A DNA stretch of 64,000 nt from Brachybacterium sillae (GTDB lineage: Bacteria > Actinomycetota > Actinomycetes > Actinomycetales > Dermabacteraceae), in the NCBI RefSeq assembly GCF_025028335.1, contig NZ_JAFEUW010000001.1, positions 2,480,001 through 2,544,000 on the forward strand, written 5' to 3'. How positions within the stretch are numbered: position 1 is the stretch's first letter; every line of letters begins with the position of its first letter. This document shows, in pieces, positions 1 to 64,000 of the stretch. A program made the position numbers and the translations under genes. The notes beneath the pieces are model-generated. The model saw nothing but the letters and a program-made list of their open reading frames with translations. It had not been told where the DNA came from and searched no databases.

Positions 1-411
1 GGCGTCATGGGACAGGCCCAGCCGCGCCAGCTGCCAGCGCATGTTCGCGATGTTCTGCTCGGTGGTGACCCGCGGGTGGGTGCCGGTGGTGATGGCGTAC
101 TGCTCGGCCGGCAGACCGAAGGCGTCGTACCCCATCGTGTACAGGACGTTCTTGCCCAGCATGCGCTGGTGGCGCGCCACCACGTCGGTGGCGATGTACC
201 CCAGGGGATGCCCCACGTGCAGTCCCGCCCCCGAGGGGTACGGGAACATGTCCATGATGAACATCTTCTCGCCCAGCTCCGCGCCGTCGGCGGCGAGCTC
301 ACCCACCGGGTTGGGGGCGGCGAAGGTCTGCTCGTCCTGCCAGCGCTGCTGCCAGCGCAGTTCGATGTCATCGGCCAGCGCGGCCGTGTAGCGGTGCGGG
401 GTCTCGCTCAT
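1..411 (-). CDS. leuS: Leucyl-tRNA synthetase, N-terminal part (runs off the window)
   Basis: Class I aminoacyl-tRNA synthetase that charges tRNA-Leu in the cytoplasm. Only the first 137 codons are present, beginning at the ATG whose first base is 411; the rest lies beyond the left edge. The segment [15 protein letters not shown] (about residues 55-69) contains the HIGH-type ATP-binding signature HVGH, and [12 protein letters not shown] further on is typical of bacterial LeuRS. No frameshift is seen. The gene sits alone on the minus strand, divergent from the small Cys protein at 713. Its 142-nt leader holds a leucine-codon leader peptide and a terminator hairpin (separate entries), so expression probably responds to charged tRNA-Leu. 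The identification is very secure. Confidence 0.97.
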
Positions 412-464
412 CGCTCAGTCGTCCTTCGTGAGTGGGGTGCAGGCCGTATGGCGCCCTGACATGG

Positions 465-488
465 AAAAACCCCCGCACAGGCGAGGGG
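465..488 (-). terminator. Intrinsic terminator in the leuS leader (candidate attenuator)
   Basis: On the minus strand CCCCTCGC (488-481) pairs with GCGGGGG (476-470) around a CTGT loop, with one bulged T, and is followed by TTTTT (469-465). It is the only hairpin with a proper T-run that I found in the window. It lies 54 nt before the leuS ATG, pointing into the gene, so it cannot be the end of an upstream transcript. A competing pairing, GCGGG (506-502) with CTCGC (485-481), could act as antiterminator. Confidence 0.75.
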
Positions 489-526
489 AGCCGCATCGGT
501 GCCCGCTGGGGCCTTCTCCGACGCGG

Positions 527-553
527 CTACGGAAGCAGGAGCACACGCGCCAC
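527..553 (-). CDS. leuS leader peptide MARVLLLP
   Basis: A nine-codon frame starting GTG at 553 and ending TAG at 527-529 encodes MARVLLLP, with three consecutive leucine codons (CTC CTG CTT). It begins 6 nt after a TACACT -10 box, so it would be read from the first base of a leaderless transcript. It lies upstream of the hairpin at 465-488 and leuS. This is the layout of classical ribosome-mediated attenuation: stalling at Leu codons when charged tRNA-Leu is scarce would favour read-through. I recall similar attenuators being predicted for leuS in Streptomyces. Translation is inferred, not shown. Confidence 0.65.
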   Translation of the reverse strand: MARVLLLP

Positions 554-559
554 GGCGCC

Positions 560-565
560 AGTGTA
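560..565 (-). promoter_or_regulatory. -10 box of the leuS leader transcript
   Basis: TACACT on the minus strand ends 6 nt before the GTG of the leader peptide, the spacing of actinobacterial leaderless promoters. The -35 region is weak (GTCGAC about 16 nt upstream). Confidence 0.6.
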
Positions 566-699
566 CGCGGGTGACTGGTCCGTCGACGGTGCGGCCGGGC
601 CGTGGACGACCCGCCGCCCCGGGAGGCTCGGCCACCGGTGTGAGGCACGGGACGCCCCGGATGTGACCCGCGAGGCGGCGAGCGGAGGCTGCGCGGGCG

Positions 700-705
700 T
701 AGCGT
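700..705 (+). promoter_or_regulatory. -10 box of the small Cys protein gene
   Basis: TAGCGT ends 7 nt before the ATG at 713, suggesting a leaderless mRNA. The GGAGG directly beside that ATG is too close to serve as a ribosome binding site. Confidence 0.45.
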
Positions 706-712
706 CGGAGGC

Positions 713-928
713 ATGGACAGCGCGAACCCCACCGGCAACGGACGACACGCCTCGGGGAAGGCGATGCCGAGGTGTCCGTTGCGGCCCGGTGACCCGTGCT
801 CCCTGTGCGTCCCCGGGGCCACTGGCCCCCACGACTGCCAGACTGTGCGTCTGGTGATGGAGGACCCGGATCTGCGGGAGATGCTGCGCGAGAAGCAGGC
901 CGCGTACCGCGCCTCCACGGCGGCCTGA
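713..928 (+). CDS. Small cysteine-containing protein, DUF6767-like
   Basis: A 71-residue protein of unknown function. Its core, CPLRPGDPCSLCVPGATGPH followed by DC, has four cysteines and a histidine and could bind a metal; a short helical tail (EDPDLREMLREKQAAYRA) follows. The pattern matches what I remember of the actinobacterial DUF6767 family. The start could be the ATG at 713 (a -10 box lies 7 nt upstream, implying a leaderless message) or the in-frame ATG at 764, which has GGGGAAGG a few bases upstream; homologues begin close to the CPLRPGDP motif, so 764 is quite possible. It is divergent from leuS and convergent with panD. No signal peptide or membrane segment is visible. Confidence 0.65.
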   Translation: MDSANPTGNGRHASGKAMPRCPLRPGDPCSLCVPGATGPHDCQTVRLVMEDPDLREMLREKQAAYRASTAA

Positions 929-956
929 CCCTGCGTCGGCACTGCGGCGGTCGGGC

Positions 957-1364
957 TCAGCGGGTGGGCAGCTGGTCGGTCGCCCCGGGCACGGGCTGCC
1001 CGGCATCGTGGCCGATCTCCACGATCCGGTTGTTCTCGTCGACGTGCACCACCCGCGGTTGGTGCTGGGCCATCTCCTCCGGAGTGAACATCCCGTAGGC
1101 CATGACGATCACCAGATCGCCCGGGTTCACCAGGTGGGCGGCCGCCCCGTTGATGGAGAGGATGCCACTGCCGCGCTCGCCCTCGATCACGTAGGTCTCC
1201 AGGCGGGAGCCGTTGGAGACGTCCACCACCGCGACCTTCTCGTTCTCGACCAGACCGGCGGCATCCAGCAGGTCGGCGTCGATGGTGACGGAACCGATGT
1301 AGTGCAGGTCCGCCTGGGTCACGGTCGCACGGTGGATCTTCGAGGTCATCAGAGTGCGCATCAT
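957..1364 (-). CDS. panD: Aspartate 1-decarboxylase proenzyme
   Basis: Makes beta-alanine from L-aspartate for pantothenate and CoA synthesis. It is a pyruvoyl enzyme that cleaves itself between Gly24 and Ser25, seen here in [12 protein letters not shown]. Starting at the first of two adjacent ATG codons (first base 1364) puts the reactive serine at position 25 as in the family; the length of 135 residues is normal. [21 protein letters not shown] is the conserved core of the second half. In Mycobacterium panD follows panC directly, whereas here panC is about 28 kb away and this copy is a single gene facing the helicase operon. CAGACT 8 nt before the start is a possible -10 box. Confidence 0.95.
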
Positions 1365-1460
1365 CGCCGTCCAGTCTGGCACGCCGCGGGTGAACGGCGA
1401 AGGCCGAAGCGTGTGGGATGCGCGATGATGGTCGGACTCGTCCCGGAAGGAATCCCCACC

Positions 1461-2918
1461 ATGCCCAAGGCCCGTCGGCGCTCTGCGCACCGCTCCGAGC
1501 GTTTCGAGGAGATGGCGCTGCCCGAGGAGCTTCTCGTCGCCCTCGAGGAGCAGGGGCTGGTGCGCGCCTTCGAGATCCAGGAGGCGATCCTCCCGGACGC
1601 CCTCGCCGGGCGGGACGTCCTGGCGCGGGCCGAGACCGGCTCCGGCAAGACCCTCGCGTTCGCGCTGGCGCTCACGGCCCGCTTCCGGGGTCGCCGCGCG
1701 CATCGCCGCCGCCCCCTGGGCGTGGTGCTGGTGCCCACCCGGGAGCTCGCGGTGCAGGTGGTCGACACCCTGCATCCCTTCGCGCGGGCCGTCGGGATCC
1801 GCGCGCAACTGGTCTCCGGCGGCATGAACATCGACAAGCAGGCCGAGGCCCTCGCCCGCGGCGTCGAGATCATCGTCGCCACCCCCGGCCGCCTGCTGGA
1901 CCTCGCCGAACGAGGCGACCTGATGCTCGACCGGGTCGAGAGCACCGTCATCGACGAGGCCGACCACATGGCCGACCTCGGCTTCCTCCCGGATGTGGCG
2001 ACGATCCTCCAGGCCGTGCCCATGGGCACCCAGAAGATGCTGTTCTCCGCGACCCTCGACGGGAAGGTGGAGGAGATCGTCGACCGGTTCCTCGTGGACC
2101 CGGTCTCCCATGAGACCGCCCCGGTCGCCGCGGCGGTGCGCACCATGCACCACCACGTCCTGGCGATCGCCCCGAGCGCGAAACGGGAGATCACCGCCCG
2201 TCTGGCCGCCCGGCGCGGCCGCACCCTTCTGTTCACCCGCACCCAGCTCGGTGCCGAGCGCGTGGCCCAGGAGCTGGTGGAGGTCGGCGTCGCGGCGGCG
2301 GCCCTCCATGGCGCCAAGCAGCAGGGCCTGCGCACCAATGTCCTCGCCGGGTTCCGGCAGGGCGCCTTCCCGGTGCTGGTCGCGACGGATGTCGCCGCCC
2401 GCGGCCTCCACATCGACGATGTCACCATGGTGGTGCACGTCGACCCCGCCGAGGACGTCAAGGAGTACGTGCACCGCTCCGGGCGCACCGCCCGGGCGGG
2501 TGCTGAGGGCACGGTGGTCACGCTGGCCCTGCCGCATCAGACCGGGGCCACCCGCCGGATCGTCGACGAGGCGGCTGCGGAGGTCGCCTGGGACGAGGCC
2601 CCCGACGCCGACGTCGACGTGATCGCGGCCCTCGGTGGGCGGCGCCCCTCCGGGGAACCGGTGGACGACCCCGCCGCCACCAAGTACAAGGGGGCGCCGC
2701 GCAAGCTCGACCTCTCCCGGGCCGACGGTGCCAATGCGCGTCGGGCCGCGGAGCGACGCCTCAACGAGGAACTGCGCGCCGGCTGGGACGAGGGCGACGC
2801 GACCGCGACGCCCCGACGGGGGGCCGGCCGCGGACGCGGTCGACCCGCGCGCGGCTCCGGCGGATCGACTCGACGCGCGGGTCACGGCCCGCGACGACGT
2901 GGAAAGGGGACACGATGA
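1461..2918 (+). CDS. DEAD-box ATP-dependent RNA helicase
   Basis: Superfamily 2 RNA helicase of 485 residues, probably acting in ribosome assembly or mRNA unwinding. Visible motifs in order are Walker A AETGSGKT (57-64), PTRELAVQ (Ia), TPGRLLDL (Ib), VIDEADHM (the DEAD box, near 165), LFSATL (III), ARGLHIDD and [10 protein letters not shown] (VI). The C-terminus is a basic Arg/Gly-rich tail ([13 protein letters not shown]), a common RNA-binding extension. GGAAGGA lies 9 nt before the ATG. Its stop overlaps the sdaA start (ATGA), so the two are translationally coupled at the head of a five-gene operon. It resembles the RhlE/DbpA group, but I cannot assign a subfamily. Confidence 0.93.
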
Positions 2919-4309
2919 GCGTCAGCCTCTTCGACATGTTCAAGATCGGCATCGGGCCGTCGAGCTCCCACACCGTGGGGCCCATGCGCGCGGCGGCGCA
3001 GTTCGCCCGCGAAGCCCTCGCCGATCCCGAGATCGGGCCGCGGATCGCCGACGTCGCCGTGCACCTGTACGGCAGCCTCGCCGCGACCGGGGAGGGCCAC
3101 GGGACCCTCTCCGCTGTGGTCATGGGGCTCGAAGGTGCCGACCCCGAGACCGTCGACCCGGTGGCCGGGCGCGAGCGCGTGGCCCGGATCGAGAAGGAGG
3201 GCGGCCTGATGCTCGATGGCCGCCTGCCCGTCTCCCTACGTCCCTCCACGATCGTGCTGCATCCGCTCACGTTCCTGCCGCAGCACTCCAACGGCATGAC
3301 CTTCCTGGCCCTCGACGCCGACGGCCAGGAGATCCTGCGCCGCCCGATGTTCTCCGTCGGCGGTGGCTTCGTGGTCGACGAGGCCGACATGGACCAGCGC
3401 CTCGCCGACGTCGTCGCCGAGGAGAGCGACACAGCGCACTTCACCACCGCCGCCGGCCTCCTGCAGCTGTGCGAGGAGGAGGGCATCTCCATCTCCGAGG
3501 CGATGCTGCGTCGCGAACGGCAGTGGCGCACCGATGAGGAGATCCGTGAGGGTGCCCTGCGCATCTGGGACACCATGCGCGACTGCATCCGCCGCGGCCA
3601 GGAGACCTCCGGCATCCTGCCCGGAGGATTGGACGTGCGGCGTCGTGCCGCCTCCTGGCGGGAATCCCTCGAGGTCGAGGACCCGCACCGCAACCCCCTG
3701 TACGCCTTCGAATGGGTCTCCCTCGCGGCCCTCGCCGTGAACGAGGAGAACGCCGCCGGTGGGCGCGTGGTCACCGCCCCCACCAACGGGGCGGCGGGCA
3801 TCATCCCCGCGGTGCTCGACTACGCCACCACCTACCTGCACGAGGCCGACGCCGACGAGGTCGCCGTCCGCTTCCTCCTCACCGCCGCCGCCATCGGCTC
3901 CCTGTACAAGGAGAATGCGTCGATCTCCGGGGCGGAGGTCGGGTGCCAGGGCGAGGTCGGGTCCGCGTGCTCCATGGCGGCGGCTGGCCTGGCGGAGGTG
4001 CTCGGGGCCAAGCCCCGGCAGGTGGAGAACGCCGCCGAGATCGCGATGGAGCACAACCTCGGGCTCACCTGCGACCCCGTCGGCGGCCTGGTGCAGGTCC
4101 CCTGCATCGAGCGCAACGCCATGGCCGCCGTCAAGGCGATCACCGCCGCCCGCTTCGCCCTGCGCGGCACCGGAGAGCACTTCGTCTCCCTCGACACCGT
4201 CATCGAGACCATGCGACAGACCGGCAAGGACATGAGCGAGCGCTACAAGGAGACGGCCATGGGCGGTCTCGCGATCACCGCTGTGCCCGTCTCCCAGATC
4301 GAGTGCTGA
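2915..4309 (+). CDS. sdaA: L-serine ammonia-lyase (serine deaminase), single-chain
   Basis: Converts L-serine to pyruvate and ammonia with an oxygen-labile [4Fe-4S] cluster. The 464 residues cover both the beta domain (N-terminal [16 protein letters not shown], residues 11-26) and the alpha domain with [20 protein letters not shown] and [12 protein letters not shown], whose cysteines hold the cluster. This is the fused one-chain form of the family. The ATG overlaps the helicase stop by four bases, and the first of three HTH paralogues begins 2 nt after its own stop, so all five genes look like one transcription and translation unit. Serine-derived pyruvate connects it with the lactate and malate genes elsewhere in the window. 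Confidence 0.96.
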
Positions 4310-4311
4310 GG

Positions 4312-5268
4312 ATGACCCCCGGGTCTGGACAGCTGCCGCAGGGCAGCTTCGCCGAACGCCTCTCCGCCGCCCTCGCCGGACAGCCCCTGGGGCTGCAGCG
4401 GATCTCGCAGCGCCTGCGGGAGATGGGCATCTCCTGTTCGCCCTCGACCCTGAGCCGCTGGTCGAACGGGCGCACCGCTCCCCGGCGCAGCCAGGCCCGG
4501 CGGGCGGTGGCCGCCCTCGAGGCCCTGCTGAACGTCCCCCAGGGGTACCTCACCTCCGCCGCCTTCGGCGAGGCCACGGAACCCGCCTGGCACGGCGATG
4601 ATGAGGAGAAGCGCCAGGCGGACCTGCGCGCCGCACTGCACCGGCAGGACGCCGACGACTTCGGGATCGATCTGGACGCCGCCGACGCCGAGACGATTTT
4701 CCTCCACGAGACGCTCGAGATCGATGCCCAGCGACGGGGTCGCAGCATTCGCGTCCGGCGCATCCTGCGCGCCCTCGACCGCCCGGTGGAACGTTTCCTC
4801 GCCGGCCACTCGGGGGTGACCGGACCCGACGGTGAACGGCTCCTGCGCGAGCTGGAACCCGGGCCGGGCTCCCGGCTGGGGCGGGTGCGCGAGCACCCGG
4901 AGGTCGGCATGACCGTCGCGGAGATCATCCTGGAACGCCCCCTCGCACCCGGGGAGGTCGGGATCGTCGAATACACGGTCATCCCGCAGGGCGGGGTCGA
5001 GGAGTACACCACCGGCTGGCACGTCTGCGACGTGGTGCACCGGCTTCCCGTCGCGGAGATGGTGCTGGAGATCATCTTCCACCCGGAGGCGCTGCCGACC
5101 GGGCTGCGCGGTGCCGTGACCCGCACCATCGGCGGTGCGGGGCGGCGTGGACGCACGCTCCGCCACGACCTGCAGCTCCTCGGGTCCAGTGCGATCGTGT
5201 CCGGTCGCGACATCGAACGCGGCGGTGTGCGCATCGAATGGACCTGGGACGAGGAGCCGACGGCGTGA
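4312..5268 (+). CDS. HTH protein with conserved C-terminal domain, tandem paralogue 1
   Basis: Unrecognised 318-residue protein. The N-terminus reads like an XRE-type helix-turn-helix: FAERLSAALAG, then LQRISQRLREMGIS and a recognition-like SPSTLSRWSNGRTAPRRS (about residues 44-61). A charged linker leads to a beta-strand-rich C-terminal domain containing LERPLAPGEVGIVEY and ending in VRIEWTWDEE. The two following genes have the same plan (LPRPLTEGE, LPRPLSAGE and a terminal W-rich strand), so the three are paralogues by tandem duplication. It starts 2 nt after sdaA and its stop overlaps the next start (GTGA). No signal peptide, membrane segment or enzyme motif is visible. It is probably a DNA-binding regulator whose C-terminal domain senses something unknown. 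Confidence 0.8.
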   Translation: MTPGSGQLPQGSFAERLSAALAGQPLGLQRISQRLREMGISCSPSTLSRWSNGRTAPRRSQARRAVAALEALLNVPQGYLTSAAFGEATEPAWHGDDEEKRQADLRAALHRQDADDFGIDLDAADAETIFLHETLEIDAQRRGRSIRVRRILRALDRPVERFLAGHSGVTGPDGERLLRELEPGPGSRLGRVREHPEVGMTVAEIILERPLAPGEVGIVEYTVIPQGGVEEYTTGWHVCDVVHRLPVAEMVLEIIFHPEALPTGLRGAVTRTIGGAGRRGRTLRHDLQLLGSSAIVSGRDIERGGVRIEWTWDEEPTA

Positions 5269-6164
5269 CCCGCCCGGCGCCGGACAGCTTCGCCGTCGTA
5301 CTGCGCCGAGCCCTCCAGGAGCGCGGACTCGGCGTCGCCGAGGCCGCCACGAGCGCGATGCGCCGCGGTGTGGCGCTGACGCCCGCGACGATCACCCATT
5401 GGTGCGAGGGGGACATCGTCCCGGATCCCCGTGAGGATCGGGAGCTCCTCGACGCCCTGGAGGAGGTCCTGCGTCTGGACCGCGGTCGCCTGTCGGCCGC
5501 CGCGCGAGCCGACACCGGCGTCGCCCCCCGCCGGTGGACCCGACCGGGAGAGTATGGCCCGGAACTGCGCGACGTCCTGCGGCAGTGGGCGTTCCCCGTC
5601 GACGACGGGCTGGAACGCCGCGTCGTGGTGGTGACCCGTTTCGCGGAGGAAATCGGCCCTGTGCGCACCCGCTTCGAGGTGGTGGTGGAGGCCACCCGCA
5701 GCGGTGCCGACCGCTTCGTGACTGTGTTCGACACCTCTGATGAGACCGACAGCGAGCCCGCGCGGGTCCAGGCCATCCGCAACTGCCGACGGGGCCGGTC
5801 CGTCACCACCTCGCAGTCGCAGACGCTCGTCGAGGTGATCCTGCCCCGCCCCCTCACGGAGGGGGAGACCGCGACCGTCACCTACGACTGGCTCTTCGAC
5901 ACCGCTCGCGTCCCCCCGAGCGCCCTGGCGATCTGGAGTCTGCAGCGCCTCAGTGCGCTGGCCGTCGTGGTCCGGTTCCCGGACCCCGACCGTTCCGTGT
6001 GGATGCGCACCGCCCTCACGTCGCTCGGACGTGACGGCTCCGAGACCCGCACGGGGCAGCCCTACGCTCGCACCCGCGCCGGGGGTGTCGGAGCTGTGCT
6101 GGTCGATGCCGAGGCGGGCAGCGTCGAGGTGGTCTGGGAGGCCGAGCCGGGGGATCGGGCATGA
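5265..6164 (+). CDS. HTH protein with conserved C-terminal domain, tandem paralogue 2
   Basis: Middle member of the three-paralogue set, 299 residues from a GTG whose last two bases are shared with the previous stop codon. The N-terminal part FAVVLRRALQERGLGVAEAA, then TPATITHWCEGDIVPDPRED, aligns with the HTH of its neighbours, but the Arg-rich stretch after the tryptophan is acidic here, so DNA contact may differ or be lost. The C-terminal domain keeps VEVILPRPLTEGETATVTY, a W/L/VRFP block (residues near 230-250) and a final VEVVWEAE. Its stop overlaps the ATG of paralogue 3 (ATGA). Divergence between the copies is high, so the duplications are old and each copy is probably maintained. Confidence 0.8.
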   Translation: MTRPAPDSFAVVLRRALQERGLGVAEAATSAMRRGVALTPATITHWCEGDIVPDPREDRELLDALEEVLRLDRGRLSAAARADTGVAPRRWTRPGEYGPELRDVLRQWAFPVDDGLERRVVVVTRFAEEIGPVRTRFEVVVEATRSGADRFVTVFDTSDETDSEPARVQAIRNCRRGRSVTTSQSQTLVEVILPRPLTEGETATVTYDWLFDTARVPPSALAIWSLQRLSALAVVVRFPDPDRSVWMRTALTSLGRDGSETRTGQPYARTRAGGVGAVLVDAEAGSVEVVWEAEPGDRA

Positions 6165-7150
6165 GCGGAGCGGAGGAGTCCACCGGAGGTCATGCCGCCA
6201 CCGGGCCGGAGGGCAACCCCGCGGCAGCGACCGGAGCATCCGAGGAGGTCGACTTCGCCCAGGTGCTGCGGACCGCGCTGCAGCGCAGCCCCCTGTCGTT
6301 GGCGAGCCTGTCCACCGCTTTGTCGGTGCAGGGCTCGCCGGTCACCCCCGCCACGCTCAGCTACTGGTCGCAGGGGCGCTCCCGTCCTCAGCGCCGCTCC
6401 TCCGTCGCCGTGGTGCAGAACCTCGAATCCCTGCTGGAGCTGGAACCGGGTGAGCTGCTGTCCTGTTCCGGGCTGGACGTCGGAACCACGTCCGGGCCGC
6501 CCCCGCAGATCCCCGACCGCTACGCCGCGGTGCTGCGCCGGGCCCATGAGGAATGGGGGATCCCCTGGGACGAGGGCCTCAGCCGGCGACTCGTCACCGC
6601 CCGGTATGACGTGCGGCCCGGCCAGCCCCTGCGCTGTGTCTACGAGGTGGTCGCGGAGGCCACCATCGACGGAGCCTCCCGCTACCTCCTGCTGCTCAAC
6701 CCCCGCCTCTACGGGCTGGACGGGCCCGCCGTCGTGGAGGGTCTGACCGGATGCCGGACGGGCCGGGTCGGATATCTCCCCGGTGGGGCGTCCATGCACG
6801 AGCTCGAACTGCCGCGTCCGCTGTCCGCGGGGGAGGTGGCGATCCTGCGCTTCGAGGTCCAGACCCCAGGGCGCAGCGACCTCCGAGAGGTGACGCGCTT
6901 CGGCGCCTGGTCGATCCATCCCACGGACCTGCTCGCCTGTGCAGTGCGCTTCCCCCGCGGGCATCGCCCCCGGTGGTATCGCCGGTCCATCCTCCGCCTG
7001 GAGGCCGACGGGGAGTTCGTCACGCAGGACGGACCGGTGCTGCCGGTGCGGGGGCGGGACATCGCCGCGGTCGCCAGCGACGTCGGGGTGGGGCAGGTCT
7101 GGGTGGAGTGGTCCGACGACCGGGAGAGCCTGCGTCCCTCGGAGCAGTGA
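6161..7150 (+). CDS. HTH protein with conserved C-terminal domain, tandem paralogue 3
   Basis: Last gene of the helicase-sdaA operon, 329 residues. After a disordered Ala/Gly/Thr-rich start (1-28) comes the HTH-like region FAQVLRTALQRSPLSLASLS, then TPATLSYWSQGRSRPQRRSS. The C-terminal domain has ELELPRPLSAGEVAILRFE, a W/AVRFP block and a closing VWVEWSDD, each lining up with paralogues 1 and 2. It overlaps paralogue 2 by four bases, and about 90 nt separate it from acs. I know of no assigned function. A regulator of the serine deaminase operon, or a multi-subunit assembly of the three proteins, are both possible and untested. Confidence 0.8.
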   Translation: MSGAEESTGGHAATGPEGNPAAATGASEEVDFAQVLRTALQRSPLSLASLSTALSVQGSPVTPATLSYWSQGRSRPQRRSSVAVVQNLESLLELEPGELLSCSGLDVGTTSGPPPQIPDRYAAVLRRAHEEWGIPWDEGLSRRLVTARYDVRPGQPLRCVYEVVAEATIDGASRYLLLLNPRLYGLDGPAVVEGLTGCRTGRVGYLPGGASMHELELPRPLSAGEVAILRFEVQTPGRSDLREVTRFGAWSIHPTDLLACAVRFPRGHRPRWYRRSILRLEADGEFVTQDGPVLPVRGRDIAAVASDVGVGQVWVEWSDDRESLRPSEQ

Positions 7151-7240
7151 CCCGGCCCCGATCACGCACGGCACGGCGCATGCGGGTGCGCTACGGTGAT
7201 CAGCACCACATATCGTGACTCGCACCATCCAGGAGACCTG

Positions 7241-9232
<1,992 letters not shown>

Positions 9233-9328
9233 CCGGGCGGGGGAGCCGGTCGCCGAGAGGCGGCTGAGCGCTTCACGGTGGCCGGACGCCCGTCGCGCAC
9301 CGGCGATGCGCTCGCCCGTCCGGCCGCA

Positions 9329-9360
9329 CGGCCCGGTCCCGGGACTCCGGGACCGGGCCG
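9329..9360 (+). terminator. Perfect 14-bp hairpin after acs
   Basis: CGGCCCGGTCCCGG, loop GACT, then its exact complement. There is no T-run, as is usual for terminators in such GC-rich genomes. It separates acs from the LacI-type regulator. Confidence 0.7.
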
Positions 9361-9398
9361 ACGTCTCTCCACTGCGTGTGATGCGGTTCAATGGAGGT

Positions 9399-10595
9399 AT
9401 GAGCAACGGAGCGAGCAGCAGCGGCGGCGAGCGCATCGACCCCACTGCCGACACCACCCACGGCCCGGCCCCCGACGCGGGGGAGACCGGACAGATCATC
9501 GAGCAGGGCGACGAGGTCGAGAAGTCGCTGGCGGCCGAGAGCGGGCCGGCCCGCGGCACCCTGCGTGATGTCGCCGACAGTCTCGGGATCTCCAGCGCCG
9601 TGGCGCTGCGTGCGCTGCGTGGGGCAGAGGACATCCGCCCCAAGCTCCGCGAGCGGGTCGAGGAGGCCGCCGACCGGTTGGGTTTCCCCCGCGACGAGGT
9701 CGTCAGCGAGGGTGACCACCGCGGTGTCGTCGCGGTGCTCGTGAACACCATGCGCAACACCTGGATCTCCGACCTGGTGCGCGCCATCCGGATCGAGCTG
9801 ACCGCCACCGGTCGCTCCGCCGTCGTGGTCCCCACCCGGCGCCGCGTCCCGGAGTACCCGGTCGCCGCCGACACCGAGGCCATCGAGTCGTTGGTGAACC
9901 TCGGTGTCGACGGTTTCCTCATGATCTCCGACCTCGCCGACATGGACAGTGTGCTGGAGGCGACCAAGGGCCGCCCCTTCGTCGGCATCGGCTGTTCCCG
10001 TGAGTACGCGGGGCGGATCGACACCGTGCGCATCGACGACGAGATCGGCCAGGGCCTGCTGGTCGACCATCTGGTGTCCCTCGGGCATCGTGACATCGCG
10101 CACGTCGGCGGCGTGGGCGCGGCCGTGAGCCGGGAGCGCGCCGACGCCTTCCGTGCTGCCATGGAACGCCACGGTCTGGCCGACCGCGCCCGTGTGGAGC
10201 CCGGCGACTTCACCGAGCAGGTGGGGCACACCGCCGGGTCGATGCTGCTGCGCGGGAGTGTCATCCCCACCGCGGTGATCTGCACCAACGATGTCTCCGC
10301 CCTGGGTGTGCTGGCGGCCGCCCGCGAGGCCTCCTTCGACGTGCCCAGCCAGCTGGCGGTGGCCGGGTACGGCAACACCTCTCTCGGGTCCACCGGGGTG
10401 GTGGAGCTGACCAGCGTCGATCCCAATTCCGACCGTCTGGGCGCCCTGGCCGCGCAGTTCCTCGTCGATCGCGTCGGCGGTGACGACTCGCCGGCGCGGG
10501 ACGTCGCGATCGCGCCGAGCCTGGTGGTGCGGCGTTCCACCTCCGCCGGTCCCCGTGCGGAGGCACCGCGCCGCAAGCGCATCAGCATCGAGTGA
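9399..10595 (+). CDS. LacI-family transcriptional regulator with long N-terminal extension
   Basis: Sugar-type repressor of 398 residues. The LacI HTH, TLRDVADSLGISSAVALRAL, sits at residues 54-73 instead of the extreme N-terminus, because about 50 acidic, disordered residues precede it. The ligand-binding domain follows: GVVAVLVNTMRNTWISDLVR, GVDGFLMISD, HLVSLGHRDIAHVGG, AVICTNDVSALGVLAA and the final AVAGYGNTSLG block. GGAGG lies just upstream of the ATG at 9399; no internal start close to the HTH is better supported. No transporter or sugar gene is adjacent, so the target is unknown. The MsmK-type ATPase gene at 15234 is a candidate partner only by theme. Confidence 0.92.
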   Translation: MSNGASSSGGERIDPTADTTHGPAPDAGETGQIIEQGDEVEKSLAAESGPARGTLRDVADSLGISSAVALRALRGAEDIRPKLRERVEEAADRLGFPRDEVVSEGDHRGVVAVLVNTMRNTWISDLVRAIRIELTATGRSAVVVPTRRRVPEYPVAADTEAIESLVNLGVDGFLMISDLADMDSVLEATKGRPFVGIGCSREYAGRIDTVRIDDEIGQGLLVDHLVSLGHRDIAHVGGVGAAVSRERADAFRAAMERHGLADRARVEPGDFTEQVGHTAGSMLLRGSVIPTAVICTNDVSALGVLAAAREASFDVPSQLAVAGYGNTSLGSTGVVELTSVDPNSDRLGALAAQFLVDRVGGDDSPARDVAIAPSLVVRRSTSAGPRAEAPRRKRISIE

Positions 10596-10631
10596 CGTCC
10601 CGGTCACTCCCCCACCCTGCACCTTCTCCGA

Positions 10632-10637
10632 TAGGCT
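10632..10637 (+). promoter_or_regulatory. -10 box, leaderless promoter of the holin-like gene
   Basis: TAGGCT ends 7 nt before the ATG at 10645, and no ribosome binding site is present. Confidence 0.55.
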
Positions 10638-10644
10638 CCGCCTC

Positions 10645-11199
10645 ATGATCAACACCACGAACGACCCGAGCACGCCGCGCACGCAGCGGTCCATCGGTGA
10701 GCTCGTCCAGTCCGTCCGCGACGAGTTCCTCGGCGTCGTCCACCACGAGATCGCCATCGCCAAGAAGGAGATCACCGGGATCGCGATCAAGGCCGGGATC
10801 ACCGCGGCCCTCGCAGCGGTGCTCCTGTTCCTGCTGCTGTCCGCCTGGGTGATGCTGCTGTTCGCGGCCGCCACCGGCCTGCAGGCCCTGGGGCTGCCCG
10901 CGTGGGCGTCGTTCCTGATCGTGGCCGGGGTGTTCGTCGTCCTCGGCCTGATCGCCGGGGCCGTCGCCTTCGTGATCTTCAAGAAGATCACCGCCCCCAC
11001 CACCACCATCGAGACCGCCCAGGGTGCGGTGCAGGCCGTGAAGGGTCAGCGCCGCCGCAACGCCGTCTCGTACGACGACACCTTCGATGAGCTGTACGGC
11101 GCGTCGGTGCCCGCCACCACGCCGGAGCGCCCGCAGGCCCCGGTGCCGTCCCCGCGCACCCCGCACACCGACGGCTCCGTGGCGGTCCCCTCCTCCTGA
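10645..11199 (+). CDS. Phage-holin-family (DUF1469-like) membrane protein
   Basis: A 184-residue protein with the plan of the actinobacterial holin superfamily III / DUF1469 family: an amphipathic N-terminal helix (SIGELVQSVRDEFLGVVHHE, residues 15-34), two membrane helices (about 50-78 and 88-113), then a charged, disordered tail with DDTFDELYG and Pro-rich repeats. Such proteins are chromosomal housekeeping membrane proteins of unknown role and not evidence of a prophage. A TAGGCT box 7 nt upstream of the ATG implies a leaderless message. A long hairpin follows at 11251-11281, so it is probably monocistronic. Confidence 0.75.
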   Translation: MINTTNDPSTPRTQRSIGELVQSVRDEFLGVVHHEIAIAKKEITGIAIKAGITAALAAVLLFLLLSAWVMLLFAAATGLQALGLPAWASFLIVAGVFVVLGLIAGAVAFVIFKKITAPTTTIETAQGAVQAVKGQRRRNAVSYDDTFDELYGASVPATTPERPQAPVPSPRTPHTDGSVAVPSS

Positions 11200-11250
11200 T
11201 CACCGCGCGCACCGGGCCCACCCGGTCTGTGTGCCCGTCCCGAGCCCCCG

Positions 11251-11281
11251 ACGGCCGGTCCGCTTCCCGCGGGCCGGCCGT
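11251..11281 (+). terminator. Hairpin terminator between the holin-like gene and cysS
   Basis: ACGGCCGGTCCGC pairs with GCGGGCCGGCCGT across a TTCCC loop (13 bp with one G-T pair). It lies just upstream of the cysS -10 box at 11312. Confidence 0.65.
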
Positions 11282-11311
11282 CGTCACGTCCCCGGCGGGT
11301 CACACCCCCGG

Positions 11312-11317
11312 TAGTCT
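11312..11317 (+). promoter_or_regulatory. -10 box, leaderless promoter of cysS
   Basis: TAGTCT ends 6 nt before the GTG start at 11324. There is no ribosome binding site, so the first base of the mRNA is probably the start codon. Confidence 0.65.
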
Positions 11318-11323
11318 GGGGCG

Positions 11324-12769
11324 GTGACCCTGCGCCTGCATGATTCCGCCTCCCGCACCCTGCGCGACCTCACGCCCGTGCGTGGGGGCGAGGTGTCCCT
11401 GTACGTGTGCGGCCCCACCACCCAGGGTGGCCCGCACCTGGGTCACCTGCGCACGCTCCTCGCCTTCGACGTGCTGGCCAGGTGGATCGAGCGCAGCGGA
11501 CTGCGCCTGACGTACGTCCGCAACGTCACCGACATCGACGACAAGATCCTCGCCAAGGCCGCGGAGAACCACGCCGAATGGTGGGCCTGGTCGCTGCGCT
11601 TCGAACGCGAGTTCCACGATGTGATGGACGCCCTCGGCGCGCGCCGCCCGGACTACGAGCCCCGCGCCACCGGGCATGTGCCGGAGATGATCGCCTTCAT
11701 GCAGCGGTTGATCGACCGCGGGCACGCCTACGCCGACGGCCGGGGCAATGTGTACTTCGCCGTGCAGAGCCTGCCGGAGTACGGCTCCTTCACCCGCCAG
11801 TCCCTGGAGGACATGCAGGACGCGGGCGAGGAGCCCGAACCCGGCAAACGGGATCCGCGGGACTTCGCTCTGTGGAAGGCCGCGAAACCGACTGAGCCGG
11901 CGAGCGCCGCCTGGGACACCCCCTTCGGCCGCGGCAGGCCCGGATGGCACCTCGAGTGCTCCGCCATGTCCCACAAGTACCTCGGGGAGACCTTCGACAT
12001 CCACGCTGGCGGCCTTGACCTGCGCTTCCCGCACCACGAGAACGAGCAGGCGCAGTCCCACGCCGCCGGGTACGGCTTCGCCCAGCTGTGGATGCACTCG
12101 GGCGTCCTCACCGTCAACGGCCTGAAGATGGGCAAGAGCCTCGACAACTTCGTCACCGCGCAGCAGGCGCTCGCGGACCACCCCGCGCCCGTCGTGCGAC
12201 TGGCCCTGGTGGGAGCCCACTACCGCGCCGTCGTCGAGTACAACGAGGAGTCCGTCCACGAGGCCGCCACCGTGTGGGAGCGCTTCGTCGGCACCGCTCG
12301 CCGCGCCGCTGAGGTGCTCGGCGGCCAGGGCGCCGCCGCGCCTGACGCCGACCTGCGGGCCGTCACCCTCCCGCAGGCGTTCTCCGAGGCGTTGGACGAC
12401 GACCTGGGGGTGCCGCAGGCCCTCGCCCAGGTGCATCGCACCCAGGGGGAGCTGAACTCCGCCCTCGCCGCCGGTGCCTCACCGGAGCAGGTGGAGCCGC
12501 TGCTGGCGGCGCTGCGGGCGATGCTCGACGTGTTGGGGCTCGACCCTCTCGGCCCGCAGTGGGGTGGAGGGAGCGCAGGCGATGCCTCCGAGCATGCGGC
12601 ACTGGATGCCCTGGTGCGGTCCCAGCTCCAGGCCCGCGCCGCGGCCCGCGCCGCCAAGGACTGGGCCCTCGCCGACCGCATCCGGGACGACCTCGCCGCC
12701 GCCGGGATCCGCGTCGAGGACAGCCGCGACGGCGCCCGCTGGAGCCTCGCCCCGCAGGCCCGGGCCTGA
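11324..12769 (+). CDS. cysS: Cysteinyl-tRNA synthetase
   Basis: Class I synthetase charging tRNA-Cys, 481 residues, GTG start. CGPTTQGGPHLGH (29-41) holds the zinc-binding Cys29 and the HIGH motif HLGH. WHLECSAMS and FPHHENEQAQS contribute the other zinc ligands. The catalytic loop reads KMGKSLDNF (268-276) where the family has KMSKSLGN, an uncommon substitution. The C-terminal anticodon-binding region is complete. It could be confused with the mycothiol ligase MshC, but the full C-terminal domain and length argue for CysS. A leaderless promoter precedes it, and rlmB follows after 68 nt, an association common in actinobacteria. Confidence 0.94.
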   Translation: MTLRLHDSASRTLRDLTPVRGGEVSLYVCGPTTQGGPHLGHLRTLLAFDVLARWIERSGLRLTYVRNVTDIDDKILAKAAENHAEWWAWSLRFEREFHDVMDALGARRPDYEPRATGHVPEMIAFMQRLIDRGHAYADGRGNVYFAVQSLPEYGSFTRQSLEDMQDAGEEPEPGKRDPRDFALWKAAKPTEPASAAWDTPFGRGRPGWHLECSAMSHKYLGETFDIHAGGLDLRFPHHENEQAQSHAAGYGFAQLWMHSGVLTVNGLKMGKSLDNFVTAQQALADHPAPVVRLALVGAHYRAVVEYNEESVHEAATVWERFVGTARRAAEVLGGQGAAAPDADLRAVTLPQAFSEALDDDLGVPQALAQVHRTQGELNSALAAGASPEQVEPLLAALRAMLDVLGLDPLGPQWGGGSAGDASEHAALDALVRSQLQARAAARAAKDWALADRIRDDLAAAGIRVEDSRDGARWSLAPQARA

Positions 12770-12837
12770 CCGGCCCCGCCGACCGACACACCGCCTCACG
12801 CTCCCCGCTCCCGACCACCGTCCCCAGGAGGAACCTC

Positions 12838-13803
12838 ATGGCAGGCAATTCGCAGCGCCGCGGCGCCATGCGCGGCGCGAAGAAGGGCGCCACCGTCGGG
12901 TCCGGCGGGGTGCGCCGCCGCGCCCTCGAGGGGAAGGGCCCGACGCCCCGTGCTGAGGACCGCCCCCACCACAAGGCGTACGCCGCCAAGCAGGCCCGCC
13001 AGGGCGGGGGCCGCGGGGGAGCACGGGGCCGAGATCACGCCCGCCGCCCCGGCAGCGACCAGGTCGCCGGACGCAACTCCGTGCTGGAGGCGCTGCGGGA
13101 GGACGTCCCCGCCACCCAGGTCACCGTGATGCACCGGATCGACGTCGACGAGCGGGTGCGGGAGATCCTGCGGCTGGCCGCGCAGCGCGCGCTGCCCGTC
13201 GCGGAGGTCACCCGTTCGGACCTCGACCGCATGACCGACAGCGCCGTGCACCAGGGCGTGGCCCTCACCGTGCCCCCGTACCAATACGCGGATGTCGCGG
13301 AGCTGCTGGGTATCGCCCGTGATGCCTTCCAGCCGCCGCTGCTGATCGCCCTCGACGGGATCACCGACCCCCGCAACCTCGGTGCGATCCTGCGCAGCGC
13401 CGGGGCGTTCGGCGCCCACGGGGTGATCCTCCCGGAGCGTCGCAGCGTGGGGATGACGGCCAGCGTGTGGAAGGTCGCCGCGGGGGCCGCCGGCCGGGTG
13501 CGCGTCGCCCAGGTGACGAACCTGCACCGCGCGCTCACCTCCCTGCAGCGCGAGGGCGTCATGGCGCTCGGGCTCGACGCGGGCGGGGATGTCTCCTCCC
13601 GGGACCTCGACCTCGGCAGCGAACCGGTGGTGCTGGTGATCGGTGCCGAGGGCAAGGGGCTGTCACGCCTGGTGCGCGAGACCTGCGACCGCATCGTCTC
13701 GATCCCCATGGACCAGGCCACCGAATCGCTGAACGCCTCCGTGGCCGCGGCCATCGCGCTGTACGAGATCAGTGGGGAGCGTGCCGCCGCGGGTCTCGCC
13801 TGA
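12838..13803 (+). CDS. rlmB: 23S rRNA (guanosine-2'-O-)-methyltransferase RlmB
   Basis: SPOUT (TrmH-like) methyltransferase, 321 residues, that 2'-O-methylates a guanosine in domain V of 23S rRNA. The first 75 residues are a very basic, Gly/Arg-rich extension. They are followed by the substrate-binding domain (VAGRNSVLEALRE) and the knotted catalytic domain with DPRNLGAILRSAGAFGA (motif 1), VIGAEGKGLSRLV (motif 2) and IPM..ESLNASVAAAIALYE (motif 3). AGGAGGA precedes the ATG at 12838. It lies directly behind cysS as in many actinobacteria and may be co-transcribed with it. Confidence 0.94.
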   Translation: MAGNSQRRGAMRGAKKGATVGSGGVRRRALEGKGPTPRAEDRPHHKAYAAKQARQGGGRGGARGRDHARRPGSDQVAGRNSVLEALREDVPATQVTVMHRIDVDERVREILRLAAQRALPVAEVTRSDLDRMTDSAVHQGVALTVPPYQYADVAELLGIARDAFQPPLLIALDGITDPRNLGAILRSAGAFGAHGVILPERRSVGMTASVWKVAAGAAGRVRVAQVTNLHRALTSLQREGVMALGLDAGGDVSSRDLDLGSEPVVLVIGAEGKGLSRLVRETCDRIVSIPMDQATESLNASVAAAIALYEISGERAAAGLA

Positions 13804-13845
13804 TCCGGCGGGGTGTCGCTTCCGGTACCACCGGCCGTCACCTCC

Positions 13846-13861
13846 GGCGGGGATCCCCGCC
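13846..13861. terminator. Short palindrome between convergent rlmB and the DUF4032 gene
   Basis: GGCGGGGATCCCCGCC is a perfect 16-nt palindrome. It has little room for a loop, so its role as terminator is uncertain. Confidence 0.35.
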
Positions 13862-13887
13862 GACAGGGCGGGCGCCGTCGGACCCGC

Positions 13888-15129
13888 TCAGTCCTCCATG
13901 ATCGGCAGCGCCGAGGTCTCCGTCGTCACCAGAGACTTCTCATCGGGGCGGCGGGGGAGCACGGTGAGGATGTAGTCCTGCACGGCATCGTCGAAGGACA
14001 CGTCGTGCCCGGCGCGTTCCGAGAGGAACCACTTGTGCTCCAGCACCTCGTGGAAGAACTCCGGTGGCTGCAGCTTCGCCCGCAGGGACCGCGGCACCGC
14101 CCGGACGACCGGTTCGTACCGCCGCTGCAGCCACTCGTGGGCCACGAACTCCTCGTCCTCCGCCTGCTGATCGGTGTACGCGCGGTACTGGTCGAGGTCG
14201 TTCAACAGCCGCCGTGCCTGGTTCTCCTGCGCCTCGATACCCGTCAGACGCATGAGCCTGCGCGCGTGGTGCCCGGCATCGACGACCTTCGGCTGGATCG
14301 ACACCGTGGTGCCGTCGAGATCGGTGGTGATCTCCAGCTCGTCGACGTCGAACCCCAGCTGGTTGAGCTGCTCCACCCTGCCGGAGACCCGCCAGCCGCG
14401 CTCATCGGCCCCGAAGCTCTCTCGGGCGGTGAGAGCGGACCACAGCTCGCGGTAGCGGCGCACCAGGTGGTCCCCGATCTCGATCACGTCGGTGTCCTCG
14501 CCGATCAGGTCGCCGGCCTGCAGGTCCATCAGCTCCCCGATGATGTTCGTCCGCGCGAGGTCGAGGTCATAGTCGCGCTGTCCATCCGACAGTCGTTCCT
14601 CCAGCGTCCCGGTCTCCGCATCCACCAGGTAGGCGGCGAACGCGCCCGCGTCCCGGCGGAACAGGGTGTTCGAGAGCGACACGTCCCCCCAGTAGAAACC
14701 GACCAGGTGCAGGCGCACCAGCAGGACCGCGAGGGCGTCGAGCAACCGGCGCGCGGTGGCGGGGGTGGAGATCTGGGTGAACACCGCCCGGTACGGCAGG
14801 GAGAACTGCAGGTGCCGGGTGATGAGGATGGAGTCGAGCTCGTCCCCGGTCGCGGTCTCGCGGCCGGAGACGACGGCCGAGGGCTGGACCGCGGGCACAC
14901 CCAGGCGGCCGAGCATCCGCAGCGTCTGATACTCGCGGTGGGCGAGTTCGCCGGAGATCTCCTTCAGCGCGAGGACCCTGCCGGAGATCCGCACGAAGCG
15001 CACGACGTGCCGGGAGATACCGCGGGGGAGGGCGGCGAGGAGCTCCTCGGGCCAGTCCTCGAGCGGGACGCTCCACGGCAGATCCAGCAGGGCCGGATCG
15101 ACGCGGGACGCGGTGATCTCCAGAGGCAT
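13888..15129 (-). CDS. DUF4032 domain protein (kinase-fold-like)
   Basis: A 413-residue protein starting MPLEITASRVDPALLDLPW, as in actinobacterial DUF4032 proteins. The first half resembles a lipopolysaccharide-kinase or aminoglycoside-kinase fold: LALKEISGELAHREYQTLRM has the Lys and Glu of such kinases, and LLVRLHLVGFYWGDVSLSNT (about 150-169) fits the catalytic loop HxxGxxxGDxxxxN, followed by YLVDAETG as a DFG-like segment. The second half (DUF4032 proper) is helical and charged. Kinase activity is inference; the substrate is unknown. An in-frame ATG three codons upstream is an alternative start. The gene is convergent with rlmB and lies downstream of the MsmK gene, from which two hairpins separate it. 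Confidence 0.8.
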   Translation of the reverse strand: MPLEITASRVDPALLDLPWSVPLEDWPEELLAALPRGISRHVVRFVRISGRVLALKEISGELAHREYQTLRMLGRLGVPAVQPSAVVSGRETATGDELDSILITRHLQFSLPYRAVFTQISTPATARRLLDALAVLLVRLHLVGFYWGDVSLSNTLFRRDAGAFAAYLVDAETGTLEERLSDGQRDYDLDLARTNIIGELMDLQAGDLIGEDTDVIEIGDHLVRRYRELWSALTARESFGADERGWRVSGRVEQLNQLGFDVDELEITTDLDGTTVSIQPKVVDAGHHARRLMRLTGIEAQENQARRLLNDLDQYRAYTDQQAEDEEFVAHEWLQRRYEPVVRAVPRSLRAKLQPPEFFHEVLEHKWFLSERAGHDVSFDDAVQDYILTVLPRRPDEKSLVTTETSALPIMED

Positions 15130-15150
15130 GGCTCCCATTCTGCTACGGAC

Positions 15151-15184
15151 GACGGGGCGCCCGGCCATCGCCGGACGCCCCGTC
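15151..15184. terminator. Two-tier hairpin upstream of the DUF4032 gene
   Basis: GACGGGGCG pairs with CGCCCCGTC, with an inner CCGG/CCGG stem around CCATCG. It lies downstream of the minus-strand msmK-like gene and probably backs up the hairpin at 15195-15224. Confidence 0.6.
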
Positions 15185-15194
15185 GGGGAGGGAC

Positions 15195-15224
15195 GCGGAC
15201 AGCGGGGTGCCCGCCGCTGTCCGC
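15195..15224 (-). terminator. Hairpin terminator of the msmK-like gene
   Basis: GCGGACAGCGG and CCGCTGTCCGC form an 11-bp perfect stem with an 8-nt loop, 10 nt past the stop codon of the ATPase gene. Confidence 0.65.
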
Positions 15225-15233
15225 AAGTCGGGA

Positions 15234-16319
<1,086 letters not shown>

Positions 16320-16490
16320 GGTCGTGTTCTCCTTCACCGGCAGGTACGTGCCGGACGATCCGTTGTGAAGTGTCATGGTCACCGGGGCGCGGGCTCCGTC
16401 GTCCGCAGGTGCGACCGTCCAGGGTCCTCGCACCGGTGCGCACATCGTACCGGATGACCTGCGTGGTTCCGCGGGCCCGAGGGCCCGGGC

Positions 16491-16496
16491 GATACT
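16491..16496 (+). promoter_or_regulatory. -10 box, leaderless promoter of def
   Basis: GATACT ends 6 nt before the ATG at 16503, with no ribosome binding site. Confidence 0.5.
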
Positions 16497-16502
16497 GCCG
16501 CC

Positions 16503-17183
16503 ATGGACCTCCTCGACCTCACCACCCGTGTGCTCGCGCGCCGGGAATCCCCGACCGATCCGCTGCGCATCGTCCAGGCGGGCCATCCGGCCCTCCGGGT
16601 CCGCTCCCGGGACTGGGACGGTCAGCTGCCCGCCGCTGTCCTCACGGAACTCGTCGAGGCGATGACGCTGACCATGCGCCATGCCCCCGGAGTCGGGCTC
16701 GCCGCCCCGCAGGTCGGCATCCCGCTGCGGTTGGTCGTGATGGAGGACAGGGTGCAGCCGGGGGAAGAGTCCGAGCATGACCCCCTCGAGCGCCGGGGCA
16801 TGCCGCTGCGCTGCGTCCTGAACCCCGAGTACGAGGTGCTGGGAGACGAGCGCGTGTACTTCTGGGAGGGGTGCCTGTCCGTGGACGGGTGGATGTCCCT
16901 GGTGCCGCGCGGGCGCCGGGTGCGGATGCGTGCCCAGGAGCTTCGGGCGGACGGCACCATCATCCCCGCCGAGGAGGAGCTCACCGGCTGGTCGGCCCGG
17001 ATCGTGCAGCACGAGACCGATCATCTGGCGGGAACCCTCTGCCACGACCGCTCGGTGCCGCGGTCCCTCGTGAGGGACCACTACACGAGCCGCTACGCGG
17101 ATCTCACCGAGGCCGTGCGCTTCCTCGGTCTCGAGGGGGATGTGACGAGGCTGGATCCCGGTGAGGTGGTGCTGCGCCCCTGA
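16503..17183 (+). CDS. def: Peptide deformylase
   Basis: Metalloprotease that removes the formyl group from the initiator Met of new proteins. All three family motifs are present: GVGLAAPQVG (63-72), EGCLS (122-126) with the metal-binding cysteine, and QHETDH (169-174) with two metal histidines and the catalytic glutamate. At 226 residues it is on the long side of actinobacterial deformylases because of a C-terminal helical tail and an insert near 85-100. It is divergent from the msmK-like gene and preceded by a leaderless-type promoter. Confidence 0.95.
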   Translation: MDLLDLTTRVLARRESPTDPLRIVQAGHPALRVRSRDWDGQLPAAVLTELVEAMTLTMRHAPGVGLAAPQVGIPLRLVVMEDRVQPGEESEHDPLERRGMPLRCVLNPEYEVLGDERVYFWEGCLSVDGWMSLVPRGRRVRMRAQELRADGTIIPAEEELTGWSARIVQHETDHLAGTLCHDRSVPRSLVRDHYTSRYADLTEAVRFLGLEGDVTRLDPGEVVLRP

Positions 17184-17325
17184 GGACGTCCGCCGGGGGT
17201 GCCCCGGATACGGTGCGGCGCCCCTCCGGGGTGGTCTCCTGGGGTGACCGGCCGCGCGATCAGCGTCGAGGAAGGCGCCGACGGTAGCGTGGGCGCGTCC
17301 ACGACTTCACGACGACGGAGGATGC

Positions 17326-18021
17326 ATGAACCAGGACACCACCGGCCGCGACATCGAGAGCGTCGGCGATCAGAGCGTGCTGGACGCCCGCTGGATCAGC
17401 ATGATCGACACCGCCCTGCGACTGCAGGCCCCGGCGGCCGAGAAGTACGTCGCGTCCCTGCGGGCGAAGAAGCCGGGCGCCTCGACCGAGGAGATGATGG
17501 AGGACGTCTCCAAGGTCTTCACCAATCTCCTGACCGCCACCGGTGCGGGGATCGGCGGCGCGGCCGCGCTCCCCGGCGTCGGGACAGTCACCGCCATCGG
17601 GCTGACCGTCGGCGCGGGCGTGGCCTTCGCCGAGGCCTGCGCGTTCCTGGCCCTCTCGGCCGCCGCCATCCACGGGGTCGACATGCGCGACAAGGAGGCC
17701 CGGCGCCTGGTGATGATGGGTGTGCTCGGAGGGGAGCGCGGAGCCGAGATCGTCACCAAGGCCCTCGGCAAGCAGGGCGTGCAGTGGGAGACCGTTCTGG
17801 CCGGTCAGCTGGGCGGGTCCATGCCGCCGTTCGTGCGCCAGCAGGTGACGCGCTACATCCGGCGCAAGCTGTTGCAGCGCACCACCGGGGTGTGGCTCGG
17901 TCGGCTCCTGCCCTTCGGTGTCGGTGCCGTTGTCGGGGGTGTCGGGAACCGGGCCATCGCCCGCTCGGTGGTGGAGGCGGTCGAGGAGATCTTCGCGCAC
18001 GCGCCCGGCACGGGCCGCTGA
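17326..18021 (+). CDS. EcsC-like membrane-associated protein
   Basis: A 231-residue protein of uncertain role. It has a Gly/Ala-rich hydrophobic centre, GAGIGGAAALPGVGTVTAIG and the following helix (about 73-110), flanked by charged amphipathic helices, and a second hydrophobic stretch at LLPFGVGAVVGGVGNRAIAR (196-215). This arrangement is typical of EcsC-family proteins, which accompany lipid or membrane functions, but I cannot confirm the assignment. GGAGG lies 5 nt before the ATG, and TAGCGT at 17284-17289 is a possible -10 box. It is convergent with ppa across the 42-nt palindrome at 18070-18111. Confidence 0.65.
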   Translation: MNQDTTGRDIESVGDQSVLDARWISMIDTALRLQAPAAEKYVASLRAKKPGASTEEMMEDVSKVFTNLLTATGAGIGGAAALPGVGTVTAIGLTVGAGVAFAEACAFLALSAAAIHGVDMRDKEARRLVMMGVLGGERGAEIVTKALGKQGVQWETVLAGQLGGSMPPFVRQQVTRYIRRKLLQRTTGVWLGRLLPFGVGAVVGGVGNRAIARSVVEAVEEIFAHAPGTGR

Positions 18022-18069
18022 GCGCGGTCGCGGGAGCGGCGGCGGGTCCGGTGCCGCGTCCACCGTGAC

Positions 18070-18111
18070 GACGACGGGGCGGGTGGCCGATCGGCCACCC
18101 GCCCCGTCGTC
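18070..18111. terminator. 42-nt perfect palindrome, bidirectional terminator
   Basis: A 21-bp perfect inverted repeat without spacer (centre at 18090/18091; arm core ACGACGGGGCGGGTGGCC). It lies between the convergent EcsC-like gene and ppa. Confidence 0.75.
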
Positions 18112-18135
18112 AGTGCTCCGGGGTGGGAGCTGCGC

Positions 18136-18162
18136 GCCGGTGATCCCGGCGGGATCACCGGC
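18136..18162 (-). terminator. Second hairpin, ppa side
   Basis: GCCGGTGATCCC and GGGATCACCGGC form a 12-bp perfect stem with a 3-nt loop, 14 nt past the ppa stop codon. Confidence 0.65.
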
Positions 18163-18176
18163 GGAAGGTCACCGGG

Positions 18177-18686
18177 TCACTTGCGGGTGAACTCGTTCTC
18201 GTGCTCGGTGCCGATCGCACGCTCATAGGAGCGGCGGATCTCCGCCTCGGCATCGCTGCGGCCCTCCCAGTGGGCGCCCTCGACGCTCTTGCCGGGCTCC
18301 AGGTCCTTGTACACCTCGAAGAAGTGCTGGATCTCCAGACGGTGGAACTCGGAGACGTCGGTGAGCTCCTGGCGGCGCACCTGGCGCTGGTCGCCGACCG
18401 GCACGGCGATGATCTTGTCGTCGCCGCCGGACTCGTCACGCATGCGGAACATCCCCAGGGCGCGGCAGCGGATCAGGCATCCCGGGAACGTCGGCTCCTC
18501 CAGCAGGACCAGGCAGTCGAGCGGGTCGCCGTCCTCACCCAGGGTGCCCTCGATGAAGCCGTAGTCGTCCGGGTACCGCGTGGCGGTGAACAGCATCCGG
18601 TCGAGCCGGATGCGTCCGTTGTGGTGATCCACCTCGTACTTGTTGCGGTTCCCACGGGGGATCTCGATCGTGACGTCGAATTCCAC
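18177..18686 (-). CDS. ppa: Inorganic pyrophosphatase (family I)
   Basis: Cytoplasmic Mg-dependent enzyme that hydrolyses pyrophosphate and so drives biosynthesis. The 169 residues contain the family signature [18 protein letters not shown] with its catalytic acidic residues, plus [14 protein letters not shown] and [16 protein letters not shown] lies about 7 nt before the ATG. It is divergent from dacB, with facing -10 boxes that overlap at 18740-18750. ppa next to dacB is the order also found in Mycobacterium tuberculosis, and marks the start of the conserved block that runs to lsr2. Confidence 0.97.
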
Positions 18687-18739
18687 GGTTGCTCCGTTGC
18701 TGTCTGGCCGATGGCCGGGTCGAATGACCGGTGCGCGGC

Positions 18740-18750
18740 ATTCTATCGTG
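18740..18750. promoter_or_regulatory. Overlapping divergent -10 boxes of ppa and dacB
   Basis: The plus strand reads TATCGT (18744-18749), facing dacB. The minus strand of the same segment reads GATAGAAT, facing ppa. RNA polymerase could probably occupy only one at a time. Confidence 0.5.
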
Positions 18751-18781
18751 AGGGGCCTGGAGGCCGAACGAGGGGAGCCCT

Positions 18782-20173
18782 GTGCGCAGCAAGCGGATCT
18801 GGCGTGCGACGGCGATCGCGCTGGCCCTGGCGGTGCCCACCGCCTTCTACGCCGTGGGCGATGTCACGGACGCCTTCCCGGGGGTGCTCACCCTGGAACG
18901 GGAGCAGCAGGACCCGACGGGGCCGCCCGCCCAGGGGGAGGATGCCGAGCGAGTCGATGCTGCCCCCCTCGCGCCCCCGGCTCCCGGCGTGCCCGATCCG
19001 GCCGTGGGGGAGGACCTCGTACAGCGTCTCGACGCCCATGCCGCCGCCCCCGTGGTGCAGGGGCGGCTCGCCTACTCCGTGATCGACGTGGAGACCGGGG
19101 CCGTGCTCGCCCAGCGGGACGCCGCCACCGCTCGTACGCCCGCCTCCACGGTGAAGGTCCTGGTCGCGACCGCCGCCCTGCGCGAGCTCGGCCCGGACAG
19201 CACCCTGCCCACCCGCGCGGTGCTCTCCGGCGACACCCTCACCCTCGTCGGCGGCGGGGACGTGACCCTGGCCGCCGCGGATCTGGACCTCCTCGCCGAA
19301 CGGACCGCACCGCTCGTGCGGGAGGCCGGCCTGGCACAGGTGCGACTGCAGGTGGATGACACCCTGTTCACCGGGAACGGGGTGAACCCGGCCTGGGGGG
19401 CCAACGGGCCGGCCGGCGGGTGGGTCGCCCCGGTCCACGCGCTTGCCGTCGACCTCGGCCGGCTCGATGCCGAACAGTACGGTCGCAAATCCTCCGACCC
19501 CGCCCTCGATGCCGGACGGGTCTTCGCCCGCAGCCTGCAGGGGCAGGGGGTGACGGTCACGGGGGACGTCGCCCGTGGCCGGGCCCCGCAAGAGGGACCG
19601 AGTGCGGAGATCAGCTCCGCACCGGTGCGCGATCTCGTGGCGCAGACGCTCAAACCGTCGGAGAACACCCTCTCGGAGGCCCTTGCGCGGCTCGTCGCGG
19701 TCGAACGCGGTCTGCCCGCCGATGCGGAGGGCTCCGCCCGCGCGGTGCAGGAGAGCGTCACCGAGTACGCCCGCCAGCAGGCGATCCCCACGGAGGGTCT
19801 GCGTCTCGTCGACGGCAGCGGCTTGGCTGTCACCAACGCCATCGCCCCGCAGACCCTTGCCGGGCTCCTCGCCGCCAGCGCCGGAGGGGAGGATCCGGCC
19901 CTGCGCGGCATGCTCTCCGCGCTACCGGTCGGGGGTCTGGACGGCACGCTGGCCGAACGCTTCGGAGACAGCGCCGTGCGCCCCGCCCGTGGGCTCGTCC
20001 ACGGCAAGACCGGGTACCTCGGTGGAACGGCATCGCTCGCGGGGGTGACGACGCTGCCGAGCGGGCGGGCGGTGGCCTTCAGTGTGGTGGTGTACGGCTT
20101 CGACGGCTCCCGTGCCGCCGAGGCGCGCGCCGCGGTCGACGCGATCGCCGCGGAGATCGGGGAAGACGGCTGA
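18782..20173 (+). CDS. dacB: D-alanyl-D-alanine carboxypeptidase / PBP4-type
   Basis: Exported low-molecular-weight penicillin-binding protein that trims or cleaves peptidoglycan stem peptides. It starts with an N-terminal membrane signal ([21 protein letters not shown]), then a Pro-rich linker and the catalytic domain with SxxK as S122-TVK, SxN as SEN (near 293) and the KTG box in [10 protein letters not shown] (near 407). The 463 residues fit the class C PBP4 family. The GTG at 18782 is preceded by GAGGGGAG. Its TGATG stop-start overlap with tilS ties it to the tilS-hpt-ftsH-fol operon. Confidence 0.93.
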
Positions 20174-21294
20174 TGGCCGGCCCGCCCCGGGTCGTCGCCC
20201 GGGCCCGCACGGCGGTGCGCATCGCCCTCACCCGACGTCTCGAGACCCTCGCCGACGCCAGCGATCCCGCCCGCTGGCGCCCCGTCGTCCTGGTCGGGCT
20301 CAGCGGCGGCGCCGACTCCCTGGCCCTGCTCGCGACGACGGTGTGGGTGGCGGGCAGGCTCGGCCTGGCCACCGAGGCGGTGATCATCGATCACGGGCTG
20401 CAGGAGGGCTCGGAGCGGGTGGCCGAGCATGCCGCGATGCAGGCCGAACAGCTCGGCGCGGCCGCCGCGCACGTGCGCCGCGTCGCGGTGGAGGACGGCC
20501 CGGGCGGTCTGGAGAACGCCGCCCGGCAGGCCCGACACCGGGCCCTGGCCGAGGTCCGGGAGGACCGCGGGGCGCTCGCCGTACTGCTCGCCCACACCCT
20601 CGACGACCAGGCCGAACAGGTGCTCCTCGGTCTCGCCCGAGGCGGCGGCCCCCGGTCCATCGCCGCGATCTCCCCGGCGCGGGGCGTGACGCTGCGTCCC
20701 TTCCTCGGCACCGACGAGGACGAGTCCCTCGGACTGCGGCGCGCCGACACCGAGGAGATCTGCCGCCTGCACGACCTGGAGTGGTGGGACGACCCGATGA
20801 ACGCCGACCCGCATCATCTGCGCGCGAGGGTGCGGCATGAAGTGTTGCCCGTGCTGCGGGAGGTGCTCGGGGATCAGGTCGAGGAGAACCTCGCCCGCGC
20901 CTCCGCGCTGGTCCGGGAGGACGCCGACCACCTCGATCGGGAGGCGCGAGAGCTGTCGGAGGGTTTGCGCCGGCCCGTCGACGGGCCCCACGATCTGCTC
21001 GCCCTCGATGTGCACGCCCTCGCGGCGGAACCGACCCCGATCCGCACGCGAATCCTGCGGGACGTGTCACGTCGGGCCGCCCGGGCCGCGGGCGGCGGCA
21101 GCGGGAAGTCCCTGCTGCGGCGCCACGTGCGGGAGGTCGATGCCCTGGTGCGCTCATGGCACGGTCAGGCCCCGGCGCCGCTCCCGGGTACGATCGAGGT
21201 CGCTCGTTGCGACGGGCTGCTCGTGTGGCGACGCGCCCCCGCGGGCACGGATCGTCGCGTAGGGCACCTCGAGGGAACCGACCAGAAGGAGTGA
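20173..21294 (+). CDS. tilS: tRNA(Ile)-lysidine synthase
   Basis: ATP-pyrophosphatase that attaches lysine to C34 of tRNA-Ile(CAU), changing its identity from Met to Ile. The PP-loop is SGGADS (44-49). IIDHGLQ, LLAHTLDDQAEQVLLGL and the downstream RPF and WWDDPMN segments are family hallmarks. At 373 residues it is the short actinobacterial form with a reduced C-terminal domain. It overlaps dacB by one base and is followed after 4 nt by hpt, the usual tilS-hpt-ftsH order. Confidence 0.95.
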   Translation: MAGPPRVVARARTAVRIALTRRLETLADASDPARWRPVVLVGLSGGADSLALLATTVWVAGRLGLATEAVIIDHGLQEGSERVAEHAAMQAEQLGAAAAHVRRVAVEDGPGGLENAARQARHRALAEVREDRGALAVLLAHTLDDQAEQVLLGLARGGGPRSIAAISPARGVTLRPFLGTDEDESLGLRRADTEEICRLHDLEWWDDPMNADPHHLRARVRHEVLPVLREVLGDQVEENLARASALVREDADHLDREARELSEGLRRPVDGPHDLLALDVHALAAEPTPIRTRILRDVSRRAARAAGGGSGKSLLRRHVREVDALVRSWHGQAPAPLPGTIEVARCDGLLVWRRAPAGTDRRVGHLEGTDQKE

Positions 21295-21298
21295 CGGC

Positions 21299-21853
21299 GT
21301 GGCGGCCGACCCCATCCATGACGACGTCGACCGGGTGCTGCTCGACGAGGCGCAGATCCACGACAAGCTCACCGAGCTGGGTCGTCGCATCTCCGCCGAC
21401 TATGCCGAGAACCCGCCGATCCTGGTCGGTGTGTTGAAGGGCGCCGTCATGGTGATGGCCGATCTCGCGCGCCGCATCGACCTGCCGGTGGAGATGGACT
21501 GGATGGCGGTCTCCTCCTACGGCTCGGGGACGAAGTCCTCCGGTGTGGTGCGGATCCTCAAGGACCTCGGCGCCGACATCACCGGGCGTCACGTCCTCAT
21601 CGTGGAGGACATCATCGACTCCGGGCTCACCCTGAAGTGGCTCCTGGCGAACCTCCGCTCCCGCGGTGCCGCGAGCGTCGAGGTCTGCGCCCTGCTGCGC
21701 AAGCCCGAGGCCGCCCGCGTGGAGATCGACGTGAAGTACGTCGGCTTCGACATCCCCACCGAGTTCGTGATCGGCTACGGGCTCGACTACGCCGAGCGCT
21801 ACCGCAACCTCCCCTACGTGGGAGTGCTCAAGCGCTCCGTCTACGAGGACTGA
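21299..21853 (+). CDS. hpt: Hypoxanthine phosphoribosyltransferase
   Basis: Purine salvage enzyme transferring phosphoribose from PRPP to hypoxanthine or guanine. The PRPP-binding loop is VLIVEDIIDSGLTL (about 98-111); LVGVLKGAVMVMADLAR and SSYGSGTKSSG are the conserved N-terminal loops. It has 184 residues and a GTG start with AGAAGGAG 8 nt upstream. It lies between tilS and ftsH, an order widespread in Gram-positive bacteria. Confidence 0.96.
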   Translation: MAADPIHDDVDRVLLDEAQIHDKLTELGRRISADYAENPPILVGVLKGAVMVMADLARRIDLPVEMDWMAVSSYGSGTKSSGVVRILKDLGADITGRHVLIVEDIIDSGLTLKWLLANLRSRGAASVEVCALLRKPEAARVEIDVKYVGFDIPTEFVIGYGLDYAERYRNLPYVGVLKRSVYED

Positions 21854-21854
21854 G

Positions 21855-23894
<2,040 letters not shown>

Positions 23895-23895
23895 C

Positions 23896-24459
23896 ATGCC
23901 GGTGGACCACGCGCGCATCGAGGCCGCCGTCCGCGAGATCCTCGCTGGCATCGGTGAGGACCCCGACCGCGACGGACTGCGGGACACCCCCGCCCGGGTG
24001 GCGCGGATGTACGCCGAGGTGTTCGCCGGCATGGATCAGAACGCCGCCGAGCCCCTCGCCACCACCTTCGACCTGGAGCACCGGGAGCTCGTGCTGGTGA
24101 AGAACATCCGGTTCTACTCCATGTGCGAGCACCACCTCCTGCCGTTCCTCGGCGCCGCCCACATTGGGTACATCCCCGGGGACGGTGGTGTGACGGGCCT
24201 GTCGAAACTCGCGCGTCTGGTGCAGGTCTACGCCCGCCGCCCTCAGGTGCAGGAGCGGATCACCACCGAGATCGCGGACGCCCTCATGCAGGAGCTCCGG
24301 GCCTCCGGGGCGATCGTGGTGCTCGAGGCTGAGCACATGTGCATGAGCATGCGCGGGGTGCGCGCCGAGGAGGCTCGCACCGTCACCAGTGCCGTGCGCG
24401 GTGTGCTGCGGGAGACCGCCACCCGTGCCGAGGCGATGAGCCTGATCATGAAGGGCTGA
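23896..24459 (+). CDS. folE: GTP cyclohydrolase I
   Basis: First enzyme of folate synthesis, converting GTP to dihydroneopterin triphosphate. The 187 residues carry the zinc ligands Cys77 and His80 ([11 protein letters not shown]) and Cys149 (EHMCMSMRG). [19 protein letters not shown] is the conserved substrate-binding segment. It begins 1 nt after ftsH and is followed 4 nt later by folP. No riboswitch precedes it, so it relies on operon transcription. Confidence 0.97.
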
Positions 24460-24463
24460 GTCC

Positions 24464-25336
24464 ATGCGCCGTCCGCTCCTCTCCGGTCCCCGTCGCCCCG
24501 TCGGTCTGCCGGAGCCCCTCGCCTCCCTCGACCGCACCGCGGTGATGGGGATCCTCAACGTCACCCCCGACTCGTTCTCCGACGGCGGCCTGCACAACGC
24601 CCCCGAGGCCGCCGTCGCCCACGCCCGCCTGCTCCGCGACCAGGGCGCGGACCTCATCGACCTCGGTGGGGAGTCGACCCGCCCGGGTGCCGAACCGGTC
24701 GACGAGGAGGAGGAGCTGCGTCGCGTGATGCCCGTGGTGCGGGCGCTCGTCGCCGATGGCGCCGTGCTCAGTATCGACACCATGCATGCGGCAGTGGCGG
24801 AGGCCGTGATCGCCGAAGGGGTCGGCATCATCAACGACGTCTCCGGCGGTCTCGCCGACCCTGCCATGCCCGCCACCACAGCGCGGTTGCGCACCCGGCG
24901 CGGCGAACCGCCGGTCATGATCGCCATGCACTGGCGGGGGCCCGACGTCCGACGCCACACCACGTACACCGACGTGGCCCGGGAGGTCCGTGAGGAACTG
25001 GGGGCGGCACTCCGCGCCCTGGTCGAGGCCGGAGTGGAGCGGGAGCGGCTCGTGGCCGACCCGGGGCTCGGCTTCTCCAAGGCCGCCGCCCAGGACTGGG
25101 AACTGCTGGCCCACTGGGATGAGCTCGAGGCCCACGACCTGCCGGTGCTGATCGGTGCCTCCCGGAAGCGGTCGATGGGGTCTCTCGGGGTGGACCGCGA
25201 CCAGGTCACCGCCGCGGTAAGCATGCACAGCGCCCTGCACGGCGCGTGGGCGGTGCGGGTGCACGAGGCCGCTCCCAGTGCCGCAGCCGCCCGCGCCGCG
25301 CGGGCCCTCGCCCAGGCGGGGTCCCGCCGTGGCTGA
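24464..25336 (+). CDS. folP: Dihydropteroate synthase
   Basis: Joins 6-hydroxymethyl-dihydropterin pyrophosphate with p-aminobenzoate; this is the sulfonamide target. In its 290 residues the TIM-barrel signatures GILNVTPDSFSDGG (29-42), DLGGESTRPGAEPV, INDVSGG, DPGLGFSK and GASRKRSMG are intact. The stop overlaps the GTG start of the folB-folK fusion by eight bases. It is part of the folE-folP-folBK run. Confidence 0.97.
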   Translation: MRRPLLSGPRRPVGLPEPLASLDRTAVMGILNVTPDSFSDGGLHNAPEAAVAHARLLRDQGADLIDLGGESTRPGAEPVDEEEELRRVMPVVRALVADGAVLSIDTMHAAVAEAVIAEGVGIINDVSGGLADPAMPATTARLRTRRGEPPVMIAMHWRGPDVRRHTTYTDVAREVREELGAALRALVEAGVERERLVADPGLGFSKAAAQDWELLAHWDELEAHDLPVLIGASRKRSMGSLGVDRDQVTAAVSMHSALHGAWAVRVHEAAPSAAAARAARALAQAGSRRG

Positions 25337-26237
25337 GTTCGTGCCCGAGGTGGGTGCGCCCGCCCCGCACCGCGACGTGATCCGTCTGCGGGGAGTGCGG
25401 GCGCACGGCCACCACGGGGTGCTCGAGCATGAGCGCCGCGATGGCCAGGAATTCCTCGCCGACGTCGCCCTCCATCTGGCCCTCGCCCCCGCCGCCCGCG
25501 GGGACGTCCTCGACCGCACCGTGAACTACGCCGAGGTCGCCCAGATCCTCGTCGAGGAGATCACCGGGCCTCCCGTCGACCTGATCGAGACGGTCGCCGA
25601 ACGCGCCGCTGCGCGCATCCTCGCCGAGCATCCGCTGGTGCGTCGCCTCGACCTGGTCCTGCACAAGCCCTCCGCGCCGATCCCGCACCCCTTCACGGAT
25701 GTCGCGGTGGAGATCACCCGCACCGCGCCGCCCGTGGAGGCGGTCCTCGCCCTCGGCTCCAACCTGCAGGACCGCCGGGCCCTCCTGGAGCGCGCCCTCG
25801 ACCTGCTGGACGGGGCGGCGGAGGTCCAGCGGGTGTGGACCGGCCCGATCCTGGAGACCGACCCCGTCGGTGGGGTCGAGCAGGGGGGGTTCCTCAACAC
25901 CACGGTGGGAGTGCGCACGACGCTCGGCCCGTGGGAGCTGCTGGGCCTCGCCCACGCCCTGGAACGAGACGCCCACCGGGAACGCCAGGTGCGGTGGGGC
26001 CCGCGCACCCTCGACGTCGACGTCATCACCTGGGGAGACTTGATGCTCGACGACCCCGACCTGACCCTCCCGCACCCCCGAGCGCACGAGCGGGCCTTCG
26101 TCCTCGCCCCCTGGCACGCGGTCCGCCCCGACGACACCCTGGTGGGCCATGACGGGCCCCGGCCGATCGCCGATCTGCTCGCCGCGGCGCCGGACCGTCA
26201 TGGTCTGCACGCCGCACGGCAGGGGGACACCGACTGA
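25329..26237 (+). CDS. folBK: Bifunctional dihydroneopterin aldolase / HPPK
   Basis: One chain of 302 residues covers two consecutive folate steps. Residues about 15-118 form dihydroneopterin aldolase (GVRAHGHHGVLEHERRDGQ, TVNYAEVAQ, LIETVAERAA). Residues about 122-295 form 6-hydroxymethyl-dihydropterin pyrophosphokinase (VLALGSNLQDRRALLERAL, FLNTTV, WGPRTLDVDVITWGD, HPRAHERAFVLAPW). The two are separate genes in Mycobacterium, but fused versions occur in other actinobacteria. The GTG start lies inside the end of folP. The last base is shared with the start of the DUF3180 gene. Confidence 0.95.
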   Translation: MAEFVPEVGAPAPHRDVIRLRGVRAHGHHGVLEHERRDGQEFLADVALHLALAPAARGDVLDRTVNYAEVAQILVEEITGPPVDLIETVAERAAARILAEHPLVRRLDLVLHKPSAPIPHPFTDVAVEITRTAPPVEAVLALGSNLQDRRALLERALDLLDGAAEVQRVWTGPILETDPVGGVEQGGFLNTTVGVRTTLGPWELLGLAHALERDAHRERQVRWGPRTLDVDVITWGDLMLDDPDLTLPHPRAHERAFVLAPWHAVRPDDTLVGHDGPRPIADLLAAAPDRHGLHAARQGDTD

Positions 26238-26743
26238 TGCGCCCCGTCGGAATCCCCATGCTGCTGCTCATCGGCGTGCTGGCCGGCGGGGTCGGCGCGG
26301 CGGGATCCGAGTTCGCCGTCTCCCGCGGCGGAACCCTGCCGGTGGCGGGATGGCTCTCGGGCCTCGTGCTGCTGGTGCTCGCGGGGGTGCTCGTGGCTCT
26401 CGGGCTTCCGCTGCGGCGCTATCTGCGCGAATCGGAGGAACGGCGATTGCACCCGACCCTTGCGCCGCGACGTCACCAGCTGGACATGCCCACCGCCTAC
26501 CGCACCGTGCAGCTCGCCCGTGCCGCCGCCTACACAGGGGCGATCTGTGCGGGCCTGTTCCTGGGGGAAGCCGTGTTCCTGGTCAGCACCGGCCTGGGGG
26601 ACCTCGGGACCGCCGTGCTGCCGACCACCTTCGCCGGTGTGTGCGCGATCGTCCTGGCCGTCGTCGGGGTGATCGTCGAACGCTGGGGGACCCTTCCGCC
26701 GAGCGACAGCGGGGACTCGGCCGGACGCGCCACCCCTGCCTGA
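26237..26743 (+). CDS. DUF3180 membrane protein
   Basis: A 168-residue integral membrane protein of unknown function with about four helices (5-25, 38-58, 98-118 and 124-148) and a cytoplasmic loop RRYLRESEERRLHPTLAPRR. DUF3180 proteins directly follow folK in most actinobacteria, and this one overlaps folBK by one base, so the name rests on both topology and position. A mild hairpin (GGCCGCCCC/GGGGCGACC near 26753) lies after the stop. Confidence 0.82.
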   Translation: MRPVGIPMLLLIGVLAGGVGAAGSEFAVSRGGTLPVAGWLSGLVLLVLAGVLVALGLPLRRYLRESEERRLHPTLAPRRHQLDMPTAYRTVQLARAAAYTGAICAGLFLGEAVFLVSTGLGDLGTAVLPTTFAGVCAIVLAVVGVIVERWGTLPPSDSGDSAGRATPA

Positions 26744-26822
26744 GCGAGGGAGGCCGCCCCGGGGCGACCTTCGGATCCGGGTGTCTCACCGATGGTCGAG
26801 CGGGATGCCCGACCCGGCCTGC

Positions 26823-26828
26823 CATGAT
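26823..26828 (+). promoter_or_regulatory. -10 box, leaderless promoter of the PH-domain pair
   Basis: CATGAT ends 6 nt before the ATG at 26835. It fits the NANNNT pattern but is not a strong match. Confidence 0.4.
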
Positions 26829-26834
26829 GGACCC

Positions 26835-27320
26835 ATGAGAGCATCCTCCGAGACCGCGCTGCGGCCCGTGTCCCCGCGCCTGATCACGGCTCGCCGGATC
26901 GCGGCGCTGCCCGGGCAGGCGGTAGCGCTGCTGTTGATCGCCGCAGCCGTCACCGCAGCGGTGCTCCTGGATCGCTGGTGGCTCGCCCTGCTTGCCCTGA
27001 TCCCGCTCGCCGTGGTGCTGCCCGGGGTGCTGCTCGTCGGTCGGCGGGTCCGTGCCCTCGGGTACGCCGAACGGGATGACGACCTGGTGGTGGCCACCGG
27101 GGTCCTGGTGCGGCGCGTCGTCACCGTCCCCTACGGGCGGATCCAGTCGGTGACGCTCTCCCGTGGCCCGCTGCTGCAGCGTCTGGGGCTCGCCGATGTG
27201 CAGCTGACCACGGCGGCGGCCGCCGCGAGCGTGGTGATCCCCGGACTGGACCGCGCCGAGGCCGAAGCTCTGCGGCTGCGCCTGCTGGAGCGCGGCGAAG
27301 CCCAGCTGGCGGCACTGTGA
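26835..27320 (+). CDS. Bacterial PH (bPH2) domain membrane protein, YdbS-like
   Basis: A 161-residue protein with two adjacent membrane helices (about 28-48 and 50-72) and a C-terminal bacterial pleckstrin-homology domain (residues 80-150), recognised by VATGVLVRRVVTVPYGRIQS and the LGLADVQLTT strand. It overlaps by four bases a larger protein carrying more copies of the same domain; the pair matches YdbS/YdbT of Bacillus, which affect antimicrobial resistance. The biochemical role is unknown. Confidence 0.8.
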   Translation: MRASSETALRPVSPRLITARRIAALPGQAVALLLIAAAVTAAVLLDRWWLALLALIPLAVVLPGVLLVGRRVRALGYAERDDDLVVATGVLVRRVVTVPYGRIQSVTLSRGPLLQRLGLADVQLTTAAAAASVVIPGLDRAEAEALRLRLLERGEAQLAAL

Positions 27321-28861
27321 GCACCGTCGTCCACCGTCGCACCCACCCGCTGACGCCGCTGGTCAACGGGTGGAAGGTGCTCGCCGCCGTGGCGGCCGTG
27401 GTCGGGTTCCAGAACATTCCCGACCTGCTCGAGGAGTTCACCTGGACCCGGGCCCTCATCGCCCTCGGCGCCCTGGCGGTGCTCACGGTGCTGGCGGTGC
27501 TGCTCGGGATGCTGAGCTGGTGGCGCACCACCTATGCCGTCGGACCCGGTGGCGTCGAACTGCACAGCGGACTTCTCACCCGCACCGAACGCTCCGCCCC
27601 GCGGGAACGGATCACCGCGGTCTCCGTGGAACGGCCGCTCATGGCCCGACTGCTGGGCGTCGCCAAGGTACGCGTGGAGCTCACCGGCGGTGAGGACTCG
27701 CATCTCGACATCGACTACGTCTCCTCGGCGGACGCCGAACGTCTGCGGCGTCACATCCTGCGGGTCGCCGCCGTCGGCGACCAGGATGCCGCCGCGGAGG
27801 ACCATGCCGGGGTGGTTGCCCTCGGAGGCTCGGGGGATGCGACGGGGTCCGCGAGCCCGTCTGCTGCCGACCCCACCTCCAGCCCTCTGCGGGAGCGCCT
27901 CGACCACGTCCTCCACGACGGTGTCACCGACGGGGAGCTCCTGGCCGGCATCCCCACCACCCGTCTGCTGCACTCCCTGCTGCGCGATGTCGGATTCCTG
28001 CTGATGTGTGCGGCGCTGCTGCTCGTGGGTCTCGCACCGGTGGTCACCATGCTCACCGGCGCGGTGCCGCTGAGCTGGGGTGTGATCCTGCCGTTGCTGC
28101 CCGCAGTGCTGGCGGTGCCGAAGCTCGTGCTGGATCGGGTGGAGAAGAGCTGGGGGTTCGTCTCCCGCACCACGCCGGCCGGGCTGCGCCTGCGTCGGGG
28201 CCTGTTCAGCACCCGCACCGACAACCTCGCTCCGGATCGTGTCCAGACCCTCACGCTGCGTCGCCCCCTGCTGTGGCGGGGACCGGGCTGGGTGGATCTC
28301 TCCGTGGCCACCGCCGGGATCGAGGACGGCGAGGACGGTGCCGATGCGATCCTCCCGGTCGGCACCGAGGCGGAACTGCGTGCGACGCTGGAGCACGTGA
28401 TGACCCCGCTCGGGACCCCCGACGACACCGCCACCCTGCTGCACCTGCTCACCGCCCCGGCCCGTGAGCTGCCCGGCCTGCATCCGCCGCACCGGTGGCA
28501 GTGGATCGCCCGCCGCACCTGCGCTGCGGTGGTGCTGCCGGAGGCGGTCGTGCTGCGCAGCGGGCTGCTCACCTGCCGTCTGCAGATCGTCCCCAGCGAC
28601 CGGCTGCAGGGCGTGCGATGGGTGCAGGGACCCGTCGACCGACGTCAGGGGCTGGCCCACCTCGAGATGATCACCGCCGATGGGGGCGTGGACTGGGAGC
28701 ACGGCTCCGCTGCCGACGCCGAGCGTCTCCACGCGGAGCTTGCCCGACGCGCTGCCGTCGCCCGCCGCTACCGTGACCGGGAGCGCTGGGCCCGTCCCGT
28801 CGCCTCCCTGCCGTCGGCCGCGTCCACGCCGACGACCGCCGTCCCCGAGGAGACACCATGA
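27317..28861 (+). CDS. Multi-bPH2-domain membrane protein, YdbT-like
   Basis: A 514-residue protein with three bPH2-type domains, each introduced by hydrophobic helices or a short linker: GGVELHSGLLTRTERSAPRE (domain 1, about 77-150), AGLRLRRGLFSTRTDNLAPD (domain 2, about 290-365) and EAVVLRSGLLTCRLQIVPSD (domain 3, about 408-480). Each has the pattern G-L/F-S/L-x-R..P.D/ERIQ. Membrane helices lie near 20-36, 42-66, 220-245 and 250-270. The GTG start overlaps the YdbS-like stop, and the stop overlaps the next gene by four bases, linking it to the panC operon. Confidence 0.78.
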   Translation: MSTVVHRRTHPLTPLVNGWKVLAAVAAVVGFQNIPDLLEEFTWTRALIALGALAVLTVLAVLLGMLSWWRTTYAVGPGGVELHSGLLTRTERSAPRERITAVSVERPLMARLLGVAKVRVELTGGEDSHLDIDYVSSADAERLRRHILRVAAVGDQDAAAEDHAGVVALGGSGDATGSASPSAADPTSSPLRERLDHVLHDGVTDGELLAGIPTTRLLHSLLRDVGFLLMCAALLLVGLAPVVTMLTGAVPLSWGVILPLLPAVLAVPKLVLDRVEKSWGFVSRTTPAGLRLRRGLFSTRTDNLAPDRVQTLTLRRPLLWRGPGWVDLSVATAGIEDGEDGADAILPVGTEAELRATLEHVMTPLGTPDDTATLLHLLTAPARELPGLHPPHRWQWIARRTCAAVVLPEAVVLRSGLLTCRLQIVPSDRLQGVRWVQGPVDRRQGLAHLEMITADGGVDWEHGSAADAERLHAELARRAAVARRYRDRERWARPVASLPSAASTPTTAVPEETP

Positions 28862-29793
28862 GCGCCGATCGGCGGGCCCCGCGGCTCGGCATCGGCGTCA
28901 TCGGTGCAGGACGTGTCGGCGCGGTCCTCGGGGCCGCTCTGCGCCGCGAGGGTCATGCCCTCACCGGCGCGTACGCCGTCTCCGACGCCTCCCGGCAGCG
29001 CGCTGAGGAGCTGCTGCCCGGGGTGCCGCTGCTGGACGTGCCCCGGATCGTGGAGCGCTCCGAGATGCTCCTGCTCGCGGTGCCCGACGATCAGCTGGAG
29101 GACCTGGCCGCCGGGATCGCCGCCACCGGTCTCGCCCCCGGGGGACAGCTCGTGGTCCACACCTCCGGCCGTTACGGGGTGGAGGTCCTCGCTCCGCTGG
29201 AGCGGGCCGGGGCGGTGACCCTCGCGATGCATCCCGCCATGACCTTCACCGGCACCGCCGCCGACCTGCCGCGACTGGTCGGCTGCCCCATGGCGGTCAC
29301 CGCCCGGGGCCACTTCCTGGCCATCGCGCAGGCGCTCGCCGTGGAGATCGGTGCCCGGCCGGTGACCGTCCCGGAGGGGGATCGCATCCTCTACCACGCC
29401 GCCCTCGCCCATGCCGCGAACCACCTCGTGGTGCTGGTGGATCAGTCGCGCGAGGCCCTGGTGCGTCTCGGCATGGACGACCCCGGCGGTTACCTGCGGC
29501 CCCTGCTCGAGGCGGCTCTCGACAATGCGCTGCGGCAGGGGGCGGCGGCCCTCACCGGGCCGGTGCGCCGCGGAGATGCCGGCACCGTCGCCGCCCACCT
29601 CGCGGCCCTCGCCGACCTCGACGCGACCGGCGGACCGGGTCATGCCCGCGACACCAAGGCGACCTACCGAGCCCTGGCCCGCGCGGCCCTCGCCCGCTCC
29701 GGTCTGTCCGCGGAGGCGGCCCGCAGGGTGCAGGATGTGGTGGACGGCGCGGATGCCGACCCCCACGCGCCCGACCCCGAGGAGGATGCATGA
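28858..29793 (+). CDS. Rossmann-fold / DUF2520 protein
   Basis: A 311-residue oxidoreductase-like protein. The nucleotide-binding site GIGVIGAGRVGAVLGAALR (11-29) is followed by LLLAVPDDQLEDLA, VHTSGRYG and AMHPAMTFTG. The C-terminal helical half is the DUF2520 domain (HAALAHAANHLVVLVDQSRE). It overlaps the YdbT-like gene and panC by four bases each. The same protein precedes panC in Mycobacterium (Rv3603c). It resembles ketopantoate reductases in fold, but whether it acts in pantothenate synthesis has not been settled as far as I know. Confidence 0.85.
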   Translation: MSADRRAPRLGIGVIGAGRVGAVLGAALRREGHALTGAYAVSDASRQRAEELLPGVPLLDVPRIVERSEMLLLAVPDDQLEDLAAGIAATGLAPGGQLVVHTSGRYGVEVLAPLERAGAVTLAMHPAMTFTGTAADLPRLVGCPMAVTARGHFLAIAQALAVEIGARPVTVPEGDRILYHAALAHAANHLVVLVDQSREALVRLGMDDPGGYLRPLLEAALDNALRQGAAALTGPVRRGDAGTVAAHLAALADLDATGGPGHARDTKATYRALARAALARSGLSAEAARRVQDVVDGADADPHAPDPEEDA

Positions 29794-30626
29794 CCCGCCT
29801 GGTGACCACGAAGCAGGAGCTGCGGCAGGCCCGCGCCGCCCTCGACGGCACCGTCGCGGTGGTCATGACCATGGGTGCTCTGCACGCGGGCCATCTGGCC
29901 CTGGTGGACCACGCCCGCACCCTCGCCGACCACGTGATCCTCACCGACTTCGTGAACCCCCTGCAGTTCGGGCCGGAGGAGGACTTCGAACGGTACCCGC
30001 GGGATCTCGACGCCGATCTGCGTCTGGTCGACGGCCTCGTCGACCTCGTGTTCGCGCCCTCGGTCGAGGAGATGTACCCGATGCTCCCGCCGATGGTGAC
30101 GGTGACCGTCGGGGACCTCGCCGCCGGGTTCGAGGGGACCGCCCGTCCCGGTCATTTCGCCGGGGTCGCCACCGTCGTGCTGAAACTGCTGCTGCTGACG
30201 CAGCCCGACATCGCCGTGTTCGGCCGCAAGGATGCCCAACAGCTCGCGATCGTGCAGCGTCTGGTGGGGGACCTCGACGTGCCGGTGGAGATCGCCCCGG
30301 TGCCGCTGCAGCGCGAACCCAGCGGCCTCGCCCGGTCCAGCCGCAACGCCTATCTCGACGATGCGGGTCGGCAGCAGGCCCTGGCCCTGTCGCGCCTGGT
30401 GACCGCCGTGGAGGCAGCCGCTCCCAGCACCACCGCCGTGCTGCGGGAGATCGAGCAGGCTCGTGAGCGGCAGGAGGTCGACTGGGAGTACGCCGCAGCT
30501 GTGGATCCGGCCACCTTCGCGCCCATCGGGTCCGACCACCGCGGGGAGACCGTCGTGGTGATGACCGCGCGGGTCCAGGGCGTGCGTCTGCTCGACACCA
30601 CTGTGGTGCAGCTCTCCGCGCCCTGA
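29790..30626 (+). CDS. panC: Pantothenate synthetase
   Basis: Condenses pantoate and beta-alanine with ATP to form pantothenate. The 278 residues include the HIGH-like [15 protein letters not shown] (H32, H35), the pantoate site [16 protein letters not shown], and [19 protein letters not shown] and SSRNAYL. The family is homodimeric. In Mycobacterium panD and coaX come next, but here lysS follows after about 60 nt and panD is at 957-1364, so the substrate-supplying enzyme is encoded elsewhere. Confidence 0.96.
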
Positions 30627-30671
30627 GCTGTCCGGGATGGCGCAGGCCCGTGACGGTAGGGGCCCGCGTGG

Positions 30672-30677
30672 GACAAT
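30672..30677 (+). promoter_or_regulatory. -10 box, leaderless promoter of lysS
   Basis: GACAAT ends 7 nt before the ATG at 30685, with no ribosome binding site. Confidence 0.55.
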
Positions 30678-30684
30678 CGACCCC

Positions 30685-32193
30685 ATGACCGACGCGCAGC
30701 CCGCTCCCGATGCCCTGGACACCTCCGACCAGATCGCCGTCCGCCGGTCCAAGCGCGAGCGGCTTCTGGCCCGCGGTGAGGAGCCGTACCCCGTCAGCGT
30801 GCCGGTGACGCACACCGTCGCGCAGATCCGCGCCGACCATGACGGTCTCGCCGCCGGGGAGGAGACCGAGGATGTCGTCGGTGTTGCCGGCCGGGTGGTG
30901 TTCCAGCGCAACACCGGCAAGCTGTGCTTCGCGACGATCCAGGACGGCGCGGGGGAGCGCCTGCAGATCATGCTGAGCCTTGCCGAGGTGGGGGAGGACT
31001 CCCTGGCCCGGTTCAAGGCCGATGTCGATCTCGGCGATCATGTGTTCTTCCACGGCCGGATCGGTGCCTCCCGACGAGGGGAGCTCTCGGTGTTCGCCGA
31101 CGAATGGCGCATGGCCGCCAAGGCGATCCGACCGCTGCCGGTTCTCCATGCGGGGCTGTCCGAGGAGTCGCGGGTGCGCCGCCGGTACGCCGATCTGATT
31201 GTGCGGGAGGAGGCGCGGCGCACGGTCCGGCTGCGTGCGGAGGTCATGCGCTCCCTGCGCGAGTCCTTCCATCAGCGGGAGTTCGTCGAGGTCGAGACGC
31301 CGATGCTGCAGGTGATCCCCTCGGGGGCCGCCGCCCGTCCGTTCGTCACCCATATGAACGCCTTCGACATCGATCTGTACCTGCGGATCGCGCCCGAGCT
31401 GTTCCTGAAGCGCGCCGCTGTCGGTGGGCTGGAGCGGGTGTTCGAGATCAACCGGAACTTCCGCAATGAGGGCGCCGACTCCACGCATTCGCCGGAGTTC
31501 GCGATGCTCGAGGCCTATCAGGCGTACGGGGATTACGACTCCATCGGGGATCTCACCCGGGATCTGGTGCAGGAGGCCGCACGCGCGGCGACCGGTTCCA
31601 CTCTGGTGACCCTCGCCGACGGCACGGAGTACGACCTCGGTGGGGAATGGTCCTCGATCACCGTGTACGGCTCGGTGTCGGAGGCGCTCGAGGAGGAGGT
31701 CACCCCGCAGACCCCGGTGGAGCGTCTGCGGGAGATCGCCCGCGCCCAGGGCCTGGATCTCGACCACCCGAAGTACGGGCACGGCAAGCTGGTCGAGGAA
31801 CTGTTCGAGCATCTTGTGGGGGACGACCTGTGGGAGCCGACGTTCGTGCGGGACTTCCCGGTGGAGACCAGCCCGCTGGTGCGCGCCCACCGCAGCACCC
31901 CCGGGGTGGTCGAGAAGTGGGATCTGTATGTGCGCGGCATGGAGCTGGCGACCGGATATTCGGAGCTGGTGGATCCGGTGGTGCAGCGCGAGCGTTTCGA
32001 GCAGCAGGCCCGTCTGGCCGCCGTCGGTGACGACGAGGCCATGCGTCTGGACGAGGATTTCCTGGAGGCCATGGAGTACGCGCTCCCGCCGACCGGTGGC
32101 ATGGGCATGGGTATCGACCGCCTGCTGATGGCCATCACCGGATTGGGTATCCGTGAGACCATCCTCTTCCCGCTGGTGAAGCCGGGTGCCTGA
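30685..32193 (+). CDS. lysS: Lysyl-tRNA synthetase, class II
   Basis: Charges tRNA-Lys. The 502 residues consist of an N-terminal OB-fold anticodon-binding domain (about 60-160) and the class II catalytic core: motif 1 near [10 protein letters not shown], motif 2 [20 protein letters not shown] and motif 3 [25 protein letters not shown] is typical of LysRS as opposed to AspRS or AsnRS. A leaderless promoter precedes it. The lysS-lsr2-clpC order is a conserved actinobacterial arrangement, interrupted here after lsr2. Confidence 0.97.
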
Positions 32194-32194
32194 G

Positions 32195-32401
32195 ATGGAT
32201 CTCGCCTACGAACTCGGGTCCCTCATCGCGCCGGTCGGCACCGGCATTCTGTTCTGGCTGGTGCTGCGGGCGATCCTGCGAGCGGATCGCCGCCAGCGGG
32301 AGACCGAGGCACAGATCGAGAAGGAGCTGCGAGCGGAACGGGCGGCGCGGCGCGAGGGGAATTCCGGCACCGGGCCCAGCCCTTCACACCCCGGCGGCTG
32401 A
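32195..32401 (+). CDS. Small single-pass membrane protein
   Basis: A 68-residue protein of unknown function with one membrane helix (LIAPVGTGILFWLVLRAIL, about 9-27) followed by a charged amphipathic helix (DRRQRETEAQIEKELRAERA). It starts at the ATG 1 nt after the lysS stop; an in-frame GTG at 32186 inside lysS is the alternative. Coupling to lysS and clean coding periodicity support it as real. The N-out, coiled-tail plan is common among small actinobacterial proteins, and nothing more can be inferred. Confidence 0.6.
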   Translation: MDLAYELGSLIAPVGTGILFWLVLRAILRADRRQRETEAQIEKELRAERAARREGNSGTGPSPSHPGG

Positions 32402-32469
32402 CGGCATCCGGCACCGAGCGCCTCGACCCCGTTTTCCTGGGGCGGAATTCACAGGGCCGGGATGTCCGG

Positions 32470-32498
32470 TTGATTCCCAGAGAAATGCGCGGCAGTAT
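32470..32498 (+). promoter_or_regulatory. Candidate promoter of lsr2
   Basis: TTGATT (32470-32475), a 17-nt spacer and CAGTAT (32493-32498) form a reasonable housekeeping promoter in a locally AT-richer stretch. It would leave a 5' leader of about 50 nt before the ATG at 32555. Confidence 0.5.
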
Positions 32499-32554
32499 GG
32501 TCCGTGACCGCATTCCGGTTCCCCGGGGTGCCCGATCGAGACTGAGGACGTGAC

Positions 32555-32887
32555 ATGGCTCGGAAGACCATTGTGGAACTGGTGGATGATCTTGATGGCG
32601 GTCGCGCCGATCAGACCGTGACCTTCTCCCTGGATGGGGTGGCGTACGAGATCGACCTGACCGACGCGAACGCGGAGCGGCTGCGTGAGGCCCTCAGCGA
32701 GTGGGTCTCCAAGGCCCGTCGCGTCAGCGGCTCCCGTCGCCGGTCCTCCGGTGGCTCGTCGGCGAACCATTCCTCCGCGGAAGAGACCCGCCGGATCCGC
32801 GCCTGGGCGCGCGAGAACGGCCATGAGGTCTCCGACCGTGGCCGCATCTCCCGAGAGCTGCGCGAGGCCTACGAGGCCGCTCACTGA
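32555..32887 (+). CDS. lsr2: Nucleoid-associated protein Lsr2
   Basis: Actinobacterial H-NS-like protein of 110 residues that bridges DNA and silences AT-rich, often foreign, genes. The N-terminal dimerisation domain (1-60) begins MARKTIVELVDDLDGG. A Ser/Arg linker leads to the DNA-binding domain IRAWARENGHEVSDRGRISR, whose RGR at 95-97 inserts into the AT-rich minor groove. GAGGACG precedes the ATG. A strong promoter-like sequence and a 28-bp terminator bracket it as a single-gene unit. Confidence 0.97.
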   Translation: MARKTIVELVDDLDGGRADQTVTFSLDGVAYEIDLTDANAERLREALSEWVSKARRVSGSRRRSSGGSSANHSSAEETRRIRAWARENGHEVSDRGRISRELREAYEAAH

Positions 32888-32895
32888 GTCGACCT

Positions 32896-32955
32896 CCCGC
32901 AGACGCGTCGCGGCCCCGCATCCCTCAGGATGCGGGGCCGCGACGCGTCTGCGGG
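32896..32955. terminator. 28-bp perfect hairpin, bidirectional terminator
   Basis: Arms 32896-32923 and 32928-32955 are exact complements with a CTCA loop. It lies between the convergent lsr2 and epimerase genes, 8 nt after the lsr2 stop. Confidence 0.8.
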
Positions 32956-32975
32956 GCGCGTGTGCGGTGGGGGCC

Positions 32976-33917
32976 TCACCAGCCGCTGATGCTCCAGGAC
33001 GCCTCGTGGGGCCGCCCCGGGGGCAGGCGCACCACGTCCGTGCCGCTGCGGAAGGCATCGGGCGGACACGTCATCGGTTCGACGGCGAGCCCCACCCGGT
33101 CGTTCTCGGGTTCGGGCCGGTCGGCGGTGTGCAGCTGCAGCCAGGGGCAGCGCTCGTCGAATCGCATCCGCACCCCGGTACCACCGGGGGCGGTGAGGGT
33201 CACCTCGGCGACGCCGTGGGCGTCGCGGGCGAGACCGGTGAGGGCATGGTCCAGGCGGCGGTCGCCGATCACCGACCCCTCGGCGAAGTCCAGCGCGCTG
33301 CCGGGTGCGATGGGGGACAGACCCGTCGGCAGCAGCCGGTCCCCGGTGACCTCGAGGACGCGGTTCGCGGCGACCTGCAACGTCCACGTGTCGAGGGACT
33401 CGGGGCCGGCGATGAGGTACGGGTGGGGGCACACCCCGTAGGGGGCGTCGTCAAGGCCGAGGTTCTCCGCCCGCACCGTGGTGAGCAGACCCAGGTCGGC
33501 GTCGACCCGATGCGTGACCGTGAGCAGAAGGTGGAACGGGTAGCCGGGGGAGGGGAACAGCTCCAGCTGCAGCACCGCCCGGTCCGCTCCGGTCTGCACC
33601 ACGTCATAGGGGAGGTGGGAGACGAGCCCGTGGAGGGCGTTCCCGCGCTCCGGCTCCGACAGCGGCACCTGAAGCTCTCGCCCGTCCCAGGTGTACGTGC
33701 CGTCGCCGATGCGGTTCGGCCAGGGGGCGATGATCGCACCGCGGGAGAGCAGGGCGGGGCCGGTCGGGGGGTTGCGGACCAGCAGGTCACGGCCGTCCAC
33801 GGTCAGGGATTCGATACCGGCGCCGACGCTCGCCACCTGCGCGGTGTACGGGCCGGCGGTGAGGGTGAGGATCCGGCCGCGGTCGCCGCAGCGATCTGTC
33901 ATCGAGCCGGTGTTCAT
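32976..33917 (-). CDS. Aldose 1-epimerase family protein
   Basis: A galactose-mutarotase-fold protein of 313 residues that probably interconverts sugar anomers. Family landmarks are LLSRGAIIAPWPNRIGDGTY, the catalytic histidine region NALHGLVSHLPY, GVCPHPYLIAG (second histidine) and GLAVEPMTCPPDAF with the catalytic glutamate. It overlaps the lutC stop by four bases and is the last gene of the mqo-lutABC run. This is an odd place for a sugar epimerase, as lactate use needs none. The specific sugar is unknown; GalM-like and glucose-6-phosphate epimerase-like assignments both remain open. Confidence 0.88.
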   Translation of the reverse strand: MNTGSMTDRCGDRGRILTLTAGPYTAQVASVGAGIESLTVDGRDLLVRNPPTGPALLSRGAIIAPWPNRIGDGTYTWDGRELQVPLSEPERGNALHGLVSHLPYDVVQTGADRAVLQLELFPSPGYPFHLLLTVTHRVDADLGLLTTVRAENLGLDDAPYGVCPHPYLIAGPESLDTWTLQVAANRVLEVTGDRLLPTGLSPIAPGSALDFAEGSVIGDRRLDHALTGLARDAHGVAEVTLTAPGGTGVRMRFDERCPWLQLHTADRPEPENDRVGLAVEPMTCPPDAFRSGTDVVRLPPGRPHEASWSISGW

Positions 33918-34645
33918 GCCATGTCCTCGGAGTCGGCGGGATCGGGCGTGTCCTCCACGAGGATGACGTCGAGCCGGCGCGGTCCGTGGACGCCCTCCAC
34001 CCGGTCCAGTTCGATGTCACTGGTGGCGCTGGGCCCCGAGATCATCGTCCACGCGGCGGTGGGGTCCTCCGCCAGGCGCTGCATGGCCTTCGGCACCCCG
34101 AGCACCACCTGATCGGCGTGGACCACGACCACGTGGTGGTCCGGCACCAGGGTGAGGATGCGGCGGCCCCCGAGGCCGTCGCTGCGCAGCACGATCGTGC
34201 CGGTGAGGGCGATCGCGGTGTGGCACCCGGTCAGGACGGCCGGGATCCGATCGAGCTCCCGCGGCCCGAGGTCACCGTCGTCGCGCCGCACCGAGGTGCG
34301 GACGGCGCGCAACCACTCCTCCGGCAGTGCCGACGGCACCACCACCTCGGCGTCATCGCCGAGGGCGCGGGCGATGGTGAACGGGAGATCCTCCGGGGCG
34401 GTGCGGTGCACCGTGGCCGTGTAGTCCTCCAGACGGTCCACCAGCACCTGCCGCACCTTCTCCGGGGCGGTTCCGGTCTCCTGACGGTCATCGGCCCGCT
34501 GGTAGGAGCGCGGCACGTCGGCGGCGTCGATCACCTCATCGCGGCGCGGCACCGCGAGGGCGGTGCGCACGCGGGCGAGGATCTCCTCCTTGGCGCTCAT
34601 CCCCGCCACACGGTGGGGGAACGGATCCTGGGCGGTGCGGCTCAT
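33914..34645 (-). CDS. lutC: Lactate utilization protein C (LUD domain)
   Basis: Third component of the LutABC iron-sulfur complex that oxidises L-lactate to pyruvate. The 243 residues form an LUD domain: VVVPSALPEEW, GCHTAIALTGTIVLRSDG, LTLVPDHHVVVVHADQVV and SGPSATSDIELDRVEGVHGP. The start overlaps the lutB stop by four bases; an in-frame ATG at 34600 (MSAKEEILARV) is a possible alternative start. It contains no cluster-binding cysteines, as usual for LutC. Confidence 0.93.
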   Translation of the reverse strand: MSRTAQDPFPHRVAGMSAKEEILARVRTALAVPRRDEVIDAADVPRSYQRADDRQETGTAPEKVRQVLVDRLEDYTATVHRTAPEDLPFTIARALGDDAEVVVPSALPEEWLRAVRTSVRRDDGDLGPRELDRIPAVLTGCHTAIALTGTIVLRSDGLGGRRILTLVPDHHVVVVHADQVVLGVPKAMQRLAEDPTAAWTMISGPSATSDIELDRVEGVHGPRRLDVILVEDTPDPADSEDMA

Positions 34646-36210
34646 CGTGCCTCCTCCGGGTCGTGGGGGCTGCTCGGCCCGTCATCGGTCGCGGCGGAGT
34701 CGGCCGCGCGCTCGCGGCCGGCCCACCAGCTGCGGAAGGATCCCGAGGGGGTGGGAAGGTCACGATGGTCGGTCCATCCCGGCACCAGCGGCAGCAGTCC
34801 GGGCACCGGCCCGATGTTCGCCCGGCGAAGGAGTCGGCGGGCGGTCCCACTGGAGCGGACCACCGTGTCATAGGCGCGGGGGGTGCTCATCAGACGGCTC
34901 ATGGACCGCATCGCCACATCCCAGGTGCCGTGGAACTCGCCGCGGGTCTCGCGCCGGCGGTCGACCTCCGTCGCTCGCAGGTGCACCAGGATGCTGGGGA
35001 TGTCGATCTTCACCGGGCACACGTCGTAGCAGGCGCCGCACAGGCTCGAGGCGTACGGCAGGGTGGCGTTGGGGTCGTCGGCATCGGTGATACCGGTCAG
35101 CTGCGGGGAGAGGATCGCGCCGATCGGCCCGGGGTAGGTGGAGCCGTAGGCGTGGCCACCGGCCCGCTCGTACACCGGGCACACATTCAAGCAGGCCGAA
35201 CAGCGGATGCAGTGCAGGGCGGTGCGGCCCTCCGGGTCCTCCAGCACGGCGCTTCGTCCGTTGTCCAACAGCACCAGGTGGAACTCCTCCGGACCATCGC
35301 CCTCGTGGACGCCGGTGAACAGCGTCGTGTACGGGTTCATCCGCTCCCCGGTGGAGGACCGCGGCAGCAGCTGCAGGAAGACCTCCAGGTCCTCGAAGGT
35401 CGGCACGATCTTCTCGATGCCCACCACCGAGATGAGGGTCCGCGGCAGGGTCAGGCACATACGGCCGTTCCCCTCGGATTCGACGATCACCAGGGTTCCG
35501 GTCTCCGCCACCGCGAAGTTCGCCCCGGAGACCGCCACGCCGCCGGGCAGGTCCAGGAACTTCTCGCGCAGGAACCGGCGCGCGGCACCGGCGAGCTGGG
35601 CGGGGTCGTCGGTGATGTCCGGGTCGATGTCCGGCATGGACCGCAGGAAGATCTCGCGGATCTGCGCCCGATTGCGGTGGATGGCGGGCACCAGGATGTG
35701 GCTGGGGGTGTCCCCGGCGAGCTGCACGATCAGCTCGGCGAGGTCCGTCTCCAGCGCGTGGATGCCGGCGTGGGAGAGGGTCTCATCGAGCCCGATCTCC
35801 TGCGTGGCCATCGACTTCACCTTCAGCACCTCGGTGGCGCCGCGCTCGAGGGCCAGGCGGGTGACGATCTCCCCGGCCTCCTCGGCGTCGCGCGCCCAAT
35901 GCACCACCCCGCCGGCGCGCTGCACCGAGGCCTCCAACTGCTCCAACAGTTCGGGCAGATGATCGGTGACCTGGTGCTTGATCGCAGATCCGGCGTCACG
36001 CAGCTTCTGCCAGTCGCGCATCTCCCGCACGGCCTGCGCCCGTTTGGCGCGGATGGTGCCGGTGGCGTGCCGCAGGTTCTGTCGCAGAACGGGATCGGTG
36101 AGATCCTGGCGCGCATGCTCGGGGAACCCCTCCCCGCCGCGCAGACGGGACGACAGGGCGGAGGCGTGCTGCGGGCGGACGGTGGGCATGCCCAGGTCGA
36201 CGGGGCTCAT
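34642..36210 (-). CDS. lutB: Lactate utilization iron-sulfur protein B
   Basis: Central subunit of the lactate-oxidising complex, 522 residues. The N-terminal LUD domain (about 80-300, with GGVAVSGANFAVAETGTLVI) is followed by two [4Fe-4S] ferredoxin motifs, CIRCSACLNVCPVY (near 340) and CGACYDVCPVKIDIP (near 390), and a C-terminal DUF3390-like tail. Four-base overlaps with lutA and lutC show translational coupling. Electrons probably pass to the quinone pool as for Mqo, encoded just upstream. Confidence 0.95.
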   Translation of the reverse strand: MSPVDLGMPTVRPQHASALSSRLRGGEGFPEHARQDLTDPVLRQNLRHATGTIRAKRAQAVREMRDWQKLRDAGSAIKHQVTDHLPELLEQLEASVQRAGGVVHWARDAEEAGEIVTRLALERGATEVLKVKSMATQEIGLDETLSHAGIHALETDLAELIVQLAGDTPSHILVPAIHRNRAQIREIFLRSMPDIDPDITDDPAQLAGAARRFLREKFLDLPGGVAVSGANFAVAETGTLVIVESEGNGRMCLTLPRTLISVVGIEKIVPTFEDLEVFLQLLPRSSTGERMNPYTTLFTGVHEGDGPEEFHLVLLDNGRSAVLEDPEGRTALHCIRCSACLNVCPVYERAGGHAYGSTYPGPIGAILSPQLTGITDADDPNATLPYASSLCGACYDVCPVKIDIPSILVHLRATEVDRRRETRGEFHGTWDVAMRSMSRLMSTPRAYDTVVRSSGTARRLLRRANIGPVPGLLPLVPGWTDHRDLPTPSGSFRSWWAGRERAADSAATDDGPSSPHDPEEAR

Positions 36211-36992
36211 CGTTCCCTCCCGAGGATGGTCTCGGACGGACGGTACGGCGCCTCCCGTGTGGAGGCGAGGATCTGTGCCAGGTGGATCGCCCGTGGGGCG
36301 TCCCCGTTGCGGGAGAGCTTGCCGCCGATGTTCATCAGACAGGAGGCGTCCCCGGCCACGACGTACTCGGCGCCGGAACGCACCACATTCGCGGCCTTGT
36401 CCGTCACCATCGCATTGCTGGTGGCGTCGTTCTTCACCGAGAACGTGCCGCCGAAACCGCAGCAGGTGTCGGATTCGGGCAGGTTCACCACCTCGATGCC
36501 CTCCACCGCCCGCAGCAGCTTCAGCGGGCGCGGCCCCACCTTCAGCACCCGCATGGAATGGCAGGTGGGGTGGTAGGTGACGGTGTGCGGGAAGTACGCG
36601 CCGACGTCCGTCACCTTCAGCACGTCGACCAGCAGCTCCGACAGTTCATAGGTCTTGGCGGCCACCGCCGCCGCGCGGCGCTCCAGATCCTCATCTCCCT
36701 CGTGCCGAGCGACCAGGGCATGCTGCTCGCGGACGCATCCGGTGCACGAGCCCGAGGGCAACACGATCGCATCGACGTCGTCGAGCTGCCGTTCGAAGGT
36801 GTCGACGAAGGAACGCACCACGGGGGCGGCCTCGTGGTAGTACCCGGTGTTGGTGTGCATCTGGCCGCAGCAGGTCTGCCGCGGATCGAAGACCACCTCG
36901 TGGCCGAGGCGCTCCAGGACCTCCACGGTGGAGCGGGCCACGTCGGGGGCCATCACGTCAGCCAGACAGGTGGCCATGAGAGAGATGCGCAT
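36207..36992 (-). CDS. lutA: Lactate utilization protein A (CCG-domain protein)
   Basis: A 261-residue subunit of LutABC with two cysteine-rich CCG domains: TCCGQMHTNTGYY (40-52) and DTCCGFGGTFSVKN (about 190-203). Other cysteines (SGSCTGCV, HPTCHSM) complete the cluster ligands. The gene begins 39 nt after the mqo stop with GGAGG before its ATG, and overlaps lutB. No GntR-type LutR regulator gene is present nearby. Confidence 0.95.
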   Translation of the reverse strand: MRISLMATCLADVMAPDVARSTVEVLERLGHEVVFDPRQTCCGQMHTNTGYYHEAAPVVRSFVDTFERQLDDVDAIVLPSGSCTGCVREQHALVARHEGDEDLERRAAAVAAKTYELSELLVDVLKVTDVGAYFPHTVTYHPTCHSMRVLKVGPRPLKLLRAVEGIEVVNLPESDTCCGFGGTFSVKNDATSNAMVTDKAANVVRSGAEYVVAGDASCLMNIGGKLSRNGDAPRAIHLAQILASTREAPYRPSETILGRER

Positions 36993-37031
36993 CGATCCTC
37001 CTGCGCGCGTGCGGGGTGGAACGGGGTGGGT

Positions 37032-38519
37032 TCAGCGGGGTTCGAGGCGCAGGGCCTCGGCCGTCGCGGCGAGAGAGCGGTGGGCCTCGTCGGGGTCGTC
37101 GGCCAGGCGGCGCCCGAACGAGGGGATCATCTCCTGCAGACGTGGCCGCCAGCGCTCCATGCGCTGCGGGAACGTCCGCTGCATCAGATCGAGCATGATG
37201 CCGGTGGCGGTGGAGGCGCCGGGGGAGGCGCCGAGCATGCCGCCGATGGAACCGTCCTTCGCAGCGATCACCTGGGTGCCGAACTGCAGCACACCGACCT
37301 TCGAGCGGTCTGGAGCGATGACCTGCACGCGCTGACCGGCCACGACCCGCTCCCAGTCCTCCTCGCGGGCCTCGGGCATGTACTCCTTCAAGGCGGCGAA
37401 GCGCTGGCGCCGCGTCGCCGCGAGCTGCCCGAAGAGGTAGGTGACGAGGTCGAGGTTCGGCGGGCCGACGGCGATCATCTGTGCCAGGTTGTCGCGGCGG
37501 ATCGATGCGGGCAGGTCGGTGAGCCGACCCGTCTTGAGGAACTTCGGCGTCCACCCGGCGTACGGGCCGAAGAGCAGGCCGCGCTCGCCACCGATGAAGC
37601 GGGTGTCCAGATGCGGTACGCTCATCGGCGGTGCCCCCACCGCGGCCTTGCCGTACACCTTAGCGTCGTGCCGGGCGATGACCTCCGGGTTGGTGCAGCG
37701 CAGCCACTCCCCGGAGATCGGGAACCCGGCGAAACCGCGGATCTCCTCGATCCCGGCCTTCTGCAACAGCGGCAGGGCGTATCCGCCGGCGCCGACGAAC
37801 ACGAAGGGGGCGCGCACCACGTGCACCGAGCCGTTCGCATCACGGCTCATCACCCCCCAGTCGGAGCCCATACGCCGCAGCGAGAACACCTCACGGCCGG
37901 TGGTCACCGTGGTGCCGACCCGCTGCGCGTAGTCGAACAGCTCACGGGCCAGGCGGCCGAAGTCGACGTCGGTGCCGTCGGGGGAGCGGGTCGCGGCGAT
38001 GCTCTCCGTGACCGGACGGCCCTCACTCACCAGGGGCGCCCACTCCTGCAGGCGCGCATGATCGGTGGTGAACTCCATGCGGTCGAACAGGGGGTTCTCC
38101 GAGAGTGCCTGATGGCGCCGCTGCAGGTAGTCGACGTTCTCCACGCCCCGCACGAAGCTCATATGCGGCACCGCGTGGATGAAACGCGTCGGGTCGGCCA
38201 GGTCCCCGCGACGCACCAGGTCGGCCCAGAACTGACGGGAGACCTGGAACTGCTCGTTGATGCTGATCGCCTTCGCGGGGCTGACGGAACCGTCCACGTC
38301 CTGCGGGGTGTAGTTCAGCTCGCACAGGGCGGAATGGCCCGTGCCGGCGTTGTTCCACCCGTCGCTGGACTCCAGACCCAGTCCGTCCAGCCGCTCAATG
38401 ACGCGCAGGTCCCAGTCCGGTTCCAGACGGCTCAACAGCGCTGCCAGGGTCGCGCTGGCGATGCCGCCGCCGATCAGGACGGCGTCCGCGCGCTCCACGT
38501 CCACCCTCAGGTCCGCCAT
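37032..38519 (-). CDS. mqo: Malate:quinone oxidoreductase
   Basis: Peripheral membrane FAD enzyme of the TCA cycle that oxidises malate to oxaloacetate and reduces quinone. In its 495 residues the FAD-binding GGGIASATLAALLSRLEPDW (17-36), GWNNAGTGHSALCELNYTPQ, PHMSFVRG, GFPISGEWLRC and LFGPYAGWTPKFLK are diagnostic of Mqo. A GGAG site precedes the ATG, and a -10 box lies at 38582-38587. It heads a minus-strand run with lutABC, pairing malate and lactate oxidation at the quinone level. Confidence 0.97.
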   Translation of the reverse strand: MADLRVDVERADAVLIGGGIASATLAALLSRLEPDWDLRVIERLDGLGLESSDGWNNAGTGHSALCELNYTPQDVDGSVSPAKAISINEQFQVSRQFWADLVRRGDLADPTRFIHAVPHMSFVRGVENVDYLQRRHQALSENPLFDRMEFTTDHARLQEWAPLVSEGRPVTESIAATRSPDGTDVDFGRLARELFDYAQRVGTTVTTGREVFSLRRMGSDWGVMSRDANGSVHVVRAPFVFVGAGGYALPLLQKAGIEEIRGFAGFPISGEWLRCTNPEVIARHDAKVYGKAAVGAPPMSVPHLDTRFIGGERGLLFGPYAGWTPKFLKTGRLTDLPASIRRDNLAQMIAVGPPNLDLVTYLFGQLAATRRQRFAALKEYMPEAREEDWERVVAGQRVQVIAPDRSKVGVLQFGTQVIAAKDGSIGGMLGASPGASTATGIMLDLMQRTFPQRMERWRPRLQEMIPSFGRRLADDPDEAHRSLAATAEALRLEPR

Positions 38520-38581
38520 CTCTCTCCGTCTCCGTCCGTCGTCCTGGTGCGGGCTCGCGGCCCGCAGACCGGTGTCCCCTG

Positions 38582-38587
38582 AGCCTA
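38582..38587 (-). promoter_or_regulatory. -10 box of the mqo-lut transcript
   Basis: TAGGCT on the minus strand, 62 nt before the mqo ATG. The leader contains a small hairpin (TGCGGGC/GCCCGCA, near 38553-38571). Confidence 0.45.
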
Positions 38588-38623
38588 GTCGTCGGAAGCG
38601 ACAGGCGCGCAGCGGCGTCTGCC

Positions 38624-39707
38624 GCTCGACCGCCCACCCTGTTCGACCCGTCTGATCTGGATGCGGGGGAATGGGTCGCGGCGGCGGACCGCCTCGGCGC
38701 CTCCCGCGTCATCCTGACCGCGAAGCATCACGATGGGTTCTGCCTGTGGCCCACGGCCACCACGGACTACTCGGTCGCGTCCTCGCCGTTCCGTGGGGCC
38801 GCGGGGATGTGGTCCGGGAGGTGGAACAGGCATGCCGGGCGGCCGGAGTGGGGTTCGGGGTGTATCTGTCCCCCTGGGACCGGCATGCGCCCTGTTATGA
38901 CGATCCGCCCGCCTACGACGACTACTACGCGGCGCAGCTGAGGGAGCTGTGCACCGGGTACGGCCGCTGGATGAGATCTGGTTCGACGGCGCCGGATCGG
39001 CGGGACGGGAGTATGACTGGGAGCGCATCGGACGACTCGTGCAGGAGACACAGCCGGAGGCGATGGTCTTCCACTTGGGGCCCGCGACGATCCGCTGGAT
39101 CGGCAATGAGGACGGTCTCGCCAGCGACCCGGTCGACTACGTCGTGCGGGACTCCGCCCTGAACGTCCACGACGACGCGACGGTGGATTTCGGGACAGCC
39201 CGATATCTGCCGCCGGAATGCGATGTGTCCCTGCGCACGGGCTGGTTCTGGAACGCGCAGGACGCCCCGAAGACCCTCGACCACCTGCTCACCATCCACG
39301 ACCGTTCCTGGGGGCTCGGCGCGGGTCTTCTGCTGAACATTCCGCCGGATACCCGCGGCCGGATCGATCCCCATGACGCTCGCCGCCTCGACGACCTGGC
39401 AGCAGCGCTCGACAGCCGTTACGGCCGTCGCCGGGAACTGGAGATGCTCGGCACGGACGGATGCGGAACGAGATTCGGCGGCGGACCGGCGGAGGCGCGC
39501 CGTCTCGAGCTGCGCGAGGACCTGACCCGGGGGCAGCGCATCCTCGCTCACCGGGTCCGCGATGCGGACGGCCGGGTGGTCGCAGAGGGCCGGTCGGTCG
39601 GGGTGCGGCGTATCCATCCAGTTCCCGACGGCGCGGACCTGACCTGTCTGACGGTGGAACTGGACGGAGACGACCCCCGTCTGGACGGCGTCGCGGCCTT
39701 CCTCTGA
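38624..39707 (+). pseudogene. GH29 alpha-L-fucosidase remnant, two frameshifts and N-terminal truncation
   Basis: Fragments of a GH29 alpha-L-fucosidase read in three successive frames. Frame one gives AKHHDGFCLWPTATTDYSV (about 38690-38780). After a one-base loss in GGGG at 38803-38806 comes AAGVGFGVYLSPWDRHAP and YYAAQLRELCTGYG. After a second one-base loss at 38959-38964 comes LDEIWFDGAG, which carries the catalytic aspartate, and then 240 residues to the stop at 39705-39707. The N-terminal 60 or so residues, including the usual HWG motif, are missing, and no start codon serves the gene. It lies against the mqo promoter. It was probably acquired and then inactivated. Confidence 0.88.
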
Positions 39708-39762
39708 CCAGCACACGGATCGGCGGGCAGACTGGGCGCATGGAGGCGTGTCCTCAGATGCG

Positions 39763-39798
39763 GAGAGGGCCGCGACGATCGCTCGTCGCGGCCCTCTC
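39763..39798. terminator. 16-bp perfect hairpin between convergent remnants
   Basis: GAGAGGGCCGCGACGA, loop TCGC, then its exact complement. It separates the fucosidase remnant from the minus-strand DUF6458-like gene. Confidence 0.7.
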
Positions 39799-39858
39799 GA
39801 ATGCAGGTCCCCACGGGGCCCGCGTGTCAGATGGTGGTCGGGGGATCCCGACGCTCGC

Positions 39859-40067
39859 TCACGGTGCCGTGGCGTCGTGCTGCGTGCGCACCGTGGTGCG
39901 GCGGGAGGTGAAGGCCAGGATGAGGCCGATGAGGAAGAGGAGCGCACCGGCCCCATGAGGATGAGACCGAGCGTTCCACCCTCCAGACCGGGCAGGTCGA
40001 TCTCCAGGGCGAAGCGGACGATCGCCCCGATCACGAAGAGGATGACTCCTCCGACGATGGCGCCCAT
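39859..40067 (-). pseudogene. DUF6458-like small membrane protein gene with one frameshift
   Basis: Starts ATG at 40067 with GGAAGGAG upstream and reads MGAIVGGVILFVIGAIVRFA, then LEIDLPGLEGGTLGLILM; the continuation AGALLFLIGLILAFTSRR lies in another frame and runs to the stop at 39859. A single missing G in the run at 39951-39954 explains the shift; with it restored the product is 69 residues with two membrane helices and a basic tail, the plan of DUF6458 proteins. It could be a recent mutation, a phase-variable tract or a sequencing error. Confidence 0.8.
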
Positions 40068-40230
40068 TGGGGCTCCTTCCTGTTGGCGTCCCCTGCGGCA
40101 CCGGGAATGGTCACCGCGATCGGGGGTCGCCTCACCGTACGGCCCATCAGCCACCCTGACCGGCAGTTCTACCAGCAGGTCGGGGCGCTGGCGCGGTCCC
40201 GCGCGTCGGCCGGCGGCTGGTCGGGTTCTC

Positions 40231-40245
40231 ACGCCCGCGGCGAAC
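40231..40245 (+). promoter_or_regulatory. Candidate ClgR operator upstream of clpC
   Basis: ACGCCCGCGGCGAAC fits the half-site order of the ClgR consensus known from Corynebacterium and Streptomyces (CGC, 5 nt, GCGAAC) except at one position. It is also part of a GTTC...GAAC inverted repeat. It lies about 30 nt upstream of the -10 box, so activation would be possible. Confidence 0.4.
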
Positions 40246-40273
40246 ACGGGGAAGGTGTGTCTGCCCGTCCGCG

Positions 40274-40279
40274 TAGTCT
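40274..40279 (+). promoter_or_regulatory. -10 box of clpC
   Basis: TAGTCT, 34 nt before the clpC ATG, which has GGGGGAGG as its ribosome binding site. Confidence 0.5.
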
Positions 40280-40313
40280 CATGCGGAACACGACCATCGG
40301 ACGGGGGAGGACC

Positions 40314-42905
<2,592 letters not shown>

Positions 42906-42910
42906 CAGCG

Positions 42911-42943
42911 GACGCCCGGGGCGTCACCGGCCCGATGCCGGTG
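42911..42943 (+). terminator. Tandem hairpins after clpC
   Basis: GACGCC-CGG-GGCGTC (42911-42925) is followed directly by CACCGGC-CCGAT-GCCGGTG (42925-42943). Confidence 0.55.
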
Positions 42944-42983
42944 GCGCCCTGGGCCCGGTCTCACACCGGAGGGAGGGGAGACC

Positions 42984-43706
42984 GTGAAGGGACTCGATCA
43001 GTGGATCCTGGGCATCGCCGATGCCTGGTGGGTCCACCTCGTCGTGCTGGTGTTCTCCGCCCTCGACGGCTTCTTCCCCACCGTACCGAGCGAATCGATC
43101 GTGGTGACCCTCAGCTCCCTGTGGTCTTCCTCCGGACAGCCCTCCATCGTGCTGGTGGCGCTGGCCGCATGGGCGGGCGCGTTCAGCGGTGACCAGATCG
43201 GGTACGCCATCGGGCGGGCGATCGGGGTGGATCGTTTCCGGTTCCTGCGGGAGGGTCGCGGACGAGCCGCCGTCGACGCGGCCGAGCGGGGCCTGCGCCG
43301 CCGGGCGCTGCTGTTCCTCATGACCGCGCGGTACATCCCCTTCGGACGCACGGCCGTGAATCTCGTCGCGGGAGCGGTGCACTACCCGCACTCGAAGTTC
43401 TGGCACCGGTCCCTGCTGTCGACGCTCGTGTGGGCCGTGTACTCGTGCGCCATCGGGGTGGTGGCCGGCACCTGGTTCGAGAACAACCATCTCGTCGGCA
43501 TCACCGTGGCGCTGGTCCTGGCGGTGGTGATCGCCCTGATCGCAGAGCGAGTGGTCACCTGGCTCCACACCTCCCTGGACCGCCGGGCCGAGCGTCGGGA
43601 GGCCGCCGCGGCGGCGCACCACCGCACGGCCGGGGCCTCTCACCGCGGCACCCTTCGCCCGACAGGTGACCATGAGGCGGCACCGAGCGGACAGGACGAG
43701 CTGTGA
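42984..43706 (+). CDS. DedA-family membrane protein
   Basis: A 240-residue member of the DedA/VTT (SNARE-associated) family, thought to be a half-transporter or scramblase for undecaprenyl-phosphate or phospholipids. FFPTVPSESIVVTLSSL (residues 31-47) and the loop FLMTARYIPFGRTAVNLVAG (111-130) are the conserved re-entrant and arginine motifs. Four to five membrane helices are predicted; the tail (195-240) is basic and disordered. The GTG start has GGGGAG upstream. The stop overlaps argA by four bases. Confidence 0.9.
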   Translation: MKGLDQWILGIADAWWVHLVVLVFSALDGFFPTVPSESIVVTLSSLWSSSGQPSIVLVALAAWAGAFSGDQIGYAIGRAIGVDRFRFLREGRGRAAVDAAERGLRRRALLFLMTARYIPFGRTAVNLVAGAVHYPHSKFWHRSLLSTLVWAVYSCAIGVVAGTWFENNHLVGITVALVLAVVIALIAERVVTWLHTSLDRRAERREAAAAAHHRTAGASHRGTLRPTGDHEAAPSGQDEL

Positions 43707-44206
43707 GCGAGATCCGTCTCCGCCCGGCGCTGCCCGCCGACGTCCCGGCGATCGACGCGCTCGTCCAGCCGCTGGCCGCGCGACAGGTGCTGCTGGGAAA
43801 GGACCTCGTCGCCTACTACGAGGCCATCCAGGAGTTCCTGGTGGCTGTCGACGCGCAGGACCGGGTCGTGGGGTGCGGCGCCCTGCACGTGATGTGGGCG
43901 GACCTCGCCGAGGTGCGCACCCTGGCGGTCGCCGAGGATGTCCGCGGCCTGGGGGTCGGTCACCGGTTGCTCGATGCGCTGCTGCAGCGTGCCCGGGACC
44001 TCGGCCTGCAACGGGTGTTCTGTCTGACCTTCGAGACCGCCTTCTTCGGCCGGCACGGGTTCACCGAACTCGAGGGTGACGGGGTCGACGCCGAGACCTA
44101 CGCCGAACTGCTGCGGTCCCTGGATCCCGGGGTCGCCGAGTTCCTCGATCTCGCCCGGGTCAAACCCAACACCCTCGGCAACACCCGCATGATCGCTCAT
44201 CTGTGA
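43703..44206 (+). CDS. argA: Amino-acid N-acetyltransferase, Rv2747-type ArgA
   Basis: A GNAT enzyme of 167 residues that probably acetylates L-glutamate in the first step of arginine synthesis. Segments such as LGKDLVAYYEAIQEFLVA, VGCGALHVMWADLAEVRTLA, RVFCLTFETAFFGRHGF and AEFLDLARVKPNTLGNTRM match the short actinobacterial ArgA of M. tuberculosis almost position for position. It overlaps the DedA gene. It ends 4 bp from the convergent mutY stop with no hairpin between, so the two transcripts probably overlap. Confidence 0.9.
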   Translation: MSEIRLRPALPADVPAIDALVQPLAARQVLLGKDLVAYYEAIQEFLVAVDAQDRVVGCGALHVMWADLAEVRTLAVAEDVRGLGVGHRLLDALLQRARDLGLQRVFCLTFETAFFGRHGFTELEGDGVDAETYAELLRSLDPGVAEFLDLARVKPNTLGNTRMIAHL

Positions 44207-44210
44207 GCGG

Positions 44211-45116
44211 TCATCGCGGCAGGTGGAACCGCCCCTCGGGATCCTGCTGCGCCAGGCCATCCGCCCGCAGGGACGCGAGGCATCGCTCGACCCGCTCCGG
44301 ATCGCGCGGGTCGAGCGCGTCGATCTCCTGACGCGTCACCGCGTCGTCATCGGGGCATGCCCGCAGCAGCGCCATGATGCGACCGCGCATCTCACGGTCC
44401 GTCCCTGCGAACAGCTGACGACGGCGCGGTGTCTGCGGGTCCGGGGCCGGTCGACCGGCCGCGAACCAGGCGCACAGCCCCGCGGCGCTGAGGGGGCACT
44501 CCCCGCAGCGGGGGGAGCGGGCGGTGCACACCAGGGCGCCGAGCTCCATCACCGCCTGGTTCCAGCGCGCGCTCCGGTCCGCCTCCTGCGGCAGCACGGA
44601 CGTGGCCAGTCGCCGTTCCGCCGCGGTGTAGCCGGGGGCGGGCAGAGGGGCACCGGTCAGAACCCGCACCAGCACGCGCCGGACGTTCGTGTCGACCACC
44701 ACGGCGCGCTCCCAGTGGGCGAAGGAGGTGACGGCGGCCGCGGTGTACTCGCCGATCCCCGGCAGAGCCCGCAGCTCCTGCTCCCCGCGGGGGAGGGTTC
44801 CGCCGTGGCGCTGGAGCACCTCCCGCGCGCAGTCCTGCAGGCGCAGGGCACGGCGCGGGTACCCCAGACGGTCCCACATCTGCAGGACCTGCGCGGTGGG
44901 GGCCTCGGCGAGGGAGGCAGCATCCGGCCATCGCTCCATCCAGGCGAGCCATCGGGGCAGGACCCGCACCACCGGCGTCTGCTGCAGCATCACCTCGGAG
45001 ACGAGGACACCCCAGTCGGAGGTGCGGCCCTCCCGCCAGGGCAGGTCGCGGGCTGCATGGCCGTACCAGTCCAGGAGCAACTGGTGGAGGCGGTCGATGT
45101 CGGCGGGCTGGAGCAC
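44211..45116 (-). CDS. mutY: A/G-specific adenine DNA glycosylase
   Basis: Base-excision repair enzyme that removes adenine opposite 8-oxoguanine. In its 301 residues the HhH region LRALPGIGEYTAAAVTSFA, the catalytic VVVDTNVRRVL and the iron-sulfur loop CTARSPRCGECPLSAAGLC are visible. The last two cluster cysteines are seven residues apart where five is the usual spacing. The C-terminal MutT-like domain is short, as in other actinobacteria. The GTG at 45116 lies 6 nt after a TAGGTT -10 box, suggesting a leaderless mRNA. Confidence 0.95.
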   Translation of the reverse strand: MLQPADIDRLHQLLLDWYGHAARDLPWREGRTSDWGVLVSEVMLQQTPVVRVLPRWLAWMERWPDAASLAEAPTAQVLQMWDRLGYPRRALRLQDCAREVLQRHGGTLPRGEQELRALPGIGEYTAAAVTSFAHWERAVVVDTNVRRVLVRVLTGAPLPAPGYTAAERRLATSVLPQEADRSARWNQAVMELGALVCTARSPRCGECPLSAAGLCAWFAAGRPAPDPQTPRRRQLFAGTDREMRGRIMALLRACPDDDAVTRQEIDALDPRDPERVERCLASLRADGLAQQDPEGRFHLPR

Positions 45117-45122
45117 CCGGTG

Positions 45123-45128
45123 AACCTA
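45123..45128 (-). promoter_or_regulatory. -10 box, leaderless promoter of mutY
   Basis: TAGGTT on the minus strand ends 6 nt before the GTG at 45116. Confidence 0.55.
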
Positions 45129-45137
45129 CCGCACGAC

Positions 45138-45169
45138 AGCAGGGCGGGGCCGAGTGGCCCCGCCCTGCT
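45138..45169. terminator. 14-bp perfect hairpin between mscL and mutY
   Basis: AGCAGGGCGGGGCC, loop GAGT, then its exact complement. It is a second stop for mscL transcripts and lies immediately behind the mutY promoter. Confidence 0.65.
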
Positions 45170-45217
45170 GGGAGGTGGTGGGGGCGGTCCGCCGGGACGC
45201 GGATCCCTTCCCCTGGT

Positions 45218-45252
45218 CCGTCGTGGTCACCCCCGGGCGGGGGTCACGACGG
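45218..45252 (-). terminator. Hairpin terminator of mscL
   Basis: CCGTCGTG...ACCCCC pairs with GGGGGT...CACGACGG, with a 3-nt bulge and a GGGC loop, starting 7 nt past the mscL stop codon. Confidence 0.6.
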
Positions 45253-45258
45253 GGAGTC

Positions 45259-45693
45259 TCAGAGACGCTCGGTGGCAACGCCGGTGGTGCCGGTCTGGCC
45301 GCGCTGCGCGAGCAGGTCGCGGATCTCGGTGAGCAGCACGACATCCTCGGGGGCGGCGTCCTCCTCCTCGTCCGGCAGGCCACGGCGACGGCGGGCCATG
45401 ATGCGGGCCTTGGTCATCGGCATCACGAACACGAAGTACACGACCGCGGCGGTGATGAGGAAGGTGATGATGGCGGAGATGATCGCGCCGATGTTCACGA
45501 AGGTGGCCGGGTTGCCGTCGCGCAGAAGGAAACCGAGGCCGAGGTTCTGCGGGCCGCCGGCGGCGTTGATGATCGGCTGGATCAGGTTGTCGACGAAGGC
45601 GGTGACCAGCGCGGTGAAGGCGCTGCCGATCACGACACCGACCGCGAGGTCGATGACGTTGCCGCGCATGATGAAGTCCTTGAAACCCTTCAT
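45259..45693 (-). CDS. mscL: Large-conductance mechanosensitive channel
   Basis: Homopentameric membrane valve that opens under osmotic downshock. Two membrane helices (about 14-40 and 66-90) frame GNVIDLAVGVVIGSAFTALV and the pore. The C-terminal bundle ends in EDVVLLTEIRDLLAQRG. Two ATG codons lie close together; AGGAG is 7 nt from the one at 45693 but only 1 nt from that at 45699, so 45693 is chosen (144 residues). Its position near FmdB and 5-FCL is an old actinobacterial neighbourhood. Confidence 0.95.
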   Translation of the reverse strand: MKGFKDFIMRGNVIDLAVGVVIGSAFTALVTAFVDNLIQPIINAAGGPQNLGLGFLLRDGNPATFVNIGAIISAIITFLITAAVVYFVFVMPMTKARIMARRRRGLPDEEEDAAPEDVVLLTEIRDLLAQRGQTGTTGVATERL

Positions 45694-45756
45694 GGGCATG
45701 CTCCTGTTCTGGGGGCGGGATGCGCCGGGCGCGCTTGCGACCGGCCCCCAGGGACT

Positions 45757-46428
45757 TTAGTCCGGAGCCCGGGACGACGCGAGGACGACGACGAGAGACG
45801 CATCACCCGCGCTGACGGCTGCCGCGGCGGCTGCCCCCTGATCTGCGGAAACGGCGACAACCACGCTCAGGCCCGAGGTGGATCCCAGCCCGGGGGCCGC
45901 ACCACCGGCGGCCTCGGTGGTGACCTCGACCACCACGGCCTCGAGTCCGTCGGCGGGCAGTGGCGGTGCGTCGCCGAGAGCGGAGGACGGTCCGGGCACG
46001 ATCCTCACGCGGGCCCCGGGTCCGAGATGCGGGGCGAGGGCGGGGTTCGCGGGCACCACCACGAGGGCACCACCCTGGGGGAGGACGAGCGCGCTGTCCT
46101 CCAGCAGGGCCGCCTGCAGCGGGGTGCCGGCCGGAAGAGGCACGACGGTGCGTCGCCCGGTGACCGTGGCAGGGTCCGTGACGGATCCGGCAGGGGCGAG
46201 CTCCGGGGCCACTCGACGGACGGTGAGGTCATCACCGTCCAGGGCTGTGCGGGCCGGGAGATCCTCGCGCACCACCACCACGGGAACTCCTCGGTGCGAG
46301 GGTGGCACCAGGTCCGGCAGCACCGCCGCCAAGGCCAGCACCAGGAGCAGCACGGTGAGCAGGCGGCGTCGGCGCCGCAGGGCACGACGCCAGTGGGACC
46401 AGGGGATGCGGGCGAGGACGGCGACCAT
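45757..46428 (-). CDS. SAF-domain protein, CpaB/RcpC-like
   Basis: A 223-residue protein with a basic N-terminus, one membrane helix (LLTVLLLVLALAAVLPDLV, about 22-40) and an extracytoplasmic SAF domain (VVVVREDLPARTALDGDDLT and following, 50-115), then VVPLPAGTPLQAALLE. The layout resembles CpaB/RcpC of Flp-pilus systems, but no pilus genes are close. The start at 46428 is chosen because TAGCGT lies 7 nt upstream; a longer frame to 46524 exists but has no signal. The function is unknown. Confidence 0.75.
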   Translation of the reverse strand: MVAVLARIPWSHWRRALRRRRRLLTVLLLVLALAAVLPDLVPPSHRGVPVVVVREDLPARTALDGDDLTVRRVAPELAPAGSVTDPATVTGRRTVVPLPAGTPLQAALLEDSALVLPQGGALVVVPANPALAPHLGPGARVRIVPGPSSALGDAPPLPADGLEAVVVEVTTEAAGGAAPGLGSTSGLSVVVAVSADQGAAAAAAVSAGDASLVVVLASSRAPD

Positions 46429-46435
46429 GCGACGG

Positions 46436-46441
46436 ACGCTA
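46436..46441 (-). promoter_or_regulatory. -10 box, leaderless promoter of the SAF gene
   Basis: TAGCGT on the minus strand ends 7 nt before the ATG at 46428. Confidence 0.5.
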
Positions 46442-46519
46442 CCGACGTGCCTTCCTCTGAGGCCGGACAAGCACCCGGGGTGGGGATGACCCGGCCCTGG
46501 GGAGGAGACCTGGTGGCGT

Positions 46520-46539
46520 GTCATCCGGGGGCGGATGAC
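46520..46539 (-). terminator. Hairpin after the fmdB-like gene
   Basis: GTCATCCG, loop GGGG, CGGATGAC: an 8-bp perfect stem, 51 nt past the stop codon. Confidence 0.55.
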
Positions 46540-46590
46540 CCACGCATATGTCGATGGTGGGCCCGCGGGACGTCCTGTGCGGGAGGGGGC

Positions 46591-47016
46591 TCAGACGGAG
46601 GCGGACGGTGAGGCGGGGGACGAGGAACCGCCGGTCGACCCGCCGGTCGAGCCGCCGTTGGCACTGCTGCCGGTCCCGGAGCCCGCCGCACCGGTGGCGG
46701 AGGACCCCCCGGAGCTGTCCGTGCCACCGGCGGAGGACCCCCCGGAGCCGTCCGTGCCACCGGCGGAGGACCCGGTGCCGGAGTCGGAACCGGCCGCGTC
46801 GGAACCCGACCCGCCGGGCGCCGTGGCCGCACTGCCCTGCGCCGAATCGGTCTTGTAGAACCCGGACCCCTTGAACACGATGCCCACCGAGTTGAAGACC
46901 TTGCGCAGTGCGGGCTCGCCACACTGGGGGCACATGGTCAGGGCGTCATCGGTGAAGGCCTGGTACTGCTCGAAGCGGTGGCCACAGTTCTTGCACGCGT
47001 AGACATAGGTGGGCAC
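46591..47016 (-). CDS. FmdB-type zinc ribbon protein with disordered tail (Ruc-like)
   Basis: A 141-residue protein. The N-terminal zinc ribbon PTYVYACKNCGHRFEQYQ ... CPQCGEPALRKVF has four cysteines (8, 11, 29, 32). A short FKGSGFYKTDS segment leads into a 75-residue Ser/Gly/Ala-rich, presumably unstructured tail built from repeats such as GSSAGGTDSSGGSSA. This plan and the neighbourhood with 5-FCL match Rv0991c (Ruc) of M. tuberculosis, a redox-switched chaperone-like protein; the same role here is inference. The GTG start has GGAGG 6 nt upstream. A TATAGT -10 box lies at 47072-47077. Confidence 0.85.
   Translation of the reverse strand: MPTYVYACKNCGHRFEQYQAFTDDALTMCPQCGEPALRKVFNSVGIVFKGSGFYKTDSAQGSAATAPGGSGSDAAGSDSGTGSSAGGTDGSGGSSAGGTDSSGGSSATGAAGSGTGSSANGGSTGGSTGGSSSPASPSASV
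46691..46780. repeat. 33-36-nt tandem repeat in the Ruc-like tail
   Basis: The unit CGGAGGACCCCCCGGAG followed by CTGTCCGTGCCACCGG occurs twice nearly perfectly, plus a partial third copy. It encodes the GSSAGGTDS/G repeats of the disordered tail and is likely to vary in copy number. Confidence 0.65.
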
Positions 47017-47071
47017 GAGATCCTCCGGGAGAGCACACAGCGGGGCCTCGCCGCTGCGAGGCCAGCTCACT

Positions 47072-47077
47072 ATACGG
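47072..47077 (-). promoter_or_regulatory. -10 box of the fmdB-like gene
   Basis: TATAGT on the minus strand, with a leader of about 50 nt that folds into an 8-bp hairpin (GGCCTCGC/GCGAGGCC, 47042-47063) before the ribosome binding site. Confidence 0.5.
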
Positions 47078-47116
47078 CGCGCGGGGACGGCACCCCGATC
47101 CGGGGACGCCGACGTC

Positions 47117-47761
47117 TCAGGCGGACAGTGCCCGGTAGCCCGCGGCGGTCAACACCCCGTCGATCGGGGCATCTCCGTCATCGATCGGGACCTCCCCTGG
47201 GGGCAGCAGTTCCTCCGGGTGCACGACCGCGACCACCGGGGTGCCCGGGCGACGGTGACCGACGGCCCGGTCGTAGAACCCGGCACCATGGCCGATGCGG
47301 CTGCCGGTGAGATCCACCGCCACCGCCGGCGCGAGAACCAGATCGACCGTCCCGAGGGCATCACGACCCAGACGCTCGCCCTGCGGCTCATCCCCGAACC
47401 CCGTGCCGGGGGAGGGCACGAACTCACCGCCGTCCCACAGCACCCACTCCAGGTCCTCGCCGGCGCTGACCGGGAAGATCAACTCGATGCCCTGGGAGCG
47501 CAGGTCCTCCAGCAGCGGCATGACATCGGCTTCGGTGGGGGTGGGACGGTAGGCGGCGACGCGGGTCAGCGGGGCGTCCTCACGCAGCGCGGCGATCAGG
47601 GCGGCACCGTGGGAGCGCAGCTGCTGGGCCTCCTCGGCCCGACGACGCGCCCCGTCCTCCCCGCCGTAGGTGGTCTTGCGGGCGGTGCGCACAGAGCGGC
47701 GCAGCTCCTTCTTCGCGTCCGCAGTCGACGACCCCGGGCTGGTGTTCTCGTGTTCGTTCAT
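47117..47761 (-). CDS. 5-formyltetrahydrofolate cyclo-ligase
   Basis: Returns 5-formyl-THF to 5,10-methenyl-THF at the cost of ATP, rescuing stored or inhibitory folate. The 214 residues include the N-terminal ATP-binding KKELRRSVRTARK, VAAYRPTPTEADVMPLLEDL, and the signature DLVLAPAVAVDLTGSRIGHGAGFYDRAV. It is divergent from rimJ with only 35 bp between start codons, and each start has a -10 box 6 nt upstream. It adds a salvage step to the folate genes at 23.9-26.2 kb. Confidence 0.94.
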   Translation of the reverse strand: MNEHENTSPGSSTADAKKELRRSVRTARKTTYGGEDGARRRAEEAQQLRSHGAALIAALREDAPLTRVAAYRPTPTEADVMPLLEDLRSQGIELIFPVSAGEDLEWVLWDGGEFVPSPGTGFGDEPQGERLGRDALGTVDLVLAPAVAVDLTGSRIGHGAGFYDRAVGHRRPGTPVVAVVHPEELLPPGEVPIDDGDAPIDGVLTAAGYRALSA

Positions 47762-47767
47762 GGGGTC

Positions 47768-47773
47768 ATCGTG
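47768..47773 (-). promoter_or_regulatory. -10 box, leaderless promoter of 5-FCL
   Basis: CACGAT on the minus strand ends 6 nt before the ATG at 47761. Confidence 0.45.
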
Positions 47774-47784
47774 GCACGCCGCCG

Positions 47785-47790
47785 TACGAT
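47785..47790 (+). promoter_or_regulatory. -10 box, leaderless promoter of rimJ
   Basis: TACGAT ends 6 nt before the ATG at 47797. It is 11 bp from the divergent 5-FCL box, so the two promoters probably exclude each other. Confidence 0.6.
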
Positions 47791-47796
47791 CGGCCC

Positions 47797-48444
47797 ATGC
47801 CCGACCTCTGGCCGTTCACGCTGCGCCACGGTGATCTCGAGTTGCGCCCGCTGCAGCGTCGTGACCGCCGGGCGTACGAGCGTCTGCGGGAGCACAACCG
47901 GGACTGGCTGGAGCCCTGGGATGTCACCGACCCCCATCTGGGGAGGTTGCGACCCCCCTTCGCCACTCTCCTGCGGTGGAGCCGTGACCAGGCGCGGCGG
48001 GGCGCCGGGTACTCGCTCGTCATCGTGGTGGATGGCCGGCTGGCCGGGCAGGTGTCCGCTTCCCCGGTGCTGCACGGTTCCATCTCGAGTGCGTCGGTGG
48101 GGTATTGGGTCGACCGTGGCGTCGCCGGCCGGGGGATCGCCCCTCGTGCTGTGGCGCTGCTCATCGAGCACCTGCTCGGGGCGATGGGGCTACACCGGGT
48201 GGAGGTGTGCATCCGGCCGGAGAACACCGCCAGTCTGCGGGTGGCACAGAAACTGGGGCTGCGGGATGAGGGGACCCGTGAGCGGTACCTGCACGTGGAC
48301 GGTGCCTGGCGTGACCACCGCTGTTTCGCGGTGACCGCCGAGGAGCTCACGCCCGGGGTGCAGGGCGTCCACCCGCTGGTGCGTCTGTTGCAGTCCGACG
48401 CCGATGCCGACGGCCCCGCGCGGAGACCGCACGACGTCTCGTGA
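47797..48444 (+). CDS. rimJ: GNAT acetyltransferase, RimJ/RimL type
   Basis: A 215-residue N-acetyltransferase of the ribosomal-protein-alanine family. LELRPLQRRDRRAYERLRE opens the fold. GYWVDRGVAGRGIAPRAVAL is the acetyl-CoA-binding motif A, and HRVEVCIRPENTASLRVAQKLG the C-terminal motif. The substrate is unproven; the name follows its position next to 5-FCL, as rimJ in Mycobacterium. There galU and moeA lie between the two genes, but both are missing here. The message appears leaderless. Confidence 0.88.
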   Translation: MPDLWPFTLRHGDLELRPLQRRDRRAYERLREHNRDWLEPWDVTDPHLGRLRPPFATLLRWSRDQARRGAGYSLVIVVDGRLAGQVSASPVLHGSISSASVGYWVDRGVAGRGIAPRAVALLIEHLLGAMGLHRVEVCIRPENTASLRVAQKLGLRDEGTRERYLHVDGAWRDHRCFAVTAEELTPGVQGVHPLVRLLQSDADADGPARRPHDVS

Positions 48445-48488
48445 CCGACACGCCCGCTCGGTGACCAGGGAAATCACATCGGTGTCAT

Positions 48489-48494
48489 TAGTCT
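48489..48494 (+). promoter_or_regulatory. -10 box, leaderless promoter of the small membrane protein pair
   Basis: TAGTCT ends 6 nt before the GTG at 48501. Confidence 0.55.
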
Positions 48495-48500
48495 GGGGGA

Positions 48501-48692
48501 GTGGATTCCTTCAACCTCGGCGCGATCGCCTTCGCCCTCCTGCTGCTGCTGTGGGTGGCCTACGTCGTGCCGCGCGTCGCGGAGCGTCGGGACCTCGCCG
48601 GTGCGGCCCAGGAGGTCGCCCGCACCCGCAGTTCAGCCGCGGCCCGGGAGCTCACACCCCTCGCCCGCCCCCGCACGGATCCCCCGAGGTGA
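48501..48692 (+). CDS. Small single-pass membrane protein downstream of rimJ
   Basis: A 63-residue protein with one membrane helix (LGAIAFALLLLLWVAYVVPRV, about 6-26) followed by a basic RERRD-type stretch and a disordered tail. Proteins with this beginning occur behind rimJ in many actinobacteria. The GTG start sits 6 nt after a TAGTCT box. The stop overlaps an in-frame GTG of the next gene, so the two are probably one unit; in other species similar sequences are parts of one membrane protein. The function is unknown. Confidence 0.6.
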   Translation: MDSFNLGAIAFALLLLLWVAYVVPRVAERRDLAGAAQEVARTRSSAAARELTPLARPRTDPPR

Positions 48693-48697
48693 CCACC

Positions 48698-49516
48698 ATG
48701 TCCCACGACCGTCTGCTGATGCGCCCCGCCGATCCGACGGCCCGCCCGCGATTCCATGAGGACGGGGGCCGCGTCGTCGATCTCGAGATGCACGGGGAGC
48801 GCCGCCGCCGGGTGCTCCGCCTGGCGCTCGCCGCTCTCGCGCTGCTGACCATCGCGGCAGTGGTCGCCGCGATCGGCCCCCTGCCCTGGTGGGCCCCCGT
48901 GGCCCCCGGTGCGGCGCTCGTGGTGTTCATCGCGGCGCTGCGGCGCGCGGAGGTGCAGCGCCGTGCGGCCCGCGCCCGCGCCCGCGCGCTGGCTGAGGAG
49001 CGGGAGTGGACGCCCGGATCGGGCCGCTCCTCCCGGGACGGTGGAGCCGCCGCCGGCAGCACCGTGGTCCGCAGCAGTGCCGGACAGGTCGGCCCCCGCC
49101 ATCTCGCCGACCCCTCCGGCCGCGGGGCCGTGTCGGCGTCGGCCGCCGGCGACACCGAGTTCGGCTCCGGGCGCGTCTCCGCTGCGGATGCGGATCACGT
49201 GTCCGACGCTGACGCCCCTCAGACCGCCCCCGCCCAGGCAGCCCGTGCGCTGCAGCCGGGGGAGTGGATGCCCCGCCCGGTGCCCGTTCCCACGTACTCG
49301 CTGCGCGGCGCGGTCGATGACCTGGGCACCCGCCATGACCAGCACCGTTCCATGGTCGCCGCGGTGACCGCGCTGGAGCGTGACGGAGTCGAGGAGATCG
49401 AGGCCGACGACGAGTCCCGCCGCGTGGGTTACCGTGTGGTCCCAGGAGCGGCCGCCGGCTTCGCCGCCCCGGCCGAGCTCCATCTCGACGAGGTGCTGGA
49501 GCGTCGGCGCGCCTGA
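48698..49516 (+). CDS. Membrane protein of unknown function, rimJ neighbourhood
   Basis: A 272-residue protein: a soluble N-terminus (MSHDRLLMRPADPTARPRFH), two membrane helices (about 46-66 and 68-86), a basic helix RRAEVQRRAARARARALAEE, then a long Ser/Ala-rich disordered segment and a conserved-looking C-terminus (MPRPVPVPTYSLRGAVDDLG). A GTG at 48689 overlapping the previous stop is an alternative start, but GAGG is better spaced for the ATG at 48698. It may correspond to the membrane protein behind rimJ in Mycobacterium (Rv0996). No function is known. Confidence 0.6.
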   Translation: MSHDRLLMRPADPTARPRFHEDGGRVVDLEMHGERRRRVLRLALAALALLTIAAVVAAIGPLPWWAPVAPGAALVVFIAALRRAEVQRRAARARARALAEEREWTPGSGRSSRDGGAAAGSTVVRSSAGQVGPRHLADPSGRGAVSASAAGDTEFGSGRVSAADADHVSDADAPQTAPAQAARALQPGEWMPRPVPVPTYSLRGAVDDLGTRHDQHRSMVAAVTALERDGVEEIEADDESRRVGYRVVPGAAAGFAAPAELHLDEVLERRRA

Positions 49517-49574
49517 TCCGACGCGGGCACCGCATCGGTCGGGGTCCGCATCCGAGCCGGCTCGAGGGGGAGCC

Positions 49575-50528
49575 ATGAGTCTCGCCGACCGCGTCCGCCA
49601 CATCAAACACGCCCTGGACCGTGCCGGGGTATGCGAGCGGCCCGTCGTGGTCGTCGATCTCGATGCCTTCGATGCGAACGCCGGCGACCTGGTGCGCCGC
49701 GCCCAGGGTCGGCCGATCCGCGTGGCCTCCAAGTCTCTGCGGGTGCGGGTCTGGTGGAGCGGGCGCTCGCCGTCCCCGGCATGCAGGGGGTGCTCGGGTA
49801 CACGCTTTGGGGCGCTGCGCTCCCCGGCGCGCACCCCCGAACAGCTCGCCGACCTCGCCCGTGAGGTCGTGCGCCGCCCGGCCCTGCACCTGGTGGGTCT
49901 GATGGCGTACGAGGGGCAGATCGCCGGGGTCGGGGACCGTGCCCGCACCCCCTACGGCCTGGCCGTGCGGACCATGCAGCGTCTGTCGGCGGCGGAGATC
50001 GCGCCCCGCCGCGCAGCGGCCGTCGCCGCTGTACGAGAGATCGCCGACCTCGAGTTCGTCAACGGTGGTGGCACCGGGTCCCTGGAGACCACGCGCACCG
50101 AAGAGGCCGTCACGGAGATCGCCGCCGGCTCCGGTCTCATCGGTTCCGCCCTGTTCGACGGCTACCGGGCCTTCACCCCCACCCCGGCGGTGCTGATGGG
50201 TTTCCCGGTGGTGCGCCGCCCCGCCCGCAACACCGCGACGCTGCTGGGTGGCGGCTGGATCGCCTCCGGTCCTGCCGGGGCCGACCGCCTGCCCACGATC
50301 GCCGTGCCGCAGGGCCTCAGCTACGCCCCGACGGAAGGACCGGGTGAGGTCCAGACCCCCGTGATCGGCCCCGCCGCGGACGCGCTGCGCCTGGGTGACC
50401 TGGTGTGGCTGCGCCACGCGAAATCCGGGGAGCCCGCGGAACATGCCCTGCGGTACCACGCCGTGCGCGGCGACGAGGTCGTCACCGCGCTGCCCACCTA
50501 CCGCGGCGAGGGACAGTTCTTCCTGTGA
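49575..50528 (+). pseudogene. Broken PLP-dependent amino-acid deaminase / alanine-racemase-fold gene
   Basis: The start (ATG 49575, then RPVVVVDLDAFDANAGDLVR and RPIRVASKSLRVR) is the PLP-binding N-terminus of D-serine-deaminase-like enzymes, with the Schiff-base lysine in ASKS. At the G run 49747-49749 one base is missing; LVERALAVPGMQGVLGYTL continues in another frame. After about 49810 roughly 80 residues are deleted, and the original frame resumes at SPARTPEQLADLAREVV and runs intact to the stop (GLMAYEGQIAGVGD, FVNGGGTGSLE). Both lesions together make a functional protein unlikely. The downstream oxidase gene is intact. Confidence 0.85.
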
Positions 50529-50572
50529 TCCGCGCCGGCGACCGCCCGGGGCCCGGCGACGAAGGAGTCACC

Positions 50573-51880
50573 ATGACCACCCTCCCCACCCGCAACTGGT
50601 CCGGCGCCGTCGCACTGCGCCCGGCCGAGACGATCCTCGCGGCCTCGGAACGCGACGTCCTCGACGCCCTCGCCGCCGCCCGCCGACACGGCCACCCCCT
50701 GCGGGTCATCGGCGGTGGCCACTCCTTCACGCCACTGGCCGCGGCGGACGGGATCCTGCTGTCGCTGGACCGTCAACAGGGCGTGGTGCGGGTCGACGCG
50801 GAGACGGGGGAGGTCACGCTCCGTGCCGGTACCCGCCTGTGGCAGCTGCGCCAGCTGCTGGAGCCGTTCGGGCTGGCGCTGGCGAACATGGGGGACATCG
50901 ACAAACAGTCCGTCGGCGGTGCGATCGCCACCTCCACCCACGGCACCGGCGCCGCCTTCACCGGATACGCAGCGATGGTCACCGGCCTGCGGATCGCCCT
51001 CGCCGACGGCAGCATCGTCGACCTGTCCGCCCAGCAGGAGCCCGAACTGTTCGAGGCCGCCCGCGTGAACCTGGGGGCGCTCGGGGTGGTGCTCGAGGTG
51101 ACGATGCGGATGGTGCCGCGATTCCGCCTCGCCCTGCGGGAGGAGACCCGACCGCTGAGAGAGACGGTCGGTGGTTTCCTCGCCGACTGTGACCGCGACG
51201 ACCACCGCGAGTTCTACTGGTTCGTCGGCACCGACCGCACCACCGTCCGGATCACCGACCGGGTGCCCGCATCGACCCCCCGCTCCCGCCCCCACCCGGT
51301 GGCGGAGTTTTTGAGCCGGGAGGTCCTCGCCAACGGGGTGTGGGAACTGGCGTGCCGGGCCGGTTCCGCGCTGCCCGCGGCCCGCGGGCCCGTGGCCGAG
51401 ATCGGTTCGCGCCTGTTCGCCGGGGCCCCCTTCACGGATGATTCGCCGCGAGTGTTCACCGCCCCTTGCCGCGTGCGGTTCCACGAGTCCGAGTGGGCGA
51501 TCCCCGCGGAACGGTTCCAGGAGGCCTTCACCGCACTGCGGGAGCGTCTCGCCGCGGAGCGGATGCGCGTGACCTTCCCGATCGAGGTGCGCCGTGTCGC
51601 CGCCGACGATGTGTGGCTGTCCACCGCCCACGGCCGGGAGAGCGTCTACATCGCCGCGCACCAGTACTACCGGCAGGATGCCACCGAGTACCTGCGCTTG
51701 GTGCAGGAGGTCATGACGTCGTTCGAGGGCCGCCCGCACTGGGGGAAGATGCACTGGTTGCGGGCCGAGCAGCTGCGGCCGCTGTATCCGAGGTTCGATG
51801 ACTTCCTCACCCAGCGGGACCGGGTCGATCCCGACGGCGTGTTCCTCACCCCGTACCTGCGCAGCCTCCTCGGTCGCTGA
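50573..51880 (+). CDS. FAD-linked sugar-lactone / alditol oxidase
   Basis: A 435-residue VAO-family flavoprotein. The PCMH FAD-binding domain has VIGGGHSFTPLAAADGILLS (about 43-62) and GDIDKQSVGGAIATSTHGTG. The C-terminal D-arabinono-1,4-lactone oxidase domain includes FPIEVRRVAADDVWLST and RPHWGKMHWL (near 405). Likely substrates are aldonolactones or sugar alcohols, as in L-gulonolactone and alditol oxidases; the exact one cannot be told. AAGGAG precedes the ATG. It follows the broken PLP gene after 44 nt, perhaps a former two-gene unit. Confidence 0.9.
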   Translation: MTTLPTRNWSGAVALRPAETILAASERDVLDALAAARRHGHPLRVIGGGHSFTPLAAADGILLSLDRQQGVVRVDAETGEVTLRAGTRLWQLRQLLEPFGLALANMGDIDKQSVGGAIATSTHGTGAAFTGYAAMVTGLRIALADGSIVDLSAQQEPELFEAARVNLGALGVVLEVTMRMVPRFRLALREETRPLRETVGGFLADCDRDDHREFYWFVGTDRTTVRITDRVPASTPRSRPHPVAEFLSREVLANGVWELACRAGSALPAARGPVAEIGSRLFAGAPFTDDSPRVFTAPCRVRFHESEWAIPAERFQEAFTALRERLAAERMRVTFPIEVRRVAADDVWLSTAHGRESVYIAAHQYYRQDATEYLRLVQEVMTSFEGRPHWGKMHWLRAEQLRPLYPRFDDFLTQRDRVDPDGVFLTPYLRSLLGR

Positions 51881-51915
51881 CCGCGGGTCGGGTCGTGCCT
51901 CGGTGCCCTGCCTCC

Positions 51916-51921
51916 TAGGCT
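51916..51921 (+). promoter_or_regulatory. -10 box, leaderless promoter of the IMPase gene
   Basis: TAGGCT ends 6 nt before the ATG at 51928. Confidence 0.6.
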
Positions 51922-51927
51922 GGAGCC

Positions 51928-52782
51928 ATGAGCACCCCCGCCCCGTCCCAGATCCTCGACGCCTGCGCGGAGGCCGCCGCGCTCGCCTCAGATCACCTGC
52001 GCACCGTCGACACCCGCGGCCTCGCCCGTGAGGAGAAGACCGGGTTCCAGGACATCGTCACCGAGCATGACCGCGCCTGCGAGGGGATGATCGTCGCCCG
52101 GTTGCGTGACCTGCTGCCCCAGGCGCGGATCGTGGGGGAGGAGGGTGGCGCCCGTGACGCCGCCGACCAGGACCGCGGCGCCGCCTCGGGGCTGACCCTC
52201 TTCGTCGACCCGATCGACGGCACGAGTAATTTCGCCGCCGGGCTGCCGCTGTTCTGCGTGAGCATCGGCGCGGCCGTCGACGGACAGCTGGTGGCCGGCG
52301 TGGTCGATGCCCCTCTGCTGGGGCAGGTGTTCACCGCCGACGACGGACCCACGCGCCTGAACGGCCGCGACCTGCCGCCACGACCGACCCGCCCGGCGCA
52401 CCAGGCGATGGTGCTCAGCGACTTCCCCTCTGCTCGGGATCTGCGCAGCATCCCGGAGGTCGCGCGACAGTGGCTCCCGCGGCTGCGCACCGAGCATTCC
52501 GCCGTGAGGGGTCTCGGCACGGCGGCCCTGGAACTCGCGTGGGTCGCCGCCGGATGGGCCGACGCCACCGCGCTCACCTCGATCAAGCCGTGGGACGTCG
52601 CGGCCGGGTTCCACCTGGTGCGGCAGGCCGGTGGCAGCGTGCGCACCTGGCCGGGCACCGGTAACCCCTCAGCCCCCGACCATGAGCGCCCCGCCTATGT
52701 GGCCTGCACCGGGCCCGAGCGGCTTCCGCTGCTGGATGAGCTGCAGGAGGACGTGCAGGCCGCCCGGCAGGTCACGAGCTGA
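51928..52782 (+). CDS. Inositol monophosphatase family protein
   Basis: A 284-residue Mg-dependent, Li-sensitive-type phosphatase. It contains EEKTGFQDIVTEHDRACE, the metal site IVGEEGG, the core DPIDGTSNFAAGLPLF and the C-terminal IKPWDVAAGFHLVRQAGG. Members hydrolyse inositol phosphate, histidinol phosphate, fructose 1,6-bisphosphate or PAP, and sequence alone does not decide between them. The promoter appears leaderless. It is the last gene before tRNA-Ala. Confidence 0.92.
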   Translation: MSTPAPSQILDACAEAAALASDHLRTVDTRGLAREEKTGFQDIVTEHDRACEGMIVARLRDLLPQARIVGEEGGARDAADQDRGAASGLTLFVDPIDGTSNFAAGLPLFCVSIGAAVDGQLVAGVVDAPLLGQVFTADDGPTRLNGRDLPPRPTRPAHQAMVLSDFPSARDLRSIPEVARQWLPRLRTEHSAVRGLGTAALELAWVAAGWADATALTSIKPWDVAAGFHLVRQAGGSVRTWPGTGNPSAPDHERPAYVACTGPERLPLLDELQEDVQAARQVTS

Positions 52783-52920
52783 CGGCCGCGGATGAAGGCG
52801 CCCGCGCTGGCAGCGGCGAGCCGACAGCCGCCCTCGGGTGTGTGATCCTCGTCGCCGGGGCACGGCTGGGCGGCGGGTCGCCCCTGAGGGGTGCTAGGCT
52901 CGTACGGTCGCACGCGACAC

Positions 52921-52993
52921 GGGGCTATAGCTCAGTTGGTAGAGCGTTTCGTTCGCAATGAAAAGGTCAGGGGTTCGATTCCCCTTAGCTCCA
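52921..52993 (+). tRNA. tRNA-Ala (anticodon CGC)
   Basis: A 73-nt cloverleaf: acceptor GGGGCTA pairing TAGCTCC with the alanine identity pair G3-U70, D arm GCTC/GAGC, anticodon stem TTTCG/TGAAA with loop TTCGCAA (anticodon CGC, reading GCG), T arm AGGGG/CCCCT with TTCGATT, and discriminator A73. CCA is not encoded. A terminator with a T-run follows at about 53005-53042. Confidence 0.96.
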
Positions 52994-53004
52994 CGGATAC
53001 TGAG

Positions 53005-53042
53005 AGTCGCATCATCGTTGGAAAACGGTGGCGCGACTTTTC
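53005..53042 (+). terminator. Terminator of tRNA-Ala
   Basis: AGTCGC pairs with GCGACT, with extra pairing of ATCGTT/AACGGT inside, and is followed by TTTTC. Confidence 0.65.
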
Positions 53043-53217
53043 TGTTGGCTGGGGGCCACGGCTGGGACGGGGTGATCCCGGAGAGTACGGGCCGCAGCGC
53101 CGTGTCGGCGAGCCGTCGAACCGTGGAGCTGCCCAGGGGCACCGTTCCCCTCCCCGCGCCCCGAACGTCCCACCCCCGTGGGTCCGTTCCCCGTGGGTCC
53201 GGCCCCGCGACCCCGAT

Positions 53218-53272
53218 GCGTGGAGGATTTCGTGGGGAATGGACGGCGGATTCCCCACGAAATCCTCCACGC
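53218..53272. repeat. Inverted repeat, 22-23-bp perfect arms
   Basis: Arms 53218-53240 and 53250-53272 are exact complements, with core GGATTTCGTGGGGAA and a 9-nt loop GGACGGCGG. It is less GC-rich than the terminator palindromes nearby, has no T-run and lies far from the end of any gene, in the 383-bp gap between tRNA-Ala and the next gene. A 13-nt direct repeat, CCCCGTGGGTCCG, occurs twice just upstream (53173-53200). Confidence 0.8.
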
Positions 53273-53376
53273 GTGGAACGGGCCGGGTGTCGCGCCGGGC
53301 GTCGACCCCCGGGAAGCCTGCCGTCCAGCATCATGGTCTCCACGCGACGACACCCCAGCAGCGAGGGCAGGTGAGG

Positions 53377-53691
53377 ATGGGCATCACACGAGACGACGTC
53401 GTGGCTGCGCGGGCGGAAGCGGCCCGTGCCCACAGCGAGGTGATGGGTGACCGCAACGCGTGCGCCCGCGCCAAGTCGGGAGAGGCATTCCCGGCCGGCA
53501 AGTTCTGGGAGGGGAAGACAGCCGCCCTCGGGGAACTGTTGCGCACCGCCGACGATGACCTGGTCGTCTCGGCGACACGCCTGCGGGACCAGTGGCAGGA
53601 CAGGCCCGTCGCCGGGCCCGAAGGAGAAGCCCGCGCCTACCGGCAGGGCGGCGTGGACGCGCTCACCGAGCTGATCGCGGCGGCCTCCTGA
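53377..53691 (+). CDS. Hypothetical helical protein
   Basis: A 104-residue protein I do not recognise. It is mostly predicted helix (DDVVAARAEAARAHSEVMGD, then TAALGELLRTADDDLVVSAT), Ala-rich, soluble and without cysteine clusters or membrane segments. ALTELIAAAS ends the chain. The ATG at 53377 has GTGAGG before it, and an in-frame GTG at 53371 is possible. It lies in the accessory stretch between tRNA-Ala and metY. Codon usage looks like the rest of the window, so it could be real, but no homologue comes to mind. Confidence 0.45.
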   Translation: MGITRDDVVAARAEAARAHSEVMGDRNACARAKSGEAFPAGKFWEGKTAALGELLRTADDDLVVSATRLRDQWQDRPVAGPEGEARAYRQGGVDALTELIAAAS

Positions 53692-53715
53692 TGTCGCCCG
53701 GGGACAGCAATCCCC

Positions 53716-53759
53716 GGCCCGATCCGTTCACCCCGTCGCCGCGGCGAACCCCCGCTCCA
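53716..53759 (-). repeat. Diverged copy of the metY 3' end (direct repeat, copy A)
   Basis: 44 nt matching 55407-55450 at 38 positions and in the same orientation. On the minus strand it reads MERGFAAATG-stop against LERGFAAAAG-stop at the end of MetY. No further metY sequence is recognisable beside it. Confidence 0.75.
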
Positions 53760-53938
53760 TCGCCCACTGATCCCGGGTCCCAGGTCCGCGCACTCCATGG
53801 TGTCGGGGGCCGCGCCTCCCGCAGTTCGACCGGCGCAAGGGGCGGGACGACGAGCCGGCCGATGCGGTCGCCGGCTGCCACCGTGGGGGCGCGGGCGATG
53901 CGTATGGTGGCGTGACGGGAGGCGGTCGTGGGGCCCTC

Positions 53939-54681
53939 TCAATCGCTCGGCAGTCGAACGAGATATGCGGATCGCCACTGCTTGCCGGTGACCCATACCA
54001 AGCCGGGGTCCTCGCCATCGGTGGCGATGCCGTTGAGCGCACGACGGTGGTCACCGGACCCCTTCGGGGTCTGTGTGCGCCGTTCGAGTTCAGCGATGTC
54101 GGAGAGGTCCCACGAACGAGAGACATCCCCGGTGGTCGGATCGACGAGGTGCAGGGTGGAGGAACCGTCAGGCACGGCCAGGATCGCCCCGTCCACCATG
54201 CACATCCCCCAGACCACGCCCGTGCTGGGGAGGGGATCGACGGACTCGTCTTCCGGTGCAACGCTCCAGGCCGTAGCGCCGTCGAGGCTACCGATCATCA
54301 GGTGGCCCTCCGAGGTGGCCGTGAGCCCTTCGGAGAAGGTCTCCCCGGGATGTCGAGTCGTTGCACCTCGTCTCCCGTGGATGGATCGAGAAGGCCAAAG
54401 GCCGATGTGCCGGAGGACGCGAGGGTCAGTGATCGATTGCGCGGGGCTTCCGGGTCGTCCACCACCGTCTGGGCCAGAAGGACTTTTCCGTCCACACGAA
54501 CACTCTCGAACCCCTGGACCGTCTCGGGTGATACGGGGATCGATCTCACCACCTCGACATCTCCCTCACTCTGGAAGGCACACCCGACGGGAAGGAGATC
54601 CACCAGGGCGAGAGTGATGTAATGGCGCCGCACAGGCGCTATGGCCTGCGGTGAGCACGCCGGACTCGGCGCTTCCCTCAC
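53939..54681 (-). pseudogene. Glutaminyl-peptide cyclotransferase-like gene, frameshifted
   Basis: Two frames joined by a one-base loss in the G run at 54343-54346. The first (from a GTG at 54681) has a lipobox-like LLPVGC, then EVVRSIPVSPETVQGFESVR and LLDPSTGDEVQRLDIPG. The second continues ETFSEGLTATSEGHLMIGSL, AVPDGSSTLHLVDPTTGDVS and LNGIATDG..GLVWVTGKQW. These are strands of the five-bladed propeller of glutamine cyclotransferases, and the C-terminal LNGIA...VTGK motif is the best evidence. The GTG overlaps the yoeB stop. Probably a former lipoprotein enzyme. Confidence 0.75.
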
Positions 54682-54938
54682 GGCCCGTAGTGATAGCGGC
54701 AGCTGGCGATGCGGATCTCATTCTGGACGACCTTGTAGACCAGTCGGTGCTCGTCGGTGATGCGTCTCGACCAGTAGCCGGAAAGTCCGTGCTTCAGTGC
54801 CTCGGGTTTTCCGATGCCCTCATTTCCGTTGCGGGAGATGTCCTTGATGAGTTGGTTGATGCGCTTGAGAGTGCGACGATCCTCGGTCTGCCACCACAGG
54901 TAGTCCTCCCAGGCCGCCTCATCCCAGACGAGGACCAC
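54678..54938 (-). CDS. yoeB: Toxin YoeB (mRNA interferase)
   Basis: An 86-residue RelE-superfamily toxin that cleaves mRNA in the ribosomal A site. Compared with E. coli YoeB the catalytic residues fall at the same numbers: Glu46 in KPEALK, Arg65 in SRRITDEHRLVY, and His83 and Tyr84 in CRYHYGP. It starts 3 nt after the yefM stop and should be co-transcribed and co-regulated with it. It appears intact, so the antitoxin is presumably required. Confidence 0.96.
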   Translation of the reverse strand: MVLVWDEAAWEDYLWWQTEDRRTLKRINQLIKDISRNGNEGIGKPEALKHGLSGYWSRRITDEHRLVYKVVQNEIRIASCRYHYGP

Positions 54939-54941
54939 GCC

Positions 54942-55196
54942 TCACTCCTCGATGAGGCCGTGACGGGTTCCGCCACCGCGCTCCAGGTTCTCGATGGAGT
55001 CCAGGAGTCGACGCGCGTTGGTGGGGGAGCGGAGAAGGTAAGCGGTCTCTCGCAAGGACTCATAGTCCGCCAGGGAGACGAGCACGACGGGCTCATGGCC
55101 GGCGCGCGTGATGATGGTCTCCTCCCGATTGTTCACGACATCATCGAGCACCTGCGCATAGTTCGCGCGAGACTCCGTGTAGCTCATGGTCTTCAC
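54942..55196 (-). CDS. yefM: Antitoxin YefM
   Basis: Phd/YefM-family antitoxin of 84 residues. The N-terminal DNA-binding part MSYTESRANYAQVLDDVVNN is followed by EETIITRAGHEPVVLVSLAD and a C-terminal tail that wraps the toxin (SPTNARRLLDSIENLERG). The GTG at 55196 is chosen because GGAGG is 6-7 nt upstream; an ATG at 55187 is the alternative. It represses its own operon together with YoeB, consistent with the paired TGTAC palindromes just upstream. Confidence 0.95.
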   Translation of the reverse strand: MKTMSYTESRANYAQVLDDVVNNREETIITRAGHEPVVLVSLADYESLRETAYLLRSPTNARRLLDSIENLERGGGTRHGLIEE

Positions 55197-55200
55197 AGCT

Positions 55201-55231
55201 CACCTCCTGTACGTGAAACTGTACAGAGGTG
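55201..55231 (-). promoter_or_regulatory. YefM-YoeB operator (two TGTAC palindromes)
   Basis: TGTACG (55208-55213) and TGTACA (55220-55225) have centres exactly 12 bp apart, within a larger imperfect inverted repeat (CACCTC...GAGGTG) that includes the yefM ribosome binding site. The E. coli yefM operator likewise has a long and a short palindrome with TGTACA cores 12 bp apart. Confidence 0.8.
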
Positions 55232-55406
55232 CTTGTCTCGCGGCAAGAGGTCTGAGGGGCTCCGCACACCCCAGACGCTCCCCACACGGCCTGGATCGCG
55301 CCGCCTGCCCCCGTCACGGGAGAAAGTCGCGTCTGCGCCTCCACCACCACCGGCGGATGCCGGATGGGGGTCGAGGCGGTCCCAGCGCGCTTACCCTCGC
55401 GAATTC

Positions 55407-55450
55407 GGCTCGACCCGCTCACCCCGCCGCCGCGGCGAAGCCCCGTTCCA
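55407..55450 (-). repeat. metY 3' end (direct repeat, copy B)
   Basis: Partner of 53716-53759 (38 of 44 positions identical). This copy contains the functional metY stop codon. The 1.65 kb between the copies carries the cyclotransferase remnant and yefM-yoeB. Confidence 0.75.
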
Positions 55451-56750
55451 GGTCGGCCAGGATGTCGTCGATCGCCTCGATGCCGACGGACAGCCGCACC
55501 AGACCGGGGGTGACTCCGGCGGCGCGCTGCTCGTCCTCGGTGAGCTGCGAGTGCGTGGTCGACGCCGGGTGGATCACCAACGACCGCACATCGCCGACGT
55601 TCGCCACGTGGTGGTGCAGCTGCAGGGCGTCGACGAAGCGGGCCCCGGCGTCACGGCCCCCGGCGATCTCGAACGCTACGATCGCACCCGCGCCCCGGGG
55701 CAGCAGCGTCGCGGCACGCTCACGCCACGGGCTGGTCGACGCCGAGGGGTGCGCCACCGACTCCACCTGCGCGTGCCCCTCCAGGAACTCGACCACGCGG
55801 CGGGCGTTGGACACATGCCGTTCCATCCGCAGCGACAGCGTCTCGAGCCCCAGGTTCACCAGGAACGCGTTGAACGGGGAGATCGCGGAGCCGTAGTCCC
55901 GCAGCAGCTGCACCCGCGCCTTGAGGATGTACGACAGATTCGCCCCCAGCGGCCCGTCCGCCCCCAGATCCCGCGCATACACGAGGCCGTTGTAGGAGGT
56001 GTCCGGTTCGGTGAAACCGGGGAACCGCTCCGGGTGGGCGCCGTAGTCGAAGCGGCCGGAGTCGACGATCACCCCGGCGATGGAGGTGCCGTGGCCCCCG
56101 AGGTACTTGGTGGCGGAATGGACGACCACGTCGGCACCGTGCTCGATCGGTTGCAGCAGGTACGGGGTGGCGAGGGTGTTGTCGACGATCAGCGGCACGC
56201 CGACCTCGTGGGCGATTCGGGAGATCCCCGGCACGTCGAGCACATCCCCGCGGGGGTTGCCGAGGGTCTCCCCGAAGAACGCCTTCGTGGTGGGCCGCAC
56301 GGCACCGCGCCAGGCGTCGAGGTCGTCGGGATCCTGCACGAAGGTGGTCTCGATCCCGACCTTCGCCAGGGTGTGCTTGAACAGGTTCTGGGTGCCGCCG
56401 TACAGGGAGGCCGAGACGACGACATGATCACCGGCCCCGGCGAGGTTCAGGATCGCGAAGGACACCGCGGCCTGACCGGAGGCGAGCAGCAGCGCGCCGA
56501 CCCCGCCCTCCAGCGACGCGATCTTCCGCTCCACCACATCCTGGGTGGGGTTGCCGATGCGGGTGTACAGGGGGTCGAGGTCGGCCAGGGCGAACCGGTC
56601 GGCCGCGACCTGCGAACTGGGGAAGTCGTAGGATGTGGTCTGCACGATCGGCAGTGCCGTCGCCCCGAAGGTGTGCGGCTGCTCGGAACCGGCGTGGATC
56701 TGGCGGGTCGCGAAATCCCAGGCGGAGCGGATGTCGGCGTCGGTGCTCAC
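55419..56750 (-). CDS. metY: O-acetylhomoserine sulfhydrylase
   Basis: PLP enzyme of the Cys/Met metabolism family that makes homocysteine from O-acetylhomoserine and sulfide. In its 443 residues the Schiff-base Lys215 lies in HSATKYLGGHGTSIAG. YTRIGNPTQDVVERKIASLE, GETLGNPRGDVLDVPGI and VGDVRSLVIHPASTTHSQL are characteristic of MetY as against cystathionine synthases. The GTG start has GAGGAGG 6 nt upstream. metX, its usual partner, is not present; the next gene is an unrelated hydrolase. I saw no SAM riboswitch in the 170-nt upstream gap. Confidence 0.95.
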   Translation of the reverse strand: MSTDADIRSAWDFATRQIHAGSEQPHTFGATALPIVQTTSYDFPSSQVAADRFALADLDPLYTRIGNPTQDVVERKIASLEGGVGALLLASGQAAVSFAILNLAGAGDHVVVSASLYGGTQNLFKHTLAKVGIETTFVQDPDDLDAWRGAVRPTTKAFFGETLGNPRGDVLDVPGISRIAHEVGVPLIVDNTLATPYLLQPIEHGADVVVHSATKYLGGHGTSIAGVIVDSGRFDYGAHPERFPGFTEPDTSYNGLVYARDLGADGPLGANLSYILKARVQLLRDYGSAISPFNAFLVNLGLETLSLRMERHVSNARRVVEFLEGHAQVESVAHPSASTSPWRERAATLLPRGAGAIVAFEIAGGRDAGARFVDALQLHHHVANVGDVRSLVIHPASTTHSQLTEDEQRAAGVTPGLVRLSVGIEAIDDILADLERGFAAAAG

Positions 56751-56919
56751 AGGGGCCTCCTCAGTGCGGTGCGGGACGGTCGCTGCCCGAGCCTGGCACG
56801 CGGTTCCACACGACGGCCATCTCCTGTTCACACGCCGTCACGCCGGCCCCACCCCACTCACCCAGCACGGGCCCCTGCCATGACCGCATGCCGCACAGCC
56901 CCGGAGCACCCACTCCCGC

Positions 56920-57621
56920 ATGACCCGCTCCGTCGTCCTCATCCACGCCGTGCGCTCCTCCCCGACGATGTGGGAGGGGCAGGAACGCCGTCTGCGGGAC
57001 CGCCGGTTCCATGTGGAGGCCCCCAGCCTCCCCGGTCACGGCGAGCGGCCCGGGGAGCAGTTCACCCCGGAGGGTGCGCTGGCGACGATCGGTACGGCCG
57101 TCGCCCGGTGCCCGGAGCCGCCGGTCCTCGTCGGTCTGTCGCTCGGCGGCTACCTCACGCTCCATTGGGCTGCGCAGTCACCCGGGCGGCTGCATGCGGT
57201 GGTCGCCGCCGACTGCACAATCGTGCCCGGCCCGGCCCTCGCGGGCGCCTACGGGGCGTGGCTGCTGGCGAAGGACCTGCTGCCGCGGGACTCCGACGCC
57301 CGCTCCCACCGCACCTTCGCGCGAGTGAACTCCCGCAAGGCCGCCGAGCGGTACTACGGAGGGGGTCGTGCCCACGGGGTGGTGCGGGGTGTCACCCGCA
57401 TGGTCGGGGGCATCGACCTGCTGGCCGACATCGCCGCGATCGACATGCCGATCACCTTCGTCAACGGTGAGCACGACCCGTTCCGCCGTCACGAGCAGCG
57501 CTGCCAGGCCGCGGCGCGGGAGGGTCGGCTGCGGATCCTCGAGGACGCCGGTCACATTGCGAACCTCAACCGGCCCAAGCGCTTCACCCGCATCATCGTC
57601 GACGCCGCCCGCGCCACCTGA
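56920..57621 (+). CDS. Alpha/beta hydrolase
   Basis: A 233-residue hydrolase of unknown substrate. The nucleophile Ser74 lies in GLSLGG (72-77). VVLIHAVRSSPTMW forms the oxyanion region, Asp occurs in VNGEHDPFRR and the catalytic His in LEDAGHIANL. A small cap domain covers about 110-170. The ATG has no good ribosome binding site and no clear -10 box, so the start is less certain. It is divergent from metY; a role in methionine synthesis is not supported, since metX is larger and has different motifs. Confidence 0.88.
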   Translation: MTRSVVLIHAVRSSPTMWEGQERRLRDRRFHVEAPSLPGHGERPGEQFTPEGALATIGTAVARCPEPPVLVGLSLGGYLTLHWAAQSPGRLHAVVAADCTIVPGPALAGAYGAWLLAKDLLPRDSDARSHRTFARVNSRKAAERYYGGGRAHGVVRGVTRMVGGIDLLADIAAIDMPITFVNGEHDPFRRHEQRCQAAAREGRLRILEDAGHIANLNRPKRFTRIIVDAARAT

Positions 57622-57659
57622 GCGACCACGGTGCGGCGACCGGCCCGCCGGGAGGTGAG

Positions 57660-58310
57660 TCAGCGTCGCCGGGTGCGCAGCACCAGGTCCCAGCGATGCC
57701 CGGCGCCCTGCCCGGTGGGGACATGGCGTTCGCGGCGTTCCTCCGTGTCGATGACCCAACTCTCATCCAGGACGGCGCGCACCTCGGCGGGATCGGTGAC
57801 GATCTCCCGCAGGACGTGGTGATGATGCTCGTCGTCGGCGGCGAGGTCGTGGTGGACGAACAGGAGGGTCCCGCCGGGTGCCACCAGACCGGCCAGACGG
57901 TGGAGCGCTGCGGCACTCTGCTCCCGGGGGATCACCGGGTACATCGCCGAGACGAGGTCGAATCCCTCAGGGGGAAGGTCCGCCTCCAGGAACGGGGCCA
58001 CGAGGGTGTGGAGGGTGACACCGGCCGCCTCGGCGGCGTTCTCGGCACGCTCCACGGCACGGCGGGAGATGTCCAGGGCCGTCACCTCCCACCCCTGGGC
58101 GGCGAGCCAGACCGCGTCGGCACCCTCACCGCAGCCCACGTCGAGAGCGCGGCCAGGGCGAAGGGCGGAGACCTCGGTGGTCAGCGAAGTATTCGGGGCG
58201 CCGCTCCAGATGGCGGTCCCGGCGTACCGGGCGTCCCAATGGGCGGCGGAGAACCGATCCTCGGGCGTCTCGGAAGTGGCGGGCGGGGTGTCCGGGGGAG
58301 AGGTCGACAT
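57660..58310 (-). CDS. SAM-dependent methyltransferase (class I)
   Basis: A 216-residue Rossmann-fold methyltransferase. Motif I ALDVGCGEGADAVWLAAQGW binds SAM, followed by VTALDISRRAVERAE (acidic residue after strand 2) and FDLVSAMYPV (motif IV). WDARYAGTAIWSGAPNTSL before motif I is typical of the TehB/thiopurine-like group, which can act on tellurite, thiols or small acids. The ATG at 58310 is chosen because GACAAT lies 7 nt upstream; an ATG three codons earlier is possible. The substrate is unknown. Confidence 0.88.
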   Translation of the reverse strand: MSTSPPDTPPATSETPEDRFSAAHWDARYAGTAIWSGAPNTSLTTEVSALRPGRALDVGCGEGADAVWLAAQGWEVTALDISRRAVERAENAAEAAGVTLHTLVAPFLEADLPPEGFDLVSAMYPVIPREQSAAALHRLAGLVAPGGTLLFVHHDLAADDEHHHHVLREIVTDPAEVRAVLDESWVIDTEERRERHVPTGQGAGHRWDLVLRTRRR

Positions 58311-58317
58311 GAGGACC

Positions 58318-58323
58318 ATTGTC
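58318..58323 (-). promoter_or_regulatory. -10 box, leaderless promoter of the methyltransferase gene
   Basis: GACAAT on the minus strand ends 7 nt before the ATG at 58310. Confidence 0.5.
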
Positions 58324-58350
58324 GTCCCTGGCGGCGCCGGTCCCGCCGTC

Positions 58351-58356
58351 TACGCT
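58351..58356 (+). promoter_or_regulatory. -10 box, leaderless promoter of the LysR-like gene
   Basis: TACGCT ends 6 nt before the ATG at 58363. Confidence 0.6.
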
Positions 58357-58362
58357 GGGCGC

Positions 58363-58914
58363 ATGTCCCACCCTGTGCTGCGCGTCGGCTTCGTGCCCGG
58401 TGTCGAACCCGACCGGTTCCTGCGACGCTGGCGCACGGGACGCCGACCGGCCCGTCTGGAGCTGTTGCCGGTGGCGTGGAGCCGCCAGGAGGAGGCCCTC
58501 GTCGGCGGGGAGGTCGACATGGTCTTCGCGCGCCTGCCCCTGAACAGCCCCGAGCCCCTGCATGTGGTGCCGTTGTGGGAGGAGCGGCCCGTGGTGGTCG
58601 TCGCCCGAGACAACGTGCTGACCGTCCTCGATGACCTCGGTGCGGATGACCTCACCGAGGAGGTCGAGATCCCCGCCCAGTCCCTCGATGACGCCGCGGA
58701 CCGCATCGCCGTGGTCGCCACCGGCGTCGGGTATGCGCCGATGCCGATGTCGCTGGCGCGGCTGCACCACCGCAAGGACACCGAGCATCGGGTGCTGCGC
58801 GACGCGAAACCGACCCGCGTCGCCCTGGTGTGGCCTCGGGAGGCCGACGACCCGATCCGGCAGGAGTTCGTCGGGGTGGTGCGGGGTCGCACGGCCCGCT
58901 CCTCCCGCAGCTGA
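58363..58914 (+). CDS. Stand-alone LysR substrate-binding domain protein
   Basis: A 183-residue protein that corresponds to the ligand-binding half of LysR regulators without an HTH. LRVGFVPGVEPDRFLRRWRT resembles the start of such domains, EEALVGGEVDMVFARLPLNS the hinge strand, and VVATGVGYAPMPMSLARLHH the second lobe. The start is fixed by a TACGCT box 6 nt upstream, and there is no upstream reading frame encoding a DNA-binding domain. Such free domains are frequent in actinobacteria and their role is unknown. Confidence 0.82.
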   Translation: MSHPVLRVGFVPGVEPDRFLRRWRTGRRPARLELLPVAWSRQEEALVGGEVDMVFARLPLNSPEPLHVVPLWEERPVVVVARDNVLTVLDDLGADDLTEEVEIPAQSLDDAADRIAVVATGVGYAPMPMSLARLHHRKDTEHRVLRDAKPTRVALVWPREADDPIRQEFVGVVRGRTARSSRS

Positions 58915-58954
58915 ACAGGGCTGTTCGGCCCGGGGGCGCCGGTGCTCCTCTGCC

Positions 58955-58960
58955 TACGAT
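58955..58960 (+). promoter_or_regulatory. -10 box, leaderless promoter of the hemD-like gene
   Basis: TACGAT ends 6 nt before the ATG at 58967. Confidence 0.6.
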
Positions 58961-58966
58961 GGTCGG

Positions 58967-59797
58967 ATGAGCCCCGACGCCCCACGCCTCGCCCTCGCCG
59001 GTCTGCGCATCGGTGTCACCAGCCACCGTCGTGCCGAGGACCTCATCACCGCTCTGGAACGGCAGGGTGCGGAGGTGCTGCACGCCGCCACCATGCAGAT
59101 CGTCCCGGTCGAGGACGATGCCGAGCTGATCGCCGAGACGGAGCGGATGCTCGCCGCCGATCCCCGTGTGCTGCTGGTGACCACCGGCCAGGGGTTCCGC
59201 GACTGGCTGGCCGCTCTGCCGTCTCCGCTGCGGGACCGCACCGAGGTGCAGATCCGCAGCAGCCGCCTGTTCTGCCGCGGGGCGAAGGCCCGCGGCGCGG
59301 TCGCCGGTGCCGGTTTCGGTTCCTGGCCCGCCGCACCGGGGGAGACCACACAGTCGCTGGTGGACCTGGCGCTCCAGGCCGGGGTGGCGCACGAGCCCGT
59401 CGCCCTGCAGCGCCACGGGTGGCTCGACCCGGTGCAGGTGGAGCGGTTGCGGGCGGCAGGCTGCAGCCTGCACGTCGTCCAGCCGTACCGGTGGGTGCCC
59501 GGCCCGGACCCGGCGGCTGTCGACGCCCTGATCGACGAGGTGCTCGCAGACCGTCTCGATGCCCTCACCTTCACCGCCGCCCCCGCCGTGGACGCCCTGG
59601 GGGAGGCGGCGGATCGTCGCGGGCTGCGCGGGGACCTGCTCGAGGCTTTGCGTTCCGGCCGCTGCCGGGCGGTCGCGGTGGGCCATGTCACCGCTCAGCC
59701 GCTGCAGGCCGCCGGTATCACCCCGATCACCCCGGAGCGGGAGCGCATGGGGGCGATGGTGAAGCGCATGATCGAGGTGCTCGGCGCCCCGGGGTGA
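58967..59797 (+). CDS. Uroporphyrinogen-III synthase-like protein
   Basis: A 276-residue two-domain HemD-fold protein: LRIGVTSHRRAEDLITALER, then VLLVTTGQGFRDWLAALPS, RLFCRGAKARGAVAGAGF, the second domain with PYRWVPGPDPAAVDALIDEV, ALTFTAAPAVDALGEAA and RAVAVGHVTAQPLQAAGITP. HemD closes the tetrapyrrole ring in heme and siroheme synthesis, but no other heme gene is near, and similar domains occur as uroporphyrinogen-III synthase-like regulators. No HTH is attached here. The function is therefore likely but not certain. Confidence 0.8.
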   Translation: MSPDAPRLALAGLRIGVTSHRRAEDLITALERQGAEVLHAATMQIVPVEDDAELIAETERMLAADPRVLLVTTGQGFRDWLAALPSPLRDRTEVQIRSSRLFCRGAKARGAVAGAGFGSWPAAPGETTQSLVDLALQAGVAHEPVALQRHGWLDPVQVERLRAAGCSLHVVQPYRWVPGPDPAAVDALIDEVLADRLDALTFTAAPAVDALGEAADRRGLRGDLLEALRSGRCRAVAVGHVTAQPLQAAGITPITPERERMGAMVKRMIEVLGAPG

Positions 59798-59908
59798 GGC
59801 ACGGGCAGCGCCGCGCCGCGTCAGCGGCCGCCGCCACCGACGTAGATTCGTGTCGCACGACGCGGCCTCGGGCCGCACCCCCGTTCGACCACTCGAAGGA
59901 GCCGACCG

Positions 59909-60382
59909 ATGACCGACCGCATGAACGTCGAGAGCTTCAACCTCGACCACCGCGCCGTGCGCGCCCCGTACGTGCGGATCGCCGACCGCAAGCAGCTGAC
60001 CGGCGGGGACGTGCTCACCAAGATCGACGTCCGTTTCACCCAGCCGAATACCGCGCATCTGGAGTCCGAGACGGTGCATTCGCTGGAGCATCTGATGGCG
60101 GAGCTGCTGCGCAACCACACCGACGCCGTCATCGACGTCTCGCCGATGGGGTGCCGCACCGGGTTCTACGCGCTGCTGCTGGGTGAGGTGACCACGGAGG
60201 ATTTCGCCCCGCTGCTGGAGGCGACGCTGCGGGACGTGCTCGATGCCACCGAGGTGCCCGCCGCGAACGAGGTGCAGTGCGGCTGGGGCGCCCACCACAC
60301 CCTGGAGGGGGCGCAGGCCGCCGCGCGTGAGTTCCTCGCCCAGCGTGACCAGTGGCTCGAGGTGTTCCCCGCAGACAACTGA
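59909..60382 (+). CDS. luxS: S-ribosylhomocysteine lyase
   Basis: Splits S-ribosylhomocysteine into homocysteine and DPD, the precursor of autoinducer-2. The 157 residues contain the metal ligands His57 and His61 (HSLEHLM) and Cys124 ([13 protein letters not shown]), and the catalytic Cys82 in [13 protein letters not shown] lies 8 nt before the ATG at 59909; TAGATT at 59842-59847 is a possible -10 box. Pfs, the enzyme that feeds it, is not in this window. Together with metY it places two homocysteine-forming enzymes within 5 kb. Confidence 0.97.
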
Positions 60383-60413
60383 CCGCGCCGCCCGGGGCGC
60401 CCCGGTGGGGGAC

Positions 60414-62549
60414 TCAACCCCGGGCGGCCTCCGCGGCGCTGATCTCCTGCCGTACCGCGCCGAGCAGCCGGGCGGTGCGCTCATCGGCGGCGAGGTCCTC
60501 CAGCATCACCGGGCGGCCGCCGCTGTCCCCGAGGGGGATGCGCCAGTTCGGGTACTCCTCGTCGGTGCCCGGCTGGTTCTGCATCCGCCGCTCACCGACG
60601 CAGTCCACCAGCGACACCCCGAGCAGCAGGGACGGGGCGGCGGCCAGATGCCGGTGCAACGCGATGATGGTCTCCTCCTCGCCGGCGCCGTCGGTCAGCA
60701 GACCCTCGGCCCGCACCGCGTCGAGCATGCGCTCCTGGGCGGCGCGATCGGCGGCGGCCTCCTCCTCGACGTCCCGTTCCAGGAGTCCCAGCTCGTGCCG
60801 CACCCGCACATGGTCCCCGGCCAGGTATCCGGCGGTCGGCGGCAGATCGTGGGTGTTCACGCTCGCCAGGCACAGTCGGCGGTACTGCGACGGAGGCAGC
60901 GGCCGCCCCTCGGAGTCGTTCTCGAACCACAGGATCGACGTGCCGAGGATCCCGCGGTCCGCGAGGTACTCCCGCACCCACGGCTCGAAGGTGCCGAGGT
61001 CCTCACCGATGACGATGGTGCCGGAGCGCTGCGCCTCCAGCGCGAGGATCCCCACCATCGCCGCATGGTCGCCGTACACGTAGGTGCCGTCGGTGGGCGA
61101 GTTGCCCTCCGGGATCCACCACAGACGGAACAACCCCAGCACATGGTCGATCCGCAGCGCCCCCGCATGCCGCATCAGGGAGCGCAGCATGTCCCGCCAC
61201 GGCCGGTACCCGGCGCGGCGCAGACCCTCGGGATGCCACGGCGGCTGGTCCCAGTTCTGGCCCTGCTGGTTGTACTGGTCCGGCGGGGCGCCGACGCCGA
61301 CGCCCTGCACCAGGGCGCCGCGCAGCATCCACGCATCGGCGCTGGTCTGCTCCACCCCGACGGCGAGGTCATGCATGATGCCGATCCGCATGCCGGCGGC
61401 CCGCGCGGCCGCCTGCGCCCCGCGCATCTGCTCATCCAGGAGGAACTGCACCCACGCGTGGTAGCGGATCCGCTCCGGGTGGTCGCGCCGGGCGGCATCG
61501 ACGACCGCATCCTCCAGGTCGCGCAGCGATGCCGGGTCCGTCACCCGCAGCCCCTCGGCGACGGTGCACCAGGTGGCGAAGTCCTCCAGGCCCTTCCCCT
61601 CGCGTCGGCGGTAGGCCTCGAACAGGGCCTCCCGTGCCGGGTCCATCCCCCGTGCGTACAGCTCCTCCAGGGCGGCGCGCTTCGCCTCCAGCACCGGATC
61701 GCGCTCCAGCAGCCGGCCGTCCGCGTTCGCGGCGCGGGCCTCCTCGGCCAGCAGACCGAACCGCTGCCGGGCGAACTCCGGCAGGTCCCGGTACTCCGGG
61801 ACATCCTCGATGCGCAGGTAGATCGGGTCGGTGAACCGCCGGGTCACCGGCAGGTACGGGGAGGGCTCCACCGGCGGTGCCGGGTAGGAGGCGTGCAGCG
61901 GATTCACCAACAGGAAGTCCGCGTCGTGATGGGCACCGGTGAGGGTGGCGAGGTCGCGCAGATCCCCGAGGTCGCCCAGCCCCCAGGAGCGTCGCGACCG
62001 CACCGAGTACAGCTGCGCCTGCACCCCCATCGCGCGGTGCGCACCGAGCGCCTCCACCGTGGTCAGCCGCGCCGGCGTCACCACCAGGTCGGCCTCCACG
62101 TCACCGCGCTCGGTGCGGGCCACCACCCGGTGCCAGCCCAGCGGCATCCCCACCGGCAGGCGGAACGACGCCTGTCCGAACCAGGCGCCCTCGACCTCCT
62201 GCGGCGGGGTGTCGTCCTGCACCTGCTGCAGGTCGGCCCGGGTCCCGTCCTCCCACACCACGTGCACCGTCACGGCGCTGCCGTGGGGCACGTGCACGGG
62301 GAGGGTGCTCTCGCGGTCCTGCCGCGACACCGTGATCTCCGGCAGAGTGCGCAGCCAGGCTTCGCGGTGCCGCTCGGTGCGGATGCGGGTGATGTCGGTG
62401 GAGTCGCGCACGTCATGGCCCAGAGCGGCCAGCACCTTCAGCAGCGTCTGCTCCGACACCTCCTTGCGGGTGCCGTCCCAGCCCCAGTAGTCGGTGCCGA
62501 CTCCGAGGTCGCGGGCGAGGTCACGCAGGGCGCGGGGATCCACAGACAT
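60414..62549 (-). CDS. malQ: 4-alpha-glucanotransferase (amylomaltase, GH77)
   Basis: Transfers alpha-1,4-glucan segments between maltodextrins, with release of glucose. It has 711 residues: an N-terminal extension (1-165) typical of the long actinobacterial form, then the GH77 barrel with VQAQLYSVRSRRSWGLGDLG, NPLHASYPAPPVEPSPYLP, RIDHVLGLFRLWWIP (catalytic Asp), VIGEDLGTFEPWVRE (Glu) and VNTHDLPP. The ATG at 62549 is preferred because TACGAT lies 6 nt upstream. It is transcribed toward luxS; no other maltodextrin gene is adjacent. Confidence 0.95.
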   Translation of the reverse strand: MSVDPRALRDLARDLGVGTDYWGWDGTRKEVSEQTLLKVLAALGHDVRDSTDITRIRTERHREAWLRTLPEITVSRQDRESTLPVHVPHGSAVTVHVVWEDGTRADLQQVQDDTPPQEVEGAWFGQASFRLPVGMPLGWHRVVARTERGDVEADLVVTPARLTTVEALGAHRAMGVQAQLYSVRSRRSWGLGDLGDLRDLATLTGAHHDADFLLVNPLHASYPAPPVEPSPYLPVTRRFTDPIYLRIEDVPEYRDLPEFARQRFGLLAEEARAANADGRLLERDPVLEAKRAALEELYARGMDPAREALFEAYRRREGKGLEDFATWCTVAEGLRVTDPASLRDLEDAVVDAARRDHPERIRYHAWVQFLLDEQMRGAQAAARAAGMRIGIMHDLAVGVEQTSADAWMLRGALVQGVGVGAPPDQYNQQGQNWDQPPWHPEGLRRAGYRPWRDMLRSLMRHAGALRIDHVLGLFRLWWIPEGNSPTDGTYVYGDHAAMVGILALEAQRSGTIVIGEDLGTFEPWVREYLADRGILGTSILWFENDSEGRPLPPSQYRRLCLASVNTHDLPPTAGYLAGDHVRVRHELGLLERDVEEEAAADRAAQERMLDAVRAEGLLTDGAGEEETIIALHRHLAAAPSLLLGVSLVDCVGERRMQNQPGTDEEYPNWRIPLGDSGGRPVMLEDLAADERTARLLGAVRQEISAAEAARG

Positions 62550-62555
62550 GGGCAC

Positions 62556-62561
62556 ATCGTA
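62556..62561 (-). promoter_or_regulatory. -10 box, leaderless promoter of malQ
   Basis: TACGAT on the minus strand ends 6 nt before the ATG at 62549. Confidence 0.6.
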
Positions 62562-62675
62562 TCGGCGGGCGCCACACTCCAGACCCCCAGGAGCACCGGT
62601 CCGTGACCCACGCGGCCGCGACCCGGGAAGGCCGGGGGCGCCGACACCACGGCCATGCCCGACACCCTGCGGAGG

Positions 62676-64000
62676 TCACGGCCAGCTGGGCAGCCACATC
62701 CTCCACTGCCACTGTGACTGGTCGATCACCTGGCCCGTCCAGATCGGCCAGAAGAACGCCGAGACGAGCACCATCAGCGTCAGCAGGGACCCCACCACCA
62801 GCGCCCCGGCCAGGCGGCGATCCGACGACGCTTGCGGCGGCCCCAGCACCAGACCCAGCACATACACCAGGCACAGGATCAGGAACGGCTCGAACACCAC
62901 CGCGTAGAAGGTGAACACCGTGCGATCGAGGTACAGGAACCATGGGGCATAGCCCGCGACCACCCCGGCCAGGGCCGCTGCGGGGCGGCCGTCGCGCCGC
63001 ACGATCGCCGCGATCAGCGCGACCAGAAGGCAGACGGTGCCCAGCCACCAGATCGCCGGATTCCCCAGCGCCACCACCTGGGCCGCGCACTTGGCGACCT
63101 GGCATCCGGCCTGCCCGTAGTCGAATTCGCGGTAGTAGAAGTTCGTCGGACGGATCTGCAGCAGCCAGCCCACCGGGCTCGCCTCATACGGGTGCTCCGC
63201 ATCCAACGAGACGTGGAACTCGTAGGCACTGGCGTGATAGTGCCACAGGGAGCGCAGGGCCCCCAGCACGGGACCCGACTCCGGCGCCTCGGTGCGCCAC
63301 CACCGCCGGCCGTAACCCTTATCGGTCGCGAACCATCCGGCCCACGAGGCGATGTACGTCAGCAGGGCACCACCGACCATCGCCACGAACGCGGGGATCG
63401 CGTCGCGCACCAGGCCCGCCAGGAACCAGTGACGCTCACCGACAGCGCGACGCGCCGCCCAGTCCCACACCACGGTGAGGATGCCGAACACCGCCAGGAC
63501 ATACAGCCCCGACCACTTCACCCCGCACGCCAGGCCCAGCAGCACGCCGGCGGTCAGACGCCACGGCCGCAGGCCCCCGGCCACCCCGAGCGCGGACCCG
63601 TCGAGGCCCCGTGCCACCTGCTGCACCAGGCGTTCTCGAAACGCGTCGCGATCCAGCAGCAGGCAGCCGAACGCCGCCAGCACGAAGACCATCAGGACCA
63701 GATCCAGGAGGGACGTGCGGGATTCCACCAGGTGCAGGCCGTCGATCGCCAGCAACAGACCCGCCATCGCCCCGAGCGCCGTGGAGCGCAGCAGCCGCCG
63801 ACCGATCCGCGCCAGCATCAGCACCGAGAGGGAGCCGAGCACCGCGACCGACAGCCGCCATCCCCAGGAGGAGTCCGCTCCCAGCAGTGCCATGCCCGCG
63901 CCGATCACCCACTTGCCGACCGGCGGGTGCACCACGTAGGCGCCCTCCGGCAGGTAGGTGTCGACCCGTCCGGCCTCGAACGCCGGGTTCGGCTCCTCCG
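62676..64000 (-). CDS. Dolichyl-phosphate-mannose-type protein O-mannosyltransferase (partial)
   Basis: C-terminal 441 codons of a GT39/PMT membrane enzyme; the N-terminus lies beyond the right edge. It transfers mannose from polyprenyl-phosphate-mannose to exported proteins. Visible parts are VDTYLPEGAYVVHPPVGKWV (start of the conserved luminal loop), LLLAIDGLHLVESRTSLLDL, LRPWRLTAGVLLGLACGVKW, HYHASAYEFHVSLDAEHPYE and SPVGWLLQIRPTNFYYREFD, then several membrane helices to the stop at 62676. The frame runs open to the edge. A function in cell-surface glycoprotein synthesis is well supported by family. Confidence 0.93.
   Translation of the reverse strand, partial: EEPNPAFEAGRVDTYLPEGAYVVHPPVGKWVIGAGMALLGADSSWGWRLSVAVLGSLSVLMLARIGRRLLRSTALGAMAGLLLAIDGLHLVESRTSLLDLVLMVFVLAAFGCLLLDRDAFRERLVQQVARGLDGSALGVAGGLRPWRLTAGVLLGLACGVKWSGLYVLAVFGILTVVWDWAARRAVGERHWFLAGLVRDAIPAFVAMVGGALLTYIASWAGWFATDKGYGRRWWRTEAPESGPVLGALRSLWHYHASAYEFHVSLDAEHPYEASPVGWLLQIRPTNFYYREFDYGQAGCQVAKCAAQVVALGNPAIWWLGTVCLLVALIAAIVRRDGRPAAALAGVVAGYAPWFLYLDRTVFTFYAVVFEPFLILCLVYVLGLVLGPPQASSDRRLAGALVVGSLLTLMVLVSAFFWPIWTGQVIDQSQWQWRMWLPSWP

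Follow-up and report, generated by a model that had tools for sequence, protein, structure and literature searches.

What do three overlapping genes encoding helix-turn-helix (HTH) proteins do directly behind the serine deaminase gene of Brachybacterium sillae, and does that position reveal their function? The genes, here P1, P2 and P3, lie within a 64,000-nt stretch of DNA, referred to in its entirety as the window. The initial annotation saw in them a maintained three-subunit regulator or sensor set coupled to serine deaminase. The overlaps, reading frames and motifs of P1 through P3 match its description, including the tight overlaps within the array and the 2-nt gap that separates the array from sdaA. 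The features considered, all on the forward strand, are these (types A and B are defined below):

1461..2918, + strand: DEAD-box helicase gene (named by eye; start taken at the methionine of MPKARRRS), with an ATGA overlap with sdaA
2915..4309, + strand: sdaA, serine dehydratase (Pfam domains SDH_beta and SDH_alpha), the upstream neighbor
4312..5268, + strand: P1, 318 aa, type A, with an XRE-like HTH and a predicted beta-sandwich like the M1 N-domain
4348..4566, + strand: HTH region of P1, helices of residues 13-85 (structure model)
4687..5247, + strand: predicted C-terminal beta-sandwich of P1, strands of residues 126-312 (structure model)
5265..6164, + strand: P2, 299 aa from a GTG start, type B with an acidic HTH; this is the extra copy
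5289..5516, + strand: HTH region of P2, helices of residues 9-84, charge facing DNA lost
5610..6143, + strand: predicted C-terminal beta-sandwich of P2, strands of residues 116-293
6161..7150, + strand: P3, type B member, 329 aa, basic HTH (assigned from sequence)
7241..9232, + strand: acs-like acyl-CoA synthetase gene (named by eye), bounding the variable sdaA-acs interval downstream

P1, P2 and P3 are paralogues of one another by sequence homology, but curated families hardly recognize them. Against a cut-off of 27 bits, the Pfam model PF13560 (HTH_31) scored 18.7 with P1 and 17.0 with P3, and Pfam gave no match to P2; a scan of NCBIfam gave no match above cut-off to any of the three, and a scan of PHROGs gave repressor-like HTH matches and nothing else. 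Seven relatives scanned against Pfam and eight against NCBIfam were likewise without a family above cut-off. The initial annotation considered the set to fall outside the families it knew. Profile searches placed the C-terminal domain in no known effector family, and the scans of the three collections gave no curated family for it. A literature search, in which coverage of subscription journals was thin, found no paper on the family.

The HTH resembles that of the XRE/HTH_31 class and of the phage P22 c2 repressor, from which the family differs in scoring below the Pfam cut-off and in having a C-terminal domain of another kind. Four HTH residues (W50, P57, E70 and L73 in P1 numbering) are invariant across 33 aligned rows, as are the equivalent columns across 60 rows. 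Structure models of P1 and P2, made from overlapping family alignments, show the helical fold of lambda/P22-type repressors in the HTH region and predict a C-terminal domain that is all beta, with 13 strands in each protein. The top fold matches are Ost1 (ribophorin I) and the N-terminal beta-sandwich domains of M1 aminopeptidases, a likeness of predicted fold that shows no function. Identity to these matches is only 7-13%, with no detectable sequence relation, and the C-terminal domain differs from them as well in lacking a catalytic domain and in being joined to an HTH. No M1 model in Pfam matched by sequence and no M1 chain among PDB sequences (best E 0.051, unrelated), and identification through PDB sequences was dropped, since it yielded nothing meaningful. 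The two-part plan ascribed to all three proteins is borne out by their homology together with the two models. The C-terminal domain is an exchangeable module, because it is joined to other N-termini in several actinobacterial genera (10 loci, L149-L158); proteins of about 290-350 aa from six genomes (f24 g77) are an example. P1, P2 and P3 belong to an undescribed, uncurated family of actinobacterial regulators that probably bind DNA.

A member of the family is present in 28 of the 47 genomes of the window's taxonomic family. Counts from the class and the phylum are lower bounds, because only 5 to 11 candidates per genome were scored: at least 56 of 296 genomes and 21 of 114 genera in a class sample at E 1e-5 (7 candidates), at least 82 of 394 genomes and 26 of 137 genera in a second, overlapping class sample at E 1e-10 (5 candidates), and at least 10 of 198 genomes in the phylum sample (11 candidates), where the two from outside the class are partial, one an HTH part and the other a C-domain part. 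Protein searches that took P1 or A2 as query found at least 5 and at least 6 proteins, respectively, the query included; a query of the Nocardioides type gave 288 matches, and whole-genome searches likewise point to a large family, whose named holders include Lentzea, Streptomyces, Nocardioides and Knoellia. Single copies of the Streptomyces-like kind sit at one constant position, with uvrC on one side and uvrA on the other, in all nine such loci read (L132-L138, L161 and L169), some of which also have a gene of peptidase class C70 in between. The available part of one paper concerns the uvrC-whiA cluster of Streptomyces, with SCO1953 (PMC4255298), and in the available part of another SCO1957 is treated as a phosphofructokinase (PMC8981147). 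The family member of Streptomyces coelicolor would lie in the stretch from uvrC (SCO1953) to this SCO1957 kinase gene.

The proposed coupling to serine deaminase does not survive comparison as a constant link. All 47 genomes of the taxonomic family possess sdaA, and the array adjoins it in six (the window genome, G000, and G005, G007, G011, G013 and G034). Between sdaA and the conserved domain there are 14 nt in the window, compared with 163, 195, 293, 339 and 374 nt in the five other genomes. Among 20 relatives examined that lack the array, 18 have other genes in the interval between sdaA and acs, and in two (L101 and L102) a codon-usage gene caller found none behind sdaA; acs lay within the fetched stretch in 18 of the 20, at 169-4463 nt from sdaA. 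Judged by eye, the interval genes include old-yellow-enzyme, dehydrogenase, AMP-ligase and glyoxalase-like genes. Gene content of the interval (4310-7240 in the window, and its counterpart in relatives) thus varies within the genus. In two other genomes the arrays (L037 and L038) are sited away from sdaA, no more than about 4 kb from a gene that by eye is glutamate-dehydrogenase-like. The link to sdaA is local to a handful of related species.

What is constant is the pairing. Nine tandem arrays occur in eight genomes (that of the window, G005, G007 with two, G011, G013, G034, G035 and G043), and in all nine one kind of gene (A) comes first with another (B) behind it; only the window has the order A-B-B. 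In a tree of 70 rows, the 9 rows of A and the 10 of B form separate clades, each supported at 100/99, with long B branches. Neither clade is the closest to the remaining singles of the taxonomic family. The placement of both P2 and P3 within the B clade is firm. The best tree joins them as sisters (95/82), yet trees that group P3 (p = 0.207) or, alternatively, P2 (p = 0.465) with the other five B genes linked to sdaA are not rejected by the AU test, so the two B forms may be older in origin. Rather than the three-subunit set of the initial annotation, then, selection keeps one A and one B, and the window carries an extra B. The loss of basic residues from the HTH of the second paralogue was correctly noted: the net charge of that segment is −7 in P2, as against +5 in P1, +3 in P3 and a range of −2 to +5 in the 59 rows other than P2. 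Most simply, P2 would be a partner without DNA contact of its own.

To ask what accompanies the family elsewhere, 80 loci were fetched and 65 used, leaving out the five sdaA arrays and 10 loci with the C-terminal domain only, and loci sharing neighbors were merged into 37 independent clusters, with genes called by my own codon-usage caller. An immediate neighbor carries a peptidase motif of class S8, S1, S9 or C70 in 12 of the 37 clusters, and 15 once M4 is included, counts to be read knowing that the motif set was picked after the neighbors had been read by eye, that the M4 motif was added after the first count, and that uvrA near the L132 cluster, a loose match to the S9 motif and not a peptidase, was removed by name. 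Weighted by cluster, motif-bearing genes number 14.1 among the 78 immediate and intervening neighbors, then fall to 2.3 among 145 genes at ranks 2-3 and to 0.5 among 206.6 from rank 4 outward (p = 5.6e-9). The control set, 40 HTH_31 loci drawn from these genomes, has such motifs in 1 of 79 immediate genes (p = 2.6e-4) and in 2 of 322 others, so that a single control locus has a peptidase neighbor.

Of 20 neighbor proteins submitted to Pfam, 18 match peptidase or protease-prodomain models from five unrelated catalytic classes: S8 (five), S1 (five, by the Trypsin model and/or the alpha-lytic prodomain), M4 (three), S9 (three) and C70 (two). The neighbor at L140, with a trypsin-like motif, gave P-domain and fn3 only, and one partner gene had no match. 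Many of the peptidase neighbors are secreted in form. Their orientation in 19 rows is mixed (8 divergent, 8 on the same strand, 3 convergent), and the promoters thus follow no common layout. By these motifs 22 clusters have no peptidase beside the family gene, and the window array, flanked by sdaA and acs, adjoins none. Because the neighbors come from five unrelated peptidase classes, the gene contexts suggest that the family acts in the use of proteins and peptides.

Some of these loci merit separate description. At L140, L145 and L218, in three unrelated families, a gene that encodes a secreted peptidase or bears a motif has a family member on either side. Most singles of the Brachybacterium type have two S9 genes as neighbors, and some are near an operon that by eye resembles one for peptide transport. 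The window genome has a fourth copy of this single type, outside the window (G000:C1:1263654-1264548; L052 6655-7552), whose HTH and C-domain parts are in different reading frames; it adjoins an intact S9 oligopeptidase-like gene across a divergent intergenic stretch much shorter than that of its relatives. Two further single-type copies (G003:C1:2182288-2183183 and G027:C1:459170-460062) are broken near the junction of HTH and C-terminal domain, and assembly errors are likely in G027, because its sdaA is split as well. At seven orthologous S9-linked loci (L044-L049 and L051) a conserved AT-rich element with a consensus near ACATACCTGTAAAA lies in the stretch separating the family gene from the S9 gene, close to the former, and is a candidate promoter or operator. 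It has no match in the window with up to three mismatches, and an operator shared with the window array was discarded on that account. A search for sigma-70-like promoters in positions 1-10000 of the window found none, which says little for a high-GC actinobacterium.

The reading I prefer, though tentatively, is that these are peptidase-linked regulators, forming an A-B heteromer in the genus of the window, where P2 is a modulating partner. The family would combine an XRE/P22-c2-like HTH with a C-terminal beta-sandwich shaped like the N-domain of M1 aminopeptidases; the sandwich would probably sense a peptide-related signal, and the protein would probably control genes for extracellular or cytoplasmic peptidases and the use of peptides. 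In the genus of the window, an A-B pair would have formed in tandem and come to lie among genes of amino-acid catabolism (adjoining sdaA in six genomes), and this branch may have shifted to amino-acid catabolism. A and B most likely act together as a heteromer. In the window, B is present twice, P1 and P3 retaining basic HTH segments and the acidic P2 being most likely a modulating partner that makes no DNA contact of its own. A bolder version, possible but rather doubtful, sees a widespread class of actinobacterial regulators whose sensor descends from the substrate-reading N-domain of M1 enzymes or shares its shape; these would report proteolysis and control adjacent, unrelated peptidases, with an obligate A-B heteromer in the Brachybacterium group and the second B of the window a subunit dead for DNA binding.

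It is unlikely, if worth serious consideration, that the proteins regulate something else, such as nutrient or developmental state, and that peptidases are merely co-resident among stationary-phase and secretion-related genes. The many clusters with no peptidase neighbor fit such a view, as does the fixed place of the Streptomyces-like singles between uvrC and uvrA, where the C70 gene is only sometimes found. However, mere co-residence would have to account for five unrelated peptidase classes at rank 1, the sharp drop at ranks 2-3, the near absence beyond, and a peptidase neighbor at just one of the 40 control loci. The proposal of the initial annotation, a sensor or regulator of three maintained subunits that is linked to serine deaminase, is considerably less probable: only one of nine arrays has three genes, and neither adjacency to sdaA, in six of 47 genomes that all have it, nor the spacing is conserved, despite the tight packing in the window, the six linked arrays and the theme of amino-acid deamination extended by the glutamate-dehydrogenase-like gene near L037 and L038.

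Equally improbable are proteins that are not transcription factors at all but HTH-bearing peptidase inhibitors, chaperones or binding partners. The basic surface has gone from the HTH of P2, and three peptidase neighbors are convergent, but the HTH is conserved at its four invariant residues, P1 and P3 are still basic, and the neighboring peptidases are often secreted in form, whereas no signal peptide was seen by eye in P1-P3. Mobile or defense-type genes filling a variable spot have scarcely any probability; the interval between sdaA and acs does differ among relatives, but within groups the single-copy members keep their synteny, the window array was seen to have no mobile genes next to it, and a defense function was set aside when PADLOC gave weak, HTH-level matches to RmrA (best E 0.0012).

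Among known systems, the peptidase-linked regulator proposed here most resembles the RRNPP proteins, which join an XRE-type HTH to a C-terminal sensor made of helical TPR repeats. One of them, NprR of Bacillus, is encoded near a secreted M4 protease that it controls. Domain plan and adjoining protease gene are thus analogous, but the C-terminal domain of P1 and P2 is predicted to be all beta, with no TPR fold, and since the sensor here is predicted to be beta, NprR can be compared as something that may work alike, not as the same protein. The XRE-DUF397 pairs of Streptomyces, so far as the available part of their description goes (PMC10364602), are also paired genes with an XRE regulator, but the DUF397 partners are small and of another kind, while A and B are both HTH proteins.

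Actinobacteria secrete many proteases, with little known of what turns on their individual protease genes. The regulator reading is a well-defined hypothesis, which will become a mechanism only once DNA binding and a ligand are shown. An uncurated but recognizable sensor domain, encoded beside S8, S1, S9, C70 and M4 genes, would offer a direct handle on the control of proteases, and the A-B arrays, with the charge-reversed extra copy in the window, would provide a compact case of paralogue pairs growing interdependent.
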